A stretch of DNA of 64,000 bases from Micromonospora luteifusca. Its GTDB lineage: Bacteria; Actinomycetota; Actinomycetes; Mycobacteriales; Micromonosporaceae. How positions within the stretch are numbered: position 1 is the stretch's first letter; every line of letters begins with the position of its first letter. The stretch spans positions 3,772,001-3,836,000 of the forward strand of contig NZ_JAFBBP010000001.1 of assembly GCF_016907275.1 (NCBI RefSeq), written 5' to 3'. Below, piece by piece: positions 1 through 64,000 of the stretch. A program made the translations under genes and the position numbers. The notes beneath the pieces were generated by a model that was not told where the DNA came from, ran no database searches, and saw only the letters and a program-made list of their open reading frames with translations.

Positions 1-2
1 GG

Positions 3-323
3 TACCCGCCGGCCCTGTTCGCGCTCGTCACCTGCCTGGGCACTCCGACACCGGTCGCCAACCCGCAGCACCGCCTGCGGGTCCGCACCGACGTGCCACT
101 GCTGCTCGCCGCCACCGTGCACGACCCGGCGAGCGGGTACGACTGGGCCCGCACGGTGGCCCGGCAGTTGGGCAGGCACGGCGCTCTGCTCACCTACCAG
201 GGGTGGGGGCACGGCAGTTACAGCAGCAGTCGCTGTGTGGAACGGGCCGTCGATGCCTACCTGATCGATCAGGTGGTGCCCGCTCGGGGTGCCAGCTGCC
301 CGGCGGTCGACCCCGACGTGTGA
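3..323 (+). CDS. Secreted alpha/beta hydrolase, TAP-like C-terminal part (5' truncated)
   Basis: The window opens inside this gene; 106 codons remain. The part seen matches the C-terminal domain of actinobacterial tripeptidyl-aminopeptidase-like (SlpD/SlpE, TAP) serine hydrolases. It has a hydrophobic strand ending in PLLLAATVHDPASGYDWA, which carries the usual catalytic Asp region, followed by LTYQGWGHGSY with the catalytic His. The closing segment has two Cys (RCVERAVDAYL, GASCPAVDP), common in the exported members of this family. The nucleophile Ser and any signal peptide lie upstream of the window. The family cleaves peptides or esters outside the cell; the substrate cannot be told from this fragment. 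Confidence 0.8.
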   Translation, partial: YPPALFALVTCLGTPTPVANPQHRLRVRTDVPLLLAATVHDPASGYDWARTVARQLGRHGALLTYQGWGHGSYSSSRCVERAVDAYLIDQVVPARGASCPAVDPDV

Positions 324-378
324 CCGTGCCGCCGGCCGTCGGGTGGTCACGTTCGCCCGACGGCCGGCAACGGCGGGT

Positions 379-1011
379 TCAGCGGCGTCGAGTGGCGCGG
401 ACGACGACGTCGTGCAGCGGGACTTCCCGGCCGGGCACCGAGCGGCGGTGCTCCTCGGCGGTGACCAGCTCCCAGGTGGCGCTGTCCAGGCCGGCGGTGA
501 TGTCCGCGAGCGTGACCGATGCCTCCTCCGGTGGGTGGTGGCCGTGCCCGGTGGCTTCCGAGGTGTGCAGGTGCCCGACGATCAGCAGGCTGCCACCCGG
601 CGCCACCCACCCGGCGATGCGGTCGTAGAAGGCCAGGTGTGGCATCGCCGGGTGCGCGTAGTGCGTCGTCACCAGATCGAACTGCGTCCCCGGGTCCCAG
701 GCCGTCAGGTCCGCCTCCACCCACCGCACGCGCTCGGGCACCCCCGCGCTCTCCGCGCGTCCGGCGGCGAGAGTGAGGGCACCGGATGCGATGTCGACCG
801 CGGTGACCTGCCAGCCGTGGGAAGCGAGCCAGATCGCCTCCGTGCCGGTGCCGCAGCCGGCGTCCAACACCGTGCCGGGCGTCAGGCCGGCGGTCTCACG
901 GGCCAGGTACGGGTGTGGGGGAGCCGCGCCGACGGCACCGGGATGCTCATGGTGCACCTGGAGCCAGTGCCGATCCCAGTAGCCCTTGTCGAATTCGTGC
1001 TGCTCAGTCAT
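379..1011 (-). CDS. Class I SAM-dependent methyltransferase
   Basis: A 210-residue cytoplasmic protein with a Rossmann-type methyltransferase fold. Motif I, VLDAGCGTGTEA, begins near residue 48, and acidic residues after it (AVDIAS, VEADLTAWD) would hold the SAM ribose and adenine. The length is typical of small stand-alone small-molecule methyltransferases. The ATG at 1011 follows AAGGAG with a 7-nt spacer. It is transcribed away from the XRE-cupin regulator that starts 89 bp away, so that regulator probably controls it. The methyl acceptor cannot be deduced. Confidence 0.85.
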   Translation of the reverse strand: MTEQHEFDKGYWDRHWLQVHHEHPGAVGAAPPHPYLARETAGLTPGTVLDAGCGTGTEAIWLASHGWQVTAVDIASGALTLAAGRAESAGVPERVRWVEADLTAWDPGTQFDLVTTHYAHPAMPHLAFYDRIAGWVAPGGSLLIVGHLHTSEATGHGHHPPEEASVTLADITAGLDSATWELVTAEEHRRSVPGREVPLHDVVVRATRRR

Positions 1012-1075
1012 CTACCCGCTCCTTCGCGTCTCGGTAGCGACTGTGACCGGCCCGCCGACCGATCCGCAAACCTTC

Positions 1076-1089
1076 TTGCCAAATGGCAA
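1076..1089. promoter_or_regulatory. Palindromic operator candidate between divergent genes
   Basis: TTGCC-AAAT-GGCAA is an inverted repeat with 5-bp arms in the 88-bp gap between the methyltransferase and the XRE-cupin regulator. A second half-related element (GGCAAAATTGGC) overlaps its right side and ends 3 bp before the regulator ATG. The AT-rich core stands out in this GC-rich region. Binding by the adjacent HTH protein is inference. Confidence 0.45.
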
Positions 1090-1099
1090 AATTGGCGAC

Positions 1100-1699
1100 A
1101 TGGACGAGCCGGACCGCACCCTGGACGCTGTCGGAGGAAGACTGAAGCACCTTCGGCTCCGCCGCGACATCACGCTCACCGACCTCGCCGCGGAGACCGG
1201 CATCTCCGCCAGCACCCTGTCCAGGCTCGAAGCCGGCCTGCGTCGTCCCACGCTGGAGCAACTCCTCCCGCTCGCCCGCGTCCACGGCGTGACGCTCGAC
1301 GAGCTCGTCGGCGCGCCTCCGACCGGCGATCCCCGCATCAACCTGCGCCCCATCACGTGCAGCGACGGATCGGTCATCCTGCCGCTGACCCGGCGGCCCG
1401 GGGGCATCCAGGCCTACAAGTACGTGCTCCCGGCCAGCGCCGACGACCGCGAACCCGACCTGCGCACCCACGAGGGACACGACTGGGTCTACGTCCTCAA
1501 CGGCACACTGCGACTGGTCCTCGGCGAGCACAATCTCGTCCTCACGCCCGGGGAGGCCGCCGAGTTCGACACCCGCACCCCGCACTGGTTCGGTGCCACC
1601 AGTTCCGGCCCCGTCGAGTTCCTCAGCCTGATCGGGAAACAGGGCGAACGCGCGCACGTACGCGCCGCCCCGAAGCCCGATCAGCCCAGGACCCGGTAG
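1100..1699 (+). CDS. XRE-family regulator with C-terminal cupin domain
   Basis: A 199-residue regulator. An HTH-3 domain lies at about residues 12-66 (GRLKHLRLRRDITLTDLAAE, then SASTLSRLEAG), and a cupin-2 sensor barrel at about 95-185 (HEGHDWVYVLNGTLRL, then PGEAAEFDTRTPHWFG). In this family the cupin binds a small ligand or metal and the HTH represses nearby genes. I chose the ATG at 1100 because the HTH starts soon after it; the in-frame upstream codons read as non-coding. There is no clear Shine-Dalgarno sequence, so the mRNA may be leaderless. The stop overlaps the convergent reductase gene by 19 bp. The likely target is the divergent methyltransferase. Confidence 0.85.
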   Translation: MDEPDRTLDAVGGRLKHLRLRRDITLTDLAAETGISASTLSRLEAGLRRPTLEQLLPLARVHGVTLDELVGAPPTGDPRINLRPITCSDGSVILPLTRRPGGIQAYKYVLPASADDREPDLRTHEGHDWVYVLNGTLRLVLGEHNLVLTPGEAAEFDTRTPHWFGATSSGPVEFLSLIGKQGERAHVRAAPKPDQPRTR

Positions 1700-2307
1700 G
1701 TCAGGTGCGTGACGGTCGGCCCGGCCACCACCGCCACCTGCTCCAGGCGCGGCGCGATGCCGTCGAAGAGTCGCTCGCCGCCCCCGAGCACGATCGGCAC
1801 CAGGTGCAGTTGCAGCGTGTCGATCAGCCCGGCGGCCAGGTACTGCCGAACCGCGCTCGCCCCGCCCGCGATCGACACCTGCCGGTCGCCCGCAGCCTCC
1901 TGTGCCTGTCGCAGCGCCGAATGGATCCCGTCGGTGACGAATCGGAACTCGGTGCCGCCCCGCATCACCAGTGGCTCCCGAGGGTGGTGGCTGAGCACGA
2001 ACACCGGGGTGTGGAACGGCGGGTCGTCGCCCCACCAGCCCTGCCAGCTCTCGTCCCAGTCGCCGTCCCCGCCGCCGAACATCTTCCGGCCCATGACGTA
2101 CGCGCCGAGGTCACGGGTCATCTCCTCGACGACATCCGCGTCGACACCCCGGTCACCGCCGGTCAGCCCGTGCTGCGCCCTCCAGGTGTCCAGACCGAAG
2201 ACCCACTCATGCAGCTGGAGGCCTCCCCGGCCCAGCGGATCCTGCGGACTCTGCCCCGGCCCCGCCACGTACCCGTCCAGTGAGATCGACAACTGGCTGC
2301 TCACCAT
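1681..2307 (-). CDS. Dihydrofolate reductase-like protein (RibD C-terminal family)
   Basis: A 208-residue protein of the RibD_C/DHFR-like family, predicted to be an NAD(P)H-dependent reductase; the substrate is unknown. Family signatures are SISLDGYVAGP near the N-terminus, YVMGRKMF in the middle, and the SIAGGASAVRQYL segment followed by LHLVPIVLGGGERLFDG near the C-terminus. The ATG at 2307 has AAGGG 8 nt upstream; an ATG two codons earlier has only a 2-nt spacer. It lies 25 bp behind the ECF sigma gene, so it is probably the last gene of the DGPF protein-sigma operon and a candidate member of that sigma regulon. Confidence 0.85.
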   Translation of the reverse strand: MVSSQLSISLDGYVAGPGQSPQDPLGRGGLQLHEWVFGLDTWRAQHGLTGGDRGVDADVVEEMTRDLGAYVMGRKMFGGGDGDWDESWQGWWGDDPPFHTPVFVLSHHPREPLVMRGGTEFRFVTDGIHSALRQAQEAAGDRQVSIAGGASAVRQYLAAGLIDTLQLHLVPIVLGGGERLFDGIAPRLEQVAVVAGPTVTHLTYRVLG

Positions 2308-2332
2308 GCGCATGTCCCTTCGACTCGGTCAC

Positions 2333-3586
2333 TCATCGTTGTGTCGCCAGTCGGCCGGCCTTCAGTTCCAGATACCGCTGCTCGGGCAGGCTCGTGGTGC
2401 CGCGTGCGGCGGCGAGGTACGCCTCCCGCGCCGCCTCAGCGTCCCCGGCCAGCTCCAACAGGTGTGCCCGGACGGCGGCGAGCCGGTGGTGCCCAGCCGT
2501 GCGCTCGTCGGCGATCAGCGGTGTGAGCAGGGCGAGCCCGGCCCGTGGCCCGTCCACCATCGCCACCGCCACCGACTGGTTGAGGGTGATCATCGGGTTT
2601 GGCGCGATCCGGGCCAGCAGTCGGTAGAGCGCGACGATCTGCCGCCAGTCCGTCTCCGCAGCCGTCGACGCCTCGGCGTGCACGGCGGCGATCGCCGCCT
2701 GGAGCTGATACGGGCCCGGCGGCGACCAGGTCAACGCTTCGGTGATCAGCGCGATCCCCTCCGCGATGGCGGCCGCGTCCCACCGGGTGCGGTCCTGCTC
2801 GGCGAGGGGCACCAGTTCCCCGTCCGGGCCGAGCCGGGCCGCCCGGTGCGCGTCGGTGAGCAGCATGAGCGCCAGCAGCCCGGCCACCTCGCCGTCGTCG
2901 GGCAGCAGCCCACGCAGGATGCGGGCCAGCCGGATCGCCTCGCCGGTCAGCTCGGCCCGGTGCAGGTCCGGCCCACTCGACGCGGTGTACCCCTCGTTGA
3001 AGATCAGATAGAGCACCCGGAGCACCGACCGCAGCCGCTCGTCCCGTTCAGCCGGCTCGGGCATGGTGAACCGGGCCCCGGCGGCCTCGATCCGCTGCTT
3101 GGCCCGGCGGATCCGTTGACTCATCGTCGCCTCCGGCACCAGGTGCGCCCGGGCGATCTGGGCGGTGCTGAGACCACCGACCGCGCGCAGGGTGAGCGCT
3201 ACCTGCGCCGATCCGGTCAGCGCCGGGTGGCAGCAGAGGAACAGCAGAGTGAGGGTGTCATCGGCGTCCGCCACCGCCGGCTCCGCGTCGGCCGGCGGAG
3301 CCACCCCGACGTACGCCGGCTCGCGCAGCGCCACCGCCACCTCACGGTCCCGGCGAGCGCTCTCGCTGCGCCACTCGTCGGTGAGCCGACGGGTGGCCAC
3401 GGTGAGCAGCCAGGCGCGGGGATTGTCCGGTACGCCCTGCCCGGGCCACTGCGTCGCGGCGGCCAGCAGCGCCTCCTGGACCGCGTCCTCGCACCTGTCG
3501 AACTGGCCGTGCCGGCGGACCAGCAGGCCGAGGACCTGCGGCGCGAGAGTGCGCAGCAGATCCTCGACCGTCCGGTCCTCGGTCAC
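2333..3586 (-). CDS. ECF42-type RNA polymerase sigma factor with long C-terminal extension
   Basis: A 417-residue sigma factor, about twice the usual ECF length. Region 2 lies near residues 15-85 (RRHGQFDRCEDAVQEALLAA, WLLTVATRRLTDEWR). Region 4 is near 115-175 (LTLRAVGGLSTAQIARAHLV followed by MSQRIRRAKQRI). About 230 residues of helical, TPR-like extension follow. Known ECF42 proteins have this layout and sit beside DGPF/YCII proteins, as here. In that group no classical anti-sigma factor is known and the C-terminal domain is needed for activity. The GTG at 3586 overlaps the stop of the YCII gene (GTGA), so the two are translationally coupled. Confidence 0.9.
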   Translation of the reverse strand: MTEDRTVEDLLRTLAPQVLGLLVRRHGQFDRCEDAVQEALLAAATQWPGQGVPDNPRAWLLTVATRRLTDEWRSESARRDREVAVALREPAYVGVAPPADAEPAVADADDTLTLLFLCCHPALTGSAQVALTLRAVGGLSTAQIARAHLVPEATMSQRIRRAKQRIEAAGARFTMPEPAERDERLRSVLRVLYLIFNEGYTASSGPDLHRAELTGEAIRLARILRGLLPDDGEVAGLLALMLLTDAHRAARLGPDGELVPLAEQDRTRWDAAAIAEGIALITEALTWSPPGPYQLQAAIAAVHAEASTAAETDWRQIVALYRLLARIAPNPMITLNQSVAVAMVDGPRAGLALLTPLIADERTAGHHRLAAVRAHLLELAGDAEAAREAYLAAARGTTSLPEQRYLELKAGRLATQR

Positions 3587-3948
3587 ATCTCCGTCCCGGC
3601 CTGCTCCATCACCGGGCGGACCTCCATCGCGCCGCCGTAACGGACGTCCGGCCAGCGGGCCGCGATCTCGGCGGCCCGCTGCGGGCTGTCGCACTCGACG
3701 GTCAGGTAACCGGCGAACTGCTCCTTGCTCTCCATGAACGGCCCGTCGACGATTTCGGTGCTGCCGTCGATCTGCCGGACCGTCAAGGTCTGCGACGGGT
3801 TGGCCAGCGCCTGGCCGTCGACCAGTTCGCCGGTCTCGGTCAGCTCCTTCATGATCTCGTCGACCTCGCCGAAGAGGGCGGTGCGGTCCTGCTCGGTCAG
3901 CTCCTCGGTGAAGCCGGGCCGGTTCCAGATCAGCAGCATGTACTTCAC
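3583..3948 (-). CDS. YCII/DGPF-domain protein
   Basis: A 121-residue YCII-family protein carrying the signature DGPF (EIVDGPFMESKEQFAGY) and the typical opening KYMLLIW. YCII domains have a ferredoxin-like dimeric fold with a His/Asp pair, but for most DGPF proteins no reaction is established. In actinobacteria they are encoded next to ECF42 sigma factors and are their main regulon members. I chose the GTG at 3948, which has AGGAG with a 7-nt spacer; upstream codons would add nine residues outside the domain. It heads the operon with the sigma factor and the reductase-like gene. Confidence 0.88.
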   Translation of the reverse strand: MKYMLLIWNRPGFTEELTEQDRTALFGEVDEIMKELTETGELVDGQALANPSQTLTVRQIDGSTEIVDGPFMESKEQFAGYLTVECDSPQRAAEIAARWPDVRYGGAMEVRPVMEQAGTEM

Positions 3949-4086
3949 GGCGGTGCTCCTCAGCTCTGGTCGCACCCCCGGTCGGGGCGCGGCTCACCGG
4001 AGGGTCGGAGCGGACAACCCGTTCCCTACGGCGTACCGAAGAAAATCCCAGATAGCTTCGCCGGTGGTGGTCCCACGCCGGTCGGG

Positions 4087-5352
4087 TCAGCGGCGATCGG
4101 GTCGGCCGGGCACCTGGCGGGGCTGCTTGCGCCCGCCGCCGACGTCCAAGGAGGCCCGGTCGGCGGCCGACGTGCCGGAGGACCAGCCCTCGGCATCCCG
4201 GACGCTGAGCCGGTGCCGGGTCACGCCGGGGAAGAGCGTGTCCAGTCGTTCCCGGACCGCCTCACCCCGGGCGGCGAGCACCGGCAACAGTCGCTCCGCC
4301 CCGGCCGTCGCGGCCGACGCCTGGTCGGCCGCGTCGGTCGCCGCCTCGGTGGCCGCACGCAACCGCTCGCCGATCCGCAGCGCGAACGCGTTGAGGAAGG
4401 ACTCGTCCCACACCTTCGTGCGCCGCCCCGACCCCGACCGGCGCTCGGCGCGCCCGCGCAGCATGGCGGCCGTGGCCTGGACCAGCAGCGACGTGTAGAG
4501 CAGCTCCACCGCCACCAGATCGGCCGGCCAACCCAGCACGGTGGCGAAGCCGAGATCGTCGGACCAGACCGCCTCGCACCTGTTCGCCGCCGCCACCTCC
4601 TGCACCAGCAGCGCCTTCGCACCCGCGTACGGGGTGTCGGTGCTCAGACGTACCCCGCCAGGCACGTCGCCGCGCTCCGACCCGGCCGCCAGCAGCGCCT
4701 CGTCGATGCTGTGCCGGGCGATCAGCTCCTGCGCCTTCCCGGTCAGCGCCTCCGCCTCGGCCGGGAAGGTCGTCGACTCGGCCTTCGCCAGCAACGCCCG
4801 GACCCGGTCCAGCATCGGCGACCCACTGCGCGTCGTGCCCGCCGACCGGGCGGTGAGCGCGCCGGTCGTGCCCGGCGGTGGGCGCAGCACCGCGATCGGC
4901 GGCAGGCTCTCCACCAGCGCGAGAGTGTCCACAGCCGCGCGGAGCGCGTCGGTCCGATCCAGCCCCTCCGCGGCGGTCCAGGCAGCCAGCACGTCATGGC
5001 CGTCGTCCCGGACCTCGGCGGTCAACTCGCGTAGCTGGTCGTCCCACCAGGCCGGAATCGGTTCGGCCTGCTCACGCCGTTGGGCGGCCATCGCCTCGCG
5101 GACCAGCCGCGCCGCGCGGGCGTCGAGCCGCCGGCTGGTGATCCGGTCCACGTCGACCGGCTGCCAGCCGCGCGGCCAGAGCCGGCCCAGCGCGCGGACC
5201 AGGCGACGCAGCAGGGCCGCGTCCACCGCCGAGGTGCCGTCCGCCGCGCCGGTGCCGACCATCAGTTGGTCCAGCTGCCGTTCGGCCTGCCGTACGTCGG
5301 TGCCGCGCACCGCCGCGAGTGCGTTGGCGACGAGTTCGTCCGCGTCCGGCAC
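4087..5352 (-). CDS. DUF2786 domain-containing protein
   Basis: A 421-residue cytoplasmic protein. A DUF2786 segment lies around residues 175-215 (LDRVRALLAKAESTTFPAEA, then ELIARHSID). This domain occurs in phage and bacterial proteins of unknown function, often with an SprT-like or nuclease-like partner; no such partner is recognisable here. The N-terminal half is helical and Arg-rich. The start is the second GTG (5352): AAGGAG sits six bases before it, whereas the first GTG at 5358 abuts the AAGGAG with no spacer. The leader just upstream is made of tandem repeats that remain open in this frame, so a longer repeat-encoded N-terminus is possible but unlikely. Confidence 0.75.
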   Translation of the reverse strand: MPDADELVANALAAVRGTDVRQAERQLDQLMVGTGAADGTSAVDAALLRRLVRALGRLWPRGWQPVDVDRITSRRLDARAARLVREAMAAQRREQAEPIPAWWDDQLRELTAEVRDDGHDVLAAWTAAEGLDRTDALRAAVDTLALVESLPPIAVLRPPPGTTGALTARSAGTTRSGSPMLDRVRALLAKAESTTFPAEAEALTGKAQELIARHSIDEALLAAGSERGDVPGGVRLSTDTPYAGAKALLVQEVAAANRCEAVWSDDLGFATVLGWPADLVAVELLYTSLLVQATAAMLRGRAERRSGSGRRTKVWDESFLNAFALRIGERLRAATEAATDAADQASAATAGAERLLPVLAARGEAVRERLDTLFPGVTRHRLSVRDAEGWSSGTSAADRASLDVGGGRKQPRQVPGRPDRR

Positions 5353-5365
5353 GGGCACCTCCTTC

Positions 5366-5450
5366 TCGGGCTCGGTCGTCTTGTCGCGGGCTCGGTCGTC
5401 TTGTCGGGCTCGGTGCGTCTTCTCGGGCTCGGTCGTCTTGTCGGGCTTGG
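5366..5450. repeat. Imperfect tandem repeat in the DUF2786 leader
   Basis: About four copies of a 17-20 bp unit containing GGGCTCGGTCGTCTTGTC, with length changes between copies. Read on the minus strand in the DUF2786 frame, the outer copies give DKTTEPEK. The middle copies are shifted out of that frame, as expected from replication slippage in non-coding or formerly coding DNA. Confidence 0.7.
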
Positions 5451-5551
5451 GTTGCCCCTTCAGGCTCCATGATCATGCCGCTAGCCGTGCGGGAGTCGCG
5501 AAACGGGGATGTCTCGCCCCGCCCAGACGCGCCTGACTACGGATCCCGCCT

Positions 5552-5627
5552 TGATCAACACGAGGTCGGCGATGTTGCGGTATCAACCAGGCCGGATACC
5601 GCAACATCGCCGACCTCGTGTTGATCA
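5552..5627. repeat. Perfect 33-bp inverted repeat with 10-nt loop
   Basis: Arms 5552-5584 and 5595-5627 are exact reverse complements (outer ends TGATCAACACGAGGTCGG and its complement), separated by a 10-nt loop. There is no T-run, no gene inside and no gene closer than 200 bp. A perfect arm of this length is far beyond a simple terminator. It could be a mobile REP/MITE-like element or a long bidirectional termination or processing hairpin. A second, unrelated-sequence hairpin that also begins with GATCAA lies at 13789. Confidence 0.8.
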
Positions 5628-5694
5628 GCGCCGGATGCACGTTCGGAAGGGCTTCGGGCCGGCACATTTCGTCCGGTTCGGGGTAGTTTGGCCT

Positions 5695-5746
5695 CGACCG
5701 ACCGACCGACCGACCGACCGACCGACCGACCGACCGACCGACCGAC
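5695..5746. repeat. Tetranucleotide microsatellite (CGAC)13
   Basis: Thirteen exact CGAC units in a row. Such a tract is prone to slipped-strand changes in copy number. It lies about 265 bp before the DUF2243-CtaG operon, outside any credible gene. Both strands stay open through it (repeated Thr-Asp-Arg-Pro or Ser-Val-Gly-Arg), which is a by-product of the repeat. Confidence 0.9.
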
Positions 5747-5990
5747 GGACCGACCGATCCGTCCGGACCCGATCCGTCTGGACCCGATCCGTCCGACCCA
5801 CGGACCGACCGACGGACCGACTGACCCGTCCGGACTCGACTCGCCCCACCTGATCCGATCCGTCGGGACTGGACCAGCTGGACCTTGCTGACCTGACCTG
5901 ACCTGACCGCGCCGGGCCGGACCTGGCCCGGCCGGAACCCGACGGGATCCGAGCAACCTGACCCCAGCCGACCCGATGAACCCGATCTGA
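5747..5990. repeat. Degenerate GACC/GATCCGTC repeat region
   Basis: Low-complexity DNA following the CGAC tract. Decaying copies of GGACCGACC and CCCGATCCGTC run up to about 5840, then short CTGACCTGACC runs near 5888-5905. I see no gene, no ribosome site and no clear promoter until the GAGGTG that serves the gene at 6010. Together with the inverted repeat it fills the roughly 650-bp gap after the DUF2786 gene. Confidence 0.6.
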
Positions 5991-6009
5991 CGCGGATGTG
6001 AGGTGTTTG

Positions 6010-6501
6010 ATGGCCGACTCGATCGTGCCGCGTACGCGTACCGCTGATGTGCCGGACGGCCGGTCGTCCGCGCTCGCCGGCGTCCTGATCGGTGTCGCGA
6101 TCATGGCTGCGGTGGACGAGATCGTCTTCCACCAGTTGCTGGCCTGGCACCACTTTTATGACCGGTCGACCCCATCGGTGGCCTTGCTGTCGGACGGGCT
6201 GCTGCACGCCGCCGAGGTGATCGCCCTGGTGGGCGGGTTCTTCTGGTTCGCCGACCTGCGCCGACGGCGCGCCCTGTCGGGCCGGCTGGCCTGGGGTGGC
6301 TTCCTGCTCGGCGCCGGAGGGTTCCAGCTCTTCGACGGGTTGATCGACCACAAGGTGCTTCGGCTGCACCAGATCCGCTACGGCGTACACCTGGTGCCGT
6401 ACGACGTGGTGTGGAACGTGGCCGGATCGGTACTGCTGCTGGCTGGCGCCGCGGTGGTGTGGTGGTCCCGGTCCCGCCGGCCTGGCGACGGCCGGAGGTG
6501 A
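6010..6501 (+). CDS. DUF2243 membrane protein
   Basis: A 163-residue integral membrane protein of the DUF2243 family. The family signature is spread over four predicted helices: DEIVFHQLLAWHHFYD after helix 1, LLSDGLLHAAE, then GGFQLFDGLIDHKVLRLHQI. The conserved His residues suggest metal or haem-linked chemistry, but no function is established. The ATG at 6010 has GTGAGGTG upstream; a GTG at 5998 would sit on that site. Its stop overlaps the GTG of the CtaG-like gene by four bases, so the two are coupled and may act together at the membrane. Confidence 0.85.
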   Translation: MADSIVPRTRTADVPDGRSSALAGVLIGVAIMAAVDEIVFHQLLAWHHFYDRSTPSVALLSDGLLHAAEVIALVGGFFWFADLRRRRALSGRLAWGGFLLGAGGFQLFDGLIDHKVLRLHQIRYGVHLVPYDVVWNVAGSVLLLAGAAVVWWSRSRRPGDGRR

Positions 6502-7427
6502 CGGCGGCCCCTCCCGGCCTGCCGGGCTGGTCCGGGCTCCTTGCGTTCGCGGATGGTGGGCACGGGGCGGACGGGTCGGGCTGGTCCGGGTCGCTGCCGT
6601 TGACGCATGGTGGGCACGGGGTGGATGGGTCGGGCTGGTTGCCGCTGGTCCCGGTCGCGTTGCTGGCGGGCGGTTACCTGCTGGCTGCCGTGCGCGACCC
6701 GAGGGGCTGGGACCACCGGCGCACCGCCGCCTGGCTCGCGGGGTGCGCGTTGCTGGCGGTTGCCGTGGGTCCGCTGGCTCAGCTCCCTGACGATCCGCGC
6801 GGGCACATGGCGCAGCACCTTCTGCTTGGCATGCTGGCCCCGCTCGGGCTGGTGCTCGGCGCCCCGGTGACCCTGCTGCTGCGCGTCGCCCCTCCGCCGA
6901 CGCGCCGGCTGGTGGGCCGGCTGCTGCGCGCCCGCCTCCTGCACCTGATCGCCCACCCGGTCACCGTTGCGCTGCTGGGCACCGGAGGGTTGGCGTTGGT
7001 GCTGCTCACCCCGATGTATGCGGCGGCCGAACGTCACTCTGCGCTGCACCACGCCCTGCACCTGCACTATGTCGCCGCCGGCTATCTCTTCGCCTGGGCC
7101 CTGGCCGGGCCGGACCCGGCGCCGCGTCGCCCCGGCCTGGCGGTACGGGTGGGCGCGCTGCTGGGGGCGGCGGCTGGTCACGCCGTGCTGGCCAAATACC
7201 TGTACGCGAACGCCGAGATCCTGCCGCCCGGCCTCACCGACCGGGATCCGGCGGCGTTCCAGTCGGCCGCCCAGCTCATGTACTACGGCGGTGACCTGGC
7301 GGAGTTGTTCCTGGCGGTGGCCCTTTTCGCCACCTGGTACAACCGCCCCGACCGTCTGCGCCCACCCCGCTCAACCTTGATCAACTCGACGGGGCGGGCG
7401 CTGCCAGGGTGGCGGAGAGCCGGTTGA
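6498..7427 (+). CDS. CtaG-type cytochrome c oxidase assembly membrane protein
   Basis: A 309-residue polytopic membrane protein of the caa3-type CtaG family, with about seven helices. The conserved DPRGHMAQHLLLGMLAPLGL segment and the later LHHALHLHYVAAGYLF carry the His residues thought to assist copper delivery to cytochrome oxidase. Translation starts at the GTG (6498) inside the preceding stop (GTGA). The N-terminal outer segment, residues 19-47, contains a duplicated His/Asp motif (DGGHGADGSGW and HGGHGVDGSGW). The last 16 codons overlap the convergent small gene. No oxidase subunit is encoded nearby, so the assignment rests on family similarity only. Confidence 0.85.
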   Translation: MTAAPPGLPGWSGLLAFADGGHGADGSGWSGSLPLTHGGHGVDGSGWLPLVPVALLAGGYLLAAVRDPRGWDHRRTAAWLAGCALLAVAVGPLAQLPDDPRGHMAQHLLLGMLAPLGLVLGAPVTLLLRVAPPPTRRLVGRLLRARLLHLIAHPVTVALLGTGGLALVLLTPMYAAAERHSALHHALHLHYVAAGYLFAWALAGPDPAPRRPGLAVRVGALLGAAAGHAVLAKYLYANAEILPPGLTDRDPAAFQSAAQLMYYGGDLAELFLAVALFATWYNRPDRLRPPRSTLINSTGRALPGWRRAG

Positions 7428-7659
7428 GGAAGGTGCGGATGCTCTGCTCGCTGTGGTGGGTTTCGATCTCGTGGTTCAGGGGGCCCGGGTGGCGCAGTGC
7501 GTGATCCAGCGCGTCCAGCGTCTCGGCCCGGTCCCCCGGGTAGAGCCCGCCGCGCACCCCGTCGGCGACCCGGGTCACCACCGCGTCGTCGAGCGACTCG
7601 TCGAACTGGATCCCGTAGAGGATTCCGTTGACGTGGCCCATCCAACTGTCCGTACCCAT
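7381..7659 (-). CDS. Small hypothetical protein
   Basis: A 92-residue soluble protein I do not recognise. It opens with GTDSWMGHVNGILYGIQFDE and is mostly helical with a polar His/Glu-rich stretch (HEIETHHSEQS). The ATG has AGGGAG at an 8-nt spacer and codon use is normal, so it is likely expressed. Its 3' end overlaps the CtaG gene by 47 bp on the opposite strand. It precedes nothing in its own direction, so it seems to be monocistronic. Confidence 0.65.
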   Translation of the reverse strand: MGTDSWMGHVNGILYGIQFDESLDDAVVTRVADGVRGGLYPGDRAETLDALDHALRHPGPLNHEIETHHSEQSIRTFLNRLSATLAAPAPSS

Positions 7660-7689
7660 GTTGTCGACTCCCTAGAGGATCTCCCGGCG

Positions 7690-8898
7690 TCACCGCCACC
7701 CGACGAGGATCTCCTCGACCGACAGGACGTCCTGCTCCGGGTCCGGAGCAGGGGTCGGGCGGGCAGGCGGTGTGCGGTCGAAGCGGGGTGCCGGTGCCGG
7801 CTGGATCTCGCCACCCACCTCGACAAAGGTGCCCCGGGCGGCGTTGTGCGGGTGCTGATGCGCCTCGCCGGGGGCGAGCACCGGGGCGACGCAGGCGTCC
7901 AGATCGGCGAAGACCGCGGTCCACTCGTCCCGGGTCCGTTCGGCGAACCGTGCGGTGAACCGGCGGCGCAGTTCGTTCCAGCCGCTCGGGTCGTACTGGG
8001 CGGGCAGGTCCGGGTCGTCGGCGAGGTCGAGGCCGGTGAGCAGTACGGCGTAGAAGGCCGGTTCCATCGCGCCGACGGCCATGAATCCACCGTCGGAGGT
8101 GCGGTACGTGTCGTAGAACGGTGCTCCGCCGTCGAACATGTTGCGCCCGCGCGGCGCGGCCCACAGGCCGGTGCCGAGCAGCCCGTGCAGGAACGACGTG
8201 AGCAGCGCCGACCCGTCCACCATCGCCGCGTCGACCACCTGGCCGATGCCGGAGCGTTCCCGTTCGAGCAGTGCGGCCAGCACACCGACGGCGAGCAGCA
8301 TTCCGCCCCCGCCGAAGTCGCCGAGCAGGTTCATCGGGGCGTACGGGCGCTCGCCGGCACGGCCCAGCGGCTCCAACGCCCCGGCGACCGCGATGTAGTC
8401 GATGTCGTGCCCGGCTCGGGCTGCCAGCGGGCCGTCCTGACCCCAGCCGGTCATCCGCGCGTACACCAGTCGGGGGTTGCGGGCCTGGCAGATCTCCGGC
8501 CCGAAGCCGAGCCGCTCGGCCACCCCCGGCCGGTACGCCTCGACCAGCACGTCCGCCCGCTCGACCAGGCGCAGCAGGTCCGCCACCCCGGCCGGGGACT
8601 TCAGGTCCAGTGCGGTGATCCGTCGGCCGCGCTGCAACGGCCCGCCGGTCGGCGCGGCGAGCCGTCCCGCTCCCGGGGCGCCCGGCCGGTCCACCCGCAC
8701 CACGTCCGCGCCGAGGTCGGCGAGCACCATGCAGCCGAACGGTGCCGGGGCGAGACTTGCCAGCTCGACGACCCGCACCCCGGCGAGCGGCCCGCCGCCG
8801 GTCGATCCGCCCTGCGCACCGCGCGCCGACCCGGCCAGCTCGCCGGCCGCATCCGGCTCGACGCCGGCCGGCCCGGGAACACCACCGGCCGGCGTCAC
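7690..8898 (-). CDS. Family III CoA-transferase / alpha-methylacyl-CoA racemase
   Basis: A 402-residue member of the CaiB/AMACR fold family. Signatures are GVRVVELASLAPAPFGCMVLADLGADVVRVD at about residues 32-62 (quoted in overlap: VRVVELASLAPAPFG, MVLADLGADVVRVD), LDLKSPAG, and NLLGDFGGGGMLLAVG with the catalytic Asp region. AMACR epimerises 2-methylacyl-CoA esters so that (S)-specific beta-oxidation can proceed; close relatives move CoA between acids. GTG 8898 overlaps the FadJ-like stop (GTGA). As the last gene of the beta-oxidation operon, a racemase role for methyl-branched acyl-CoA is the best guess. The first 25 residues are Gly/Pro-rich and outside the domain. Confidence 0.85.
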   Translation of the reverse strand: MTPAGGVPGPAGVEPDAAGELAGSARGAQGGSTGGGPLAGVRVVELASLAPAPFGCMVLADLGADVVRVDRPGAPGAGRLAAPTGGPLQRGRRITALDLKSPAGVADLLRLVERADVLVEAYRPGVAERLGFGPEICQARNPRLVYARMTGWGQDGPLAARAGHDIDYIAVAGALEPLGRAGERPYAPMNLLGDFGGGGMLLAVGVLAALLERERSGIGQVVDAAMVDGSALLTSFLHGLLGTGLWAAPRGRNMFDGGAPFYDTYRTSDGGFMAVGAMEPAFYAVLLTGLDLADDPDLPAQYDPSGWNELRRRFTARFAERTRDEWTAVFADLDACVAPVLAPGEAHQHPHNAARGTFVEVGGEIQPAPAPRFDRTPPARPTPAPDPEQDVLSVEEILVGWR

Positions 8899-11048
8899 GC
8901 TACGCCCGTCGGTTCGGTGGGACGGGCGGCCAGTCGGTCGTCCAGATCGGCGGGAGGCGTGAACCGGTCGCCGTAGCGGTCGGCCAGTTCGGTGGCGCGG
9001 GCCGCGAAGCCGGCCGGGCCGCCCGCGTACTGCCGGACGTAGCGGATCACCCCACCGGTCCAGGCGGGGAAGCCGATGCCGAAGATCGAGCCGATGTTGG
9101 CGTCGGTTTCGGTACGCAGCACGCCCTCGTCGAGGCAGCGCAGCGCGTCCAGCGCCTCGGCGAAGAGCATCCGCTCCTGCAGGTCGGTGAAGGGCACCGT
9201 CCGACCGGCGTCGGTGGTCAGGTCGGCGAGGCCGGGCCACAACCGGCCCCGGGTGCCGTCCTCGTAGGAGTAGAAGCCGCGGCCGGCGGCGCGACCCGGC
9301 CGGTCGTACGCGTCGACCAGTTCGTCGATGAGCCGGTGCGCCGGCAGCGGCAGGAACTCGTCGCTGGCGGCCTCGAACTGGCGGCGGATCCGCTGGATCA
9401 GGGTGAGGCTGACCTCGTCGGCCAGCGCCAGGGCGCCGGTCGGGTAGCCGGCCTGCAACGCCGCCTGCTCCACCGACGCGGCCGGTACACCTGCGGCGAC
9501 CATGCCGACCGCCTCGTCGATGAACCGGCCGATCACCCGGCTGGTGAAGAAGCCCCGGCCGTCGTTGACCACGATCGGGGTCTTGCCGATTCGCCGGCCC
9601 AGGTCGAACGCCCGCGCCAGTGCGGCGTCACCGGTCCGCTCGCCGACCACGATCTCCAGCAGCGGCATCCGGTCCACTGGGGAGAAGAAGTGCATGCCGA
9701 TGAAGTCGGACGGTCGGTCGACACCCTCGGCCAGCCCGGTGATCGGCAGGGTGGAGGTGTTGGAGGCGAGCAGCGCTCCCGGCGCCAGCACCGGCAGCAC
9801 CTCCGCGAAGACCACCTGTTTCAGTGCCGGATCCTCGAAGACCGCCTCGATCACCGCGTCGCAGCCGGCCAACGCGTCAACCTGGTCGGTGGTGGTGATC
9901 CGGTCCAGCACCGCGCAGGCGTCCGCCTCCGTCGCGCGACCCTTGCGTACCTTGCGGGCCAGCAGCCGTTCGGCGTGCTCCCGGGCACGGTCGGCGGCCT
10001 CGGCTGTGACGTCCTTGACCACCACGTCCAGGCCAGCACTGGCGCAGGCGTACGCGATGCCCGCGCCCATCATGCCGGCACCGAGCACCGCCACCCGCCG
10101 CGCCGGCGGAACGTCGACGGACGGTCGGGCGGCACCACCGTTGACGGCCTTCAGATCGAAGAAGAAGGCCCCGATCATGTTCTTGGCGATCTGCCCGGTG
10201 AGCAGGCCGATCAGGTGCCGGGTCTCCACGGTCAGGGCGGTCTCCAGATCGACCTGTGCGCCCTCGACGGCGGTGGCCAGGATCGCCTCGGGTGCGGGCA
10301 GTCGTGCCCCCTTGAGCTGCTTGCGCAGGGTGGCCGGGAAGGCGGGTAGTTGGGCGGCCAGCGAACGGCTGGCCGGGGTGCCACCGGGCATCCGGTAGTC
10401 CGGTCGGTCCCACGGCTGCCGGGGGTGCGGGTTCGCGGCGATCCAGGCCCGCGCGTGGTCCAGCAGCTCCGTCGGCGTGGCGACCACCTCGTCCACGATG
10501 CCGGCGGCCAGGGCGTCGGTGGGGCGCATCCGTCGACCGGTGAGCAGCACCGTGGTCAGCGCCCCGGCCAGGCCGAGCATCCGAACCGTCCGGGTGACAC
10601 CGCCGGCCCCCGGCAGCAGGCCCAGGGTCACCTCGGGCAGCCCGAGGCGGCTGCCGGGCGCGTCCAGCGCGATCCGGTGGTGACAGGCGAGCGCGATCTC
10701 CAGCCCGCCGCCGAGCGCGGAGCCGTTGACGGCCGCGACCACCGGCCGGCCCAGCGTCTCCAGCCGACGCAGGTCCCGTTTGATGGTGCCGAGCAGCTCC
10801 GCCAGCGCGGGCGCGTCCTCGCGGGTGGCCCGGATCATCTCCGGCAGGTCACCGCCGGCGAAGAACGTCGACTTCGCGCTGGTCACGATGACTCCAGCGA
10901 GGTCGGGCTCGGCCTCCAGCCGGTCGAGCACCGCGCTCATGGACGCGGCGTACGCCCGGTTCATGGTGTTGGCGGACTGGTCGGGGTCGTCGAGGGTGAG
11001 CGTGACGATGCCGTCGGCGCCGCGGTCGTACCGGATGGTGTTGGTCAT
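8895..11048 (-). CDS. fadJ: Bifunctional enoyl-CoA hydratase / 3-hydroxyacyl-CoA dehydrogenase (FadJ/FadB-like)
   Basis: A 717-residue multifunctional beta-oxidation enzyme. The N-terminal crotonase domain (about 1-190) has the oxyanion segment [18 protein letters not shown]. The NAD-binding domain follows a linker at about 315 ([20 protein letters not shown]). The dehydrogenase core includes [14 protein letters not shown] and [17 protein letters not shown], and a duplicated C-terminal domain ends the protein. It hydrates trans-2-enoyl-CoA and oxidises the 3-hydroxyacyl-CoA to 3-ketoacyl-CoA. GGAGG stands six bases before the ATG. It lies 14 bp behind the thiolase gene, its usual partner in the trifunctional complex. 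Confidence 0.95.
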
Positions 11049-11062
11049 GGTCGTCCTCCGGG

Positions 11063-12277
11063 TCAGCAGCGCTCGAGAACGGTGGCTACGCCCATGCCGC
11101 CACCGATGCAGAGGGTCACCACGGCGCGGCGCAGGTCACGGCGCTCCAACTCGTCCAACGCGGTGCCCACCAGCATCGCTCCGGTCGCGCCGAGTGGATG
11201 ACCGAGGGCGATCGCGCCGCCGTTGACGTTCACCCGGTCCGGGTCGAGGCCCAAGTCGCGGACGTACTTCAGCACCACCGCGGCGAACGCCTCGTTGATC
11301 TCGAACAGGTCGATGTCGTCGAGGCTCAACCCGGCGGCGGCGAGCGCCTTGTGGGTGGCCGGGATCGGGCCGGTCAGCATCAACGTCGGGTCGGCCCCGG
11401 TGACCGCCGCGCCGACGATCCGGGCGCGCGGGGTGAGGCCGAGATCCCGGCCGACCTCCGCCGAGCCGATCAGCACGAGCGCTGCGCCGTCGACGATGCC
11501 GGACGAGTTGCCGGCGTGGTGGACGTGGTCGATCGCCTCCAACCAGTGGAACTTCTGCAACGCGACCGCGTCGAAGCCGGCCGCCTCGCCCATCGCGGCG
11601 AAGGACGGGGTGAGCGTGGCCAGCCCCTCCCGCGTGGTGTCCGGGCGGAGGTGCTCGTCCACGGTGAGGATGTCCAGCCCGTTGCCGTCGCGTACCGGCA
11701 CGACGGAGCGGGTGAAGTGCCCGCCGGCCCACGCCTTCGCGGCCCGTTCCTGCGACCGCAGCGCGTAGCCGTCCACGTCGTCGCGGGTGAAGCCCTCCAG
11801 GGTGGCGATCAGGTCGGCGCTGATGCCCTGCGGCACGAACGAGGTCGCCAGTGCGGTCTGCGGGTCGGTGGCCCAGGCCGCGCCGTCCGAGCCCATCGGC
11901 ACCCGGGACATCGACTCCACCCCACCGGCGAGCAGCAGGTGCTCCCAGCCGGAGCGGATCCGCGCGGCGGCGGAGTTGACCGCCTCCAGCCCGGAGGCGC
12001 AGAACCGGTTGAGCTGCACCCCGCCCACGTGGTCGGGCAGCCCGGCCACCAGCGCGGCGGCCCGGGCCAGATCACCGCCCTGCTCGCCGACCGGGGTGAC
12101 GATGCCGAGCAGCAGGTCCTCCAGCCGACCCACGTCCAGGCCGGGATTGCGTTCCCGCAGCGCGTCGATCAGCCCGACCACCAGGGAGATCGGCTTGACC
12201 CCGTGCAGCGCGCCGGTGTTCCGGCCGCGTCCGCGCGGGGTGCGAACCGCGTCGAAGACGTACGCCTCAGAGGGCAC
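11063..12277 (-). CDS. fadA: Acetyl-CoA C-acyltransferase (thiolase)
   Basis: A 404-residue thiolase, full length. The acyl-binding Cys lies in [15 protein letters not shown], the catalytic His in [15 protein letters not shown], and the second active-site Cys in [12 protein letters not shown] close to the end. It cleaves 3-ketoacyl-CoA with CoA to release acetyl-CoA and the shortened acyl-CoA. The GTG start overlaps the end of the acyl-CoA dehydrogenase gene by 11 bp, and the FadJ-like gene follows, giving a complete beta-oxidation cycle in one transcript. Confidence 0.95.
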
Positions 12278-13433
12278 GGGCGATCAACTCCTTCATGATC
12301 TCGTTGGTGCCGCCGTAGATCTTCTGGACGCGGGCGTCGGCGTACATCCGGGCGATCGGGTATTCCGTCGTGTAGCCGTAGCCGCCGAAGAGCTGAAGGC
12401 ACCGGTCGATGACCTCGCACTGCCCGTCGGTGAGCCAGGACTTCGCCATCGCCGCGGTCGCCACGTCCAGGTCGCCGCGGCTGTGCCGGACGATGCAGTC
12501 GTCCAGGAAGACCCGGCTGACCCGGGTACGCGTGGCGCACTCGGCGAGCACCATCCGGGTGTTCTGGTGGCCCATCAGGGTCTTGCCGAAGGCGGTGCGC
12601 TCCTTGGCGTACGCGACGGTCAGCGCGACGGCCCGTTCCATGGCCGCGACCGCGCCGACGCCGATCACCAGCCGTTCCTGCGGGAGCTGCTGCATGAGCT
12701 GGATGAAGCCCAGCCCTTCGGCGCCGCCGAGCAGGTTGGCCGCCGGTACCCGCAACTCGTCGAAGAACAGCTCTGCGGTGTCGTTGGCGTGCAGCCCGAT
12801 CTTGGACAACAGTCGGCCACGGCGGAAGCCTTCCGGGTCGCCGCCCACCTCGCAGATCAGCAGGGAGACGCCGGCTGCCCGCTGCTCGGGGTCGGTCTTC
12901 ACGGCCACGATGATCAGATCGGCCAGGCCGCCGTTGGTGATGAACGTCTTCGCGCCGGTGACGAGGTAGTCGTCTCCGTCGCGGACCGCCCGGGTCCGCA
13001 TCGCCTGAAGGTCCGAGCCGCCGTCCGGCTCGGTCATCGCGATCGCGCCGACCAGTTCACCGCTGCACAGGCCGGGCAGCCACCGCCGCTTCTGCTCCTC
13101 GCTGCCGTACGCCACCAGGTAACCGGTGACGATGCCACTGTGGACAGCCAGCCCGAGGCTGCTCTCCCCGGTGTACGCCTGCTCGTGCAGCAGCACGGCC
13201 TCGTGGGTGAACCGGCCACCTCCGCCGCCGTACTCCTCGGGGACGGACAGGCCGAGCAGCCCCAGCTCACCGGCGCGCCGGTAGTGCTCGCGGTCCGGAT
13301 GCCCCTGCGCCAGCAGGCGGTCGGTGTGCGGCAGCACGTCCTTGGTGAAGAAGGCGCGCGCCAGATCGGCGAGGTCGTCGTGCTCCGGCTCGCGCCAGGG
13401 TGAGGGCGAGCCATCGAGCGAGGGCGTTGGCAT
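12267..13433 (-). CDS. Acyl-CoA dehydrogenase
   Basis: A 388-residue FAD-dependent acyl-CoA dehydrogenase. Visible motifs are [13 protein letters not shown] in the N-terminal helical domain, [20 protein letters not shown] for substrate and flavin binding, [10 protein letters not shown], and the C-terminal [20 protein letters not shown] and [15 protein letters not shown], the latter containing the position of the catalytic base. It introduces the 2,3-double bond and passes electrons to ETF. I chose the ATG at 13433, with GAGGGTGG upstream. It is the first gene of the beta-oxidation operon. Confidence 0.95.
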
Positions 13434-13622
13434 GTGCACCACCCTCGCGCCCTGTTGGCGGCCTGTCAATAAGTCGTGATCGCCGGCTGGCCCGCGGCCA
13501 TCGGGGGCGTCCGGGGACGTCAGGCGTGAGGGGTGGCTCAGCGGCGCTGTGGGGTCCTTGTGTGCGCCTGCTCCCTGTAGAGCTGCCTCACAGGTGGGGC
13601 GCGACTGAGCGAGGATCGAGGC

Positions 13623-13790
13623 ATGAGAGCCACGCCTCCGGCCCTACTCGACGGAGCCCGGGTCACGATGTTCGCCAGCCTGGCGCCCGGGGTCGCCGTC
13701 GGTGCGATCAACGCGCCGCTCTGCTCCGAGGCATCCAACCTGCGCAACCTGGAGGGCCACCTGGTCCGGCGACGTCAGGGCCTGCGGTGA
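13623..13790 (+). CDS. Small hypothetical protein (55 aa)
   Basis: An open frame of 55 codons whose third positions are nearly all G or C. It has a GAGG about eight bases before the ATG and a strong hairpin starting at its stop codon. The product has a mildly hydrophobic centre (VTMFASLAPGVAVGAINAP) and a basic end (LVRRRQGLR). I do not recognise it. It could be a small membrane-associated protein or the decayed end of a larger gene. Confidence 0.4.
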   Translation: MRATPPALLDGARVTMFASLAPGVAVGAINAPLCSEASNLRNLEGHLVRRRQGLR

Positions 13791-13848
13791 TCAAGTGATG
13801 AGAAGTAGGTCAGGAACGGCTCTGGCACCTACTTCTCATCACTTGATC
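13789..13848 (+). terminator. Strong 22-bp hairpin (terminator-like)
   Basis: Arms 13789-13810 (starting GATCAAGTGATGAGAAGTAG) and 13827-13848 are exact reverse complements around a 16-nt loop. It starts within the stop codon of the 55-aa frame and ends 60 bp before the TetR gene. There is no T-tract, as is common for actinobacterial factor-independent terminators. It shares only the GATCAA ends with the larger inverted repeat at 5552. Confidence 0.6.
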
Positions 13849-13908
13849 GAGGTGGGGCGGTGGTTGACGCTAGGCCTGGCGCGGTGAGTGGTCGATAGGG
13901 TCGGGCAG

Positions 13909-14571
13909 ATGAGTGTCGAGACGGCTCCGCGCCGCCGCCGTTTGGAGCCGGACGCCCGGCGTGGGCAGATCCTGGCCTGCGCGGTCCGGCTGTTCGGTGA
14001 GCGCCCGTACGCGGACGTGTCGACCACCGACGTCGCCCGCGAGGCAGGTGTCGCTCGCGGCCTGGTCAATCACTACTTCGGTGCGAAGAAGGACCTCTAC
14101 CTGGAGGTCGTCCGGGTCATGGTGACCATCCCCGAGGTTGCACTGGAGCGGCTGCCCAAGGGTGATCTCCGGACCCGGGTCGACGCCAGCGTCACCTGGT
14201 TCCTCGACGTGGTTTCCCGGCACAGCACCTCGTGGCTGGCGGCGGTCACCGCCCGGGGGATGGGCGGTGACGCCGACGTGGAGCGGGTGCTCGCCGAGGC
14301 CGAGGAGGTCGCCGCGGACCGCATGCTGGTCGCCGTCGGGCTGGCCGGCGAGGCGGAGCACCGCGAGGAGTTGCGCGGGATGGTCCGCGCGTACGGGGGT
14401 CTGGCCACCTCGACCGCCCGCGAATGGCTCCAGCGTGGGGCGCTGACCCGCGCCCAGGTGCACCTGCTGCTCACCACGACCCTGCTGACCATCGTCGAAC
14501 AGGTCATCCCGCAGGTCCTCGACGTGGACGGTTCGGCCCGACCAGCGCAGCCGGCCGAGCCTCCGGCGTAG
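13909..14571 (+). CDS. TetR-family transcriptional regulator
   Basis: A 220-residue repressor-type protein. The N-terminal TetR HTH is at about residues 18-64: RRGQILACAVRLFGERPYAD, VSTTDVAREAGVARGLVNHY and FGAKKDLYLEVV. The C-terminal helical domain is the usual ligand pocket. The ATG at 13909 lies seven bases after a -10-like TAGGGT (13896-13901), so the transcript may be leaderless. Candidate targets are itself, the MBL hydrolase downstream, whose upstream region has an AT-rich palindrome, and the beta-oxidation operon. The gene ends in a direct repeat GAGCCTCCGGCGTAG that continues past the stop. Confidence 0.88.
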   Translation: MSVETAPRRRRLEPDARRGQILACAVRLFGERPYADVSTTDVAREAGVARGLVNHYFGAKKDLYLEVVRVMVTIPEVALERLPKGDLRTRVDASVTWFLDVVSRHSTSWLAAVTARGMGGDADVERVLAEAEEVAADRMLVAVGLAGEAEHREELRGMVRAYGGLATSTAREWLQRGALTRAQVHLLLTTTLLTIVEQVIPQVLDVDGSARPAQPAEPPA

Positions 14572-14733
14572 CGGCTGAGCCTCCGGCGTAGGGCGCAGCC
14601 GGCAGCCCGGACCCGCACCCCGGTCCCCGGGTCGGGCCGCTCTGGTGAAGTGGCAGGACGGCTCACCTCCACCTGGTGGTCCTCGGCGTGCCCGGCCTGT
14701 TGAGTGTCGCAGGCCACGGGCGCGATGGCGACC

Positions 14734-14766
14734 CTGAAATAGGCATAGCGGTTATGGTTATTTCAG
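14734..14766. promoter_or_regulatory. AT-rich palindromic operator candidate
   Basis: CTGAAATAGGCATA (14734-14747) faces TATGGTTATTTCAG (14753-14766); 12 of 14 positions pair, with eight uninterrupted at the outer ends. It lies 55 bp before the MBL hydrolase start and about 160 bp after the TetR gene. The AT-rich sequence in this GC-rich neighbourhood also suits a promoter. Binding by the adjacent TetR protein is inference. Confidence 0.5.
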
Positions 14767-14821
14767 CGGTCGGCGGGTACCCACCCGCCACAGGCGGGCG
14801 ATCCACCACCGAGGAGGAGAC

Positions 14822-15670
14822 ATGACCAGTTCTGACCTTTCCTACGAGGTCTTCGTCTCGGACGGTCCCGTGCGGGCGGGTGACCAGCGGATGCCGGACG
14901 GGTCACGGATCCACTGGAACCCGACAGCGTCCACGCTGATCTTCGGGGCCGAGGAGGCGCTCCTCGTGGACCCGCCGTTCACCCACGAGCAGATCTCGAA
15001 GGTGGGTGACTGGATCGCCCAGTCGGGCAGGCGGCTGACGTACATCTACGCCACCCACGGGCACGGCGACCACTGGTTCGGTGCCGCTGAGCTGGTCAAG
15101 CGCTTCCCCGGCGCGGTCACCTACGCGACGCCCGGCACCATCGAGGTCATGCACCAGCAGGCCACCGTCGGGCGGAGCGAGTTGTTCGACAAGGTCTTCC
15201 CCGGCCTCATCCCGGAATCGCCGGTCATCGCCGTGCCCGTGCCGGCCGAAGGCTTCCTGCTTGAGGGCAACCTCATCCAGGCGGTGGAGACCGGACACAC
15301 CGACACCGATCAGACGACCGTGCTGCACGTGCCATCGATCGGCCTCGTGGTGGCCGGCGACGTCGTCTACAACGGGGTCCACCAGTACATCGTGGAGACG
15401 GTCGACGGTGGCCTGCGGGACTGGCTCAAGGCCCTGGACCGCGTCGAAGCCCTCGCGCCCCGCGCAGTCGTCGCCGGCCACAAGAATCGGGACCGCTCCG
15501 ACGACCCGGCCTGCATCGACCAGACCCGGAAGTACCTGCTGAACGTGGAGCGGCTGCTGGCCGAGAAGTCGACCGCCCGCGAGTTCTACGACGAGATGGT
15601 GCGGCTCTACCCAGACTGGGTGAACCCGGGCCCGGCCTGGTACGGCGCACTCGCCCTACTCGGAAAGTGA
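14822..15670 (+). CDS. MBL-fold metallo-hydrolase
   Basis: A 282-residue metallo-beta-lactamase-fold hydrolase. The metal motif THGHGDHWFG appears at about residues 78-87, with further ligands in VETGHTDTDQT, VVAGDVVYNGVHQYI and VVAGHKNRD. The layout resembles bacterial MBL proteins that open lactones or similar small molecules rather than true beta-lactamases; there is no signal peptide. GAGGAGGAG precedes the ATG. The upstream palindrome and the neighbouring TetR gene suggest ligand-induced expression. The substrate is unknown. Confidence 0.88.
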   Translation: MTSSDLSYEVFVSDGPVRAGDQRMPDGSRIHWNPTASTLIFGAEEALLVDPPFTHEQISKVGDWIAQSGRRLTYIYATHGHGDHWFGAAELVKRFPGAVTYATPGTIEVMHQQATVGRSELFDKVFPGLIPESPVIAVPVPAEGFLLEGNLIQAVETGHTDTDQTTVLHVPSIGLVVAGDVVYNGVHQYIVETVDGGLRDWLKALDRVEALAPRAVVAGHKNRDRSDDPACIDQTRKYLLNVERLLAEKSTAREFYDEMVRLYPDWVNPGPAWYGALALLGK

Positions 15671-15677
15671 CCTGCTG

Positions 15678-16391
15678 ATGCCCCCGGTCCCCGATCGCAC
15701 GACAGAGCCTGACCAAACGACAGAGCCTGACCAAACGACAGAGCCTGACCGCACGACAGCTGGGGTCTCCGGGCCGTGGATCGCCACCGCGAGGTACGGC
15801 ATCGACCCGGCTCCCGGCGGCCTCGGACTCGTCCAGGATCTGCTCAACACGATCTCGGCCGGCGTGCCACGGCAGCCGGACCTCCTCGACGAGCTGACCA
15901 GCGCTACGACGTGGGCGAACGATGCGTCCTCCCGATGGTCCACGGCCACCGGGAGGCCGGCACCCGAGGTCACGCTCGACGCTGCGGGGCTGCGGGCACT
16001 GCGGAGCTTTCGCGACGAGCTGTGGGAGGAGATCGATACCCGACTTCGCGGTACGCCGGAAGTCGAGCACGCCGGCCCCGGGGCGCCGGACCGCGCTCCG
16101 ACCGGACCGCGTACCGCCGGTGCCTCGCTTCGGCTCGATCGGAGCGGGTCCGTGCAGCTCGACCCCGCTGGCGCCGGGGCCGATCTGCTGATCTCGCTCG
16201 TCCTCGCGGCGCTGTTCGAGGCGCAACTCGGCGACGTCCGGCGGCGGCTCAAGACCTGCCGCAACCCGCGCTGCCGGGTGGCGTTCTACGACCGCTCGAA
16301 CAACAACAGCGGAGCCTGGCACTCCGTACGCGTCTGCGGGAACCCGAGCAACCTGCGTGCCCACCGGGCGCGCCAGCGGCAGGTGGACTGA
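15678..16391 (+). CDS. CGNR zinc-finger (ABATE-type) putative regulator
   Basis: A 237-residue protein with the ABATE stress domain followed by a C-terminal CGNR zinc ribbon: CRNPRCRVAFYDRSNNNSG, then VRVCGNPSNLRAHRAR. The ribbon is the predicted DNA-binding part; the ABATE domain (from about residue 35, ARYGIDPAPGGLGLVQDLLN) is thought to sense a ligand. The first 27 residues come from an 18-bp tandem repeat giving TTEPDQ units. This may be a repeat-expanded N-terminus, or the true start may lie later. It starts 7 bp after the MBL gene, so the two may be co-transcribed, although its ribosome site is weak. Confidence 0.8.
   Translation: MPPVPDRTTEPDQTTEPDQTTEPDRTTAGVSGPWIATARYGIDPAPGGLGLVQDLLNTISAGVPRQPDLLDELTSATTWANDASSRWSTATGRPAPEVTLDAAGLRALRSFRDELWEEIDTRLRGTPEVEHAGPGAPDRAPTGPRTAGASLRLDRSGSVQLDPAGAGADLLISLVLAALFEAQLGDVRRRLKTCRNPRCRVAFYDRSNNNSGAWHSVRVCGNPSNLRAHRARQRQVD
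15699..15750 (+). repeat. 18-bp tandem repeat, about three copies
   Basis: ACGACAGAGCCTGACCAA occurs twice exactly (15699-15716 and 15717-15734) and a third time with a changed end (15735-15750). It is a multiple of three, so copy changes alter only the number of TTEPDQ units at the N-terminus of the CGNR protein. Confidence 0.85.
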
Positions 16392-16449
16392 ACCGGGCTG
16401 GTGGCGCGAGTCGCAGTGCCACCGGAGCGTTGCTGCCCCCGACGTTCAG

Positions 16450-16475
16450 GCTGCGCCGCGTTCAGGCGGCGCGGC
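16450..16475. terminator. Bidirectional hairpin between convergent genes
   Basis: GCTGCGCCGC (16450-16459) pairs with GCGGCGCGGC (16466-16475) with one G-U pair and a six-base loop. It sits between the end of the CGNR gene and the convergent anti-sigma gene and covers the stop of the latter. Confidence 0.5.
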
Positions 16476-17271
16476 GTTCACCGGCACGGAGTTCACCGGT
16501 CCGGCCAATGCGCGCTGCCGGGGTGGCGTTGCGGTCGGCGGCCTGTGCCGGGTACGACTCGGGGCGAACCACCCGCAGCGGCCGGTCCGCCTCGTCGGCG
16601 CGGAACCGCCAGTGTGACGGTGCCGGCTGCCGCTGCGGCGCGGGCCCGCCGGGGCGCAGGCCGGGCCGGGACAGCAGCACGGTGATCAGGTAGCCGACCA
16701 CCAGGAAGCCGTGGCTGATCAGCCGCTCCCCGCCCACCGATCCGGTGGCCAAGTCGTTGACCGAGAGCAGCAGCAACGTGCCGACGAACGCGCTGAGCAT
16801 CGGCAGCAGCCCGGCCGGCGGGCTGCGGCGTACCGCCACGAAGAGGAAACCGGCGCCAACCGCCACGTTCCAGGCGGCCGACTCATGCCAGAGGTGTTGG
16901 CCGGTGGGGTGCAGGTGATCAGCGGTCGCGCCCCGGCCGACCTGGGCCAGGCCGAGCACCAACTGCACCGCGCCGAGCAGCCCGAGCGCCGCGCGCAGCC
17001 CGGCGACCAGACGGCCGCGCCCGGCGATGCGCCGCCACCACGACCGGCGGGCCGGCTCCGCCGTGACGGCGGCCAGGATCGCCGCGGTCCGGTCGGGCAC
17101 ATCGACCACCAATCGGGTACGAACCCGACGGGTCACCGCGGTCGCTGCCGTGAACCAGGCCCGGCACTCGGCACACCCGTCGAGGTGCCCCTGCGCCGCC
17201 GTCAGTTCGGCGACGGTCTCCTCCCCGTCCAACTGCGCGGACAGGATCTCCCGCCACTGCTCACACCCCAT
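16462..17271 (-). CDS. Zinc-finger transmembrane anti-sigma-type protein
   Basis: A 269-residue protein. The N-terminal zinc-binding anti-sigma domain has Cys3 and the H29-xxx-C33-xx-C36 motif (GHLDGCAECRAWF). Four or so hydrophobic helices follow (LRAALGLLGAVQLVLGLA, WNVAVGAGFLFVAV, LLPMLSAFVGTLLLL, SHGFLVVGYLITVLL), ending in a basic cytoplasmic tail. Proteins of this type hold an ECF sigma factor at the membrane. No sigma gene adjoins it, so it is an orphan here; its partner must be elsewhere or it acts otherwise. The ATG at 17271 is about 70 bp from the divergent methyltransferase. Confidence 0.78.
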   Translation of the reverse strand: MGCEQWREILSAQLDGEETVAELTAAQGHLDGCAECRAWFTAATAVTRRVRTRLVVDVPDRTAAILAAVTAEPARRSWWRRIAGRGRLVAGLRAALGLLGAVQLVLGLAQVGRGATADHLHPTGQHLWHESAAWNVAVGAGFLFVAVRRSPPAGLLPMLSAFVGTLLLLSVNDLATGSVGGERLISHGFLVVGYLITVLLSRPGLRPGGPAPQRQPAPSHWRFRADEADRPLRVVRPESYPAQAADRNATPAARIGRTGELRAGERRAA

Positions 17272-17343
17272 GTACCGGTAGTCGCTCCAGCGGGCGCTCC
17301 GGTTCCCGGCGACCGGGGCCCGTTGTGGAATACTCGCCGGATC

Positions 17344-18384
17344 ATGACGCGTTACGGCCTGCTGATCCTGCCCGCCACCAACCGGGTGTACGCCCGCTCC
17401 GCCGTCGACCTCACCCGGGCCGAGCTGGAGATCTTCGGCCGTTCGGCGCTCGACGGCCGGATCGGCGAGCTGGACACCGAGGTCGTCGGTGGGGCCTCCT
17501 ACGTCACGTTCAGCGGCGACGGGCTGACCGAGCGGGACCTGAGCGTGCTCGGCAACCTCTCCGCGGGGTACGCGCTGTTCGAGATCGTCGGTGAGCTGCT
17601 GCGGCCGATCGAGTGGAGTCGGCTGGACCGCTACGACGACGACCTGCTCACCATCCAGAAGTACCCGGGCAAGACCAACGAGCAGTTCACCAAGCTGCTG
17701 CTCAACGTCACCCTGCTCGCCTCGGACTGGGCCGCTGAGCTGACCAGCCGGCGGTTCCGGGTGCTCGACCCGCTCTGCGGTCGGGGCACCACCCTCAACC
17801 AGGCTCTGATGTACGGGTTCGACGCCGCCGGGATCGAGCGCGACCAGAAGGACGTCGAGGCGTACCGGGCGTTCATCACCACCTGGCTGAAGCAGAAGCG
17901 GGTCAAGCACCGGGTGCTGGAGTCGGGGCCGGTGCGGCGGGAGCGCAAGGTGGTCGGCCGGCGGGTGCGGATCGAGTTGGCGCCCACCCGCGAGGAGCAC
18001 AAGGCCGGCCAGGTGCAGTTGCTGGACGTGGTCAACGCCGACACCACCCGCTCTGCGGAGTTCTTCCGCCCGGAGACCGTCGACCTGGTGGTCGCTGACG
18101 CGCCGTACGGCGTGCAGCACGGCAGCCGTACCGTCGAGCACGGGCTGACCCGCGACCCGCTGGCGCTGCTCGCGGACGCCGCGCCGGTCTGGGCGCGGCT
18201 GCTGCGCCCGGGCGGTGCGCTCGGCATCTCCTGGAACACCCACGTGGCCAGCCGTGACGACGCGGCGGCGGCGCTGGCCGACGCCGGTCTGACCGTCGTC
18301 GACGAGGAGCCCTACCGGGCGCTGCGGCACCGGGTGGACCAGTCGATCATGCGCGACGTGCTCGTGGCCCGCCGCCCGGCCTGA
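17344..18384 (+). CDS. TRM11-family SAM-dependent RNA methyltransferase-like protein
   Basis: A 346-residue protein. The N-terminal part (1-110) is THUMP-like in position. The Rossmann-like methylase domain has VLDPLCGRGTTLNQALMYGF at about residue 140 for SAM binding and a catalytic-type motif VVADAPYGVQHG in place of the usual DPPY. The family, best known from tRNA guanosine N2 methylation in archaea and eukaryotes, has actinobacterial members without known substrates. Between the two motifs lies an insert (RERKVVGRRVRIELAPTREE). The ATG at 17344 is immediately after an AT-rich GGAATACT, so the mRNA may have a very short leader. Confidence 0.8.
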   Translation: MTRYGLLILPATNRVYARSAVDLTRAELEIFGRSALDGRIGELDTEVVGGASYVTFSGDGLTERDLSVLGNLSAGYALFEIVGELLRPIEWSRLDRYDDDLLTIQKYPGKTNEQFTKLLLNVTLLASDWAAELTSRRFRVLDPLCGRGTTLNQALMYGFDAAGIERDQKDVEAYRAFITTWLKQKRVKHRVLESGPVRRERKVVGRRVRIELAPTREEHKAGQVQLLDVVNADTTRSAEFFRPETVDLVVADAPYGVQHGSRTVEHGLTRDPLALLADAAPVWARLLRPGGALGISWNTHVASRDDAAAALADAGLTVVDEEPYRALRHRVDQSIMRDVLVARRPA

Positions 18385-18615
18385 TCGGCTCCCCGCACCT
18401 CACACAGGCACCATCTGCCTCACCGCACCGCTGCGCCACCGGGGCGTCCGGTGTCCTTTCCGCGCGCCTTTCCACGCCGATCTCCTGCGGGCTTGTGCCG
18501 CATTTCACCTGATCAGTGGTCGGGTGTGAAAACCACGTCAAGAAAAGGTGCGCCTCCGTCATGGTCGCGTTATGACCCCTGTCGTCCGGCAGGTGGTGGG
18601 GCTTTGATTGCCCGG

Positions 18616-18651
18616 CGCGACCGGAAGGCGGTCGCGACGAACCTTTCCGGT
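18616..18651 (+). promoter_or_regulatory. Overlapping alternative hairpins in the kdp leader
   Basis: Two mutually exclusive stems can form just before the first kdp-operon gene. CGCGACC (18616-18622) can pair with GGTCGCG (18630-18636). ACCGGAAGG (18620-18628) can pair with CCTTTCCGGT (18642-18651) with one bulge. The second stem ends two bases before the GAGGAG ribosome site at 18654. This is the geometry of a regulatory leader, but no known riboswitch consensus is recognised. The rest of the gap from 18385 holds no gene I can support; a GTGGT/ACCAC pair near 18514-18534 is the only other feature. Confidence 0.35.
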
Positions 18652-18664
18652 ATGAGGAGTCAGC

Positions 18665-18748
18665 GTGTCTGACGTGGTGTTCGTGGTCCTGACGGTGGTG
18701 CTGTTCGCAGTGCTCGCCCTGGTGGTCCGGGCGGTGGAGAAGCTGTGA
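18665..18748 (+). CDS. Microprotein upstream of kdpF (single membrane helix)
   Basis: A 27-residue product with one hydrophobic helix ([18 protein letters not shown]) and a charged end (RAVEKL). The GTG at 18665 has GAGGAG at a five-base spacer, and its stop overlaps the GTG of kdpF (GTGA), so both are translated in one pass. Its shape resembles KdpF, which stabilises the KdpABC complex in the membrane. A second KdpF-like subunit or a regulator of the pump is the likely role; this is inference from position and size. Confidence 0.65.
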
Positions 18749-18834
18749 ACGCGGTCAATGCCGTCGGTCTGGTGCTCGCAATCGTCCTGGGCGCGTTCCT
18801 GGTGTTCGCCCTGTTGTTTCCGGAGCGCTTCTGA
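18745..18834 (+). CDS. kdpF: KdpF, small subunit of the potassium ATPase
   Basis: A 29-residue single-helix protein ([17 protein letters not shown]) ending in PERF, matching the size and form of KdpF. It overlaps its upstream neighbour (GTGA) and kdpA (ATGA). KdpF sits between KdpA and KdpB helices and stabilises the complex. Confidence 0.85.
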
Positions 18835-20489
18835 TGACCATGACAACAGCGGGCGTCATCTTCGTGCTGGCGCTGGTGGCCGCCCTGGTCGCCGTATACA
18901 AGCCGTTCGGCGACTACATGTTCCGGGCGGTCTCCGGAACGAAGCAGTCGAGGGTCGAGCGGGGGATCTTCCGACTGGTCGGGGTCAACCCGGCCGCCGA
19001 GCAGACCTGGGGCGTGTACGCCCGCAGCGTGCTGGCGTTCTCGGCGGTCTCACTCCTGTTCCTGTACCTGTTCCAGCGGGTGCAGAACCACCTGTGGTTG
19101 TCCCTGGGCTTCGACCCGGTGGTGCCGCACGGCGCGTGGAACACCGCCGTCTCGTTCGTGACCAACACCAACTGGCAGTCGTACTCGGGTGAGTCGACGA
19201 TGGGTCACCTGGTGCAGATGGCCGGCCTGGCCGTGCAGAACTTCGTGTCCGCGGCGGTCGGTATCGCGGTGGCGGTGGCCCTGGTGCGCGGCTTCGCCCG
19301 TAGCCGCACCGGGCAGCTCGGCAACTTCTGGGTCGACCTGACCCGGATCGTGCTGCGGATCCTGCTGCCGATTGCCGTGCTCGGTGCCATCGCGCTGATG
19401 ATCGGCGGAGCGGTGCAGAACCTCTCCGCCGGCACCGACGTCAGCACCCTGACCGGCGGCACCCAGACCATCACCGGTGGTCCGGTCGCCAGCCAGGAAG
19501 TGATCAAGGAGCTGGGCACCAACGGTGGCGGCTTCTACAACGTCAACAGCGCGCACCCGTTCGAGAACCCCACAAGCTGGACGAACTGGCTGGAGATCTT
19601 CCTGATCCTGCTGATCCCGTTCAGCCTGCCCCGGGTCTTCGGCCGGATGGTCGGGCAGAACCGGCAGGGCTACGCCATCGCCGCGGTGATGGGCATCCTC
19701 GCGATCGCCAGCGTCGCCATCACCAACGTCTTCGAGTTGGCCGGCCACGGCACGGTGCCGCAGGCGGTCGGCGCGGCCATGGAGGGCAAGGAGGTGCGGT
19801 TCGACGTGTCCAACTCGGCCACCTTCGCCGCCGCCACCACGTTGACCTCGACCGGTGCGGTGGACTCGTTCCACGACTCGTACACCTCGCTCGGCGGCAT
19901 GATGACGATGGTCAACATGATGCTCGGCGAGGTGGCGCCGGGCGGTACCGGTTCCGGCTTGTACGGCCTGCTCATCCTCGCGGTGATCACGGTCTTCGTG
20001 GCTGGCCTGATGGTGGGCCGCACCCCCGAGTACCTGGGCAAGAAGATCGGTGCGCGGGAGATCAAGTTCGCTTCGCTCTACTTCCTGATCATGCCGATCC
20101 TGGTGCTGGTCGGTACGGCGGCCGCGTTCGCCACCGGCAACAACTCCACCGCGCTCAACGTCGGCCCACACGGGCTCTCCGAGGTGCTGTACGCGTTCAC
20201 CTCGGCCAGCAACAACAACGGCTCCGCCTTCGGCGGCATCACGGTCAACACCACCTGGTGGGACACCGCGCTCGGGTTGTGCATGCTGCTGGGCCGGTTC
20301 CTGCCGATCATCTTCGTGCTCGCGTTGGCCGGCTCGCTGGCCCGCCAGGCACCCACCCCCGCGTCCGAGGGCACCCTGCCGACCCACCGACCGCTGTTCA
20401 TCGGCATGGTCGTCGGCGTCACGGTGGTCCTCGTCGCACTGACCTTCCTGCCCGCGCTCGCGCTCGGCCCGCTGGCAGAAGGGCTCTGA
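18834..20489 (+). CDS. kdpA: Potassium-transporting ATPase subunit A
   Basis: A 551-residue membrane protein forming the K+ selective channel of the high-affinity Kdp pump. It has ten or so helices and the four degenerate selectivity loops, clearest in [20 protein letters not shown] and in [15 protein letters not shown]. The length equals that of known KdpA. The ATG overlaps the kdpF stop (ATGA). The complex imports K+ under limitation, and this gene is expected to be induced through KdpD/KdpE encoded 3 kb downstream. Confidence 0.97.
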
Positions 20490-20509
20490 CCATCATGAGG
20501 AACGAGGAC

Positions 20510-22705
20510 ATGTCCGTCACGTCCGCCCCAACAGAGCAACTCCCCGGCACGCCCGCCACTCAGGGCAACCGGGTCGGCGGTGGCCTGCTCGACCCCAAGC
20601 AGCTGATCCGCTCCCTGCCGGACGCGGTGCGCAAGCTCAACCCGACCACCCTGTGGCGCAACCCGGTGATGCTGCTCGTGGAGGTCGGTGCGGCCTTCAC
20701 GACCGTCCTGGCGGTGGCCGACCCGTCGGTGTTCACCTGGGCGATCACCGTCTGGCTCTGGCTGACCGTGGTCTTCGCCAACCTGGCCGAGGCGGTCGCC
20801 GAAGGTCGGGGCAAGGCCCAGGCCGCGACACTGCGGCAGGCGAAGAAGGACACCATCGCCACCCGGCTGATCGACTGGAAGCCCGGCGCGAAGGCCAACG
20901 CCTACCGGGATGAGGCGGTGCCCGCGCCGGAGCTGCGGCAGGGCGACTTCGTGCTGGTCGAGGCGGGCGGGATCATTCCCGGTGACGGCGACATCGTCGA
21001 GGGCATCGCCAGCGTCGACGAGTCCGCCATCACCGGCGAGTCGGCCCCGGTCATCCGGGAGTCCGGCGGTGACCGCAGCGCGGTCACCGGTGGCACCAAG
21101 GTGCTCTCCGACCAGATCGTCGTGCAGATCACCCAGAAGCCGGGGGAGAGCTTCATCGATCGGATGATCGCCCTGGTCGAGGGTGCCAATCGGCAGAAGA
21201 CGCCGAACGAGATCGCGCTGAACATCCTGCTCGCCGCGCTCACGATCATCTTCCTGCTGGCCGTGGTCACCCTTCAGCCCCTGGCCATCTTCTCCAAGGC
21301 GTACCAGGCGGCCGCGCCGGACACCGGCGCGATCACCGACTCCGGTGTCACCGGGGTGGTGCTGATCTCGCTGCTGGTCTGCCTGATCCCCACCACCATC
21401 GGCGCGCTGCTCTCCGCCATCGGCATCGCCGGCATGGACCGGCTGGTGCAGCGCAACGTCCTGGCCATGAGCGGCCGGGCCGTCGAGGCGGCTGGCGACG
21501 TCAACACCCTGCTGCTGGACAAGACCGGCACCATCACGCTGGGCAACCGGCAGGCCGCCGAGTTCGTACCTGTCGAAGGGGTCACCGCCGCGACCGTGGC
21601 CGACGCCGCGCAACTGTCCAGCCTGGCCGACGAGACCCCGGAGGGGCGCTCGGTGGTCGTCCTGGCGAAGAACGAGTTCGGGCTGCGCGAGCGCGAGCCC
21701 GGCGTGATGCCGCACGCGACCTTCGTACCGTTCACCGCCCAGACCCGGATGAGCGGCGTCGACCTGACCCCGGACGCCAGCGTGGACGCCGGGGCCGCCG
21801 GAACGGGGCGTCGGGTCCGCAAGGGCGCCGCCGCCGCGGTGATGAAGTGGGTCCGCGAGAACGGCGGGCATCCGACCGAGCAGGTCGGCGAGATCGTGGA
21901 CGGGATCAGCAGCACCGGCGGCACTCCACTGGTCGTCGCCGAGCACGTCGACGGTGAGCCCGCCCGCGCCCTGGGCGTCATCCACCTGAAGGACGTCGTC
22001 AAGTCGGGCATGCGGGAGCGGTTCGACGAGATGCGCCGGATGGGCATCCGGACCGTGATGATCACCGGTGACAACCCGCGTACCGCGAAGGCGATCGCCG
22101 ACGAGGCCGGGGTGGACGACTTCCTGGCCGAGGCGACGCCGGAGGACAAGCTCGCGCTGATCAAGCGGGAGCAGGAGGGCGGCCGGCTGGTTGCGATGAC
22201 CGGTGACGGCACCAACGACGCGCCGGCGCTCGCCCAAGCCGACGTCGGGGTGGCGATGAACACCGGTACGTCGGCCGCCAAGGAGGCCGGCAACATGGTC
22301 GACCTCGACTCCGACCCGACGAAGCTGATCGAGATCGTGGAGATCGGCAAGCAGTTGCTGATCACCCGCGGTGCCCTGACCACGTTCAGCATCGCCAACG
22401 ACATCGCGAAGTACTTCGCGATCATCCCGGCCATGTTCGTCGGCCTCTACCCGAGCCTGAACGCGCTGAACATCATGCGGCTGTCCAGCCCGGAGTCGGC
22501 GATCCTGTCCGCGGTCATCTTCAACGCCCTGGTGATCATCGCGCTGATCCCGCTCGCCCTGCGGGGTGTGCGGTACCGGCCGGCCGCCGCGTCGAAGCTG
22601 CTCAGCCGCAACCTGCTGGTGTACGGACTGGGCGGCATCATCGTGCCGTTCATCGGTATCAAGATCATCGACCTGCTCATCCAGTTCATTCCGGGGATTT
22701 CGTGA
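20510..22705 (+). CDS. kdpB: Potassium-transporting ATPase subunit B (P-type)
   Basis: A 731-residue P-type ATPase, the energy-coupling subunit. It shows [12 protein letters not shown] in the actuator domain, the phosphorylated Asp in [29 protein letters not shown], and the hinge motif [20 protein letters not shown] chose the ATG at 20510 (product begins [10 protein letters not shown]), with AGGA at 20498-20501 eight bases before it; an in-frame ATG at 20495 is possible but has no ribosome site. The N-terminal 40 residues are a hydrophilic extension relative to the E. coli protein. It lies 20 bp after kdpA and overlaps kdpC by one base. Confidence 0.97.
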
Positions 22706-23586
22706 TGCGCCTACCCAACTGGCTCTCCCAACACCTCGCCGCCCTGCGCGCTGTGCTCGTCTTCACCGTGCTGCTCGGCCTGGTCTACCCGCTGGCCCTG
22801 GTAGCGGTCGGTCAGCTGCCCGGCCTCAACCACAAGACCGACGGCTCGCTCATCTCCTCCGGCGGAACGACGGTCGGCAGCGCGCTGATCGGCCAGTCCT
22901 TCACCGACGCGGACGGCAACCCCGTCGCCCGCTACTTCCAGTCCCGCCCCTCCGCCGCCGGCGACGGCTACGACCCGACCGCCACCTCGGCCAGCAACCT
23001 GGGCCCGGAGAGCGTGGTCGACACCATCGCCACCGACCCGGAGGAGTCCAGCGAGAGCCTGCTCACCCAGGTGTGCGGGCGCAGCAAGTCCGTCGGCGAG
23101 CTCAACGGCGTCGACGGCCGGCGCCCGTTCTGCACCGACGACGGGGTGGGCGCCGTGCTCGCGGTCTTCCGCGCCGACGGTCTGACCGGCCCGGTCACCC
23201 GGGTGGTCAGCGTCAACCAGGTCGCCCCGGCCACCCCGTTCGTCACCTCGTACGAGGGGGTTGCGGTGGAGTTGGCCAAGCCTGGCGAGGACTACGTGGC
23301 AGCCGGCGGGGTGGTCACCCCGATCCGCGGCGACGCGCCCGCCGACCCGGCAGTGCCCGCCGACGCGGTCACCGCCAGCGCCAGCGGACTCGACCCGCAG
23401 ATCAGCCCGGCGTACGCCGAGCTGCAGGTGAACCGGGTCGCGCGGGAGCGCGGCGCGGACCCGGCGGCGGTCCGCAAGCTGGTCAAGGAACACACCGGCG
23501 GCCGAGCGCTCGGCTTCATGGGCGAGCCGGGCGTCAACGTGCTGGAGCTCAACATCGCGCTCGACAAGCAGTTCGCGGCACGCTGA
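22705..23586 (+). CDS. kdpC: Potassium-transporting ATPase subunit C, enlarged
   Basis: A 293-residue subunit with one N-terminal membrane helix (VLVFTVLLGLVYPLALVAVG) and a periplasm-side-type domain. The conserved SALIGQSFTDADGNPVARYF occurs early, DPQISPAYAELQVNRVARER late, and GRALGFMGEPGVNVLELNIALD at the end (quoted in part: GFMGEPGVNVLELN). E. coli KdpC has about 190 residues. Here roughly 100 extra residues are inserted between these blocks, including a Cys pair (QVCGRSK, PFCTDD) that could form a disulphide outside the membrane. The start is ATG 22705 (TGATG overlap with kdpB); GTG 22702 is the alternative. Confidence 0.93.
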   Translation: MRLPNWLSQHLAALRAVLVFTVLLGLVYPLALVAVGQLPGLNHKTDGSLISSGGTTVGSALIGQSFTDADGNPVARYFQSRPSAAGDGYDPTATSASNLGPESVVDTIATDPEESSESLLTQVCGRSKSVGELNGVDGRRPFCTDDGVGAVLAVFRADGLTGPVTRVVSVNQVAPATPFVTSYEGVAVELAKPGEDYVAAGGVVTPIRGDAPADPAVPADAVTASASGLDPQISPAYAELQVNRVARERGADPAAVRKLVKEHTGGRALGFMGEPGVNVLELNIALDKQFAAR

Positions 23587-23597
23587 GCGCATTCCGG

Positions 23598-23628
23598 GCG
23601 GGGCCGTGCCATCCGGGCACGGCCCCGC
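23598..23628 (+). terminator. Perfect 13-bp hairpin between kdpC and kdpD
   Basis: GCGGGGCCGTGCC (23598-23610) and GGCACGGCCCCGC (23616-23628) pair perfectly around a five-base loop, 12 bp after the kdpC stop and 31 bp before the kdpD start. There is no T-run. It probably reduces read-through so that the sensor genes are made in smaller amounts than the pump. Confidence 0.7.
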
Positions 23629-23659
23629 TCGCCGATCCTGACCAGGGAGGATAGTCCCC

Positions 23660-26209
23660 GTGCCACGCGGAGAACTGCGCATCTATCTCGGGGCCGCCCC
23701 CGGCGTCGGTAAGACGTACGCCATGTTGGAGGAGGCCCAGCGGCGTGCCGCCCGCGGCACCGACGTGGTGATCGGCTTCGTGGAGACCCACGGCCGCCAG
23801 CACACCGCCGCGATGCTCGGCGACATCGAGCAGGTGCCCCGCCGCACGATGGACTACCGCGGCGCCGAGTTCACCGAGATGGACCTGGACGCGGTGCTGG
23901 CCCGCCGGCCCGAGGTCGCGGTGGTCGACGAGTTGGCGCACAGCAACGTGCCCGGTTCCCGGCACGACAAGCGTTGGCAGGACGTCCAGGAGTTGCTCGA
24001 CGCGGGGATCGACGTCCTGTCCACGGTCAACGTGCAGCACCTGGAGTCGGTCAACGACGTCGTCGCCCAGATCACCGGCACCACCCAGCGGGAGACCGTG
24101 CCGGACGAGATCGTCCGCGCCGCCGAGCAGGTCGAGCTGGTCGACATGACCCCCGAGGCGCTGCGTCGGCGGATGGCGCACGGCAACATCTACCGACCCG
24201 ACAAGATCGACGCCGCGTTGGGCAACTACTTCCGGGTCGGCAACCTCACCGCGCTGCGTGAGCTCGCGCTGCTCTGGCTGGCCGACAAGGTCGACGAGCA
24301 GCTCGACCGCTACCGCAGCCAGCAGGGCATCGCCGCCACCTGGGAGGCCCGGGAACGGGTCGTGGTCGCGTTGACCGGTGGCCCGGAGGGCGAGACGCTG
24401 ATCCGCCGGGCGGCTCGGGTCGCGGCCCGCAGCAAGGGCGCCGACCTGCTCGCCGTGCACGTGGCGCGCAGCGACGGCCTGGCCGGCGCCGACCCAGCCC
24501 AACTGGCCCGCCAGCGGGTGCTGGTGGAGAGCCTCGGTGGCACGTACCACCAGGTGCTCGGCACCGACGTGCCGGCCGCGCTGTTGGACTTCGCCCAGGG
24601 TGTGAACGCGACCCAACTGGTGCTCGGCGCCAGCCGGCGAGGCCGCTTCGCGCAACTCTTCGCCCGGGGCGTCGGGGTGACCACCACCGCGCTCTCCGGG
24701 TCGATCGACGTGCACCTGGTCACCCACAAGCAGGCCGGCAAGGGTCGTCGGGCAGCAGCCGTCCCGGCGGCGCTGTCCCGGCGTCGTCGGCTGCTCGGCT
24801 TCGCACTGGCCGTGCTGGGCATGCCGCTGCTCACCCTGCTGCTGAAGACGCTGCCCGACCTGACGCTGACCAACGACATCCTGCTGTTCCTCGCCGGGGT
24901 CGTCGGGGTCGCACTGGTCGGCGGGGTGTGGCCGGCCCTGGTCGCCGCACTCGGCGGCAGCCTGCTGCTCAACTGGTTCTTCACCCCGCCCTTCCGCACG
25001 CTGACCATCGCCGAGGCGGACAATCTGCTCGCCCTGGCTGTCTTCGTCGGTGTGGCGTTGGCGGTGAGCTGGGTCGTCGACGTGGCCGCCCGGCGTACCC
25101 GGGAGGCCGCCCGCGCCGCCGCCGACGCGCAGACCCTCGCCGCCGTCGCCGGTGGCGTGCTGCGCGGCGAACGCCCACTGCCCGCACTACTCGAACAGCT
25201 CCGGGAGACCTTCGGGCTGCGCGCGGTGAGCGTGCTGGAGTTGGCCGAAGACGCCAGCGGGCGCCCGGAGAGAGCCCGCGAGGAACACGCCTGGTGTGTC
25301 GTGGCCAGCGTCGGCGACCAGCCACCCTGCACCCCGGAAAGCGGTGAGACGGCGGTACCGGTCGACGACCGGATCACCGTCGTCCTCTGCGGCCGACGGT
25401 TGGAGGCCGCCGACCGGCGCATCGTCGAGGCGTTCGCCGCCCAGGCCGCCGTCGCGCTGCGCCAGGAGCGACTCGCCGAGGAGGCCGCCACCGCTCGGCC
25501 CCTCGCCGCGGCGGACCGGATGCGCACCGCGCTGCTCGCCGCGGTCAGCCACGACCTGCGTACGCCGCTGGCGTCCGCGAAGGCGGCCGTGACCAGCCTG
25601 CGCAGCCACGACATCGAGTTCGACGAGCACGATCGCGAGGAGTTGCTGGAGACCGCCGAGGAGTCGCTGGACCGCCTCGCCCGGCTGGTCGCCAACCTCC
25701 TGGACATGAGCCGACTCCAGGCCGGCGTCCTCGGCATCACGGAAACCGCGATCGGCCTGGAGGACGCCGTACCCCTGGCGTTGGACGAACTTGGCCCGGC
25801 GGCCGCGAGCGTCGGCACGGACATCCCGGCCGATCTGCCAGCCGCCACCGCCGACCCGGGCCTGCTGGAACGGGTGCTGGTCAACATCATCGCCAACGCG
25901 CTGCGCTACAGCCCGCCCGACCAGCCCCCGACGATCACCGCCAGCGCGCACGCGGGTCAGGTCGAGCTACGGGTGATCGACCGAGGGCCGGGCATCCCGG
26001 AGGACCAGTGGGAGCACGTCTTCCTACCGTTCCAACGCCTCGGCGACCGGGACAACCAGACAGGTGTCGGTCTCGGCCTTGCCCTGTCCCGGGGGTTGGC
26101 CGAGGCGATGGGTGGCAGCATCACCCCCGAGACCACCCCCGGCGGTGGGCTCACCATGGTGCTGCGGCTGCCAGCCGCGCAGACCACCTCCGAGGAGCCG
26201 CAGGAATGA
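23660..26209 (+). CDS. kdpD: Sensor histidine kinase KdpD
   Basis: An 849-residue sensor. Order: the KdpD N-terminal domain with Walker-type LGAAPGVGKTYAMLEEAQ; a universal-stress-protein-like domain (VVVALTGGPEGETLIRRAAR, LGASRRGRFAQLF) at about 235-360; four clustered membrane helices at about 375-475 (DUF4118); a GAF-like domain; and the kinase core. The core has the phospho-accepting His in AVSHDLRTPLASAKAAV, the N box NIIANALRYSP, and DRGPGIPED and GVGLGLALSRG. It senses K+ limitation and phosphorylates KdpE; the USP-like domain is the c-di-AMP site in some relatives. GTG 23660 follows GGGAGG. kdpE overlaps its stop. Confidence 0.97.
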   Translation: MPRGELRIYLGAAPGVGKTYAMLEEAQRRAARGTDVVIGFVETHGRQHTAAMLGDIEQVPRRTMDYRGAEFTEMDLDAVLARRPEVAVVDELAHSNVPGSRHDKRWQDVQELLDAGIDVLSTVNVQHLESVNDVVAQITGTTQRETVPDEIVRAAEQVELVDMTPEALRRRMAHGNIYRPDKIDAALGNYFRVGNLTALRELALLWLADKVDEQLDRYRSQQGIAATWEARERVVVALTGGPEGETLIRRAARVAARSKGADLLAVHVARSDGLAGADPAQLARQRVLVESLGGTYHQVLGTDVPAALLDFAQGVNATQLVLGASRRGRFAQLFARGVGVTTTALSGSIDVHLVTHKQAGKGRRAAAVPAALSRRRRLLGFALAVLGMPLLTLLLKTLPDLTLTNDILLFLAGVVGVALVGGVWPALVAALGGSLLLNWFFTPPFRTLTIAEADNLLALAVFVGVALAVSWVVDVAARRTREAARAAADAQTLAAVAGGVLRGERPLPALLEQLRETFGLRAVSVLELAEDASGRPERAREEHAWCVVASVGDQPPCTPESGETAVPVDDRITVVLCGRRLEAADRRIVEAFAAQAAVALRQERLAEEAATARPLAAADRMRTALLAAVSHDLRTPLASAKAAVTSLRSHDIEFDEHDREELLETAEESLDRLARLVANLLDMSRLQAGVLGITETAIGLEDAVPLALDELGPAAASVGTDIPADLPAATADPGLLERVLVNIIANALRYSPPDQPPTITASAHAGQVELRVIDRGPGIPEDQWEHVFLPFQRLGDRDNQTGVGLGLALSRGLAEAMGGSITPETTPGGGLTMVLRLPAAQTTSEEPQE

Positions 26210-26886
26210 CGCGCATCCTGGTCGTCGACGACGAACCGCAGATCCTGCGCGCCCTGCGGATCAACCTGCGCGCCCGCCGGTACGACGTGGACATCGCCGG
26301 AACCGGTGCCGCCGCGTTGAAGGCCGCCGCCAGTCACCCACCCGACCTGGTGGTGCTGGATCTCGGCCTGCCCGACATCGACGGGGTGGAGGTGATCCGG
26401 GGCCTGCGCGGCTGGACCGGCGTGCCGATCATCGTGCTCTCCGGCCGGGCCGGCAGCGAGGACAAGGTCGCGGCGCTCGACGCCGGTGCGGACGACTACG
26501 TCACCAAGCCGTTCGGGGTGGAGGAGCTGCTGGCCCGCATCCGTGCCGTCACCCGTCGTCTCGGTGGGCCCAGCGAGGCGGTGCCGGCGTTGCGGATCGG
26601 CCAGCACACCGTCGACCTGGCCGACCACAGCGTGCTGCGGGACGACGGCACGGAGGTCAAACTGACCCCCACCCAGTGGAGCGTGCTGGAGAAGCTGCTG
26701 CGTCACCCCGGCAAGCTGGTCAGCCAGCGTCAGCTTCTGCAGGACGTGTGGGGTCCGGAATACCAGAACGAGACCAACTACCTACGGCAGTACCTGGCCC
26801 AGCTGCGGCGCAAGTTGGAGGACGACCCGGCCCGGCCCCGTCACCTCATCACCGAGCCGGGCATGGGCTACCGCTACCGGCCGTGA
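26206..26886 (+). CDS. kdpE: Response regulator KdpE
   Basis: A 226-residue OmpR-type regulator. The receiver domain has the acidic pair in VVDDEP, the phosphorylated Asp52 in VVLDLGLPDIDG, and Lys in DYVTKPFG. The winged-helix DNA-binding domain has LTPTQWSVLEKLLRHPGKLV and NYLRQYLAQLRRKLEDDP. The ATG overlaps the kdpD stop (ATGA). It is expected to activate the kdpFABC promoter. No E. coli-like KdpE site was recognised in front of the operon. Confidence 0.96.
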   Translation: MTRILVVDDEPQILRALRINLRARRYDVDIAGTGAAALKAAASHPPDLVVLDLGLPDIDGVEVIRGLRGWTGVPIIVLSGRAGSEDKVAALDAGADDYVTKPFGVEELLARIRAVTRRLGGPSEAVPALRIGQHTVDLADHSVLRDDGTEVKLTPTQWSVLEKLLRHPGKLVSQRQLLQDVWGPEYQNETNYLRQYLAQLRRKLEDDPARPRHLITEPGMGYRYRP

Positions 26887-27014
26887 GCGAGGACCGCTCC
26901 GGTGCCGATCGGGACCGGGCGTGCCGTAGGCCGCGGGTCGACGGGCGCGGCCGGAACCCGGGCCGGCACGGTCGCCGACGCTCGGCCGCGTTCACGCGGC
27001 GCGCGCTCCCCGGG

Positions 27015-27977
27015 TCAGTTGCCGGGGAACCGCACGCCCACCAGCCCTTCGGAGACGGTCCAGAGGCGGGCGGCGTCATCCGTGTTGCGCGCCGAACGGT
27101 AGACGGCCAGCTCGGTCGGTCTGCCGGTGAACTGCCCCAACCCGTCCGGGCCGTAGAACCGGCCACCCTGCGCCTGTGGACTGGTGGCCGCGTAGAGGGC
27201 GGGGAGCAGCCCGGCATCCACCGAGTGCACCAGGACGCCCCAGCGGGCCAGCCGGCTCAGCACGGCATGGTGCGGGGAGGGGCGGCTGCGGCCGAGGTTG
27301 GGACCGGACGCGTAGAGGTTCGTCATGGTGGTGCCCGGGTGGGCGACGTTGCTGACGATGCCCCAGCCGGCGGCTCGACTGCGCCTGTCGAGTTCCAGCC
27401 CGAAGTGCAGGGTGGCCAGCTTGGAGGCGTTGTACGCGCGGATCGCCGCGTACCGGCGGGTGCTCTGCAGGTCGTCCCAGTCGAGCCGGCCGGAACGGGC
27501 GGCGCTGCTCGACATGGTGGTGACCCGGGCCCGGCCGGCCCGCAGCAGCGGCAGCAGCCGTCCGTTCAGCGCGAAGTGGCCGAGGTGGTTGGTGCCGAGT
27601 TGGAGCTCGAAGCCCTCGGCGGTGGCGTTTCGGGTCGGGGGCGTCATCACACCCGCGTTGTTGATCAAGAGGTGGATCGGTCGGCCCTCGCCGAGCAGCG
27701 TGTCGGCCAGCGCGGCCACCGAGTCCAGCGAGGCGAGGTCCAACTCCCGCGTCGAGACGACGGCACCCGGTGCGGCGGCCCGGACGGCCTCCAGCGCGGC
27801 GGCGCCCTTGGCCGGGTTGCGGACCGGCAGCACCACCTCGGCGCCGGCTCGCGCCAGCCGCGTGGCCAGGCCGAGGCCCAGGCCGTCGCTACCGCCAGTC
27901 ACCACGGCGAGCTTTCCAGTCAGGTCCGGAACGGTCAGGTCGAGCACAACTTCCCCCAGGTCGACGGTGTCCTTCAT
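27015..27977 (-). CDS. Short-chain dehydrogenase (retinol dehydrogenase-like)
   Basis: A 320-residue SDR. The cofactor motif [12 protein letters not shown] follows LAVVTGG near residue 25, NNAGV lies at about 108, the catalytic Ser region is [10 protein letters not shown], and the YNASK motif is at about 185. The extended C-terminus and the overall order resemble the WWOX/retinol dehydrogenase-type SDRs, which commonly use NADP(H). It converges on kdpE and diverges from the dienelactone hydrolase 149 bp away. The substrate is unknown. Confidence 0.88.
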
Positions 27978-28126
27978 CGGTCACGGCCAGCCTGCGTCGA
28001 CCGGCGACCAGCACCCAGGGCGGTCTTGTCCAGGGATCGGCGGTCCCTGGCTCGGGTGTCGAAGACGTCCGTCCGCACAGCGAGTAGCGTTCTTGACGAT
28101 CAACAACTGGCGTACGAGGAGGCTCG

Positions 28127-28882
28127 GTGCAGACGACGACGGTGGACATTCCCACGGATGACGGGGTCGCGGACGCGTCCCTCACCCGGCCCGAGGGCAA
28201 CGGCCCGTTCCCGGCGGTGCTGCTCTTCATGGATGCCTTCGGGCCGCGCCCGCGCCTGGTCGACATGGCGGAGCGGATCGCCGCCCGGGGCTACCTGGTG
28301 CTGACCCCTCACCTGTTCTACCGGGCCGGCCGGGCACCGCTGTTCGACCTGTCCCGGCTCGGTGAGCCGGACCAGCGCGGCGCGCTCTTCGAGAAGATCA
28401 TGCCCCTGATCGGCGCGTTGACCCCCGAGGTGATCAGCCGGGACACTGGCGCGTACCTCGACTTCCTGGCCGCCCGGGACGACGTCCGGCCGGGCCCGGT
28501 CGCGATCACCGGCTACTGCATGGGCGGCACGAACGCGCTGCGGGCCATCGAGGCGTACCCGGACCGCATCGCCGCGGTCGCCAGCTTCCACGGCGGGCGC
28601 ATCGTCACCGACGCGCCGGACAGCCCGCACCTGGGCGTCGACTCGATCACCGGCGAGGTGTACTTCGGGCACGCCGACCAGGACCAGTCGATGACGCCCG
28701 AGCAGATCGCCACGCTGGAGAAGGCGCTCGACGCCGCCGGCGTGCGATACCGCTCCGAGGTGTACGAGGGCGCCCACCACGGCTTCACCATGGCCGACAC
28801 CCCGATGTACCACGAGCAGGCCACCGAGCGGCACTGGGTCGCCCTGTTCGACCTGCTGGACCGCACCCTGCCGACGACCTGA
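28127..28882 (+). CDS. Dienelactone hydrolase family protein
   Basis: A 251-residue alpha/beta hydrolase of the DLH family. The nucleophile motif is GYCMGGTNALR with Cys as the expected nucleophile, the catalytic Asp lies around YFGHADQDQSM, and His is in EGAHHGFTMAD. DLH proteins open cyclic esters such as dienelactone; this subgroup is often annotated broadly and the real substrate is unknown. ACGAGGAGG precedes the GTG start. A TTGACG about 35 bp upstream could be a -35 element, but no convincing -10 follows. Confidence 0.88.
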   Translation: MQTTTVDIPTDDGVADASLTRPEGNGPFPAVLLFMDAFGPRPRLVDMAERIAARGYLVLTPHLFYRAGRAPLFDLSRLGEPDQRGALFEKIMPLIGALTPEVISRDTGAYLDFLAARDDVRPGPVAITGYCMGGTNALRAIEAYPDRIAAVASFHGGRIVTDAPDSPHLGVDSITGEVYFGHADQDQSMTPEQIATLEKALDAAGVRYRSEVYEGAHHGFTMADTPMYHEQATERHWVALFDLLDRTLPTT

Positions 28883-28893
28883 CGTCGAGGGCC

Positions 28894-28927
28894 GCTGCTG
28901 CGGCGCCGTGGTCAGCGGCGCAGCAGC
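28894..28927. terminator. Hairpin between convergent genes
   Basis: GCTGCTGCG (28894-28902) is repeated in inverse at 28919-28927 with a 16-nt loop. It lies between the dienelactone hydrolase stop and the stop of the convergent royal-jelly-family gene, where a bidirectional terminator is expected. Confidence 0.4.
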
Positions 28928-30015
28928 ACCGGGCCGGCGTCGATGCGGGTGCGGAACAGCGCGTACGGCCGGCGCCGCAGGTCCTGGCCACGCTGGTACT
29001 GCGGCTGCCGGTGCAGTTGGTTGGCGGTGACGTAGAGGTACCCGTCAACGGCGATCGACATGGTGTCCGGCCAGAGCAGCCGCGGGTCGTGGACGAGGGT
29101 CTCGTACTCGCCGTCCGGCAGCCGGCGCAACACCGCGTTGTGCTCGTACGAGGTGAGGTAGAGCCGCCCCGCGTCGTCGGACTCCAAACCGTCCGAGGCG
29201 GTGCCCCTGTCGCCCTCGTCGACGACGGTCGCCTCGACCGCCTCCTGGGTGACGCCCGGGTCGGCCAGCGCCTCGGTGGAGACGCTGTACCAACGCCGGG
29301 ACGCCAGCGGACAGTAGTAGAGCCGGTTGCCGTCGGCCGAGATGGCGATGCCGTCGGAGCCCATGCTCACCGGCTTCGGCGGCCCGTCCGCCGGCCGTTC
29401 GAGGAACGGCCGACCCTCGACCACCGGGCGGAACGACGTCAGTGGCTGCGCCTTCGTCGACGGGTGGTCGTGCAGCCGCCGCCAGGAGGCGCCACTGGCC
29501 AGGTCCACGACGATGATCCCGTTCGGCCCGGAGTCCGCCGAGTCGGTGATGTACGCGACCCCCGCCTCACCCCGCCGCAGGTCGAAGCGGACGTCGTTGA
29601 GGTACGTCGTCGGCAGCGCCACGTCCGTCGGGAAGGTGATCACCTGGGCGACCGTGTTGGTGTCCAGGTCGACCCGGACCAGTTTCGGGCCGCCCGGCTT
29701 CGTCGGCTGGAACATCGGGCTGCCGGTGTCCAGCACCCAGAGCCGGTCGGCCGGGTCCACGACGATGCTCTGCACCGACACGAACGCGCCCGCGTCGTCG
29801 TCGCCGGACGGGTCGTTCCACGCCTGGTCGGGGTAGGGCACCTCCCGGCCGTCACGTAACTCGACGACGGTGGCCGGCACCTCGTCGCCCCACTTCGGGA
29901 AGTTGACGAAGATCCGGCCCTGGTGCGAGACGCTCACCCCGGTCGGCATCGGGCCGGTGAAGGTGTGCACCAGCTCCAGCTCGCCGAGCGGCTCGTCGCC
30001 GACCGGCCCGTTCAC
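28912..30015 (-). CDS. Major royal jelly / yellow family protein
   Basis: A 367-residue beta-propeller protein of the yellow/MRJP family. Visible blocks are PTGVSVSHQGRIFVNFPKWG near the N-terminus, LWVLDTGSPMF, YLNDVRFDLRRGEAGVAYIT and SDGIAISADGNRLYYCPLAS, and a late DTMSIAVDGYLYVTANQLHR. No signal peptide is evident, which is unusual because many family members are exported. Bacterial members have no established reaction; a lactonase-like role is suggested by the propeller fold shared with SMP-30. GTG 30015 has GGAG at an eight-base spacer. It follows the SMP-30 gene by 102 bp, so it is probably the last gene of the sugar operon. Confidence 0.85.
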   Translation of the reverse strand: MNGPVGDEPLGELELVHTFTGPMPTGVSVSHQGRIFVNFPKWGDEVPATVVELRDGREVPYPDQAWNDPSGDDDAGAFVSVQSIVVDPADRLWVLDTGSPMFQPTKPGGPKLVRVDLDTNTVAQVITFPTDVALPTTYLNDVRFDLRRGEAGVAYITDSADSGPNGIIVVDLASGASWRRLHDHPSTKAQPLTSFRPVVEGRPFLERPADGPPKPVSMGSDGIAISADGNRLYYCPLASRRWYSVSTEALADPGVTQEAVEATVVDEGDRGTASDGLESDDAGRLYLTSYEHNAVLRRLPDGEYETLVHDPRLLWPDTMSIAVDGYLYVTANQLHRQPQYQRGQDLRRRPYALFRTRIDAGPVLLRR

Positions 30016-30117
30016 GACGCCCGCTCCACGGTGTCCATCGTCCCGCCCCCTGTCCGGTCGGCCCGTTGCCGCGCTCCGGTGCGGTTATTCCCGCCCTGGC
30101 GTCCGGTATGCCTCCGG

Positions 30118-30996
30118 TCAGCCGGCGGCGGTGGCGTGTGCGGCGGGCAGGCCGGGGACCTCGACGTCCACCGCGAGCAGCGCGCCGTCCACCGGGCCCG
30201 CCGCGGACAACCCCACGCGGGCGGTGCCGATGAAGAGTCGACGCAGGTCGGGGCCGCCCAGGCAGATGCCGGCGGGCTGCTTCGCCGGCAGCCGGATCTC
30301 CCGTTCCAGCGTGCCGTCCGGCCGGTAGCGGCGTACCGCCGCGCCGCCCCACAGCGCGATCCAGAGGTGGCCAGCCGCGTCGACAGTCATCCCGTCCGGG
30401 CCGCCGTCGGCGGGGGACAGCCGCAGGAACGGCTCCCGCCCGTGCAGGTCACCGGTGCCCGGGTCGACGGTGAACCGGTCGATCTCGCCGCGCGGGGTGT
30501 CGGCCAGGTACATGGTGGTGCCGGCGGCGTCGAACGCCGGCCCGTTCGGAATGGTCAGCCCGGTCACCGCGGGCACCGGTGCCGCACCCGGTGCCAGCCG
30601 GTACAGCGTGCCCCCACCGGGCACCGCGGCGTACGTCATGCTGCCGGCCCAGAAGCGGCCGTGCGGGTCGGCGACCGCGTCGTTCATCCGAGTCGGCTCG
30701 GGCGCGTCGGCGACCAGGTCGGCGACCGGTCGGGGGTCCCCGGTGGCGGGCAGCAGGGCGACGCCGGTCCCGGCGGCGGCCAGCCAGTCGCCGGGACGGT
30801 CGGCCACCGGGGCGACCGCGCCGAGCGGCACGTCGAGGCGGCGCAGCTCCCGCAGCGGGCCCGGCGCCTCGCCGTCGGTCTCCAACAGTCGCCCGGCCAG
30901 CAGGTCGACGAGGACCAGCCGGTCGTCGACCCAGCGCAGCCCTTCGCCCAGCTCCAACCGGTCGGTGCTCCAGACGGTCGGTTCGGTCAGCTCCAT
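30118..30996 (-). CDS. SMP-30/gluconolactonase family sugar lactonase
   Basis: A 292-residue six-bladed propeller of the SMP-30/LRE family. Expected metal ligands appear in ELGEGLRWVDDRLVLVDLLA (Glu), EPTRMNDAVADPHGRFWAGS (Asn and Asp) and GLTIPNGPAFD/YLADTPRGEI (Asn, Asp). The family hydrolyses aldonolactones. In this operon it would convert galactono-lactone, made by the dehydrogenase, to galactonate before dehydration. GGAGGAG stands four bases before the ATG. A gap of 80 bp separates it from the kinase gene, with no promoter that I can identify. Confidence 0.9.
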   Translation of the reverse strand: MELTEPTVWSTDRLELGEGLRWVDDRLVLVDLLAGRLLETDGEAPGPLRELRRLDVPLGAVAPVADRPGDWLAAAGTGVALLPATGDPRPVADLVADAPEPTRMNDAVADPHGRFWAGSMTYAAVPGGGTLYRLAPGAAPVPAVTGLTIPNGPAFDAAGTTMYLADTPRGEIDRFTVDPGTGDLHGREPFLRLSPADGGPDGMTVDAAGHLWIALWGGAAVRRYRPDGTLEREIRLPAKQPAGICLGGPDLRRLFIGTARVGLSAAGPVDGALLAVDVEVPGLPAAHATAAG

Positions 30997-31076
30997 CTCG
31001 CTCCTCCAACAGATCTCCGGCGGCGATCGGTGGCCGCACCGGTCAGCGACGGTCGGCGGCCGTGCCGCCGCATTGG

Positions 31077-32018
31077 TCAGCGGACGGTACCGCCGGGTCC
31101 GTGGTCGAGCAGCGTCAGCTCGGCCCGGTCGGGCAGGCCCTCCCAGTCGCCCCTGGTGGCGACCGCGAACGCGCCGGTGGTGACGGCCCGGTCCAGCCGG
31201 GCCGGTGCGTCGGCGCCGTCGAGCCAGGCGGAGAGCAGCCCGGCCACGAAGGCGTCGCCCGCGCCGACGGTGTCCACCACCGGCACCGTCCGGGCTGGAC
31301 GGTGGACCGTGCCGGTGGCGCTGTGGCTGGTCGCCCCACCCGCGCCGTGCTTGACCACGACCTCGGTCACACCCGCCGAGAGTAGCGCCGCGGCCGGGTC
31401 GGTCGCGTCGGTCAGCACGGCCAACTCGTCGTCGGAGGCGATCACCAGGTCGATCGAGGGCAGCAGCGGGCGCAGCGCGACGGCGGCCTCGGAGACCGAC
31501 CAGAGCCGGTTGCGGTGGTTGACGTCCAGGCAGACCGTGCTGCCGGCCGCACGGGCGCGCCGCACGGCCTCCACCACCGCCTGGTACGGCTCGACGCCGA
31601 GGGCGCAGGTGATGCCTGTGACGTGCAACAGCCGGGGCGGCGGCCCGGGTGCGTCGAAGGCAGCGGTCACGTCGGCCGGGCGCAGCCGGGAGCCGGCCGA
31701 GCCGGCGCGGTGGTAGGTGACCCGGTTGATGTCGGCGACGCGGTTCTCGAAGAGGATCAGCCCGGTGGGCGCGGTCGGGTCGACCCGGGACCAGGTCAGG
31801 TCGACACCCTCCGCGCGCAGCGTCCGGCGGATCAGCTCGCCGGGCTCGTCGGCGCCGGTGACCCCGACCCAGGCGGCCCGGTGGTCGAGCCGGGCCAGCC
31901 CGATCGCCACCGTCGACTCGGACCCGGCGACCGAGATCCCGGCGATGCCGCCCAGCCGCAGCGGGCCGGTGGTGCGGAAGGCCGCCATCGTCTCGCCGAG
32001 CGTGAGCAGGTCGGTCAC
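31077..32018 (-). CDS. PfkB-family sugar kinase, probably 2-keto-3-deoxy-sugar acid kinase
   Basis: A 313-residue ribokinase-type kinase. The N-terminal GETMAAFR and GSESTVAIGLARLD are typical of KDG kinases. The catalytic Asp/anion hole is in DTVGAGDAFVAGLLSAWLDG near the C-terminus. It is expected to phosphorylate 2-keto-3-deoxygalactonate (or gluconate) at C6. GTG 32018 overlaps the aldolase stop (GTGA). The neighbouring dehydratase and aldolase supply its substrate and use its product. Confidence 0.9.
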   Translation of the reverse strand: MTDLLTLGETMAAFRTTGPLRLGGIAGISVAGSESTVAIGLARLDHRAAWVGVTGADEPGELIRRTLRAEGVDLTWSRVDPTAPTGLILFENRVADINRVTYHRAGSAGSRLRPADVTAAFDAPGPPPRLLHVTGITCALGVEPYQAVVEAVRRARAAGSTVCLDVNHRNRLWSVSEAAVALRPLLPSIDLVIASDDELAVLTDATDPAAALLSAGVTEVVVKHGAGGATSHSATGTVHRPARTVPVVDTVGAGDAFVAGLLSAWLDGADAPARLDRAVTTGAFAVATRGDWEGLPDRAELTLLDHGPGGTVR

Positions 32019-32635
32019 TGCCGGACCGCCGTGAGGAAGGCCGCGGCGCGCTCACGCAGCGCCGCCGGGTCACCGCCGCGGACGGCGTCGCCCAGCAGCG
32101 GGGAGCCGACGCCGACGGCCACCGCTCCCCGGTCGAGGTAACGCCGGGCGCCGTCCGCGTCGACCCCACCGACCGGCACGAACGCGGTGCCGGGGAACGG
32201 GTCGCGCAGCGCGCCGAGGTAGTCGGGCCCACCGAGGGAGGCCGGGAAGAGCTTGACCGCGGTGGCCCCGTCGCTGTTGGCCTGCACCACCTCGGTCGGG
32301 GTGAGCGCGCCGGCGAGCACCGGCAGCCCGAGTCGACCGGCCTCGGCGAGGCTCGGTGCGAGCGCCGGGGTGACCAGGAAGCCGGCGCCCGCGTCGGCTG
32401 CGGCGCGGGCATCGTCGGCGCTGAGCACGGTGCCCGCGCCCAGGGCGTAGTCAGGCCCGAGGGCGGCTCGGGCGCGTCGGATGACGCCGAGCGCGTCGGC
32501 GCTGGTCAGCGAGACCTCGACCAGCGCCACGCCGCTCTCGGCCAGGGTGAGCACGGCGGTCAGCGCGGCGGCCGGGTCCGGTCCGCGCACGATGGCCAGC
32601 AGTCGATGGGTACGCAGCTCGTCGAGCAGGTTCAT
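32015..32635 (-). CDS. 2-dehydro-3-deoxy-6-phosphogluconate/galactonate aldolase
   Basis: A 206-residue class I KDPG-type aldolase. The Schiff-base Lys is in GATAVKLFPASLGG at about residue 130; the catalytic Glu is in ALVEVSLTSADAL; the phosphate site is GAGTVLSADDARAAADAGA (GAGTV shown) and GVGSPLLG. It splits the phosphorylated keto-deoxy sugar acid to pyruvate and glyceraldehyde 3-phosphate. I preferred the second of two adjacent ATG codons (32635). It lies 11 bp after the epimerase-like gene and overlaps the kinase gene by four bases. Confidence 0.92.
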   Translation of the reverse strand: MNLLDELRTHRLLAIVRGPDPAAALTAVLTLAESGVALVEVSLTSADALGVIRRARAALGPDYALGAGTVLSADDARAAADAGAGFLVTPALAPSLAEAGRLGLPVLAGALTPTEVVQANSDGATAVKLFPASLGGPDYLGALRDPFPGTAFVPVGGVDADGARRYLDRGAVAVGVGSPLLGDAVRGGDPAALRERAAAFLTAVRQ

Positions 32636-32646
32636 CACGGATGTCC

Positions 32647-33486
32647 TCAGTGGATGCGGTGGGCGGAGATGGTAAGTCGCCAGGCGACCTCACCGGTGGG
32701 CGGAACGACCGCCGCGTCGGCTGGGCCGGCGTCGGCCAGGTCGAAGGCGGCACCGAGCATCGGTTCGACGCCGACGCTGCGGTAGGGGCGGTCGGTCGGC
32801 CAGCCACCCAGGTTGCGCCAGAGTGCCGTGCTGCGAGGCTGATCAGCGCACTCCAGCTCCAGGGTCAGCCGGTCGACGCCGTCGATCACCTGGACCCGGG
32901 GGCAGTCGAGCAGCACCGCGCCGAGCGCGGTCCCGTCGTCCGGGCCGAGGGTGTCCAGGGTCAGCCCGGCGGGGGCCGGCCACGGCCCGGTCAGCCAGGG
33001 TGCACCGGCGGGCCAGCTACCCGGCGGCAGGAGCGCCGCGGCTTCCGGGTGCAGCCGGGTCTGGACGCCGGTGGGCGCGTCGAGGCGGGCCGACGGGGAG
33101 AGGTCGAGCAGAGCGTGCGCGGCCCAGACGAACCGGTGCCCGGGGTCGGCGGCCAGCCGGTAGTCGGCCACCACCACGCCGTCGGAGTCGCTGATCCGGC
33201 GGGTCAGGACGAACGTCGGGCGTTGCACGACCACGGTGCCAGGGCCGACGGCGCGCCACGGCCGCGACCACACCTCGCCGTGGTCGGGCCGACCGCGCAC
33301 GGTGGGCAGGCACTCCTCCAACCCGCCGGCGTCGATGAACGCATCGTCGGGGCGTACCTCGTGCCGGCCGGGCTCAGGGCCGCGCCAGAGCCACTCCCGG
33401 CCGCCGCCGTGCAGGCTGGTCCACCGACCGCCGTGCTCCGCGTCGTACGCCGCGCGCAGCGGCACCGGCTTCGCGCCGGTCACCAT
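32647..33486 (-). CDS. Aldose 1-epimerase-like protein
   Basis: A 279-residue protein of the galactose-mutarotase-like fold. Support comes from EHGGRWTSLHGGGREWLWRG near the N-terminus, where mutarotases carry a GGxxxSL-type loop, and the late LWRNLGGWPTDRPYRSVGVE (WRNLGG, SVGVEP), which resembles the active-site Glu segment of the family. Conservation is loose, so the reaction could be sugar anomer interconversion or simply carbohydrate binding. It overlaps the dehydratase stop by seven bases. A mutarotase would speed entry of galactose from the alpha-galactosidase into the dehydrogenase step. Confidence 0.75.
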   Translation of the reverse strand: MVTGAKPVPLRAAYDAEHGGRWTSLHGGGREWLWRGPEPGRHEVRPDDAFIDAGGLEECLPTVRGRPDHGEVWSRPWRAVGPGTVVVQRPTFVLTRRISDSDGVVVADYRLAADPGHRFVWAAHALLDLSPSARLDAPTGVQTRLHPEAAALLPPGSWPAGAPWLTGPWPAPAGLTLDTLGPDDGTALGAVLLDCPRVQVIDGVDRLTLELECADQPRSTALWRNLGGWPTDRPYRSVGVEPMLGAAFDLADAGPADAAVVPPTGEVAWRLTISAHRIH

Positions 33487-34625
33487 TCCGCGAACGACCC
33501 GTCGGCGTGCTGCCAGATCGGGTTGCGCCAGGCATGCGGGGTCTGCGCGGCCTTCCGAACCGCCGCCTCGTCCACGGTGATGCCCAGGCCGGGCCGGTCG
33601 AGGCGGGCCATGTGCCCGTCGACGAACCGGAACGGCTCCGGGTCGACCAGGTAGTCCAGCAGTTCGGACCCGGCGTTGTAGTGGATGCCGATGCTCTGTT
33701 CCTGGATCAGGAAGTTCGGCGTCGCGAAGGCCACCTGGAGGCTGGCCGCCAGCGAGATCGGGCCGAGCGGGCAGTGCGGGGCGAGCAGCGCTCCGTACGT
33801 CTCGGCCAGCGCCGCGATCCGGCGGACCTCGGAGATCCCACCGGCGTGCGACAGGTCCGGCTGCACCACGGCGACGCCGGCCTGCAACGGGCCGAGGAAC
33901 TCGGAGCGACCGTAGAGCCGCTCGCCGGTGGCCACCGGGATCGGCGTGCTGGCGACGATGTCGCGCAGGTGGTGAGCCTGGTCGGGTAGGAGCGGCTCTT
34001 CCACGAAGAACGGTCGCAGCGGAACCAGTTCGGGCAGGATCCGGCGTACCGCGGCCAGGCCGGCCCGACCGTGGAAGTCCAGTGCGATGTCCCGGTCGGG
34101 GCCGAGCACCTCCCGGGCGGCGGCCACCCGGCTGACGACCTCGTCCACCTCGGCGGAGGTGGGGATGGGGGAGAGCCGCCCGCAGGCGTTCATCTTGACG
34201 CCGGTGAGACCGGCGGCGACCTGCGCGGCGGCGGCGTCGGCCACCTCGTCGGGCTCGTCCCCGCCGATCCAGGAGTAGACCCGTACGCGGTCGCGCACCG
34301 GCCCGCCGAGTAGCGCGTGCACCGGCGCTCCGTACGCCTGCCCGGCGATGTCCCAGAGCGCCTGGTCGAGGCCCGCCACGGCGCTGGAGAGGATCGGGCC
34401 GCCCCGGTAGAAGCCGCCCTTGGTGAGCACCTGCCAGTGCTGTTCGATGCGAAGTGGATCCGCACCGATCAGGTATTCGGAGAGCACCTCGACGGCACTG
34501 CGCACCACTTCGGCGCGCCCCTCCACCACCGGTTCACCCCACCCGACCAGCCCGTCGTCGGTCTCCACCCGGCAGAACAACCACCGTGGTGCGACGAGGA
34601 AGGTCTCGATCCGCTCGATCTTCAC
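33480..34625 (-). CDS. dgoD: D-galactonate dehydratase (enolase superfamily)
   Basis: A 381-residue enolase-superfamily enzyme. The capping domain opens with KIERIETFLVAPRW. Barrel motifs are GVKMNACG, DFHGRAGLAAVRRIL (first metal ligand), FFVEEPLLPDQAHHL (second), VATGERLYGRSEF (third), and the basic His in LLAPHCPLGPI. The YGR after GER, HCPLGPI and QPDLSHAGGISE are the features of DgoD rather than mandelate racemase. It dehydrates D-galactonate to 2-keto-3-deoxygalactonate. GTG 34625 overlaps the regulator stop (GTGA). Confidence 0.9.
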   Translation of the reverse strand: MKIERIETFLVAPRWLFCRVETDDGLVGWGEPVVEGRAEVVRSAVEVLSEYLIGADPLRIEQHWQVLTKGGFYRGGPILSSAVAGLDQALWDIAGQAYGAPVHALLGGPVRDRVRVYSWIGGDEPDEVADAAAAQVAAGLTGVKMNACGRLSPIPTSAEVDEVVSRVAAAREVLGPDRDIALDFHGRAGLAAVRRILPELVPLRPFFVEEPLLPDQAHHLRDIVASTPIPVATGERLYGRSEFLGPLQAGVAVVQPDLSHAGGISEVRRIAALAETYGALLAPHCPLGPISLAASLQVAFATPNFLIQEQSIGIHYNAGSELLDYLVDPEPFRFVDGHMARLDRPGLGITVDEAAVRKAAQTPHAWRNPIWQHADGSFAEW

Positions 34626-35332
34626 TGACTGCCCCTCTGTCCCCGTACCTTCGCGACGTCCCGGACGGCCTTGTCCAGCAACTCACGCATGGCGGTCTCG
34701 GCCGCTGTCTCGTTCCGCTCGCGCAGCGCGTCGACGACGGCACGGTGGCTGGGCACCGGGTCGTCGTGCGCGGCGCCGCCGTGCACCAGCCGGTCCCGTT
34801 CGGCGAGCCCGGTCTCCATCACGACCTCCATCCGCTCCAACAACTCGTTGTGGGTGGCGGTGAGCAGCGCGCGGTGGAAGGCGAGGTCGGCGGCGACGGC
34901 GGCGGCGGGATCACCGACGGCCTCGGCCATCTCGGCCAGTGCCCCGTCGAGCGCGGCCACGTCGTCCTCGGTCGCACGGGTGGCGGCCAGGCGTGCGGCG
35001 GCCGGCTCGATGATGGCGCGTACCTCGTGCAGTTGGTCGAGCAGCCGCTGGTCGGTGCCCTCGGCGAACTGCCAGCGGATCACGTCACCGTCGAGCAGGT
35101 TCCAATCGGCGCGGGGTCGGACGAAGGTGCCGCGTTTCTGCCGGGCGTCGACGATGCCCTTGGCCGAGAGGACCTTCAGCGCCTCGCGTAGCGCCGTCAG
35201 GCTGACGTCGAACTCCTCCTGCAACGCGGCGATGTTCAGGGTCGCGCCGGCGGCGATCTCACCGGTGAGGATGCGACGGGCGATCGCCTCGACGGTCTGC
35301 CCGTGGATGCCGCGGCGTGCGTACTGTGCCAA
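34622..35332 (-). CDS. GntR/FadR-type regulator with FCD domain
   Basis: A 236-residue regulator. The winged HTH is at residues 10-75 (HGQTVEAIARRILTGEIAAG, VSLTALREALKVLSAKG, RGTFVRPRADWNLLD), and the FCD ligand domain has VRAIIEPAAARLAA and a metal-site His in DLAFHRALLTATHN. E. coli DgoR, which represses galactonate genes, has this architecture. The start is a TTG at 35332 with AAAGG nine bases before it; an upstream TTG (35395) would overlap the SDR gene. It likely represses the operon and the divergent transporter until galactonate or its product binds. Confidence 0.85.
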   Translation of the reverse strand: MAQYARRGIHGQTVEAIARRILTGEIAAGATLNIAALQEEFDVSLTALREALKVLSAKGIVDARQKRGTFVRPRADWNLLDGDVIRWQFAEGTDQRLLDQLHEVRAIIEPAAARLAATRATEDDVAALDGALAEMAEAVGDPAAAVAADLAFHRALLTATHNELLERMEVVMETGLAERDRLVHGGAAHDDPVPSHRAVVDALRERNETAAETAMRELLDKAVRDVAKVRGQRGSQ

Positions 35333-35367
35333 TGTTCCTGGCCTTTTCGCTGGTCGGTATCGATCTC

Positions 35368-36114
35368 TCAGGCCGAGGCTTTCACCGCTGTCCAACCGCC
35401 GTCCACCACGAGGCTCGCGCCGGTGATGTAGGCGGCGTCCGATGAGGCGAGGAAGGCGACCGTCGAGGCCACTTCGTCCGGTGTGCCGAAGCGCTTCGCG
35501 ACAGTCTCCGCGACGCTGCGTTCCCGGTCCTCTTCGGACACGTCTGCCCAGGCGCCGGTGAGGATGGGCCCGGGCAGCACGGTGTTGACGCGCACCTGGG
35601 GGCCGTACTCCACGGCGAGTTGGCGGCCGAGCGCGACCAGGCCGCCCTTGGCGGCAGCGTACGCGGGCCGGCCGGGCAACCCGACCAGCGCGTGCACCGA
35701 GGAGATCAGCACGACCGCGCCCGAGCGGGCCCGCAGGTCGTCCAGGCAGGCGCGGACGCCGAGGAACGAGCCGGTGAGGCTGACGCCGAGCTGGTGGTCC
35801 CAGGACTGCCGGCTGGTCTCGTGGGCCGGGGCGACCTGCACGGCGTACGCGTTGCTGACCAGGATGTCGATCGGGCCGAGGCTGGCGCGGACGGTCGACA
35901 CCGCACTCGCCCAGTCACTCTCTTCGCTGACATCGCCCATTACGGACAGTGCTCGTCCGCCACGGGCGGTCAGTTCGTCGGCCAGCGGGGTCGGGTCGTG
36001 CACGTCGAGCAGTGCGACCGCCGCCCCTTCGGCGGCGAGCCGCCGGGCCGTGGCGGCACCGATCCCGCCCATCGCACCGGTGACCAGCGCGTTCCTGCCT
36101 TCGAGCCGGCGCAT
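35368..36114 (-). CDS. SDR-family sugar dehydrogenase (galactose dehydrogenase candidate)
   Basis: A 248-residue classical SDR. NAD(P) motif TGAMGGIGAATA at about residue 13, SNAYAV in place of NNAG, the catalytic Ser in VVLISSVHAL, YAAAK for Tyr/Lys, and the C-terminal ASLVVDGGWTA seen in glucose/galactose dehydrogenase-type SDRs. First enzyme of the leftward operon, 35 bp before the regulator. In context it should oxidise galactose to galactono-lactone. The ATG at 36114 has AGGTGG at an eight-base spacer; a GTG at 36126 is less well placed. Confidence 0.88.
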   Translation of the reverse strand: MRRLEGRNALVTGAMGGIGAATARRLAAEGAAVALLDVHDPTPLADELTARGGRALSVMGDVSEESDWASAVSTVRASLGPIDILVSNAYAVQVAPAHETSRQSWDHQLGVSLTGSFLGVRACLDDLRARSGAVVLISSVHALVGLPGRPAYAAAKGGLVALGRQLAVEYGPQVRVNTVLPGPILTGAWADVSEEDRERSVAETVAKRFGTPDEVASTVAFLASSDAAYITGASLVVDGGWTAVKASA

Positions 36115-36148
36115 AGGCTGATCCACCTGTCCCCGCCTTGGTCTCGTC

Positions 36149-36177
36149 TAATCATTAATTACGAAGATATCTTGACA
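36149..36177. promoter_or_regulatory. Divergent promoter and operator region of the sugar locus
   Basis: An AT-rich island between the SDR operon and the transporter operon. It contains the palindromes TAATCATTA (36149-36157) and AAGATATCTT (36164-36173). The second overlaps a plus-strand TTGACA (36172-36177) usable as a -35 for the transporter. On the minus strand TTGCCG and TAATTA with an 18-bp spacer could serve the catabolic operon. The FCD regulator is the natural candidate binder. Confidence 0.5.
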
Positions 36178-36272
36178 GCCGGCAACCGCCGATGCAACCT
36201 TCTCGTCACAGCATTCACATGGACGACACGCTGAGCAGTGACGCTACGTGTCGTAGAGGAAGGGACACCTCC

Positions 36273-37568
36273 GTGAGCGACTTCGACCCCGGTCGCCGGC
36301 GATTCCTTGGCCACCTTGGGCTCGCCGGCCTGGGTGCGCTCGGCGCCAGCTCGTTCCTCAGCGCGTGCGCCAGCTCCGCAAGCGGACCGACCACGAGCAA
36401 CGGCTCTGGCGCGGTCACCATCCAGTCGAACCTCTCCTCGCCGCAGGCCAAGGAGGCGATGGAGAAGCTGATCGCGAACTTCAACGCCCAGGGCAAGGGC
36501 ACGGCGAGCCTCAACACGATCGCCTCGGAGACCTTCCGGACGCAGCTCCCGACGTACCTGACCTCGGCGAACCCGCCGGACCTCTACACCTGGTACGCGG
36601 GCTCGGTCGCCAACGACTACGCCAGCAAGAACCTGCTGCTGGACGTCTCCGACGTGTGGAAGTCGATGGGCGACTACCCCCAGTCGCTGCGCACCCTGTC
36701 CACCGAAGCCAGCGGCAAGCAGATCTTCATGCCGATGAACAACTACTGGTGGGGCTTCTTCTACCGCAAGTCCAACTTTGCCAAGTGGGGCGTGCAGGAG
36801 CCGAAGACCTGGACCGAATTCCTGGCCCTGTGCGAGACGCTGAAGAGCAAGGGCGTTCCGCCGATCGGCATCGGTCTCGGCGACACCCCGTGGGTGGCCT
36901 CGGCCTGGTTCGACTACCTGAACATCCGGATCAACGGCGCGCCGTTCCACCGCGAGCTGCTCGCCGGCAAGCAGCGCTTCGACGACCCCAAGGTCAAGGC
37001 GGTCTTCACCCGCTGGCGCGAGGCGCTGCCCTACTTCGACCCCAAGGGCAAGGCGTACCCGTTCCAGGAGGCGACCACCGCGTTGCTGGCCGGCAAGACC
37101 GGCATGTTCCTGATCGGCACGTTCTTCGCCGACGCGGCACCCAAGGACGCTCTCGGCGACCTGGACTTCTTCCGGTTCCCGATCATCGACCCGGAAGTGC
37201 CACTGGCCGAGGAGGCCCCGACGGACGGCTTCTTCGCGAGCGCGAAGACCGCCAACCCGACCGGCACCAAGGCCCTGCTGACGTACCTCTCCGGGGTCGA
37301 GGCCCAGGAGGCGTACGTCAAGGCCAGCTCCGGCATCGTGCTGCCGGCCAACCCCAAGGCCAAGGCCTCCGACTCGCCGCTGGTCGTCAAGGGCAAGGCG
37401 ATGCTGGACGAGGCCAAGGAGCTGACCCAGTTCTTCAACCGCGACTCGAGCGACGCACTCCAGCCGACCGCGGACACCGCGCTGACCAAGTTCCTCGACA
37501 AGCCGGACCAGATCGACGCGATCCTGCGGGAGTGGCAGGCCGGCGCCGAGAAGGTCTTCAAGGGCTGA
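36273..37568 (+). CDS. Sugar ABC transporter substrate-binding lipoprotein (Tat signal)
   Basis: A 431-residue extracellular solute-binding protein, family 1. The signal has twin arginines (GRRRFLGHLGLAGLG) followed by a lipobox (LSAC), so it should be exported folded through Tat and lipid-anchored. Binding-domain features are NPPDLYTWYAGSVANDY, IFMPMNNYWWGFFYRKSNF and WTEFLALCETLKSKGVPPIG. GTG 36273 follows GAAGGG at an eight-base spacer. It heads a four-gene operon with two permeases and an alpha-galactosidase, so alpha-galactosides such as melibiose or raffinose are the likely cargo. Confidence 0.92.
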   Translation: MSDFDPGRRRFLGHLGLAGLGALGASSFLSACASSASGPTTSNGSGAVTIQSNLSSPQAKEAMEKLIANFNAQGKGTASLNTIASETFRTQLPTYLTSANPPDLYTWYAGSVANDYASKNLLLDVSDVWKSMGDYPQSLRTLSTEASGKQIFMPMNNYWWGFFYRKSNFAKWGVQEPKTWTEFLALCETLKSKGVPPIGIGLGDTPWVASAWFDYLNIRINGAPFHRELLAGKQRFDDPKVKAVFTRWREALPYFDPKGKAYPFQEATTALLAGKTGMFLIGTFFADAAPKDALGDLDFFRFPIIDPEVPLAEEAPTDGFFASAKTANPTGTKALLTYLSGVEAQEAYVKASSGIVLPANPKAKASDSPLVVKGKAMLDEAKELTQFFNRDSSDALQPTADTALTKFLDKPDQIDAILREWQAGAEKVFKG

Positions 37569-37569
37569 C

Positions 37570-38487
37570 GTGACAGCAACAGTCTCCACGACTTCGGTCA
37601 CACCCACCCGGCGGCGGCGACGGTCTGCTCGACTGTCGCCGCTGCTGGTGGCGTTCGTCCTGGTGCCGTTCGCGGTCGAAAGCGTCTGGGTCTTCTGGCC
37701 GGCGCTCCAGGGTTTCTGGTTCTCCCTGACCCGCTGGGACGGGATGTCGCCGCCGACCTTCGTCGGCACGGACAACTACGTCGAACTGGCCGGCGACGCC
37801 ACCTTCCGGGGTGCGCTGCTCAACACGGTGATCTGGCTGGTGCTCTTCGGTGGGCTCTCCGTGCTGGGCGGTTTCGGCATGGCGTTGGTCCTGCAGAAGG
37901 AGCGGCGCGGGGTCGGCTTCTACCGGGCCGCCCTGTTCACCCCGGTGGTCTTCTCCCTGGTGGTGACGGCGCTGGTCTGGCGGGTGTTCTACCAGCCCGA
38001 CGGCATCGCCGACACGCTGCTGCGGGCCGTTGGCCTGGAGCAGCTGATCCGGCCCTGGCTCGCCGACCCGCAGACCGCCCTGTACGCGGTGATCCTGCCC
38101 GCCCTGTGGCGGCAGATCGGTTACGTGATGGTGCTGTTCCTGGCCGGGTTGAAGGCGATCGACCCGGCGCTGCACGAGGCGGCCCGGATGGACGGCGCCA
38201 ACGCCTGGCAGCGGCTGCGGCACGTCACCATCCCCCAGCTGAAGGGGGTCAACGCCGTCGTGCTGTCGGTCATCGTGATCGACTCACTGCGCTCGTTCGA
38301 CATCGTCTGGTCGCTGACCAAGGGTGGGCCGTACCACTCCTCGGAGCTGCTCAGCACCTACATGTACTCGACCGCGTTCCAGAGCCTGCGGCTGGGCTAC
38401 GCCTCCGCGATCGCCGTCGTGATCTTCGTGCTCGCGCTGGCCGTCATCCTCGGCTACCTGGTTCGCGCGTTCCGGGAGGAAGCGTGA
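37570..38487 (+). CDS. Sugar ABC transporter permease (MalF type)
   Basis: A 305-residue inner-membrane permease with six predicted helices, starting VAFVLVPFAVESVWVFWPAL. The EAA loop that contacts the ATPase reads HEAARMDGANAWQRLRHVTI. It begins one base after the binding-protein stop, with AAGGG overlapping that stop region, so translation is coupled. No ATPase gene is present in this operon. Confidence 0.93.
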   Translation: MTATVSTTSVTPTRRRRRSARLSPLLVAFVLVPFAVESVWVFWPALQGFWFSLTRWDGMSPPTFVGTDNYVELAGDATFRGALLNTVIWLVLFGGLSVLGGFGMALVLQKERRGVGFYRAALFTPVVFSLVVTALVWRVFYQPDGIADTLLRAVGLEQLIRPWLADPQTALYAVILPALWRQIGYVMVLFLAGLKAIDPALHEAARMDGANAWQRLRHVTIPQLKGVNAVVLSVIVIDSLRSFDIVWSLTKGGPYHSSELLSTYMYSTAFQSLRLGYASAIAVVIFVLALAVILGYLVRAFREEA

Positions 38488-39308
38488 TGAACAAGCTCCG
38501 CACCGGCGCCTTCCACACCAGCATGATCCTGCTCTCGCTGCTCTGGCTGGGCCCGGTGCTCTGGGTCGTGGTGATGTCCACCCGATCGTTCGACGACATC
38601 GCCGCGCACGGCGTGGGCAGCCTGCCCCAGTCGTTCACCCTGGACACCTACCGGCAGGCCTGGACCGACGGCGGCGAACTGCGCGCCTTGATCAACAGCA
38701 TGCTGGTCACGGTCCCGTCGGTGGCGTTGAGCCTGTGTCTGGCCGCGATGGCCGCGTTCGCGCTGAGTCGCTTCCGGATCCCCGGCCGGCGGACCGTCCT
38801 GCTGCTGATGCTCGCCGGCAACCTGCTGCCGCCGCAGATCCTGCTCATCCCGGTAGCCAAGTTCAGCGAGCTGACCGGCCTCTACGACACGCTCTGGGCG
38901 TTGATCGCGGTGCAGGTCGGCTTCGGGCTCGGCTTCTACACCTTCGTCCTGCACGGCTTCATGCGGGACCTGCCGGGCGAGATCCAGGAGGCGGCAACGA
39001 TCGACGGTGCCGGCACAGCGCAGATCTTCACCCGGGTCATGCTGCCGCTGACCCGGCCCGCGCTGGCCGCCCTCGGGGCGCTCTCCTTCACCTGGATCTT
39101 CAACGATCTGCTCTGGGCGATCACCGTGCTGCGCACCGACGACAACATGCCGGTCACCCCGGCGCTGCTCGGCCTCCAGGGGCAGTTCGTCTCGTCCTGG
39201 AACGTGATCGCCGCCGGCACGGTCATCGCGGCCGTCCCCACCGTCGCGGTCTTCCTGCGCTTCCAGCGGCACTTCGTCTCCGGCCTGGCACTCGGAGCGG
39301 TCAAGTGA
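38487..39308 (+). CDS. Sugar ABC transporter permease (MalG type)
   Basis: A 273-residue permease with six helices (TSMILLSLLWLGPVLWVVVM first). The EAA loop is QEAATIDGAGTAQIFTRVML. I chose the ATG at 38487 (TGATG overlap with the first permease), which has GGGAGGA six bases before it; GTG 38484 is the alternative. Its own stop overlaps the GTG of the alpha-galactosidase (GTGA). Partner ATPase expected to be a shared MsiK-type protein encoded elsewhere. Confidence 0.93.
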   Translation: MNKLRTGAFHTSMILLSLLWLGPVLWVVVMSTRSFDDIAAHGVGSLPQSFTLDTYRQAWTDGGELRALINSMLVTVPSVALSLCLAAMAAFALSRFRIPGRRTVLLLMLAGNLLPPQILLIPVAKFSELTGLYDTLWALIAVQVGFGLGFYTFVLHGFMRDLPGEIQEAATIDGAGTAQIFTRVMLPLTRPALAALGALSFTWIFNDLLWAITVLRTDDNMPVTPALLGLQGQFVSSWNVIAAGTVIAAVPTVAVFLRFQRHFVSGLALGAVK

Positions 39309-41392
39309 CCGCCGCGACGCCACAGCGCTGGACGCTGCTTGGCGTGCACACCGAGTACACCGTCACCGTCCCGGCCCACGGCCGCTGGCTCGAGCTGGTC
39401 GCGTGGGGGCCGCACGGCGTCTCCGACGGTCCGTCGCCGGTCGCCTACGACGGCCCGGTGCCGTTCCTCACCGCCGGGGACGGCGCCCCGATCGAGTACG
39501 CCACCGACGCCGATCGCCCGTTCACCGGTGCCGACCTGGTGATCGAAACCTCCACCGGGGAGCGCCGGATCGGCTTCGTCCACACCGACGTGCGGGTCGA
39601 CGCCGACGGGCAGGAGTTGGCCGTCGACTTCGCCGATCCGCTGACCGGGCTGCGCGCCACCGTGCACTACCGGGTCCCCGCCGGCACCGACGTGGTGCAG
39701 CGGTGGGTCGAGCTGACCAACGACGGCACCGGCCCGCTGCGGATCGTCCGGGCCGGATCGGGCGGGTTCTGCGTACCGACGCCGCACGGCGCGCTGCTCA
39801 GCCACCAGTGGGGGCAGTGGGCGCAGGAGTTCCAGCTCTCCCACGTCGACCTGGGTCACGGCACGTTCAGCATCGGCAGCTCCCAGGGCGTACCCGGGCA
39901 CCTGCACGTGCCCTGGCTGGCCGTGCGGGACACCGCCGAGCCGACCGGGGCGGCCTGGGGGATGGCGCTGGCCTGGACCGGTTCATGGGAGATCAGCGCC
40001 GAGCGGGACACCGGTGGCCTGACCCGGGTACGGGCCGGCCGTCACCTGGCCGACGGCCCGCTCGAGCTGGCCGCGGGAGCGCGGCTGACCCTGCCGGTGA
40101 TCACCGGGGCGTACAGCGCGGACGGCCTGGACGGGCTGGCCCGGGTCTGGCACACCCACCAGCGGTTGCTCGCAGGTAGGCGCCTCACCCCGCGCCCGGT
40201 GCTCTACAACTCCTGGGAGGCCACCTACTTCGCGGTCGAGGCGGAGAGTCAGCTCGCGCTGGCCCGGATCGCCGCCGAGCTGGGTGTGGAGACGTTCGTC
40301 GTGGACGACGGCTGGTTCGTCGGCCGCAACGACGACACCGCCGGCCTCGGCGACTGGACGCCCGATCCGGCGAAGTTCCCGGCCGGGTTCGACGCTTTCA
40401 TCGCCGACGTCCGGGCGCTCGGGCTGAACTTCGGGCTCTGGGTCGAGCCGGAGTGCGTCAACCCGAAGTCGACCCTCTACGCGGAGCACCCCGAGTGGGT
40501 CTACTCCGTCGACGGTCGGCCGCTCACCCCTGTACGCAACCAGTACCTGCTCGACCTGGGCCGACCGGAGGTAGCCGAATTCGTCCACTCCACTGTGGAT
40601 GGTCTGCTGCGCCGGTACGACATCGACTACCTGAAGTGGGACTTCAACCGGCCGCGTACCGAGCCGGGGCGGCCGGGCGGGGGCGGGCCGCTCGACCTGG
40701 ACGGCGCGCACGTCGCCAACCTGCACCGGATCTACGAGCAGCTGCGCCGGGACCACCCCGGGGTGCTGATCGAGGCGTGTGCCGGCGGCGGCGGGCGGAC
40801 CGACCTGGCGATGGCCGCCCGGGCCGACGTCTTCTGGCCCAGCGACAACACCGGCCCGTTGGACCGGCTGGCCATCCAGTACGGCTTCCTGCACGCCAAC
40901 GCCCCGCACCTGCTCAGCTCCTGGGTCACCGACGCGCCCGGCCTGTTCGACCCCCGCCCCCGCTCGCTGGCGTTCCGGTTCGTCCTCGCGATGGCCGGCG
41001 TGCTCGGCGTCGGCGCGGACATCCGGGCCTGGACCCCCGCCGAGCGGGCCGAGGCGGCTGGCTGGATCGCCCGCTACAAGGAGATCCGGGACGTCGTCAC
41101 GCACGGCGAAGTGCACCTGATCGGCGGTCCCGACCAGGCCCGCTGCGCCGTGCAGTACACCGCGCCGGACGAGAGCCAAGTGGTCGTGCTGGCCTGGCAC
41201 ACCGGCCGGCTCGACGGTGCCGGCCTGCTGCCGTCCCGCCCGGTCCGGCTGCCACTGCGCGGCCTCGATCCGGCGGCCCGTTACCGGCACGGCGACCGGC
41301 ACTACTCCGGCAGCCACCTCGGTTCGTTCGGCCTGCCCGTGCAGTGGAGCCCGACCCACGACGCCGACCTCATCGTGCTGACCCGCGACTGA
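39305..41392 (+). CDS. Alpha-galactosidase, GH36
   Basis: A 695-residue GH36 enzyme without signal peptide, so it acts on imported oligosaccharides. A beta-sandwich N-terminal domain is followed by the barrel with PVLYNSWEATYFAVEAE, TFVVDDGWFVGRNDDTAGLG, FGLWVEPECVNPKS, the nucleophile Asp in DYLKWDFNRP, EACAGGGGRTDLAMAARADV (CAGGGGRTD) and the acid/base Asp in WPSDNTGPLDRL. These match GH36 alpha-galactosidases well. It is translationally coupled to the permease gene and followed by a strong hairpin, marking the end of the operon. Confidence 0.95.
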   Translation: MTAATPQRWTLLGVHTEYTVTVPAHGRWLELVAWGPHGVSDGPSPVAYDGPVPFLTAGDGAPIEYATDADRPFTGADLVIETSTGERRIGFVHTDVRVDADGQELAVDFADPLTGLRATVHYRVPAGTDVVQRWVELTNDGTGPLRIVRAGSGGFCVPTPHGALLSHQWGQWAQEFQLSHVDLGHGTFSIGSSQGVPGHLHVPWLAVRDTAEPTGAAWGMALAWTGSWEISAERDTGGLTRVRAGRHLADGPLELAAGARLTLPVITGAYSADGLDGLARVWHTHQRLLAGRRLTPRPVLYNSWEATYFAVEAESQLALARIAAELGVETFVVDDGWFVGRNDDTAGLGDWTPDPAKFPAGFDAFIADVRALGLNFGLWVEPECVNPKSTLYAEHPEWVYSVDGRPLTPVRNQYLLDLGRPEVAEFVHSTVDGLLRRYDIDYLKWDFNRPRTEPGRPGGGGPLDLDGAHVANLHRIYEQLRRDHPGVLIEACAGGGGRTDLAMAARADVFWPSDNTGPLDRLAIQYGFLHANAPHLLSSWVTDAPGLFDPRPRSLAFRFVLAMAGVLGVGADIRAWTPAERAEAAGWIARYKEIRDVVTHGEVHLIGGPDQARCAVQYTAPDESQVVVLAWHTGRLDGAGLLPSRPVRLPLRGLDPAARYRHGDRHYSGSHLGSFGLPVQWSPTHDADLIVLTRD

Positions 41393-41420
41393 GGCCGGAG
41401 CACCACAGTAGGAACACCTG

Positions 41421-41455
41421 CTTCGGCCTCGGTGGCGATCCCACCGAGGTCGAAG
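41421..41455. terminator. Bidirectional 15-bp hairpin
   Basis: CTTCGGCCTCGGTGG (41421-41435) pairs with CCACCGAGGTCGAAG (41441-41455), all Watson-Crick except one G-U, around a five-base loop. It lies 28 bp after the alpha-galactosidase stop and 65 bp before the end of the convergent ATPase gene. Confidence 0.75.
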
Positions 41456-41520
41456 TCAGGTCGGTCACCGACCACACGCCGACATCCCCCAGTTCGCCCG
41501 GGCCCGGCGGCCGGGCCGGC

Positions 41521-44028
41521 TCAGGCCGGGACGAGTTCCCGGCACCGGCGCAGGGCGGCCAGGGCGAGCGGCGCGTCACGGCCCGCGATCCCGATTTCCA
41601 ACTCGGTCACCGCTGCCGCGGCCCGAGCCGGCTCACCCGCTGCGACCGCGGCCTCGGCCAGCACCAGCACGGCCTCGGCCGCCCACGCCAGGATGCCCTT
41701 ACCGCGTACCAGCGACAGTGCCTCCGTCGCGTGCCGGACGGCCTCGTCCGGCCTCGCGGCCAGCGTCAACCGGGCCAGCGCCGAGAGTGCCTGCACCAGC
41801 GGCCAGATCGCGCCGACCCGCCGGGCGTCGACCACCACCTCCCGCAGCGCCCGTTCGGCCAGCTCCACCTGATCGCCGCTCCCGCTGTCACCGTCGGCGC
41901 TGGCGGTGGTGGCGGCGGTGTCGGCGCTGTCGGCGGTGGCGGCGGTGGCGGCGGTGTCGGCGGTGGCGGTACGGGCCAGTACGGTGGCCAGTTCGACCCG
42001 CGCGTCGAGCAGCGTGACCGGCATCCGCTCAGTGCTGGCAACCAGTCGGGCGAGGCGCTCGACGAGCCCGTCCAGCCGCCCGGCGGCCCGGTCCAACGAC
42101 AGTTCGGTCGCCTCGACCAGGGAGGTCAGCCGCTCGTACCCGGTCTCGTCGACCAGCGCCCGGCCGGCCGCCAGGAGCGTTTCCGCCTGTGCCGGGTGCC
42201 CGGCGTGCAACGCGCCCTGCGCCCAGTTCAGGCAGGCCCGGGCATGTTCGCGGGGCCGGTCGGCCAACTCGGCGGACGCCCGCAGCTCGGTGATGATCGC
42301 CCAGGCTGCCGGATCACCCAGCTCCAGTAGCAGCGAGGCTCGGGTGATGCGGGCCGCGAGGTGCGCCCCCGGGTCCCCGCTGGCCGTCGCGGCGCTCTCC
42401 GCCTCCGCGCAGCGGGCCAGGTGGTCGTCGACGTGCCGGCCGACGACGGTGTCCGGGGCCGCCAGCACCGCGAGCGCCGGTGCCTTGCGTCGCGGTGCAC
42501 GCAGGTACGGCACAGCACGTTCGATCTCGGTGTAGCCGCGCAGCGCCTCGCCCTGCTGGCGCAGCATCCGCCCGAGCACCAGGCCCAGCTCGCCGCGGGC
42601 ACCGGGCGGCAACCGTCGGTCGGCGAGCAGCCGTTCCAGCACCGGGATCGCCTCCGCCTGGCTCAGCCCGTCGATGGCCGAGCGGCCCAGCTTGGCGGCG
42701 AGCCGTACCCGTACCGGGCGGGGAAGCTCGGCGACGTCCATCGTCTGGAGCAGGAAGCTGGCGGCGGTCGCGTCGTCGCCGCGCTCGGTGGCCAGGTCGG
42801 CGGCCGCCTCGGCATTGCGGACGAAGTCGGCGCCGCTGCCGGCCCGGCGGTAGTGGTGCGCCAGTTGGGCGACCGGCTTCGGCAACTCCTGCTCCAACAC
42901 CCGTGCGACGCGCAGGTGCAGCCACTCGCGGTTCTCCCGGGGCACCAGGTCGTACACCACCTGTCGGGCCAGGTCGTGGCGGAACCGCAGACCGTCCCCG
43001 GCGTCGTGCAGCAGGCCGGCCCGGTGGGCCGCGGTCAGTGCCGCGCCGACCGCCACCCGGTCCAGGCTGAGCACCGAGGCGATGATGCGCTGGTCCGGTG
43101 CCAGCCCCAGCACGGCAGCGGCCCCGAGCACCTCGCGGGTGGCCTCGTCGAGGGGGCGCAGCCGCCAGAGCAGCACGTCACGCAGGACGAACGGGACGCT
43201 GTCGTCGGCCAACGGGTCGCCACCCCGCTCGGCGAGCGTACGCAGCACCTCCTCGACCACGAACGGGATGCCGGCGGTGCGGTCGAGCAGGGTCGCCGTC
43301 AGTTGCTGCGGTGGGTCGTCGAGCCGCAGGGTCCGGGCGGCCAGCCGGCGTACGTCATCGGCGTCCAGCGGGCTGAGTGCGACGCGGGTGACGCTCCACG
43401 GCGGGGTTCGCGCCAACGCGTCGTGGATCGGCGTACTGCCTCCCGGCGCCGCCGTGCGGGCGGTCAGCACCACCGCCAGTCCGTCGACCGGGTGGGTGCT
43501 CAGGTAGGCGAGGAGTTCGCAGGTCGCCGGGTCGGCCCAGTGCAGGTCCTCGAGCAGCAGCGTGGCGGGAGTCAGTGCGGCCAGCACTGCGGCGACGGCC
43601 CGGAACAGGCGGTGCCGTTCGGCCGCCGGGTCGGTCAACGGGAGTGGCGCGGCGGGCAGCGCGTCCGCCAGTTCGGGCAGCAGCGGTGCGAGGGCACCGG
43701 CCACCGGACTGAGCGCGCCGAGTCGGTCGGCGCTGCCGCGGATCGCGTCCAGCAACACACCGAGTGGAAAGGGTTCCGGCACGTCGTCGCACTCGCCGAC
43801 GAGGTGGTGCCCGGGAAGTTCGGCGAGCAGTTCGGCGACCAGCCGGCTCTTGCCGATCCCGGGTTCGCCCTCCAGCAGGATCAGGCACGGCGGGGCTTCG
43901 ACGAGCTGGCGTAACCGGGCCAACTCCGCTGCTCGTCCGACGAACTCGACGGGTCCGCGCAGACGTTCGGGGCGGACGGGAACTGGGCCCCCGCCGCCCC
44001 GCGTCTTGTCCTCGCTGCCGTCGATCAC
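41521..44028 (-). CDS. LuxR/MalT-like signal ATPase lacking the DNA-binding domain
   Basis: An 835-residue protein. The N-terminal AAA ATPase opens with FVGRAAELARLRQLVE; Walker A is LLEGEPGIGKSRLVAELL and Walker B is TLLLEDLHWADPATCELLAY. About 450 residues of TPR-like helices follow. Large LuxR regulators of this type end in a LuxR HTH; here the protein stops after CRELVPA with none, and no HTH appears in other frames before the hairpin downstream. An Ala/Thr/Asp low-complexity insert (from GGCGGTGGC repeats) lies at about 41880-41975. It may act through a partner or be a truncated regulator. Confidence 0.8.
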   Translation of the reverse strand: MIDGSEDKTRGGGGPVPVRPERLRGPVEFVGRAAELARLRQLVEAPPCLILLEGEPGIGKSRLVAELLAELPGHHLVGECDDVPEPFPLGVLLDAIRGSADRLGALSPVAGALAPLLPELADALPAAPLPLTDPAAERHRLFRAVAAVLAALTPATLLLEDLHWADPATCELLAYLSTHPVDGLAVVLTARTAAPGGSTPIHDALARTPPWSVTRVALSPLDADDVRRLAARTLRLDDPPQQLTATLLDRTAGIPFVVEEVLRTLAERGGDPLADDSVPFVLRDVLLWRLRPLDEATREVLGAAAVLGLAPDQRIIASVLSLDRVAVGAALTAAHRAGLLHDAGDGLRFRHDLARQVVYDLVPRENREWLHLRVARVLEQELPKPVAQLAHHYRRAGSGADFVRNAEAAADLATERGDDATAASFLLQTMDVAELPRPVRVRLAAKLGRSAIDGLSQAEAIPVLERLLADRRLPPGARGELGLVLGRMLRQQGEALRGYTEIERAVPYLRAPRRKAPALAVLAAPDTVVGRHVDDHLARCAEAESAATASGDPGAHLAARITRASLLLELGDPAAWAIITELRASAELADRPREHARACLNWAQGALHAGHPAQAETLLAAGRALVDETGYERLTSLVEATELSLDRAAGRLDGLVERLARLVASTERMPVTLLDARVELATVLARTATADTAATAATADSADTAATTASADGDSGSGDQVELAERALREVVVDARRVGAIWPLVQALSALARLTLAARPDEAVRHATEALSLVRGKGILAWAAEAVLVLAEAAVAAGEPARAAAAVTELEIGIAGRDAPLALAALRRCRELVPA

Positions 44029-44126
44029 CGTGGGGTCGAGCAGATCACCCCCACCGGCGCGAACGGTCGGCCGGCGGACCGACGGTGACCTGGGTCACAC
44101 GTCGGGCCGCCGGCCCGTCGACACCG

Positions 44127-47100
44127 TCAGGACTGGACGGTGACCGGCACGGTCTTCAGGGAGCCGTCACCGTTGCGGAACTCCAGCACCCCGAGGTAGC
44201 GCTTCGCTGGCGCGAGGCCGGACCAGCGCAGGGTCAGGTTCGCCGTCGCACCCGGCTGCACCCTGCGCTGCTTCGGGTCGATGGTGAACCGGCCGGTGGA
44301 GGTGCCCGGCGCCCCCGGCAGGTAGCTGGTGACGGTGTACGCGTTCGCGCCCGTCGGGATGTTCTCGGTGAACTCCTGCTCGACGACGACGATGTAGTCG
44401 CCGGCACCCTCCGGCAACGTCACCTTGGCGCCGTCCCGACCACTGGCGGTGGCGGTGACGAACTTCCCGTCCTTGTCATAGACGTTGAGGCTGAACTCGG
44501 TGCACTCCATCACCCCCTCCTCGTCGTCCCAGTCGATGTGGGAGCAGGTGGGCCGCTCCGACGTGACCTGGATGAGCGGGCTGCGGGTGCCGGCCGGTAC
44601 GTGCAGGGTGGTCCTGCTGATCGACGCGGGCAGCGGCACCGGCAGGTTGTCCGACGTGCTCCAGTCCCAACTCGGTCCGTCACCCTGCAGGGTGACGGTG
44701 CTGCTGGTGCCCGCGGTCAGGCCGGAGAGCTGCGAGATCAGCTGACCCTTGTAACCGACCTCGGCGGCGATCGGAACGCTGCCGGAGGTGCCCTTGCCGG
44801 TGATGGCGTCGGGGGCGACCAGCCCGGAGTTGTGCACGACCAGTGGGCTGCGTACCTCGTGCTTGAACTGGTCGCGCCAGGTCAGCGAGCCGTCGGCCCA
44901 GGTGTCGAACGCGCCGCCGGTGCTGGTCACCTCCACAGTGAAGCGAGCCGACTGGCCGGGACGGATCTGCATCTTGGCCGGGGTGACCTTGACCTTGTAA
45001 CCCGGCGGGGCCTGCACCGACGAGGTGTAGGTGCTGGTCTTGTCGCTGACGTTGGTGACGGTGCGGGTGACCGTCTGCTTGCCCACCATCTGGCCCAGCG
45101 AGATCGACGGGTAGTTGAGCTGTGCCGTCTCGATCGAGCCGATCGTGTCGCAGCCCTCCAGGTCGAGGCCGTAGTCGCTGCCCCGGTCGGTGGACACCCC
45201 GCACAGGTACTGGATCCAGTCCTGCTGGTTGGAGTCGTACACCAGACCCGGGTCGAAGGCGCTGCCCGGCTCGACCTGGCCGGCACCGTAGTTCAACGGC
45301 GTGGCGTCGTACGTGCCGATCTTGATCGGGTTGCCCTTGTCGGTCTTGTCCACGGCGCTGGTCATCAGCGCCGAGCGGACCGCCGCCGGCGACCAGTCGG
45401 GGTGCTTGGCCAGCAGCAGGGCGGCGATACCGGCGATGTGCGGCGCCGCCATCGAGGTGCCCGACTCCAGGGCGAAGTCGTTCCCGCCGATGGACGGAGA
45501 GAACGCCGCGACGATGTCCTGACCGGGCGCGCTGATGTCCGGCTTGAGCAGCTCGCCGGCGTTCAGGTTCGACGGGCCCGCCGAGGAGAACGCGGCGACC
45601 GACGGCGCCTCGACCGTCTCCAGCTTGCTCGGCGAGATGGTCGCCGTGGCGTTGCCCTTTGCGACGTACGCGGTGACCGTGGCCAGGTCGACCTCGTTGA
45701 TGTGCACGGTCGGCACGGCCTGCACGTCGGCGTTGAGGGAGTTCAGCTCCTCGTTGTACAGGACCATCCCGACCCCGCCGGCCCGGGCCACCTCGATGCT
45801 CTTGTCGGTACGGGGAATCTCGCCGCGTACGCAGAGCACGATCGCGCCCTTGACCTTGGCCGGATCCAACGTGTCGTCGGCGCAGAGGCCGGCACCGTAG
45901 GCACCGTCCGGGTCGAGCGCGCTGTCCTTGGCGAAGACCAGTCGGGCCGGACCGACGCCGGTCTCACCCATGCCCGCGCCGGTGATGGTGGTGCCGTTGC
46001 CGAGGGTGAGTTTCCGGTTGTGCTGTCGGTCGGTGGTGCTCGCGGCCACCGTGGTCAGCCACGGCGTCGAGTTGTCGACGGTGTTGGCGAACGGGCCGGA
46101 GTTGCCGGCGGCGGCGGCGACGAACACCCCGGCGGCGGCAGCGTTGAAGAACGTGGCGTCGACGGCCCCGAACCGCTCGGTGTCGTCACCGATCGAGTAG
46201 TTGATCACGTCGACGCCGTCAGCGACCGCGTCGTCGATGGCGTGCACGATGTCGATGTCGGTACCGGTCGCCCCGCCCGCACCGTTGTCGTACAGCGCCT
46301 TGTAGATCGCCAGTCGTGCGGCCGGCGCCATGCCGGAGATCATGCCCAGGTCCTGGGTGCCCGACGTCGCCCGCACGCCGTTGAGGCCGGCTGCGGTGCT
46401 GGCCGTGTGGGTGCCGTGGCCGTTGCGGTCACGAGGCGAGGAGTAGTCGTCGGGGAACGCCTCGGCGATGCCGCTGTCGTTGTACCAGCGGGCTCCGATC
46501 ACCTTGTTGTTGCAGGTGACCGGCGCCTCGATGCCAACGTCGCAGGTGCCCTTCCACTTGGCGTCGATGATGGCCTGGTCGGGACGCGGGCTGGGCAGGG
46601 GTGCGAAGCTCGCGCTCTCCGGCCAGTAGCCGCTGTCGATGATCCCGACGATGACGCCTTCACCCGCGTGGGAGTCTCCGCCGAACTCCTTCTTCCACAC
46701 CCCACCGTTGCCGGTCAGGCCCAGGTAGTCCGGGGTGTGCGAGGTGGTCGCGTGCACCTTCTGGCTCTCGTACACCGCCCGCACACCCTGGGTGGCGCGC
46801 AGCCGGGCGGCCTGCGGCCCGGTCAGGTCGGCGGCGAAGCCGTTGAACGCGGTCTCCATGGTGACGCGCGTGCGGTCGGCCGGCACACCGACCCGGTCCA
46901 GCACGGACTTGCGCTTCTGACGCAGGTGATCCCGGTACGCGTTCGCGCTGCCCGACGTGCGGTTCAGTTTGGAGCCGCCGGCTGGCTTGGTCGCGGCGAT
47001 CCCGGGGACACCGCCCGTGTAGGTGGCCAGCGGCTCCTCGTCGAGCTGGACGAGGTAGCGGGCGGTCGGTCCACTGCTGGTCGGCGCGGCGGTGGCGCTG

Positions 47101-47201
47101 CCGGGCAGGCTGGTCAGGCCGGCCGCGGTCAGCGCAACGGCGGCCAGCATGCTGACCCCGCGCCTGGCCCGTCCGGTCCGATGTGTGTTCGGTTGTGGCA
47201 C
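44127..47201 (-). CDS. Secreted subtilisin-family serine protease (S8) with PA domain
   Basis: A 1024-residue exported protease. A Sec signal (ARRGVSMLAAVALTAAGLTS ending near SATAAP) is followed by an I9 propeptide (YLVQLDEEPLATY) and the S8 domain: Asp in VGIIDSGYWPESASF, His in DRNGHGTHTASTAAG, Ser in LESGTSMAAPHIAGIAALLL. A PA insert (IVLCVRGEIPRTDKSIEVAR) is in the usual place. The C-terminal third has Fn3-like domains (TRTVTNVSDKTSTYTSSVQA). The GTG at 47201 is chosen because GGAGG is seven bases before it. The layout resembles plant-type subtilases and actinobacterial homologues; likely nutrient proteolysis or processing of secreted proteins. Confidence 0.93.
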   Translation of the reverse strand: MPQPNTHRTGRARRGVSMLAAVALTAAGLTSLPGSATAAPTSSGPTARYLVQLDEEPLATYTGGVPGIAATKPAGGSKLNRTSGSANAYRDHLRQKRKSVLDRVGVPADRTRVTMETAFNGFAADLTGPQAARLRATQGVRAVYESQKVHATTSHTPDYLGLTGNGGVWKKEFGGDSHAGEGVIVGIIDSGYWPESASFAPLPSPRPDQAIIDAKWKGTCDVGIEAPVTCNNKVIGARWYNDSGIAEAFPDDYSSPRDRNGHGTHTASTAAGLNGVRATSGTQDLGMISGMAPAARLAIYKALYDNGAGGATGTDIDIVHAIDDAVADGVDVINYSIGDDTERFGAVDATFFNAAAAGVFVAAAAGNSGPFANTVDNSTPWLTTVAASTTDRQHNRKLTLGNGTTITGAGMGETGVGPARLVFAKDSALDPDGAYGAGLCADDTLDPAKVKGAIVLCVRGEIPRTDKSIEVARAGGVGMVLYNEELNSLNADVQAVPTVHINEVDLATVTAYVAKGNATATISPSKLETVEAPSVAAFSSAGPSNLNAGELLKPDISAPGQDIVAAFSPSIGGNDFALESGTSMAAPHIAGIAALLLAKHPDWSPAAVRSALMTSAVDKTDKGNPIKIGTYDATPLNYGAGQVEPGSAFDPGLVYDSNQQDWIQYLCGVSTDRGSDYGLDLEGCDTIGSIETAQLNYPSISLGQMVGKQTVTRTVTNVSDKTSTYTSSVQAPPGYKVKVTPAKMQIRPGQSARFTVEVTSTGGAFDTWADGSLTWRDQFKHEVRSPLVVHNSGLVAPDAITGKGTSGSVPIAAEVGYKGQLISQLSGLTAGTSSTVTLQGDGPSWDWSTSDNLPVPLPASISRTTLHVPAGTRSPLIQVTSERPTCSHIDWDDEEGVMECTEFSLNVYDKDGKFVTATASGRDGAKVTLPEGAGDYIVVVEQEFTENIPTGANAYTVTSYLPGAPGTSTGRFTIDPKQRRVQPGATANLTLRWSGLAPAKRYLGVLEFRNGDGSLKTVPVTVQS

Positions 47202-47285
47202 GTCGTTGCCTCCACGTTCGGTGCCGGCCGCCACGACTGATGACGGTGGCCGAAACCTAGAATTGGTATCGATCGTCGAGAAGCA

Positions 47286-47324
47286 CTCGTAACCTCCCGG
47301 TAATCTTGGAAACAATCTCGTAAC
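47286..47324. promoter_or_regulatory. Direct repeat upstream of the protease gene
   Basis: CTCGTAAC occurs at 47286-47293 and 47317-47324, exactly 31 bp apart, which is about three helical turns. It lies in an AT-richer segment about 85-125 bp before the S8 protease start. Repeats in phase like this are typical of activator sites. The binder is unknown. Confidence 0.45.
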
Positions 47325-47433
47325 GCAACGGGTACTTTGCGCGTCATTTTGGGTCGCCGGCGGCGCTGTCTCCGCGCGGCGCTGTCCCCGTGCGGCGCCT
47401 TTTGTCCGCTGGCGGGCGCCGTAGTCTCGTCGG

Positions 47434-48189
47434 GTGTCCGTGCCATCGATCGAGTCGGCCTTCGTGGTCTTCGACGCTCAGGACTCCGGATGCCTGTCCT
47501 ACGGAGCCGAGGAGGCGGGCCGGCGCTGGCTCGTCAAGACGGCCACCACGGCCGCGGGGCGAGCATCCCTCGACCGGGCCTGCGCGGTGCACGCCACAGT
47601 CCGCCACCCGGTGATCGTCCGCCCATGGTGGACAGTCCGTGGCGAGGCCGGCCCGACGCTCATCTACCCCTGGTACGACGGCAGCGTGCTGAACCACGCC
47701 ACCGTGCACGGCACGGACCGCACCGGGCTGAGCCGGTTCCTGCGTCTGCCGGTGCCGCAGGTCGAGGTGGCACTCGACGCGATCCTCGACGCCCATCTCG
47801 CCGTCAGCGCCGCCGGCCTGGTCGCCGTCGACCTCTACGACGGCTGCTTCCTGTACGACTTCTCCGCCGGCCGGATGCGGTTGATCGACCTGGACGAGTA
47901 CCGGCCCGGCCCGTTCCAGCTCGACGCCGACCGGCTGCCCGGCTCACGCAGCTACATGGCCCCGGAGGAGTTCGTTCGTGGCGCGGTGATCGACGAGCGG
48001 ACCACCGTGCACCTGCTCGGCCGCACCCTGCACCACCTCCTTGATGCGGCGCAGGGCTGGCGCGGAAACGGTGACCAGCGCCGCGTCGTGGACCGGGCGA
48101 CCGGGGCCGCACCTGCCACGCGCTACCCCGACGTGCCGGCACTGGTCCGTGCTTGGCGGGTGGCAACACCCCTGACTCGACCTCGGTGA
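47434..48189 (+). CDS. Atypical serine/threonine kinase-like protein
   Basis: A 251-residue single-domain protein. The N-lobe has a short ATP-loop region and Lys in RRWLVKTATTAAG. In the C-lobe the usual HRD motif is replaced by LVAVDLYDGCFLYDF, where the metal-binding Asn position holds Cys. DFG is replaced by RLIDLDEYRPG, and SYMAPEEFV matches the kinase APE motif. It resembles small kinase-like proteins of actinobacteria and may have weakened catalysis or an unusual substrate. A -10-like TAGTCT (47422-47427) sits six bases before the GTG, so the mRNA may be leaderless. Confidence 0.75.
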   Translation: MSVPSIESAFVVFDAQDSGCLSYGAEEAGRRWLVKTATTAAGRASLDRACAVHATVRHPVIVRPWWTVRGEAGPTLIYPWYDGSVLNHATVHGTDRTGLSRFLRLPVPQVEVALDAILDAHLAVSAAGLVAVDLYDGCFLYDFSAGRMRLIDLDEYRPGPFQLDADRLPGSRSYMAPEEFVRGAVIDERTTVHLLGRTLHHLLDAAQGWRGNGDQRRVVDRATGAAPATRYPDVPALVRAWRVATPLTRPR

Positions 48190-48502
48190 GCCGAACCCTG
48201 ACTCGATGCCGGTAGGCCGAGCGCACCATGCGGCTCGACCAGCGCCATGACGCCGATGGGTGCAGCCATGCCCGCCGTGCTTACGTGCGTCGGTGGTAGT
48301 GGTTGCGGCGGGGGACCTGTTCGGGGTCGAGCCAGGCGGGTGGGATGAACTCGGGGTGGCTGTCGCCGCCGAGGCGGACGGTCCAGTCGCTGTGGTGGAG
48401 GTGGCGGTGGTGGTGGCCGCAGAGGAGGACGGCGTTGTCGAGGCCGGTGGTGCCGCCGTCGGCCCAGTGGTGGATGTGGTGGGCGTTGGTCTTGCTTCGG
48501 TC

Positions 48503-48570
48503 TCACGGACAGATGCTTGCGCTGTCAGTGTAGGTCTTGGGGCTGACGTAGCCGAGGGCTGAGTGCAGCC
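48503..48570 (-). mobile_element. Remnant of an IS3-family transposase (3' end)
   Basis: In the frame beginning CTG at 48568 the sequence reads HSALGYVSPKTYTDSASICP and then a TGA stop (48503-48505). HSALGYxSPxxY is the C-terminal signature of IS3-family transposase OrfB. Only these 22 codons remain; the rest of the element is missing. It sits exactly at the break between DUF222 and HNH, so insertion followed by deletion explains the broken gene. Confidence 0.75.
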
Positions 48571-48727
48571 GCGGTCGCGAAGGACGAGGGCGCGGCGTAG
48601 GGGCCCGGTGATGAGGCGGCGTTGCCGGCCGACGTCGAGGACCTGGCTGGCGCTGCCGAGCACGGCAGGGCGGATCGTGGCGTCGCAGGCGAGGCGGCGC
48701 ACTGTTTCCGGGGTGACATGGAGACCG

Positions 48728-48799
48728 GTGTCGAGGGTGCCAGTGTCGAGGGTGCCGGCGTCGAGGGTGCCGGCGTGGAGGCCGGCGTCGAGGGTGCTG
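48728..48799. repeat. 15-bp tandem repeat in the DUF222 gene
   Basis: Units GTGTCGAGGGTGCCA, GTGTCGAGGGTGCCG, GCGTCGAGGGTGCCG, a shortened 12-bp copy, and GCGTCGAGGGTGCTG. All keep the frame and encode repeated T-L-D-(A/T)-G on the minus strand within the DUF222 protein, between its core and C-terminal part. Confidence 0.85.
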
Positions 48800-49701
48800 G
48801 TGTTTAGCTGTCGGGCGAGGCCGTCATAGCTGGTGGTGACGACGATCTGGGCCGGTTCGCCGCCGTGTTCGGGTAGCTGCCCGGTGCGCAGCGCGAGTCG
48901 GCACACGTCGGCGAGGGCGTCGTGGCGGCGTTGCCCGGGGGTGCGGGCGTCGTCGGGGCCGGAGGGTGCGGTCAGCGGGTCGATGGCGGCGCGCAGCAGG
49001 CCGGCGGTTTCGGCGTCGAGGGTGCCGGTGAGTCGGAGTCGGCCGTCGGTTTGCTCGGACAACGTGAGGTGGCGGTCGCGGGTGGCGCGGGTGGTTTCGG
49101 CTTGCAGTGCGGCCCGGGCGGCGGTGTCGGCGATGTCGGGTGCGACGTGGTCGAGGATGCGGGTGCCGAGTTTGCGCAACAGGGTGGGGTCGAACTGCCC
49201 AGCCCAGTGGACGAGCACTCCGACGGCTTTGTCGGCGGTTTCGGGGCCGGCGGCGGTGTGCACGGTGGTGACGGTGTCGGCGATGACTCGGGCTTGGTCG
49301 AGGGTGATGGTGGCGTCGGCCAGTGCTCGTCGTACGCCTGGGTTGGCGGTGTCGAGTGCGGTGGCGAGGTCGACGAGTCGGCGGGCGGCGGGGATGGTGA
49401 GGTGGAGCCGTTCGCGCAACCAGACCGCGGTGGATGAAGCGCCCTGTGCGCGGGCCGTGCCGCGGGCGTCGATCTCGCGGATCAGGGCGAGTTTCACGGC
49501 GGCGAGGCGCTGCTCCAGGCGGTGCGCGGCATCGAGTGCCGCGATCAGGTCGTGCTCGGCTTGGGCCCAGGTGGCGGCGTCGACGCAGGCTGCGACGGCG
49601 TCGTCTGCCTGCGCCAACTCCTCAACCATGAGCCGAGATTAGAACAGGCGTACGACAAATTCAGCTGTCATGATCGATTGGCGGCGGTGGCCTCGGAGGC
49701 G

Positions 49702-50181
49702 TCAGTCGCGACGGATCCGGCCCGGTCCGGCGCTGATGTCGATCTCGCCGTCCTCTACCTCGTGGCCGGCCGCGCAGCGGAGCACCGCGTGGACCGGCTG
49801 GCCACAGTCGTGGTGGGTGGCGATGACGGACGGGCCGGCGTCGTCGGCGGCCCAGGTGTCGCCCCAGTTGCGCAGCGCGGTGATGGCCGGCAGTAGTTCG
49901 CGGCCCTTGCGGGTGAGCTGGTACTCGTGGCGGGTGCGCTGCCCCGGCTCCCGGTACGGGATCCGTTCGAGTAGCTCGGCGGCGACCATCTCCTTGAGTC
50001 GGGCAGCCATGGCGGGCTCGCCGATGCCGACCCGGCGGACGAAGTCGTCGAAGCGTCGCGTGCCGAGCAGCGCCTCGCGCAAGATCAGGACTGTCGACCT
50101 GCTGCCCATGATGTCCATCGCCCGGGCCACCGAGCAGTTCGCATTCGACCAGGAGTCGCGGTCGTCCCGTAGGTCCTCCAT
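49702..50181 (-). CDS. HxlR-family winged-helix regulator
   Basis: A 159-residue regulator with the HxlR signature: NCSVARAMDIMGSRSTVLIL and REALLGTRRFDDFVRRVGIG, then MAARLKEMVAAELLERIPYR and YQLTRKGRELLPAI. HxlR proteins sense redox-active or quinone-like compounds through a conserved Cys; here Cys16 near the N-terminus is in that place, and a C-terminal extension has two more (HDCGQPVHAVLRCAAGHE). It is divergent from the MFS efflux gene with a perfect 8-bp-arm palindrome between them, so it most likely represses that gene. Confidence 0.9.
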   Translation of the reverse strand: MEDLRDDRDSWSNANCSVARAMDIMGSRSTVLILREALLGTRRFDDFVRRVGIGEPAMAARLKEMVAAELLERIPYREPGQRTRHEYQLTRKGRELLPAITALRNWGDTWAADDAGPSVIATHHDCGQPVHAVLRCAAGHEVEDGEIDISAGPGRIRRD

Positions 50182-50193
50182 GTGGTCAAGCGT

Positions 50194-50221
50194 ACCTGGC
50201 TTGCGTTGATGCTAGCCAGGT
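50194..50221. promoter_or_regulatory. Operator candidate for the HxlR regulator
   Basis: ACCTGGCT (50194-50201) and AGCCAGGT (50214-50221) form a perfect inverted repeat with a 12-bp centre, in the 104-bp gap between the HxlR gene and the MFS gene. It lies 13 bp upstream of the HxlR start, so autoregulation is also likely. Confidence 0.6.
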
Positions 50222-50285
50222 GCTTCACTGGGGTTCTGCTGACTTCAGCCGACGAAAGTCAGCCCGACCAGCCCCGAGGACACCA

Positions 50286-51833
50286 GTGACAACCAGCACC
50301 GCGGCCCCACCCGCACCCGAATCGGCCGGCACCGCCCGCTCATCCGTCCGTGGCTCCCGCGCGGTGACCCTGATCGCCATGTGCCTGGGCGCGATGATCA
50401 CGTTCCTGCAGATCACCGCGACGGTCTCCGCCCTGACCACGATCCAGCAGGATCTGCAGGTCGACCCGACCACCCTGGTCTGGATCCCCAGCGCCTACAC
50501 CCTGGTGGTGGCGAGCGTGGTGCTGTCCGCAGCCACCCTGGGTAACCGCTACGGGCGCAAGCGCATGTTCGGTGCCGGAGTCATCGCGATGATCGTGGGC
50601 GCCGCCGTCGTGGCCGGTGCCCCGACCGTGGCCTGGGTCATCGTCGGGCAGTTGGTGGCGGGCCTCGGCGGGGCCCTGATCCTGCCGAACAGCCTCGCGA
50701 TCCTCGGTGCGACCTTCACCGACCCGCACCGACGTACCGAGGTCATCACCGCCTGGTCGGCGGCCTCCGGCATCGGGCTCGCGATCGGCCCACTCATCGC
50801 CGGCGCGCTGCTGCGGCACTACCAGTGGCACAGCGTCTACCTGTCGACGATCGTGCTCGGCGTGCTCACCCTCGTCGTCGCCGCCATCGGGGTGGCCGAG
50901 TCGCGGCCGAGCGCCGCCCGACTCGACGTGCCCGGCCTGCTGCTCGGCACCGTCGCCATCGCCGCAGCCGTCTACGCGATGATCCAGGGCGGCAAGGACG
51001 GCTACACCAGCCCGGTCGTGACGGCGGCCTGGATCGTCGCGGTCGTCGCACTGGTCGGGTTCGTGCTGGTCGAGCGGCGGGCCAGCGCGCCGATGCTCGA
51101 CGTACGGCTGTTCCGGTCCGCCTCGTTCAGCGCCGTCATGGTCGTCGCCGCGGTGTCGCTGTTCGGCTTCACCGGCGTGGCGATCCTGTTGGTTCTCTTC
51201 CACGAACGTGCCCAGGCCCTCAGCCCGCTGGACACCGGCTGGCGGATGTTGGTGCTCTTCGGCGCCTACGTGCTCGTCGCCTTCGGCGCCGGGCGCGTGA
51301 TCCGTCGTACCGGCTTCAAATTGCCGCTCACCCTCGGCCTGGTCCTCGGTGCGGTGGCCAGCTTCGCTCTGGCGGCCCAGGGGCCGGCCACGCCGTTCGG
51401 ACACCGCTGGGCGCTGTTCGCCCTCTTCGGTGTCGCTGGTGGCCTGGTGGTGGCGCCGGCGACCGCCGCGGCGCTGGCCAGCGTCGCGCCCGCGCAGGCC
51501 GGCATGGCCTCCGGTGCGGTCAACGCCGCCCGGCAGGTCGGCTCGGTGCTCGGTTCGTCCCTGCTGGGCACGCTGCTCACCACCACGATGCTGGCCGACC
51601 TGCCTGACCGGCTCGTCGCCCACCAGGTCGACGAACCCACGAGGACCATCGTGCGGGCGGCGGCGGCCACCGGTGCCACCGGCGACCAGCCGCTGCCCGA
51701 TTCGGTACGAGCGGCGCTCGCGGAAGCGTTGACCTCGGGAGTCCAGGCTGGGTTGCGAGTGAACGGAATCGTCTTCCTCGTCACCGCCGTGCTCGTGCTC
51801 GCGCTCGTCCGCAACCGCCCGCACAACCACTAG
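50286..51833 (+). CDS. MFS multidrug efflux transporter (DHA2 type)
   Basis: A 515-residue transporter with 14 predicted helices, the DHA2 pattern. Motif A between helices 2 and 3 reads GNRYGRKRMFG, and motif C-like sequence WSAASGIGLAIGPLIAGALL lies in helix 5. Proton-driven export of lipophilic drugs is the family role. GTG 50286 has GAGGA at a five-base spacer; upstream in-frame codons overlap the operator and are not counted. Control by the adjacent HxlR protein is expected. Confidence 0.9.
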   Translation: MTTSTAAPPAPESAGTARSSVRGSRAVTLIAMCLGAMITFLQITATVSALTTIQQDLQVDPTTLVWIPSAYTLVVASVVLSAATLGNRYGRKRMFGAGVIAMIVGAAVVAGAPTVAWVIVGQLVAGLGGALILPNSLAILGATFTDPHRRTEVITAWSAASGIGLAIGPLIAGALLRHYQWHSVYLSTIVLGVLTLVVAAIGVAESRPSAARLDVPGLLLGTVAIAAAVYAMIQGGKDGYTSPVVTAAWIVAVVALVGFVLVERRASAPMLDVRLFRSASFSAVMVVAAVSLFGFTGVAILLVLFHERAQALSPLDTGWRMLVLFGAYVLVAFGAGRVIRRTGFKLPLTLGLVLGAVASFALAAQGPATPFGHRWALFALFGVAGGLVVAPATAAALASVAPAQAGMASGAVNAARQVGSVLGSSLLGTLLTTTMLADLPDRLVAHQVDEPTRTIVRAAAATGATGDQPLPDSVRAALAEALTSGVQAGLRVNGIVFLVTAVLVLALVRNRPHNH

Positions 51834-51843
51834 GACGGCCTCC

Positions 51844-51860
51844 GGCCGGGCGATCCGGCC
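51844..51860. terminator. Short GC hairpin after the MFS gene
   Basis: GGCCGG-GCGAT-CCGGCC, ten bases after the MFS stop. A run of five T at about 51920-51924 is too distant to belong to it. Probably a weak terminator. The rest of 51834-52202 holds no gene I can support beyond the palindrome listed separately. Confidence 0.35.
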
Positions 51861-51955
51861 CGCCTCCACCCGCTGGAGTGAACCGCGCGACGACTCAACC
51901 GCATCGCGCCCTGAGCGCCTTTTTGTGCCGGCTGGCTTGATGGCCTTGGTTTGTG

Positions 51956-51971
51956 ACTGCACATGTGCAGT
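51956..51971. promoter_or_regulatory. Perfect 16-bp palindrome upstream of the glycan operon
   Basis: ACTGCACATGTGCAGT is fully self-complementary. It lies about 230 bp before the first gene of the glycosyltransferase-GH130 operon in otherwise gene-free DNA. It has the form of a homodimer operator site. Confidence 0.5.
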
Positions 51972-52202
51972 TGAACACCGCGAGGGCGTACGGTGAACAC
52001 GTCGCCCGGGAACCCGGTGGCCGCCAGACGCCGTCGCCACCAGCCCATCAGGGGCGTTATCGATCGTCATCCCCATCGCCGCGATGTGCTGGTCGTGTTG
52101 GTTGATCACCGACCACGTCCCAGCTGTCGGATTCGCCGCTCGTTGCGGCCGGGACGGCTGAGGGTCCGGGTGCGACAGGCGTTCACACCGCTGTCCGCGC
52201 GA

Positions 52203-52412
52203 ATGACCGTTCTGAACGCCTTAACCAGGGAGCACCAGATGAGGATCGCCAGGCACAGGATCGTCAGCGCGCTGCGCGACCGGGGCCAGCAGGCCAGGGC
52301 CGACTGGGTCGAGCGCGAGCTGCCCGAGCGGGTGGACCCGGCGAAGCACTCCGGGCTGCTCGCCACCCTGCACCTCGACCCGGCTGACCTCGCCGACGCG
52401 CCATCCCCGTGA
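52203..52412 (+). CDS. Small hypothetical protein (69 aa) heading the glycan operon
   Basis: A 69-residue hydrophilic protein, helix-rich and very charged (MRIARHRIVSALRDRGQQAR, ADWVERELPERVDPAKHSGL). I do not recognise it. The stop overlaps the GTG of the first glycosyltransferase (GTGA), which is strong evidence that it is translated with it. No good Shine-Dalgarno precedes the ATG at 52203; an internal ATG twelve codons later (52239) is possible. It may be a regulatory or complex-forming partner of the enzymes behind it. Confidence 0.65.
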   Translation: MTVLNALTREHQMRIARHRIVSALRDRGQQARADWVERELPERVDPAKHSGLLATLHLDPADLADAPSP

Positions 52413-53413
52413 GGGTTGCGCTGCTCGGACCGGTCGCCTGGCGTACGCCCCCGCACCACTACGGGCCGTGGGAGCAGGTGACCGGCCTGCTCGCCGAAGG
52501 GCTGGCCAACCGCGGCGTCGACGTGACGCTCTTCGCGACACTGGACTCCGTCACCTCCGCCCAACTCGACGGAGTCTGTCCCCGGGGGTACGCGGACGAC
52601 CCGGACATGGACGGTCGGGTGTGGGAGGCCATGCACGTCTCCCACGCGATGGCCCGCTCGGCACAGTTCGATCTGGTGCACAGTCACCTCGACTGGCTGC
52701 CACTGGCGTTCGCGGACCACTGCGACGCTCCGTTGCTGACCACGGTGCACGGCTTCTCCGGCGCGGGGATCCTGCCCGCGTACGCCCGCGCCCGCTCGTC
52801 GTACGTGTCGATCTCCGACGCCGACCGGGCGCCGGAGCTCGACTACGTCGCCACGGTGCACCACGGCGTCGACCTCGGCGGGCTGCCGTTCACCAGTGAC
52901 GCCGGTCCAGGGCTGGCGGCCTTCGGCCGGATCCACCCCGACAAGGGCACCCACACCGCGATCGAGATCGCCCGCCGCGCCGGTCGACCGCTGACCATCT
53001 GCGGGATCGTGCAGGACGAACGGTACTTCGCCGAACAGGTGGCTCCGCACATCGATGGTGATCAGGTCGTATTCCTCGGGTCGGTCGGCCCGCAGCGGCG
53101 AGCCGAGGTGCTGGGAACCAGCGCCGCTCTGCTGCACCCGATCGCCTTCGACGAGCCGTTCGGGCTGTCGGTGGTGGAGTCGATGGTCTGCGGCACTCCG
53201 GTCGTCGCCTACCAGCGGGGGTCCATGCCGGAGGTCATCGACGAGGGTGTGACGGGTTTCCTCGTCCACACCGTCGACCAGGCCGTCGACGCGATCACCC
53301 GGGTCGACGGCCTGGACCGGGCCGAGTGCCGGGCGCGGGCTCAGCAGCGCTTCGGCGCGGACCGGATGGTCACCGACTATCTCGCGGTCTACGACCAGCT
53401 CGTCCACGGCTGA
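52409..53413 (+). CDS. GT4-family glycosyltransferase (first)
   Basis: A 334-residue GT-B enzyme. The N-terminal lobe begins MRVALLGPVAWRTPPHHYGP (a GT4-type opening with the acceptor loop) and contains LVHSHLDW and TTVHGFSG. The C-terminal lobe has AFGRIHPDKGTHTAIEIAR for nucleotide-sugar binding and the EX7E segment DEPFGLSVVESMVCGTPVVA. Donor and acceptor are unknown; the GH130 gene in the operon points to mannose. It is coupled to the 69-aa gene and followed after 105 bp by a second glycosyltransferase. Confidence 0.92.
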   Translation: MRVALLGPVAWRTPPHHYGPWEQVTGLLAEGLANRGVDVTLFATLDSVTSAQLDGVCPRGYADDPDMDGRVWEAMHVSHAMARSAQFDLVHSHLDWLPLAFADHCDAPLLTTVHGFSGAGILPAYARARSSYVSISDADRAPELDYVATVHHGVDLGGLPFTSDAGPGLAAFGRIHPDKGTHTAIEIARRAGRPLTICGIVQDERYFAEQVAPHIDGDQVVFLGSVGPQRRAEVLGTSAALLHPIAFDEPFGLSVVESMVCGTPVVAYQRGSMPEVIDEGVTGFLVHTVDQAVDAITRVDGLDRAECRARAQQRFGADRMVTDYLAVYDQLVHG

Positions 53414-53518
53414 ACCAACCCGTCCCGCCGGTCACACACGCTGACCGGCGTGCGCCGTCCCCGCGTGAGGCTCGCCCCTGTTCGGGGGGCCGGCCGACAA
53501 CCGGAAGGCCCCAGTTTC

Positions 53519-54655
53519 ATGCCCAGCTACGGATTCCTCAGCACCCACCCACCGACCCGGTGCGGACTGGCCACGTTCAACTCCGCCCTGGCCGCCCAGT
53601 TGACCGCCGACGGCACACACGGTGGCATCGTTCGGGTCACCGACCACGGCGACGACCAGCGCCCGACGCCCGGGGTCGTGCACACCTGGTCGGCCCGTAC
53701 CCCGGGCGGCTGGCGGGACGCGGCGGCTGCCCTGAACGCCTTCGACGTGGCGATCGTTCAGCACGAGTACGGCATCTACCCCGGCAACGACGGCGAGGAC
53801 GTCCTGCCTCTGCTGCGGCGGCTCACCGTGCCGACCATCGTGGTCCTGCACACCGTGCTCAGTCAGCCTTCCGCCCGGCAGAAGTCCCTGTTGGAGCAGA
53901 TCGTGGCCACCGCCGGGGCGGTCGTCACGATGACCGACACCGCCCGTGACCGGCTGCTCGTCGGATACGCCGTCACGGCAGGCAAGGTGACGGTCATCCC
54001 GCACGGCGCTGCCGAACTTGCCGGCGTACCGGTCGAGCGGCGTACCCGTCCGCACCTGCTGACCTGGGGGCTGCTCGGCCCCGGCAAGGGTGTCGAGTGG
54101 TCGTTGCGGGCCCTCGCGCGGTTGCAGGATCTCGAACCGACGCCGACCTACACGGTGGCCGGGCGGACCCACCCGAAGGTGATCGAGCACCACGGCGAGT
54201 CGTACCGGGCCGGGCTGCACCAGCTCGGCGCCCAACTGGGCGTCGCGCACGCCGTCGACTACCAGGACGTCTACCACGACCAGGAGGCACTGGGCCTTCT
54301 GATCCGTTCCGCGGACGTGGTCGTCCTGCCCTACGACTCCCGCGAACAGGTCACCTCCGGCGTACTCATCGAAGCGGTCGCCGCCGGGGTGCCCGTCGTG
54401 GCGACGGCGTTCCCGCACGCCGTCGAGCTGCTGACCGGCGGGCCGGGGCTGGTCGTACCCCACCAGAACCCGGCAGCGCTGGCCAAGGCGATCCGGCGGG
54501 TCCTGACCGAACCGGGCCTGGCCGCCCGGTTGGCAGGGCGGGTCCGCCCGCTGGCCGCGCACCTGCGCTGGCCGGCGGTGGCGGCACGCTACGGCACGCT
54601 CGCCGAAGAACTCACTGATGCCCGCTCACCTGCGGTGAGCGCGGTGTCGGCGTGA
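53519..54655 (+). CDS. GT4-family glycosyltransferase (second)
   Basis: A 378-residue GT-B enzyme. It starts PSYGFLSTHPPTRCGLATFN and has VAIVQHEYGIYPGNDGED in the N-lobe. In the C-lobe, LLTWGLLGPGKGVEWSLRAL and VLPYDSREQVTSGVLIEAVA with GVPVVATAFPHAVELL give the donor-binding region; the usual first Glu of EX7E is replaced within QVTSGVLIE. The ATG at 53519 has GGAAGG about eleven bases upstream. Its stop overlaps the next gene (GTGA). Probably adds a second sugar of the same glycan. Confidence 0.9.
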   Translation: MPSYGFLSTHPPTRCGLATFNSALAAQLTADGTHGGIVRVTDHGDDQRPTPGVVHTWSARTPGGWRDAAAALNAFDVAIVQHEYGIYPGNDGEDVLPLLRRLTVPTIVVLHTVLSQPSARQKSLLEQIVATAGAVVTMTDTARDRLLVGYAVTAGKVTVIPHGAAELAGVPVERRTRPHLLTWGLLGPGKGVEWSLRALARLQDLEPTPTYTVAGRTHPKVIEHHGESYRAGLHQLGAQLGVAHAVDYQDVYHDQEALGLLIRSADVVVLPYDSREQVTSGVLIEAVAAGVPVVATAFPHAVELLTGGPGLVVPHQNPAALAKAIRRVLTEPGLAARLAGRVRPLAAHLRWPAVAARYGTLAEELTDARSPAVSAVSA

Positions 54656-55704
54656 CCGCGACCACCGGCCGACCCCGGACACCAACGCATGGGCGCTGGG
54701 TGACGGCACCCACGCCGAGCTTCGCGCACCTGGCTCGGCTGAGCGACGACACCGGCCTGTTCGAGCATGCCCGGCACGCCATCGTCCGCCGCGAGCACGG
54801 CTACTGCACCGACGACGTGGCCCGCGGCTTGGTCGTCATCAGCCGCGAGCCGGAGCCGAGCGAGGAGTTGCTCCGGCTCGCGGAGTGCTATCTCGCATTC
54901 CTGACCCACGCGCAGGACGCCAGCGGCGCCTTCCACAACCGGCTCGGGCACGACCGGCACTGGGCCGACGAACCAGGGCTCGGCGACTGGTGGGGTCGGG
55001 CGCTGTGGGGCCTGGGCACGGCCGTCGCCCGCAGCCCCGCGCCCTGGGTACGGGAGGAGGCGCTTGTCGCGTTCAGCCGGGCTGCCACCCGGCGCACCAA
55101 GTTCCCGCACGCGATGGCTTTCGCCGGGCTGGGCGCGGCTGAGGTGCTCCGTCGTCACCCGGGTCACGTCGCCGCCGCGTCCCTGCTGTCGGACGCGGCC
55201 AGCACGGTTGGCCCGGCGGGGTCCGACCCGCGGTGGCCGTGGCCACGGTCGGCGTTGACCTACGCCAACGCGGCCCTCGCCGAGGTGGTCATCGTCGCCA
55301 GCCAACTGCGTGAGGGTGGCCCACCCCTCGACGAGGGTCTGCGGATGTTGGCCTGGTTGCGCGATATCCAGCTCCGCGACGGGCGACTGTCGGTCGTACC
55401 GGCAAGAGGATGGCGGGACGGCGCGGTACGCCTGCGCCACGACCAGCAGCCGATCGAGGTCGCGGCGTTCGCCGATGCCTGCGCCACGGCGGCCACGGTC
55501 ACCGGCGATCCCGAGTGGGACGACGGGGTGCGCCAGGCGGTCGGGTGGTTCCTCGGTGACAACGACCTCGGCACGCCGATGTGGGATCCGGAGACCGGCG
55601 GCGGCTACGACGGGCTGACCGCGCACGGGCCCAACCTCAATCAGGGCGCCGAATCCACCCTCGCACTCATCTCCACCCTGCAGCACGCCCGGCGGTGGTC
55701 GTGA
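54652..55704 (+). CDS. (alpha/alpha)6-toroid glycan enzyme of unknown specificity
   Basis: A 350-residue protein rich in regularly spaced helices. Key blocks are HGYCTDDVARGLVVI, FHNRLGHDRHWADEPGLGDW, WGRALWGLGTAVARS and RWPWPRSALTYANAALAEVV, and late LRHDQQPIEVAAFADACATA. Conserved Asp, Arg, Trp and His at helix ends fit toroid-fold glycosidases or epimerase-like enzymes acting on mannosyl glycans. It is coupled to the second glycosyltransferase (GTGA) and to the GH130 gene (GTGA). The exact reaction is not known to me; such genes are sometimes labelled glycosyltransferases from context only. Confidence 0.75.
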   Translation: MTATTGRPRTPTHGRWVTAPTPSFAHLARLSDDTGLFEHARHAIVRREHGYCTDDVARGLVVISREPEPSEELLRLAECYLAFLTHAQDASGAFHNRLGHDRHWADEPGLGDWWGRALWGLGTAVARSPAPWVREEALVAFSRAATRRTKFPHAMAFAGLGAAEVLRRHPGHVAAASLLSDAASTVGPAGSDPRWPWPRSALTYANAALAEVVIVASQLREGGPPLDEGLRMLAWLRDIQLRDGRLSVVPARGWRDGAVRLRHDQQPIEVAAFADACATAATVTGDPEWDDGVRQAVGWFLGDNDLGTPMWDPETGGGYDGLTAHGPNLNQGAESTLALISTLQHARRWS

Positions 55705-57191
55705 CCCGGGGCCTGGCCGTCCGGCAGGACGTCACTCTGGCCCCGGATCCACGCCGGGTCATCGTCAAGCTCTTCGTCCCGGGTGAGGACGCCGCGGTGG
55801 TACGCACCCGGGCGCGGGCACTCATCGACCGGGTCGCGCAGCTCGACGACGAGGAGACCGGCCGGCTGTTGCGGGACACCTTCGACCGCTTCGGCGCCCG
55901 GCACCGCGACCTGGCCGGCACGTTCCACCACCATTACGGCCTCGTCCGGCACCGGGCCGCCCGGGCTCGGGATCTCTCGCCCACCAGCCGGCTGCTGGTC
56001 GGCGCCTACTTCAGCCACGAGTACGCCGTCGAGGCCGCCGCCCTGTGCAACCCGTCGATGGTGGCCCACCCGGACCAGACGGATCTGGGCACCGGTCAGT
56101 TGCGCGTCGCGGTCAGCCTGCGCCAGATCGGCGAGGGTCATGTGTCGTCCATCGGGTTCGCCACCGCGGTCCTCGGACCCGGGCGACAGCTCAGTGTCGC
56201 CGACCGGGCCGGCCCGCTGGCGGTGGGGCAGCGGATGGGCCTGCGGCACCGCCGGGACCTGCTCGTTGCCGGCCTCGCCGAGGAGGACTGCGACAACGAG
56301 GTCACCGCCACCGTGCTGGATGCCCTGCCCGACCGGTACGACGAGGTCACCTTCGAGCGGGTGCTCGGCAACCTGCCACCGGATCTGCTCTCCCGCAGTA
56401 CCGGGTTGGGGACCGTCGAACAACTGCGTCGCACCAATGCCGGTAGCTATGCCACGGCCTTCCCCGCCGACACGGCTCTGCACCAGCGGGTGCTCTGGCC
56501 GGCCACCCCGGCAGAGAGCAGTGGCATGGAGGACGCGCGGTTCGTCCGCTTCGTCGATGAGACGGGGCCGGTGTACCGGGCCACCTATACCGCCTACGAC
56601 GGCCGGAGCATCGCCACCCGTGCGCTGGTCAGCAGCGACCTGCGCCGCTTCGAGATGATGCCGATGCGCGGGCCGGGTGCTCGTAACAAGGGGCTCGCGC
56701 TGTTTCCGCGTACCGTCGGCGGCCGGCACCTGGCGTTGTGCCGTGCCGACGGGGAGACGATCGGCCTGACCGTCCTGGACGGCGAGAACCGCTGGCAGGC
56801 TCCGACCCCGCTGCACGCCCCGAGCGACAGCTGGGAGTTGATCCAGGTCGGCAACTGCGGGTCTCCGATCGAGACCGACGCCGGCTGGCTCGTGCTCACC
56901 CACGGTGTCGGGCCGATGCGCCGGTACGCGATCGGCGCGCTCCTGCTCGATCTGCACCGACCTGAGCGGGTCCTCGCGCGCCTTCCCGGTGCGCTCCTGT
57001 CACCCGACGAGAACGACCGGGACGGTTACGTGCCCAACGTCGTCTACTCCTGCGGAGCGGTCATCCACGACGGTGAGCTGTGGTTGCCGTACGGGGCAGG
57101 TGACGCCCGGGTGGGTTTCGCCACCGTGCCGGTGCGCGCTCTCCTCGCTGCGATGCTGGAATCCCCAGCAACGAGCGACCGGGACGGATGA
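55701..57191 (+). CDS. GH130-family beta-mannoside phosphorylase/hydrolase
   Basis: A 496-residue five-bladed propeller enzyme. GH130 features are AAALCNPSMVAHPDQ, GMEDARFVRFVDETGPVYRA with the general-acid Asp region, GPGARNKGLALFPRTVGGRH, QVGNCGSPIETDAGWLVLTH and a late NVVYSCGAVIHDGELWLPYG. The family cleaves beta-mannosides, most members by phosphorolysis to mannose 1-phosphate. No signal peptide, so it works inside the cell. About 140 extra N-terminal residues precede the propeller. As the last gene of a synthesis-type operon it may recycle or trim the glycan made by the two transferases. Confidence 0.88.
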   Translation: MTRGLAVRQDVTLAPDPRRVIVKLFVPGEDAAVVRTRARALIDRVAQLDDEETGRLLRDTFDRFGARHRDLAGTFHHHYGLVRHRAARARDLSPTSRLLVGAYFSHEYAVEAAALCNPSMVAHPDQTDLGTGQLRVAVSLRQIGEGHVSSIGFATAVLGPGRQLSVADRAGPLAVGQRMGLRHRRDLLVAGLAEEDCDNEVTATVLDALPDRYDEVTFERVLGNLPPDLLSRSTGLGTVEQLRRTNAGSYATAFPADTALHQRVLWPATPAESSGMEDARFVRFVDETGPVYRATYTAYDGRSIATRALVSSDLRRFEMMPMRGPGARNKGLALFPRTVGGRHLALCRADGETIGLTVLDGENRWQAPTPLHAPSDSWELIQVGNCGSPIETDAGWLVLTHGVGPMRRYAIGALLLDLHRPERVLARLPGALLSPDENDRDGYVPNVVYSCGAVIHDGELWLPYGAGDARVGFATVPVRALLAAMLESPATSDRDG

Positions 57192-57335
57192 TCGTCTGCG
57201 AGATGGGTGAGACGGGTGGGACGAAGGTGCCCGATCGGCCAGGAGTGGGCACGGAGTGAACACGGCCGGGCAGGGTAGCCTCACCGCTCGTCCTGCCGTG
57301 GCCGTACGGTCGGGGAGGACAGGGGGAGGCGGAGC

Positions 57336-58550
57336 ATGGTCGACGTCGGCGAGATGGTGCGTTGGCTGCAGCTCAACGCACCCCGAGGTGGGCCGGACGA
57401 ACTGTCCCAGTTGGTGGCCCGGGCGGCTCCCGCCATCGACGCCAGCGAGATCGTGATCTATCTCGCCGACTACACGCAGTCTCTCCTCGTGCCACTGCTC
57501 GGCGCGGGTCTCGTCCGGGACGCGTTGTCGATCGAGACGACCCTCGCCGGCCGGGCCTTCACCAACCTCGACATCCAACGCGCGCCCGACAACCCGGACC
57601 GGGTCTGGGTGCCGCTGCTGCTCGGGTGCGAACGGATGGGCGTGCTGGAGATCGTTTCGCCGGCCGCCGCCGACGTGGCGATGGACGGGCCGGCCTGGGA
57701 GGTGGCGGTCAACATCGCCCAGATCCTGGTCAACCGCCGGCTCTACGGTGACGTGGTCGAGCGGATGCGGCGACGTCTCCCGATGCAGGTCGCGGCCGAG
57801 ATCGTGTGGGGCCTGCTCCCGCCGCTGACCTTCGCCACCGACGACCTGGTGATCACCGCCATCCTCGAACCCTGTTACGACGTCGGCGGCGACATCTTCG
57901 ACTACGCGCTGAACGACGACGTGCTCAGTGTCGGGCTCTTCGACACCTGCGGGCACGGCATCAAGGCGAGCACCCTGGCCTCGCTGGTGGTCAGCGCGTA
58001 CCGCAACGCCCGTCGGTGTGGCCTGGACCTGGTCGACACGGCGATCAGCATCGACCGGTGGGTGCGTTCCGAGCATCCGAACTTCTTCGCGACCGGGCTG
58101 CTCATGGAGTTGGACCGCCAGACCGGCCGACTGACCATGATCAACGCAGGTCATCCCGGTGCGATGTTGCTGCGCGACGGCAAAGCCATCCGGGAGTTGC
58201 CGGGACCGACCGCGTTGCCGCTCGGTCTGGGCCACCTGTCCACCCGCCGCCCGCGGGTGCACGTGGAGGATCTGCACCCGGGCGACCGCATCCTCGCCTA
58301 CACCGACGGCATCACCGATGCGCGCAGCGCGGATGGGGAGCAGTTCGGGCTGGACCGGCTCGTCGACTTCGTCAACCGCGCACTCAACGACGGGTTGCCC
58401 AGCCCGGAGACGATGCGTCGGCTGGTGCGTGCCGTCGTCGGATATCAGGACGACAAGCTTGAGGACGACGCGACCGCACTCTTCGTGGAGTGGCAGCCGC
58501 CGCACCTGCCGCTCGCGCATCTTCGCGACCTGGCAGCGGGACGGTCCTGA
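57336..58550 (+). CDS. PP2C-type (SpoIIE-like) serine phosphatase with N-terminal GAF-like domain
   Basis: A 404-residue signalling phosphatase. Residues 1-135 form a GAF-like sensor. The SpoIIE/RsbU domain follows, with metal-binding Asp in EPCYDVGGDIFDYALN, the GLFDTCGHGIKASTLASLVV segment (GHGxxA), INAGHPGAMLLRDGK, YTDGITDARSADGEQFG and a final LEDDATALFVEW. Such enzymes dephosphorylate anti-anti-sigma factors and so free SigB/SigF-type sigma factors. A sigma factor of that type lies 1.1 kb downstream on the other strand, though no anti-sigma gene is near. GGGGAGGCGGAG precedes the ATG. Confidence 0.9.
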   Translation: MVDVGEMVRWLQLNAPRGGPDELSQLVARAAPAIDASEIVIYLADYTQSLLVPLLGAGLVRDALSIETTLAGRAFTNLDIQRAPDNPDRVWVPLLLGCERMGVLEIVSPAAADVAMDGPAWEVAVNIAQILVNRRLYGDVVERMRRRLPMQVAAEIVWGLLPPLTFATDDLVITAILEPCYDVGGDIFDYALNDDVLSVGLFDTCGHGIKASTLASLVVSAYRNARRCGLDLVDTAISIDRWVRSEHPNFFATGLLMELDRQTGRLTMINAGHPGAMLLRDGKAIRELPGPTALPLGLGHLSTRRPRVHVEDLHPGDRILAYTDGITDARSADGEQFGLDRLVDFVNRALNDGLPSPETMRRLVRAVVGYQDDKLEDDATALFVEWQPPHLPLAHLRDLAAGRS

Positions 58551-58568
58551 CCGTACCCAGTGGGATTT

Positions 58569-58613
58569 TGCACTCGCAGTGCACTTGTCTCCGCTGAGAG
58601 GGCTGTCTAGCGT
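58569..58613 (+). promoter_or_regulatory. Leaderless-type promoter with palindromic operator
   Basis: TGCACT-CGC-AGTGCA (58569-58583) is a perfect palindrome of the kind bound by TetR-type repressors. Right behind it TTGTCT (58585-58590), a 17-bp spacer and TAGCGT (58608-58613) form a good -35/-10 pair. The -10 ends six bases before the ATG of the DUF2855 gene, so transcription would begin at or next to the start codon. Confidence 0.6.
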
Positions 58614-58619
58614 CACCTC

Positions 58620-59687
58620 ATGGCTGACTCATGGACCTTCGCCGTGGCGCGTGACGACCTCGGGCAGACCACGATCGTCGATGGCGGCCGGCCCGCTCTG
58701 GCCGACGGCGAGGCGCTGCTGCGCGTGGACCGCGTCGGCCTCACCGCCAACAACGTGACCTACGCGGTGCTCGGCGACGCGATGCGCTACTGGGAGTTCT
58801 TCCCGCCGGCGTCCCGTGGGCTCGGGCCGCAGTGGGGCCTTCCGCCGCTCTGGGGCTTCGCCGAGGTGGTCACGTCGACAGTCGCCGGGGTCGAGGTGGG
58901 GCAGCGGGTCTACGGCTACCTCCCACCCGCGGGTCACCTGTTGGTGCGGCCGGACCGGGTGGACGCGTCCGGGTTCCGCGACGCGAGCCCGCACCGGGCC
59001 GAGTTGCCGTCGCCGTACAACGCCTACCGGTCGACCACCGGCGATCCGGCGTACCGGGCCGACCAGGAGGATCTGCTGATCCTGTTCCGGCCGCTGTTCT
59101 TCACCTCGTTCATGCTGGCCGACCAGGTCGTCGACAACGACTTCTACGGTGCCGAGGCGCTGCTGGTGTCGTCGGCGTCGAGCAAGACCGCGTACGCCGC
59201 CGCGTTCGAACTACGCGGTCGCGGACCGCGCCTGGTCGGGCTCACCTCACCTGGCAACGTGGCCTTCACCCGGTCGCTGGGCTGCTACGACGAGGTCGTC
59301 TCGTACGACGACCTCGCCGCCCTCGACGGGGTCCCGACCGTCTACCTCGACCTGTCCGGCGCCCCCTCGACCCGTGTCGCCCTGCGTCAGCGCCTCGGCG
59401 ACCGGCTCGTCCGGGACATCGCGGTCGGGCTGACCAACCAGACGCCGAATGCCGACACCGCCGAAGAGGTGTTCTTCGCGCCGGTCCAGATGCGCAAGCG
59501 CAGCCACGACTGGGGCCGCGACGGTCTCGACCAACGGTTCACCGAGGCCTGGCAACGCTTCACCGCCGTCGTGAGCGGGTGGCTCGACGTCCAGGTCGGT
59601 GCCGGGCCGGAGGCTCTCCGACACGCGTGGCTCGACGTCCTCGCGGGTCGTACGCCGCCCCGGGTGGGTCACGTCGTCCAACTGTGA
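58620..59687 (+). CDS. DUF2855 family protein
   Basis: A 355-residue protein related in outline to medium-chain dehydrogenases: a GroES-like start (LLRVDRVGLTANNVTYAVLG, YWEFFPP, WGFAEVVTSTVAGVEVGQRV) and a Rossmann-like half (LLVSSASSKTAYAAAFELRG, LVGLTSPGNVAFTRSLGCYD). The family has no proven reaction; the GxGxxG of true MDR enzymes is replaced by SSASSKTA. It has its own leaderless-type promoter with an operator palindrome, so an inducible role in handling a small molecule is likely. Its stop lies 10 bp from the convergent sigma gene. Confidence 0.85.
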   Translation: MADSWTFAVARDDLGQTTIVDGGRPALADGEALLRVDRVGLTANNVTYAVLGDAMRYWEFFPPASRGLGPQWGLPPLWGFAEVVTSTVAGVEVGQRVYGYLPPAGHLLVRPDRVDASGFRDASPHRAELPSPYNAYRSTTGDPAYRADQEDLLILFRPLFFTSFMLADQVVDNDFYGAEALLVSSASSKTAYAAAFELRGRGPRLVGLTSPGNVAFTRSLGCYDEVVSYDDLAALDGVPTVYLDLSGAPSTRVALRQRLGDRLVRDIAVGLTNQTPNADTAEEVFFAPVQMRKRSHDWGRDGLDQRFTEAWQRFTAVVSGWLDVQVGAGPEALRHAWLDVLAGRTPPRVGHVVQL

Positions 59688-59697
59688 CGGTGCCGCC

Positions 59698-60510
59698 TCA
59701 GAACGCGCTGTGGTCGGGGTCGGTCAGGTGGCGACGCAGAGCGGCCAATGATCGGGTGATCAGCCGGGAGACGTGCATCTGCGAGACGCCGATCCGGTCG
59801 GCGATCTCAGCCTGGGTCAGGTTGCCGTGGAAGCGCAGACTCAGGATCTCGCGCTCGCGCTCCGGCAGCGTGGCGAGGGCCGGGGCGAGGCCGACGCGGA
59901 TCTCCACGAGATCGAATTCGTGGTCGTCGCCGCCGAGGGTGTCCCCGAGTTCCCGGCTGCCGTCGGCCCCGACGGGGGTGGACAGCGACGTGGCCCGGTA
60001 GGCGCGCGCACCCTCCAGCCCTTCGAGGACGGTCTCCTCGGACAGGTCGAGGTAGGACGCGATGTCGGCCACGGTCGGCAAGCGGCCGAGGGTCTGGGTC
60101 AGAGTGCTGTTCGCCGCGGTGATCGAGAGGCGCAGCTCCTGGAGGCGGCGGGGCACGCGCACCGCCCAGGTGCGATCCCGGAAGTACCGCTTGATCTCGC
60201 CGATGATGGTGGGGATGGCGTACCCGGAGAAGTCCACACCCCGGTCGTGGTCGAAGTTGTCCACGGCCTTGATGAGCCCGACCGAGGCGGTCTGGGTCAG
60301 GTCCTCATCGGGTGCACCACGCCCGGAGTAGCGGCGCGCCAGGTGTCGGGCGAGCGGCAGCCATGCCTCGATGGCGCGGTCCCGCAGCGCGGGGCGTCGC
60401 GGGTCGTTCGCCGGGGTCGCCGCAAGGGCGGCCAGGAGGTCATCCGGGCTCTGGTCGCCGCTCGGCTGGCCGACGTTTGTGCTGGTCGCTGTTTCGACGA
60501 TGATGGCCAT
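59698..60510 (-). CDS. RNA polymerase sigma factor, SigB/SigF/SigG type
   Basis: A 270-residue group 3 sigma factor. Region 2 reads EDLTQTASVGLIKAVDNFDH, then GVDFSGYAIPTIIGEIKRYF and RDRTWAVRVPRRLQELRL. Region 3 reads LGRLPTVADIASYLDLSEET. Region 4 reads LPEREREILSLRFHGNLTQA, then IADRIGVSQMHVSRLITRSL. This class directs stress or developmental genes and is normally held by an RsbW/SpoIIAB-type anti-sigma kinase; none is encoded nearby, but a SpoIIE phosphatase is. I chose the ATG at 60510. GGGTAA on the minus strand about 160 bp upstream resembles a SigF-type -10, but no matching GTTT element was found. Confidence 0.92.
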   Translation of the reverse strand: MAIIVETATSTNVGQPSGDQSPDDLLAALAATPANDPRRPALRDRAIEAWLPLARHLARRYSGRGAPDEDLTQTASVGLIKAVDNFDHDRGVDFSGYAIPTIIGEIKRYFRDRTWAVRVPRRLQELRLSITAANSTLTQTLGRLPTVADIASYLDLSEETVLEGLEGARAYRATSLSTPVGADGSRELGDTLGGDDHEFDLVEIRVGLAPALATLPEREREILSLRFHGNLTQAEIADRIGVSQMHVSRLITRSLAALRRHLTDPDHSAF

Positions 60511-60745
60511 CGGGGTGGTCCTTCCCGCACATGCCCGTCGAACGGATCGACCGGAAGGATCTCCGAACCGGCTGCCGCCGGAGCGCACGTACGGGCGAAC
60601 TGCGCTATCGCAAGGCCACGATCACGGGCCTCGCCACCGCGTCATGTCGTTCAATTGATGACCCGGACATTACCCGAAGGTTTGATTAATTACTAGCCGA
60701 AAGTATGAGCCTCGTGGTGCTCGTGGACGGTGCGGGCTCGCTGGA

Positions 60746-60928
60746 TCAGCCGCGCCGATCCGCCTCGTCGGCAGCGGCCGGGGCGTGTGGGGTGGGCTTC
60801 ACCGCGAACGGGTGGCGCAGCCGCCGCATGGCCTCCTCGCTGCCGTCGAAGGTCACCGCCGACCCGTCGACCTCGGCGTTCGACGTGGCGAGAAACAAGG
60901 CGGGTCGACCATTGTCGTTCGATGTCAT
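60746..60928 (-). CDS. Small hypothetical protein (60 aa)
   Basis: An open frame of 60 codons with G/C at most third positions and ACAGG eight bases before the ATG. The product is polar (MTSNDNGRPALFLATSNAEV, then VTFDGSEEAMRRLRHPFAVK). I do not recognise it. It lies between the sigma factor gene and the sigma-glucanase fusion, in the same direction as the former. Of the surrounding DNA, 60511-60745 contains an AT-rich stretch (about 60683-60700) that may hold the sigma gene promoter, and 60929-61245 shows no further gene. Confidence 0.45.
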   Translation of the reverse strand: MTSNDNGRPALFLATSNAEVDGSAVTFDGSEEAMRRLRHPFAVKPTPHAPAAADEADRRG

Positions 60929-61245
60929 GCAGGAACCTGTCTTCCATGAAGGAGTGCGTCCGGCCTCGGCAACTCTCGCCGTGCGACCTCAGGACGATTC
61001 GGCGCTCACACTGGCGCCCGATCAGGGTGTCTCGTTCACGGGCGAGCGCCCGGCGACACCGACACCCCGCACCATACCCGGCGTCGGCGACCCGCACGCA
61101 CCACCGGCGGCCCCGGGTCGCATCTGGCCTGCCGGGGCCAGACAATTCTGTAATCCAACCCGCTGGTGCGAGTCTCCGATCCTGAGGGCGGTCAGCGCAT
61201 CCAGCGTTGGGCGCCGCGCGGATGAGCACACAAGGAGTGACACGC

Positions 61246-63132
61246 ATGTCGTCAGCCGGTCGAGCACTACCCGATCCCGGGTTGGTCGTCGCGGCCCGAC
61301 AGGGCGACCAGCGCGCTCTCGACGACGTCGTCGCGGCCTCGCTTCCGCTGGTCTACAACATCGTCGGGCGTGCGCTCCGCGGTCACGCCGACGTCGACGA
61401 CGTGGTCCAGGAGACATTGGTACGGGTCATCCGGTACCTACCCGCGCTCAACGACCCGGCGGCATACCGGTCCTGGCTGGTGGCGATCACCATCCGCCAG
61501 GTGCGCGACTGGGAGCAGCGGCGACGCGTCGCGCTCAACCGCGACGCCGGGCTCGACGCGATCCACAACGTGCCCGACCCCGCCTCCGACTTCGCCGGGA
61601 TGACCATCCTCCGGCTCGGCCTCACCGACCAACGACGCGAGGTCGCCGAGGCGACCCGCTGGCTCGACCCGGACGACCAGGAGTTGCTCTCGCTGTGGTG
61701 GCTGGAGGAGACCGGCGAGATCGGCCGACCTGAGCTCGCCGACGCGCTCGGGCTGTCGCTCGGGCACGTCGCGGTGCGGATCCACCGGATGAAGGAGCAG
61801 ATCCAGAGCGCCCGGGGCGTCGTACGCGCGCTGCACGCACGCCCCGGTTGCCCGGACCTGCGCGCCGTGACCGCCGACTGGGACGGCGTTCCCAGCCCAC
61901 TCTGGCGCAAGCGACTGGCCCGGCACGTCCGCGAGTGCCCGTCCTGTGGACGACTGGGCTCCAACCTTCTGCCGATCGACCGGCTGCTCGCCGGACTGCC
62001 GCTGCTGCCACTGCCGGCGGGTCTCAGCGCCCACTTTCCGAGCGCCGTGCCTCCGGTGGCCACGCAGGCCGTCGGGCAGCACCCCCCGGGCCTGACGGTC
62101 GACCACTCGGCCGGGCAGGTCCCAACGGGCGGTGTGCCCACCGACGCGGGCGGCGGCCCGAGCGTCGTCGACCTTGCGGTGCACCGGCCCCGCGGCCTTG
62201 TCCCGTCCCTCGCCGCCGGGGTGGTCGCCGCCGTCCTCGCCATCACCCTGGCGGTGGTGATCCTGCCGAAGGATCCGGCCGCGCCCTCATGGGCTGCCCC
62301 GCCGCCCCCCGCGCCCACCGCCGTCGCCTCCCCGAGCGCTGCACCGTCGCCAAGCGCCCGACCTTCGTCGAGGGCGCCAGTCGCGCCGGCGGTCAGCTCC
62401 GCGCGCAAGGGCGTCGGGGTGTGGAACTTCGCCGGGGCCAGTCAGGCGTTGGCGAGCTCCAAGGCTGGCTGGTATTACACCTGGGGCACCCAGCACCCGG
62501 GGATCAGCACTCCGCAGGGTGTGACGTTCGTGCCCATGATCCGCAGCGCGGAGAACGTCACCGCGGCGGAGTTGGCCCGGGCCAGGGCGGCCGGGCCGTA
62601 TCTGCTCACCTTCAACGAGCCGGACCTGCCCGAGCAGGCGAACATGACCGTCGAGCAGGCGCTGGACCTGTGGCCGCAGCTGATGGCGACGGGCAGCAAG
62701 CTGGGCAGCCCGGCGGTCGCCTGGGGCGGCCCGGAGCCGCAAGGTTGGTTGGACAGGTTCATGACCGGCGCCCAGGCCCGCGGTCACCGGGTGGACTTCA
62801 TCACGCTGCACTGGTTCGGCGCCGACTTCGCGACCACCACCGCGGTCGACCAGCTCCGGCAGTATCTGCAGGCGGTGTACCAGCGGTACCGGAAACCGAT
62901 CTGGCTGACCGAGTTCGCACTGATCCGTTTCGACGGCGGCGGCCAACAGTTCCCGCGCCAGGAGCAGCAGGCGGCCTTCCTGACCGCTGCCACCGCCATG
63001 CTCGGTCAACTGTCCTACGTGCAGCGTTACGCCTGGTTCGGCCTGCCCGCCACCGACAAGGACCGGTCCGGGTTGTTCAGCGACGGCACCAAGGCGACCC
63101 TGGTCGGCCGCGCGTTCCAAGCCGCCCGTTGA
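61246..63132 (+). CDS. Membrane-spanning ECF sigma factor fused to a GH128-type glucanase domain
   Basis: A 628-residue fusion. Residues 10-95 are sigma region 2 (GHADVDDVVQETLVRVIRYL, AYRSWLVAITIRQVRDWEQR). Residues 135-190 are region 4 (DPDDQELLSLWWLEETGEIG, ADALGLSLGHVAVRIHRMKE). H227-xxx-C231-xx-C234 (HVRECPSC) is an anti-sigma-type zinc motif. A membrane helix spans about 317-340, a Pro/Ala/Ser linker 341-388, and an exported domain 389-628. That domain has the GH128 pair: Glu458 in LLTFNEPDLPEQ and Glu556 in IWLTEFALIRF. Sensor, anti-sigma and sigma would thus be one chain; release of the sigma part would need proteolysis. AAGGAG stands eight bases before the chosen ATG; ATG 61222 is less well placed. 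Confidence 0.88.
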   Translation: MSSAGRALPDPGLVVAARQGDQRALDDVVAASLPLVYNIVGRALRGHADVDDVVQETLVRVIRYLPALNDPAAYRSWLVAITIRQVRDWEQRRRVALNRDAGLDAIHNVPDPASDFAGMTILRLGLTDQRREVAEATRWLDPDDQELLSLWWLEETGEIGRPELADALGLSLGHVAVRIHRMKEQIQSARGVVRALHARPGCPDLRAVTADWDGVPSPLWRKRLARHVRECPSCGRLGSNLLPIDRLLAGLPLLPLPAGLSAHFPSAVPPVATQAVGQHPPGLTVDHSAGQVPTGGVPTDAGGGPSVVDLAVHRPRGLVPSLAAGVVAAVLAITLAVVILPKDPAAPSWAAPPPPAPTAVASPSAAPSPSARPSSRAPVAPAVSSARKGVGVWNFAGASQALASSKAGWYYTWGTQHPGISTPQGVTFVPMIRSAENVTAAELARARAAGPYLLTFNEPDLPEQANMTVEQALDLWPQLMATGSKLGSPAVAWGGPEPQGWLDRFMTGAQARGHRVDFITLHWFGADFATTTAVDQLRQYLQAVYQRYRKPIWLTEFALIRFDGGGQQFPRQEQQAAFLTAATAMLGQLSYVQRYAWFGLPATDKDRSGLFSDGTKATLVGRAFQAAR

Positions 63133-63147
63133 GGAGGAGGCGGGCGG

Positions 63148-63324
63148 ATGGATGAGCACCAGACGATGACCGAACGCTCCGCGCCCGATGCCCGCGCCTG
63201 GCGGGTCGCCGACGTCGTCGCGGCTCTGGTCGCAACGACGTTGGCCGTCGGTCTCACCCACGGATGGGACCGCGCCGACCAGACCGCCGCAGCCCCGTCG
63301 CCCGCGACGCCGTCGGCCAGTTAA
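63148..63324 (+). CDS. Small single-helix membrane protein behind the sigma fusion
   Basis: A 58-residue protein. A polar N-terminus (MDEHQTMTERSAPDARAWR) is followed by one hydrophobic helix (VADVVAALVATTLAVGL) and an Ala/Pro/Ser/Thr-rich tail. It begins 15 bp after the stop of the sigma-glucanase gene, with GAGGAGGAGG upstream, so it is co-transcribed. The tail resembles the linker of the fusion protein. A role in anchoring or controlling the fusion is inferred from position only. Confidence 0.65.
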   Translation: MDEHQTMTERSAPDARAWRVADVVAALVATTLAVGLTHGWDRADQTAAAPSPATPSAS

Positions 63325-63337
63325 GCGCGCTGGGCGG

Positions 63338-63901
63338 TCAGTCCGCAGCGGTCGGGTGATTCGCCGCGAACCGGTCGCGCGTCAGGAACGCGAGTTGGGC
63401 ACGCTTGTCCGGCATGTCGATCTCCGAGTCGAAGGTGAAGCCCTCGATCTCGAGCCGGCGCAGGGCGAGGTGGTTGCGGACGTCCGGCTCGACCACGATC
63501 CGTTGGGCGGCCGGGTCGCCGAACAGGAACCGGGCGAGGGCGGGGCCGACGGCGTTGGTGAGGCCGCGGGCGATGCGTCGGTCCGGGCTGAGCAGCAGGT
63601 GCATCCCGATGTCGCCGGGCTGCACCGGGTACCGCTCGCCGACCGGGTCGGCCTCGGGCTGGTAGGTCTGGAACAGGCCGACCGGCTCCGCATCCACCAT
63701 GATCAGGTACGCGTGGTGCGTCGGCAGGCTGTCCACGAAGGCGTAGATCTCGCGTACCTCTTCGAGGGTGTGCGACCCCATGCCCCAGAAGGAGTTGCGG
63801 GGGCGGGTGACCCAGCCGTGCAGGAGTTCGGCGTCCCGGTCGGGGTCCACGGTCACCAACGACAACTCACCGAGGCCGGCGATCTTCTCCAGGTGCGTCA
63901 T
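63338..63901 (-). CDS. GNAT-family siderophore N-acyltransferase (DesC/IucB/MbtK type)
   Basis: A 187-residue acyl-CoA N-acyltransferase. It has the family layout of siderophore enzymes: DAELLHGWVTRPRNSFWGMG early, AYLIMVDAEPVGLFQTYQPE, then QPGDIGMHLLLSPDRRIARG, where acyl-CoA binds, and QRIVVEPDVRNHLALRRLEI. Enzymes of this type acylate hydroxylated lysine or diamines in hydroxamate siderophores. I chose the ATG at 63901; upstream codons overlap the iron-box region. An iron box starts 34 bp upstream, supporting iron-repressed expression. DesC-like function is the best guess but the remaining pathway genes are outside the window. Confidence 0.82.
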   Translation of the reverse strand: MTHLEKIAGLGELSLVTVDPDRDAELLHGWVTRPRNSFWGMGSHTLEEVREIYAFVDSLPTHHAYLIMVDAEPVGLFQTYQPEADPVGERYPVQPGDIGMHLLLSPDRRIARGLTNAVGPALARFLFGDPAAQRIVVEPDVRNHLALRRLEIEGFTFDSEIDMPDKRAQLAFLTRDRFAANHPTAAD

Positions 63902-63935
63902 CGCGAGCTGTCCTCTGTTCCATCCGGGGCGCAAG

Positions 63936-63954
63936 TTAGGTTAACCTCCCCTAA
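63936..63954. promoter_or_regulatory. Iron box (DmdR/IdeR-type)
   Basis: TTAGGTTAACCTCCCCTAA matches the actinobacterial 19-bp iron-box consensus TTAGGTTAGGCTAACCTAA at 15 of 19 positions. It lies in the gap between the acyltransferase gene and the divergent gene starting at 63983, so one site could repress both when iron is plentiful. Confidence 0.82.
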
Positions 63955-63982
63955 CCAAGGATGACCTTACCTGGAGGGGTGC

Positions 63983-64000
63983 GTGAAACGGAACTGGGAG
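63983..64000 (+). CDS. Start of a gene running off the window, probably iron-regulated
   Basis: GTG at 63983 preceded by GGAGGGG at a four- to five-base spacer opens a frame MKRNWE that leaves the window. The identity cannot be judged from six codons. Its place downstream of the iron box and opposite a siderophore acyltransferase suggests siderophore synthesis or uptake. Confidence 0.5.

Follow-up and report, generated by a model that had tools for sequence, protein, structure and literature searches.

The ECF52 and ECF53 sigma factors of Actinobacteria carry, on one chain, a fused zinc finger, one or two membrane helices and an exported carbohydrate domain, and autoregulation and proteolytic release have been proposed for them (PMC8999054, PMC10766802, PMC5826349). 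Some are described with predicted glycosyl-hydrolase domains (PMC8999054, PMC10766802), for which experimental validation was called still lacking (PMC10766802). SCO4117 of S. coelicolor bears a carbohydrate-binding module, and its sigma-only version remains active; its promoter motif, CSGYN-17-SRHA, is termed theoretical (PMC5826349). In Pseudomonas putida, IutY (ECF243) is a sigma factor fused to a membrane anti-sigma part and is released by Prc and RseP (PMC8999054). The SigI6/RsgI6 pair of Clostridium thermocellum has an outside GH10 sensor, whose own activity is reported to be very low, and an autoregulated sigma factor with xylanase promoters among its targets; SigI belongs to a different sigma factor type and has only a resemblance to ECF factors (PMC4711584). 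RsgI cleaves itself in its periplasmic domain (PMC12203970).

The window analyzed here, a 64,000-nt stretch of the Micromonospora luteifusca genome, encodes a protein that shares with ECF52/ECF53 and SCO4117 a C-terminal zinc finger, a membrane helix, a Pro-rich stretch and an exported carbohydrate domain, and it falls in ECF52/ECF53 by the architecture described for these classes. Coupling a glucanase to its own transcription factor had been called an unusual sensing device, which overstates the case because ECF52/ECF53 proteins that join a zinc finger and a helix to a predicted glycosyl-hydrolase domain are in print. The window protein exports a GH128 domain, whereas SCO4117 exports a carbohydrate-binding module, and its promoter is unlike CSGYN-17-SRHA. 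IutY is likewise an ECF–anti-sigma membrane fusion, but it answers the siderophore aerobactin, and no glycosidase is named for it. SigI6/RsgI6 resembles the window protein in its outside glycoside hydrolase and in predicted targets that include a sensor-related enzyme; it differs in using two proteins where there is one here, and RsgI has a self-cleaving domain where the window protein has no Pfam linker domain. By this analogy, the fusion is best read as a putative one-protein counterpart of SigI6/RsgI6. We found no report of a GH128–sigma fusion or of its promoter in the literature searched, a scope that mostly excluded subscription papers and leaves the absence unproven.

The fusion gene, assigned from its frame and from domain and protein searches, occupies 61246–63132 (+), stop codon included. 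Its frame is uninterrupted over 628 codons from an ATG at 61246 that is kept in 9/9 aligned Micromonospora sequences; an alternative TTG start at 61207 would add 13 codons. The ribosome-binding site AAGGAG lies at 61232–61237 (+), and its GGAG is retained in nine aligned sequences. A scan for sigma-70-type promoters and terminators around the gene found none. Long frames are present on the opposite strand, but antisense translation in the same register contains stops, and because the DNA is G+C-rich we took these frames as composition and rejected an antisense gene. Translations read by eye indicate two genes of interest upstream of the fusion, an RsbU-type PP2C phosphatase-like gene (57336–58550, +) and, one gene along toward the fusion, a SigB/SigF-type sigma factor-like gene (59698–60588, -).

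From the letters of this frame, the original prediction had read sigma regions 2 and 4, an HVRECPSC zinc motif, a single membrane helix with the C-terminal part outside, a Pro/Ala/Ser linker and a GH128 domain with two catalytic glutamates. Profile and structure searches confirmed that domain order, and the domain reading stands throughout; the conserved promoter and the sigma-less paralogue described below had gone unnoticed. Residues 24–188 (61315–61809, +) match TIGR02937 (E 2.6e-16), a profile match that spans regions 2 and 4 and so marks an ECF sigma factor. Pfam Sigma70_r2 (PF04542, E 7.9e-10) covers region 2 at residues 29–92. The Pfam region-4 model had no match in the window protein, and region 4, within the second half of the sigma domain, rests on TIGR02937; sigma-E (1or7) is among the fold matches. 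The zinc anti-sigma (ZAS) segment (61849–61947, +) is identified by conservation. Its H227-x3-C231-x2-C234 motif and a further zinc ligand, C202, which is missing from the original prediction, are invariant in 61/61 aligned proteins, whatever the exported domain. We take C202 to occupy the place of the usual first His in the ZAS zinc motif. The zf-HC2 model gave no match in the protein at E up to 1.

The 19-residue transmembrane helix (residues 322–340; 62209–62265, +) has a mean hydropathy of 2.89, and Lys/Arg are more numerous on its N-terminal side, consistent with the predicted topology. The Pro/Ala/Ser-rich linker that follows (residues 341–385; 62266–62400, +) is evident in the sequence; no Pfam domain was found in it. 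The exported GH128 subgroup I-like domain (residues 388–628; 62407–63129, +) is supported by profile, sequence and fold matches, including Glyco_hydro_cc (PF11790; residues 403–623, E 6.8e-48). An AlphaFold2 model of the protein (mean pLDDT 76.4, pTM 0.46) is confident over the greater part of the sigma, zinc and GH128 regions, with helices 203–208 and 218–230 of the ZAS segment in well-scored regions. It is weak at residues 99–124 and over most of 251–380, membrane helix included, with the linker at low confidence to residue 380; because the linking parts are poorly scored and the pTM is low, the model says nothing on the arrangement of the domains or on packing of the zinc segment against the sigma domain.

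Full-length relatives occur in Micromonospora, Phytohabitans, Plantactinospora, Sphaerisporangium, Planotetraspora, Actinoplanes, Streptomyces and others. Among the best 120 of 2948 proteins found, 120/120 have like length and both Pfam domains. The full 628-residue chain thus recurs in Micromonosporaceae, Streptosporangiaceae and Streptomycetaceae, which rules out a frameshift or gene-merging artefact in the window; homologues with separate sigma and glycosidase genes, beside a frameshift here, had been named as the case that would overturn the single-frame reading, and the survey excludes it. As related loci we used the best 80 of at least 438 confirmed stretches, all 80 actinobacterial, and aligned 60 of them with the window protein (n = 61); the 20 left out comprised near-duplicates, five genes cut at the DNA end and three broken frames. 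Frames break early inside the fusion in at least three of the 80 loci (L048, L054 and L075, one with N runs), which are pseudogenes or sequencing errors.

The exported part of the 61 fusions is Glyco_hydro_cc in 37, CAP in 14 and AbfB in 4, with no Pfam match of its own in 6. Because the exported domain varies and the zinc ligands are constant across these relatives, the sigma–zinc–helix module is a chassis that takes exchangeable exported domains. The best helix past the zinc motif has a mean hydropathy of at least 1.8 in 59/61 proteins, and Lys/Arg are in excess on the N-terminal side of the helix in 45 of the 61 and in deficit in 4. Thirteen fusions have another strongly hydrophobic stretch, and in some (e.g. 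L026) the best-scoring stretch lies near the zinc motif. At L173:659-3460 (+), a 934-residue sigma fusion with the same promoter as the window gene exports a right-handed beta-helix domain; its C-terminus has LAQTG followed by a hydrophobic stretch and RRRRS. This ending resembles a sortase signal, and the L173 sigma factor may have its distal end attached to the cell wall.

Upstream DNA from nine Micromonospora sequences contains a conserved GTAATC-N16-GTCTCC block, 91–96 nt 5′ of the ATG; the farther upstream flanks of L008 and L014 diverge from the others. This orthologue footprint defines a predicted ECF-type promoter at 61149–61177 (+), with TGTAATCC as its -35 box (61149–61156), a 15-nt spacer and GTCTCC as its -10 box (61172–61177). 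When more loci were read, the family consensus emerged as TTTCTGTTATCC-N15/16-GTCTCC. Allowing up to two mismatches to TGTTATCC-N14-17-GTCTCC within 250 nt upstream, we found the promoter at 70/82 genes (the 80 loci, of which 68 carry it, plus the window gene and the paralogue) versus 0.1% of 4100 dinucleotide shuffles, a count that is flattered because the consensus was read from the same loci, although these had been picked by protein similarity. The spacer is 15 nt in 44 of the 70 and 16 nt in 26. Scored with the family matrix, the promoter at 61149 is the only position in the window above 9. The looser GTAATC pattern matched twice at L025, away from the gene. Twelve of the 80 loci lack the promoter at two mismatches, all 4 AbfB fusions among them. 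These AbfB fusions (L065, L072, L076 and L080) retain conserved sigma and zinc parts, and their sigma factor may read another sequence.

The pattern TGTWATCC-N14-16-GTCTCC, widened at one base to cover both variants, has exactly 2 sites in the 7.16-Mb genome, one upstream of the fusion and one upstream of a GH128 paralogue, whose upstream DNA carries TGTTATCC-N15-GTCTCC; the reversed pattern has no occurrence in that genome. The shared promoter is thus nearly restricted to two genes. Admitting TGTTGTCC, a form frequent among Streptomyces fusions, adds a third exact site (L155, C1:5459385-5459414); its neighbours, a PadR-like gene and a gene for a small exported protein, are both oriented the opposite way, with no gene downstream of the site. 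A matrix built from 68 other sites scores the window promoter 34.1 and the paralogue promoter 22.4, within a family range of 15.1 to 41.9. A two-mismatch search of the genome, with the 15-nt spacer only, returned 28 sites, two of them convincing. The best of the 26 others score 18.2 and 16.5, inside the family range because its lowest site scores 15.1, and both lie within opposite-strand coding frames. We gave no weight to the comparison of these 28 sites with 3 in the reversed-pattern control, because the control was not composition-matched.

Across 81 Micromonospora genomes, the pattern has 21 sites in 16 genomes (control, 1): 14 upstream of a sigma fusion, 6 upstream of a free GH128 gene and 1 upstream of neither. 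The GH128 part is visible in 12 of the 14 fusions, whereas the DNA of L093 and L099 ends short of it. Two of the fusions, L096 and L099, are more distant, and the free GH128 gene at L089 is cut after 65 residues. The L100 site, inside a LacI-like regulator gene, was rejected as a promoter and taken as chance. All 6 free-gene sites have both boxes at exactly 15-nt spacing, though they were selected by that match. With a stricter pattern, 121 genomes of a second genus, taken as Streptomyces because its L161 and L169 sites are identical to those at L077 and L086, yielded 12 sites in 12 genomes (control, 0). Read by eye, 4 precede sigma fusions, 5 precede proteins with twin-arginine-like starts and 3 precede another protein with a signal-like start, where the start or promoter role is unsure because the chosen start lies only 5 nt past the -10 box. 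Domain scans of two of these four fusions showed CAP domains in both; among the exported proteins, scanned one per type, there was one Alginate_lyase match (E 3.9e-8, the L174 protein), and PATR fell below its cut-off. The predicted exported proteins at L174:1611-3107 (-) and L178:1693-3231 (-) have twin-arginine-like starts and LAATG-type C-termini. The same promoter immediately precedes both, and a related sigma fusion may control them. With the -35 box loosened to TGTTRTCC, 22 of 198 genomes in the phylum had sites, 28 in all (control, 7), L155 of the own genome among them, and we set this search aside as mostly background: about 13 of the sites have a common TGTTGTCCGC-type sequence and lie for the most part within coding frames or opposite them, and only 4 (L087, L136, L156 and L160) precede free GH128, fusion or exported proteins.

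The paralogue (L002:1300-2409, own genome; 369 codons) consists of helix, linker and GH128 domain without sigma. In a protein search of the genome, no other protein besides the fusion itself matched the GH128 part strongly, and four weaker matches were to the sigma part. The free gene retains the start, leader and promoter of a fusion and its first ~10 residues; the sigma and zinc parts are absent, and the chain resumes before the helix. Free-gene DNA was read in this way for the paralogue and for the Micromonospora free loci. In the tree, the nearest fused relatives of the free gene are a second fusion lineage (P0108, P0110 and P0150), not the window gene, which indicates that the free enzyme arose from this other fusion by loss of the sigma part. 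P0151 starts after the zinc part and looks like a separate loss. On a tree of 89 GH128 domains (61 fused and 28 free, after thinning at 88% identity), 15 changes are required to explain the fused/free label, and well-supported branches force 11 of these; some free entries in this count come from short metagenome contigs and are possibly gene-prediction truncations. A close Micromonospora fusion exists for at least 13 of the 21 named organisms among the free proteins P0122–P0148.

The solved structure closest to the exported domain is AmGH128_I, a GH128 subgroup I endo-beta-1,3-glucanase from Amycolatopsis mediterranei (PDB 6uaq and mutants; E 3.2e-80). The two share the fold (TM 0.97 by target length), 55% sequence identity and both catalytic glutamates, which makes the exported domain subgroup I-like. 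E556 (62911–62913, +), the predicted nucleophile, aligns with E199, the residue mutated in AmGH128_I crystal structures. E458 (62617–62619, +), the predicted acid/base, corresponds to E102 by spacing, the glutamates being 97 residues apart there and 98 here, with one gap between. Both are Glu in 174/174 fused and 66/66 free GH128 domains, a set in which some proteins are counted twice, as protein and as locus. Among the 61 fused representatives, 43 of 243 GH128 columns are invariant, both glutamates included.

At R433 (62542–62544, +) and F524 (62815–62817, +) of the window protein, AmGH128_I has Trp and Tyr. All 81 of the closest fusions among the best-listed proteins have Arg at residue 433. 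The 88 other fusions divide into 81 with Trp and 7 with Arg at this position, and the 66 free domains into 65 with Trp and 1 with Leu. At residue 524, Phe occurs in 71/81 of the closest fusions, whereas 88/88 other fusions and 66/66 free domains compared have Tyr; the group of the window protein also has G499Q. Among representatives, Arg433 is found in 14/61 fused versus 0/28 free domains (27 Trp, 1 Leu), with a Fisher p of 0.004 in a test that ignores relatedness. On a quick tree built without column 433, Arg433 needs at least 5 changes, gains or losses; it sits on separate branches and, in the set compared, only in fused copies. Two pairs that each share an organism name (P0085/P0155 and P0082/P0157) have Arg433 in the fused copy and Trp in the free copy. 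In the model, residue 433 lies two residues past the last preceding short strand piece. Barrel enzymes often hold substrate residues just after strand ends, and residue 433 may line the substrate cleft. Because Arg433 and Phe524 prevail in the closest fusions despite intact glutamates, the fused domain may act chiefly as a receptor and less as an enzyme. With the W433R and Y524F substitutions, this copy may have lost the ability to cut or bind the usual substrate, and the Arg433/Trp433 pattern suggests a division of labour between receptor and free enzyme.

Taken together, the fusion is probably a single-chain glucan receptor whose freed sigma factor drives its own gene and that of a cognate glucanase. 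At rest, the ECF sigma domain would be kept at the membrane by its own ZAS segment. The exported GH128 domain would bind, and perhaps cut, beta-1,3-glucan or its oligosaccharides, and the chain would then be cleaved within the membrane helix or adjacent to it, with removal or opening of the zinc segment; IutY, SCO4117 and RsgI are the precedents from which we infer regulated intramembrane proteolysis here. The freed sigma domain would join RNA polymerase and read TTTCTGTTATCC-N15/16-GTCTCC promoters, and its predicted targets in this genome are its own gene and the free, membrane-anchored or secreted GH128 glucanase without sigma. The original prediction that glucan outside the cell controls the sigma factor inside gains independent support from this predicted regulon; glucan as the signal itself keeps the standing of a presumption.

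The exported domain could instead be a working glucanase held at the surface, with the fusion serving localisation and the sigma factor sensing, for example, envelope stress. Invariance of both catalytic glutamates in every fused domain favours this account, as does the presence of CAP or other domains on relatives whose sigma and zinc part is the same, since the sigma factor can therefore serve several inputs. It is nonetheless quite unlikely, because the sole other exact TGTWATCC-N14-16-GTCTCC site in the genome precedes the same type of enzyme and Arg433 is confined to fusions in the set compared. The shared promoter might also reflect common descent only: because the free gene derives from a fusion, whose start, leader and promoter it retains, it may have inherited the promoter and not been recruited, with no physiological coupling. 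We consider this improbable. The six Micromonospora free-gene sites keep both boxes and the exact spacing, albeit as sites chosen by that match, and the Streptomyces motif also precedes exported proteins unlike the GH128 domains of the fusions, which descent from a fusion fails to explain.

A somewhat better case, though still on the unlikely side, can be made that the ligand is a polymer other than beta-1,3-glucan, such as the cell's own envelope or an exopolysaccharide. W433R, Y524F and G499Q occur in a domain otherwise near a beta-1,3-glucanase, AbfB and beta-helix domains ride on sister sigma factors, and the short linker holds the GH128 domain near the wall; at ~45 residues it may be too short to reach past it. 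Against a change of polymer stand the near-identical fold and 55% identity to a described endo-beta-1,3-glucanase and the invariant columns of the fused representatives. A broader reading of the family, which we put forward tentatively and at less than even confidence, is that one gene recurrently yields both sensor and enzyme: copies that lose sigma would become free glucanases under the same promoter, and fused copies that exchange Trp for Arg would become dedicated receptors. If this is true, the window genome represents the finished state, with an Arg433 receptor-sigma whose predicted regulon is itself and a sigma-less enzyme.

The fusion is genuine and conserved, a putative single-chain sigma-receptor that belongs to an already described class. 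As far as our searches show, the predicted closed circuit of the fusion and a sigma-less copy of its sensor, their shared promoter and the recurrent Arg433 are new. The case offers a sharp and inexpensive test, since it comes down to a single promoter sequence, two predicted target genes, one enzyme family and a substitution that is a candidate for making a receptor. Fusions that carry CAP and beta-helix domains share this promoter, as do genes for predicted exported proteins in Streptomyces, and it may therefore open a wider set of polymer-sensing circuits. Such circuits may give compact parts for glucan-responsive gene control.
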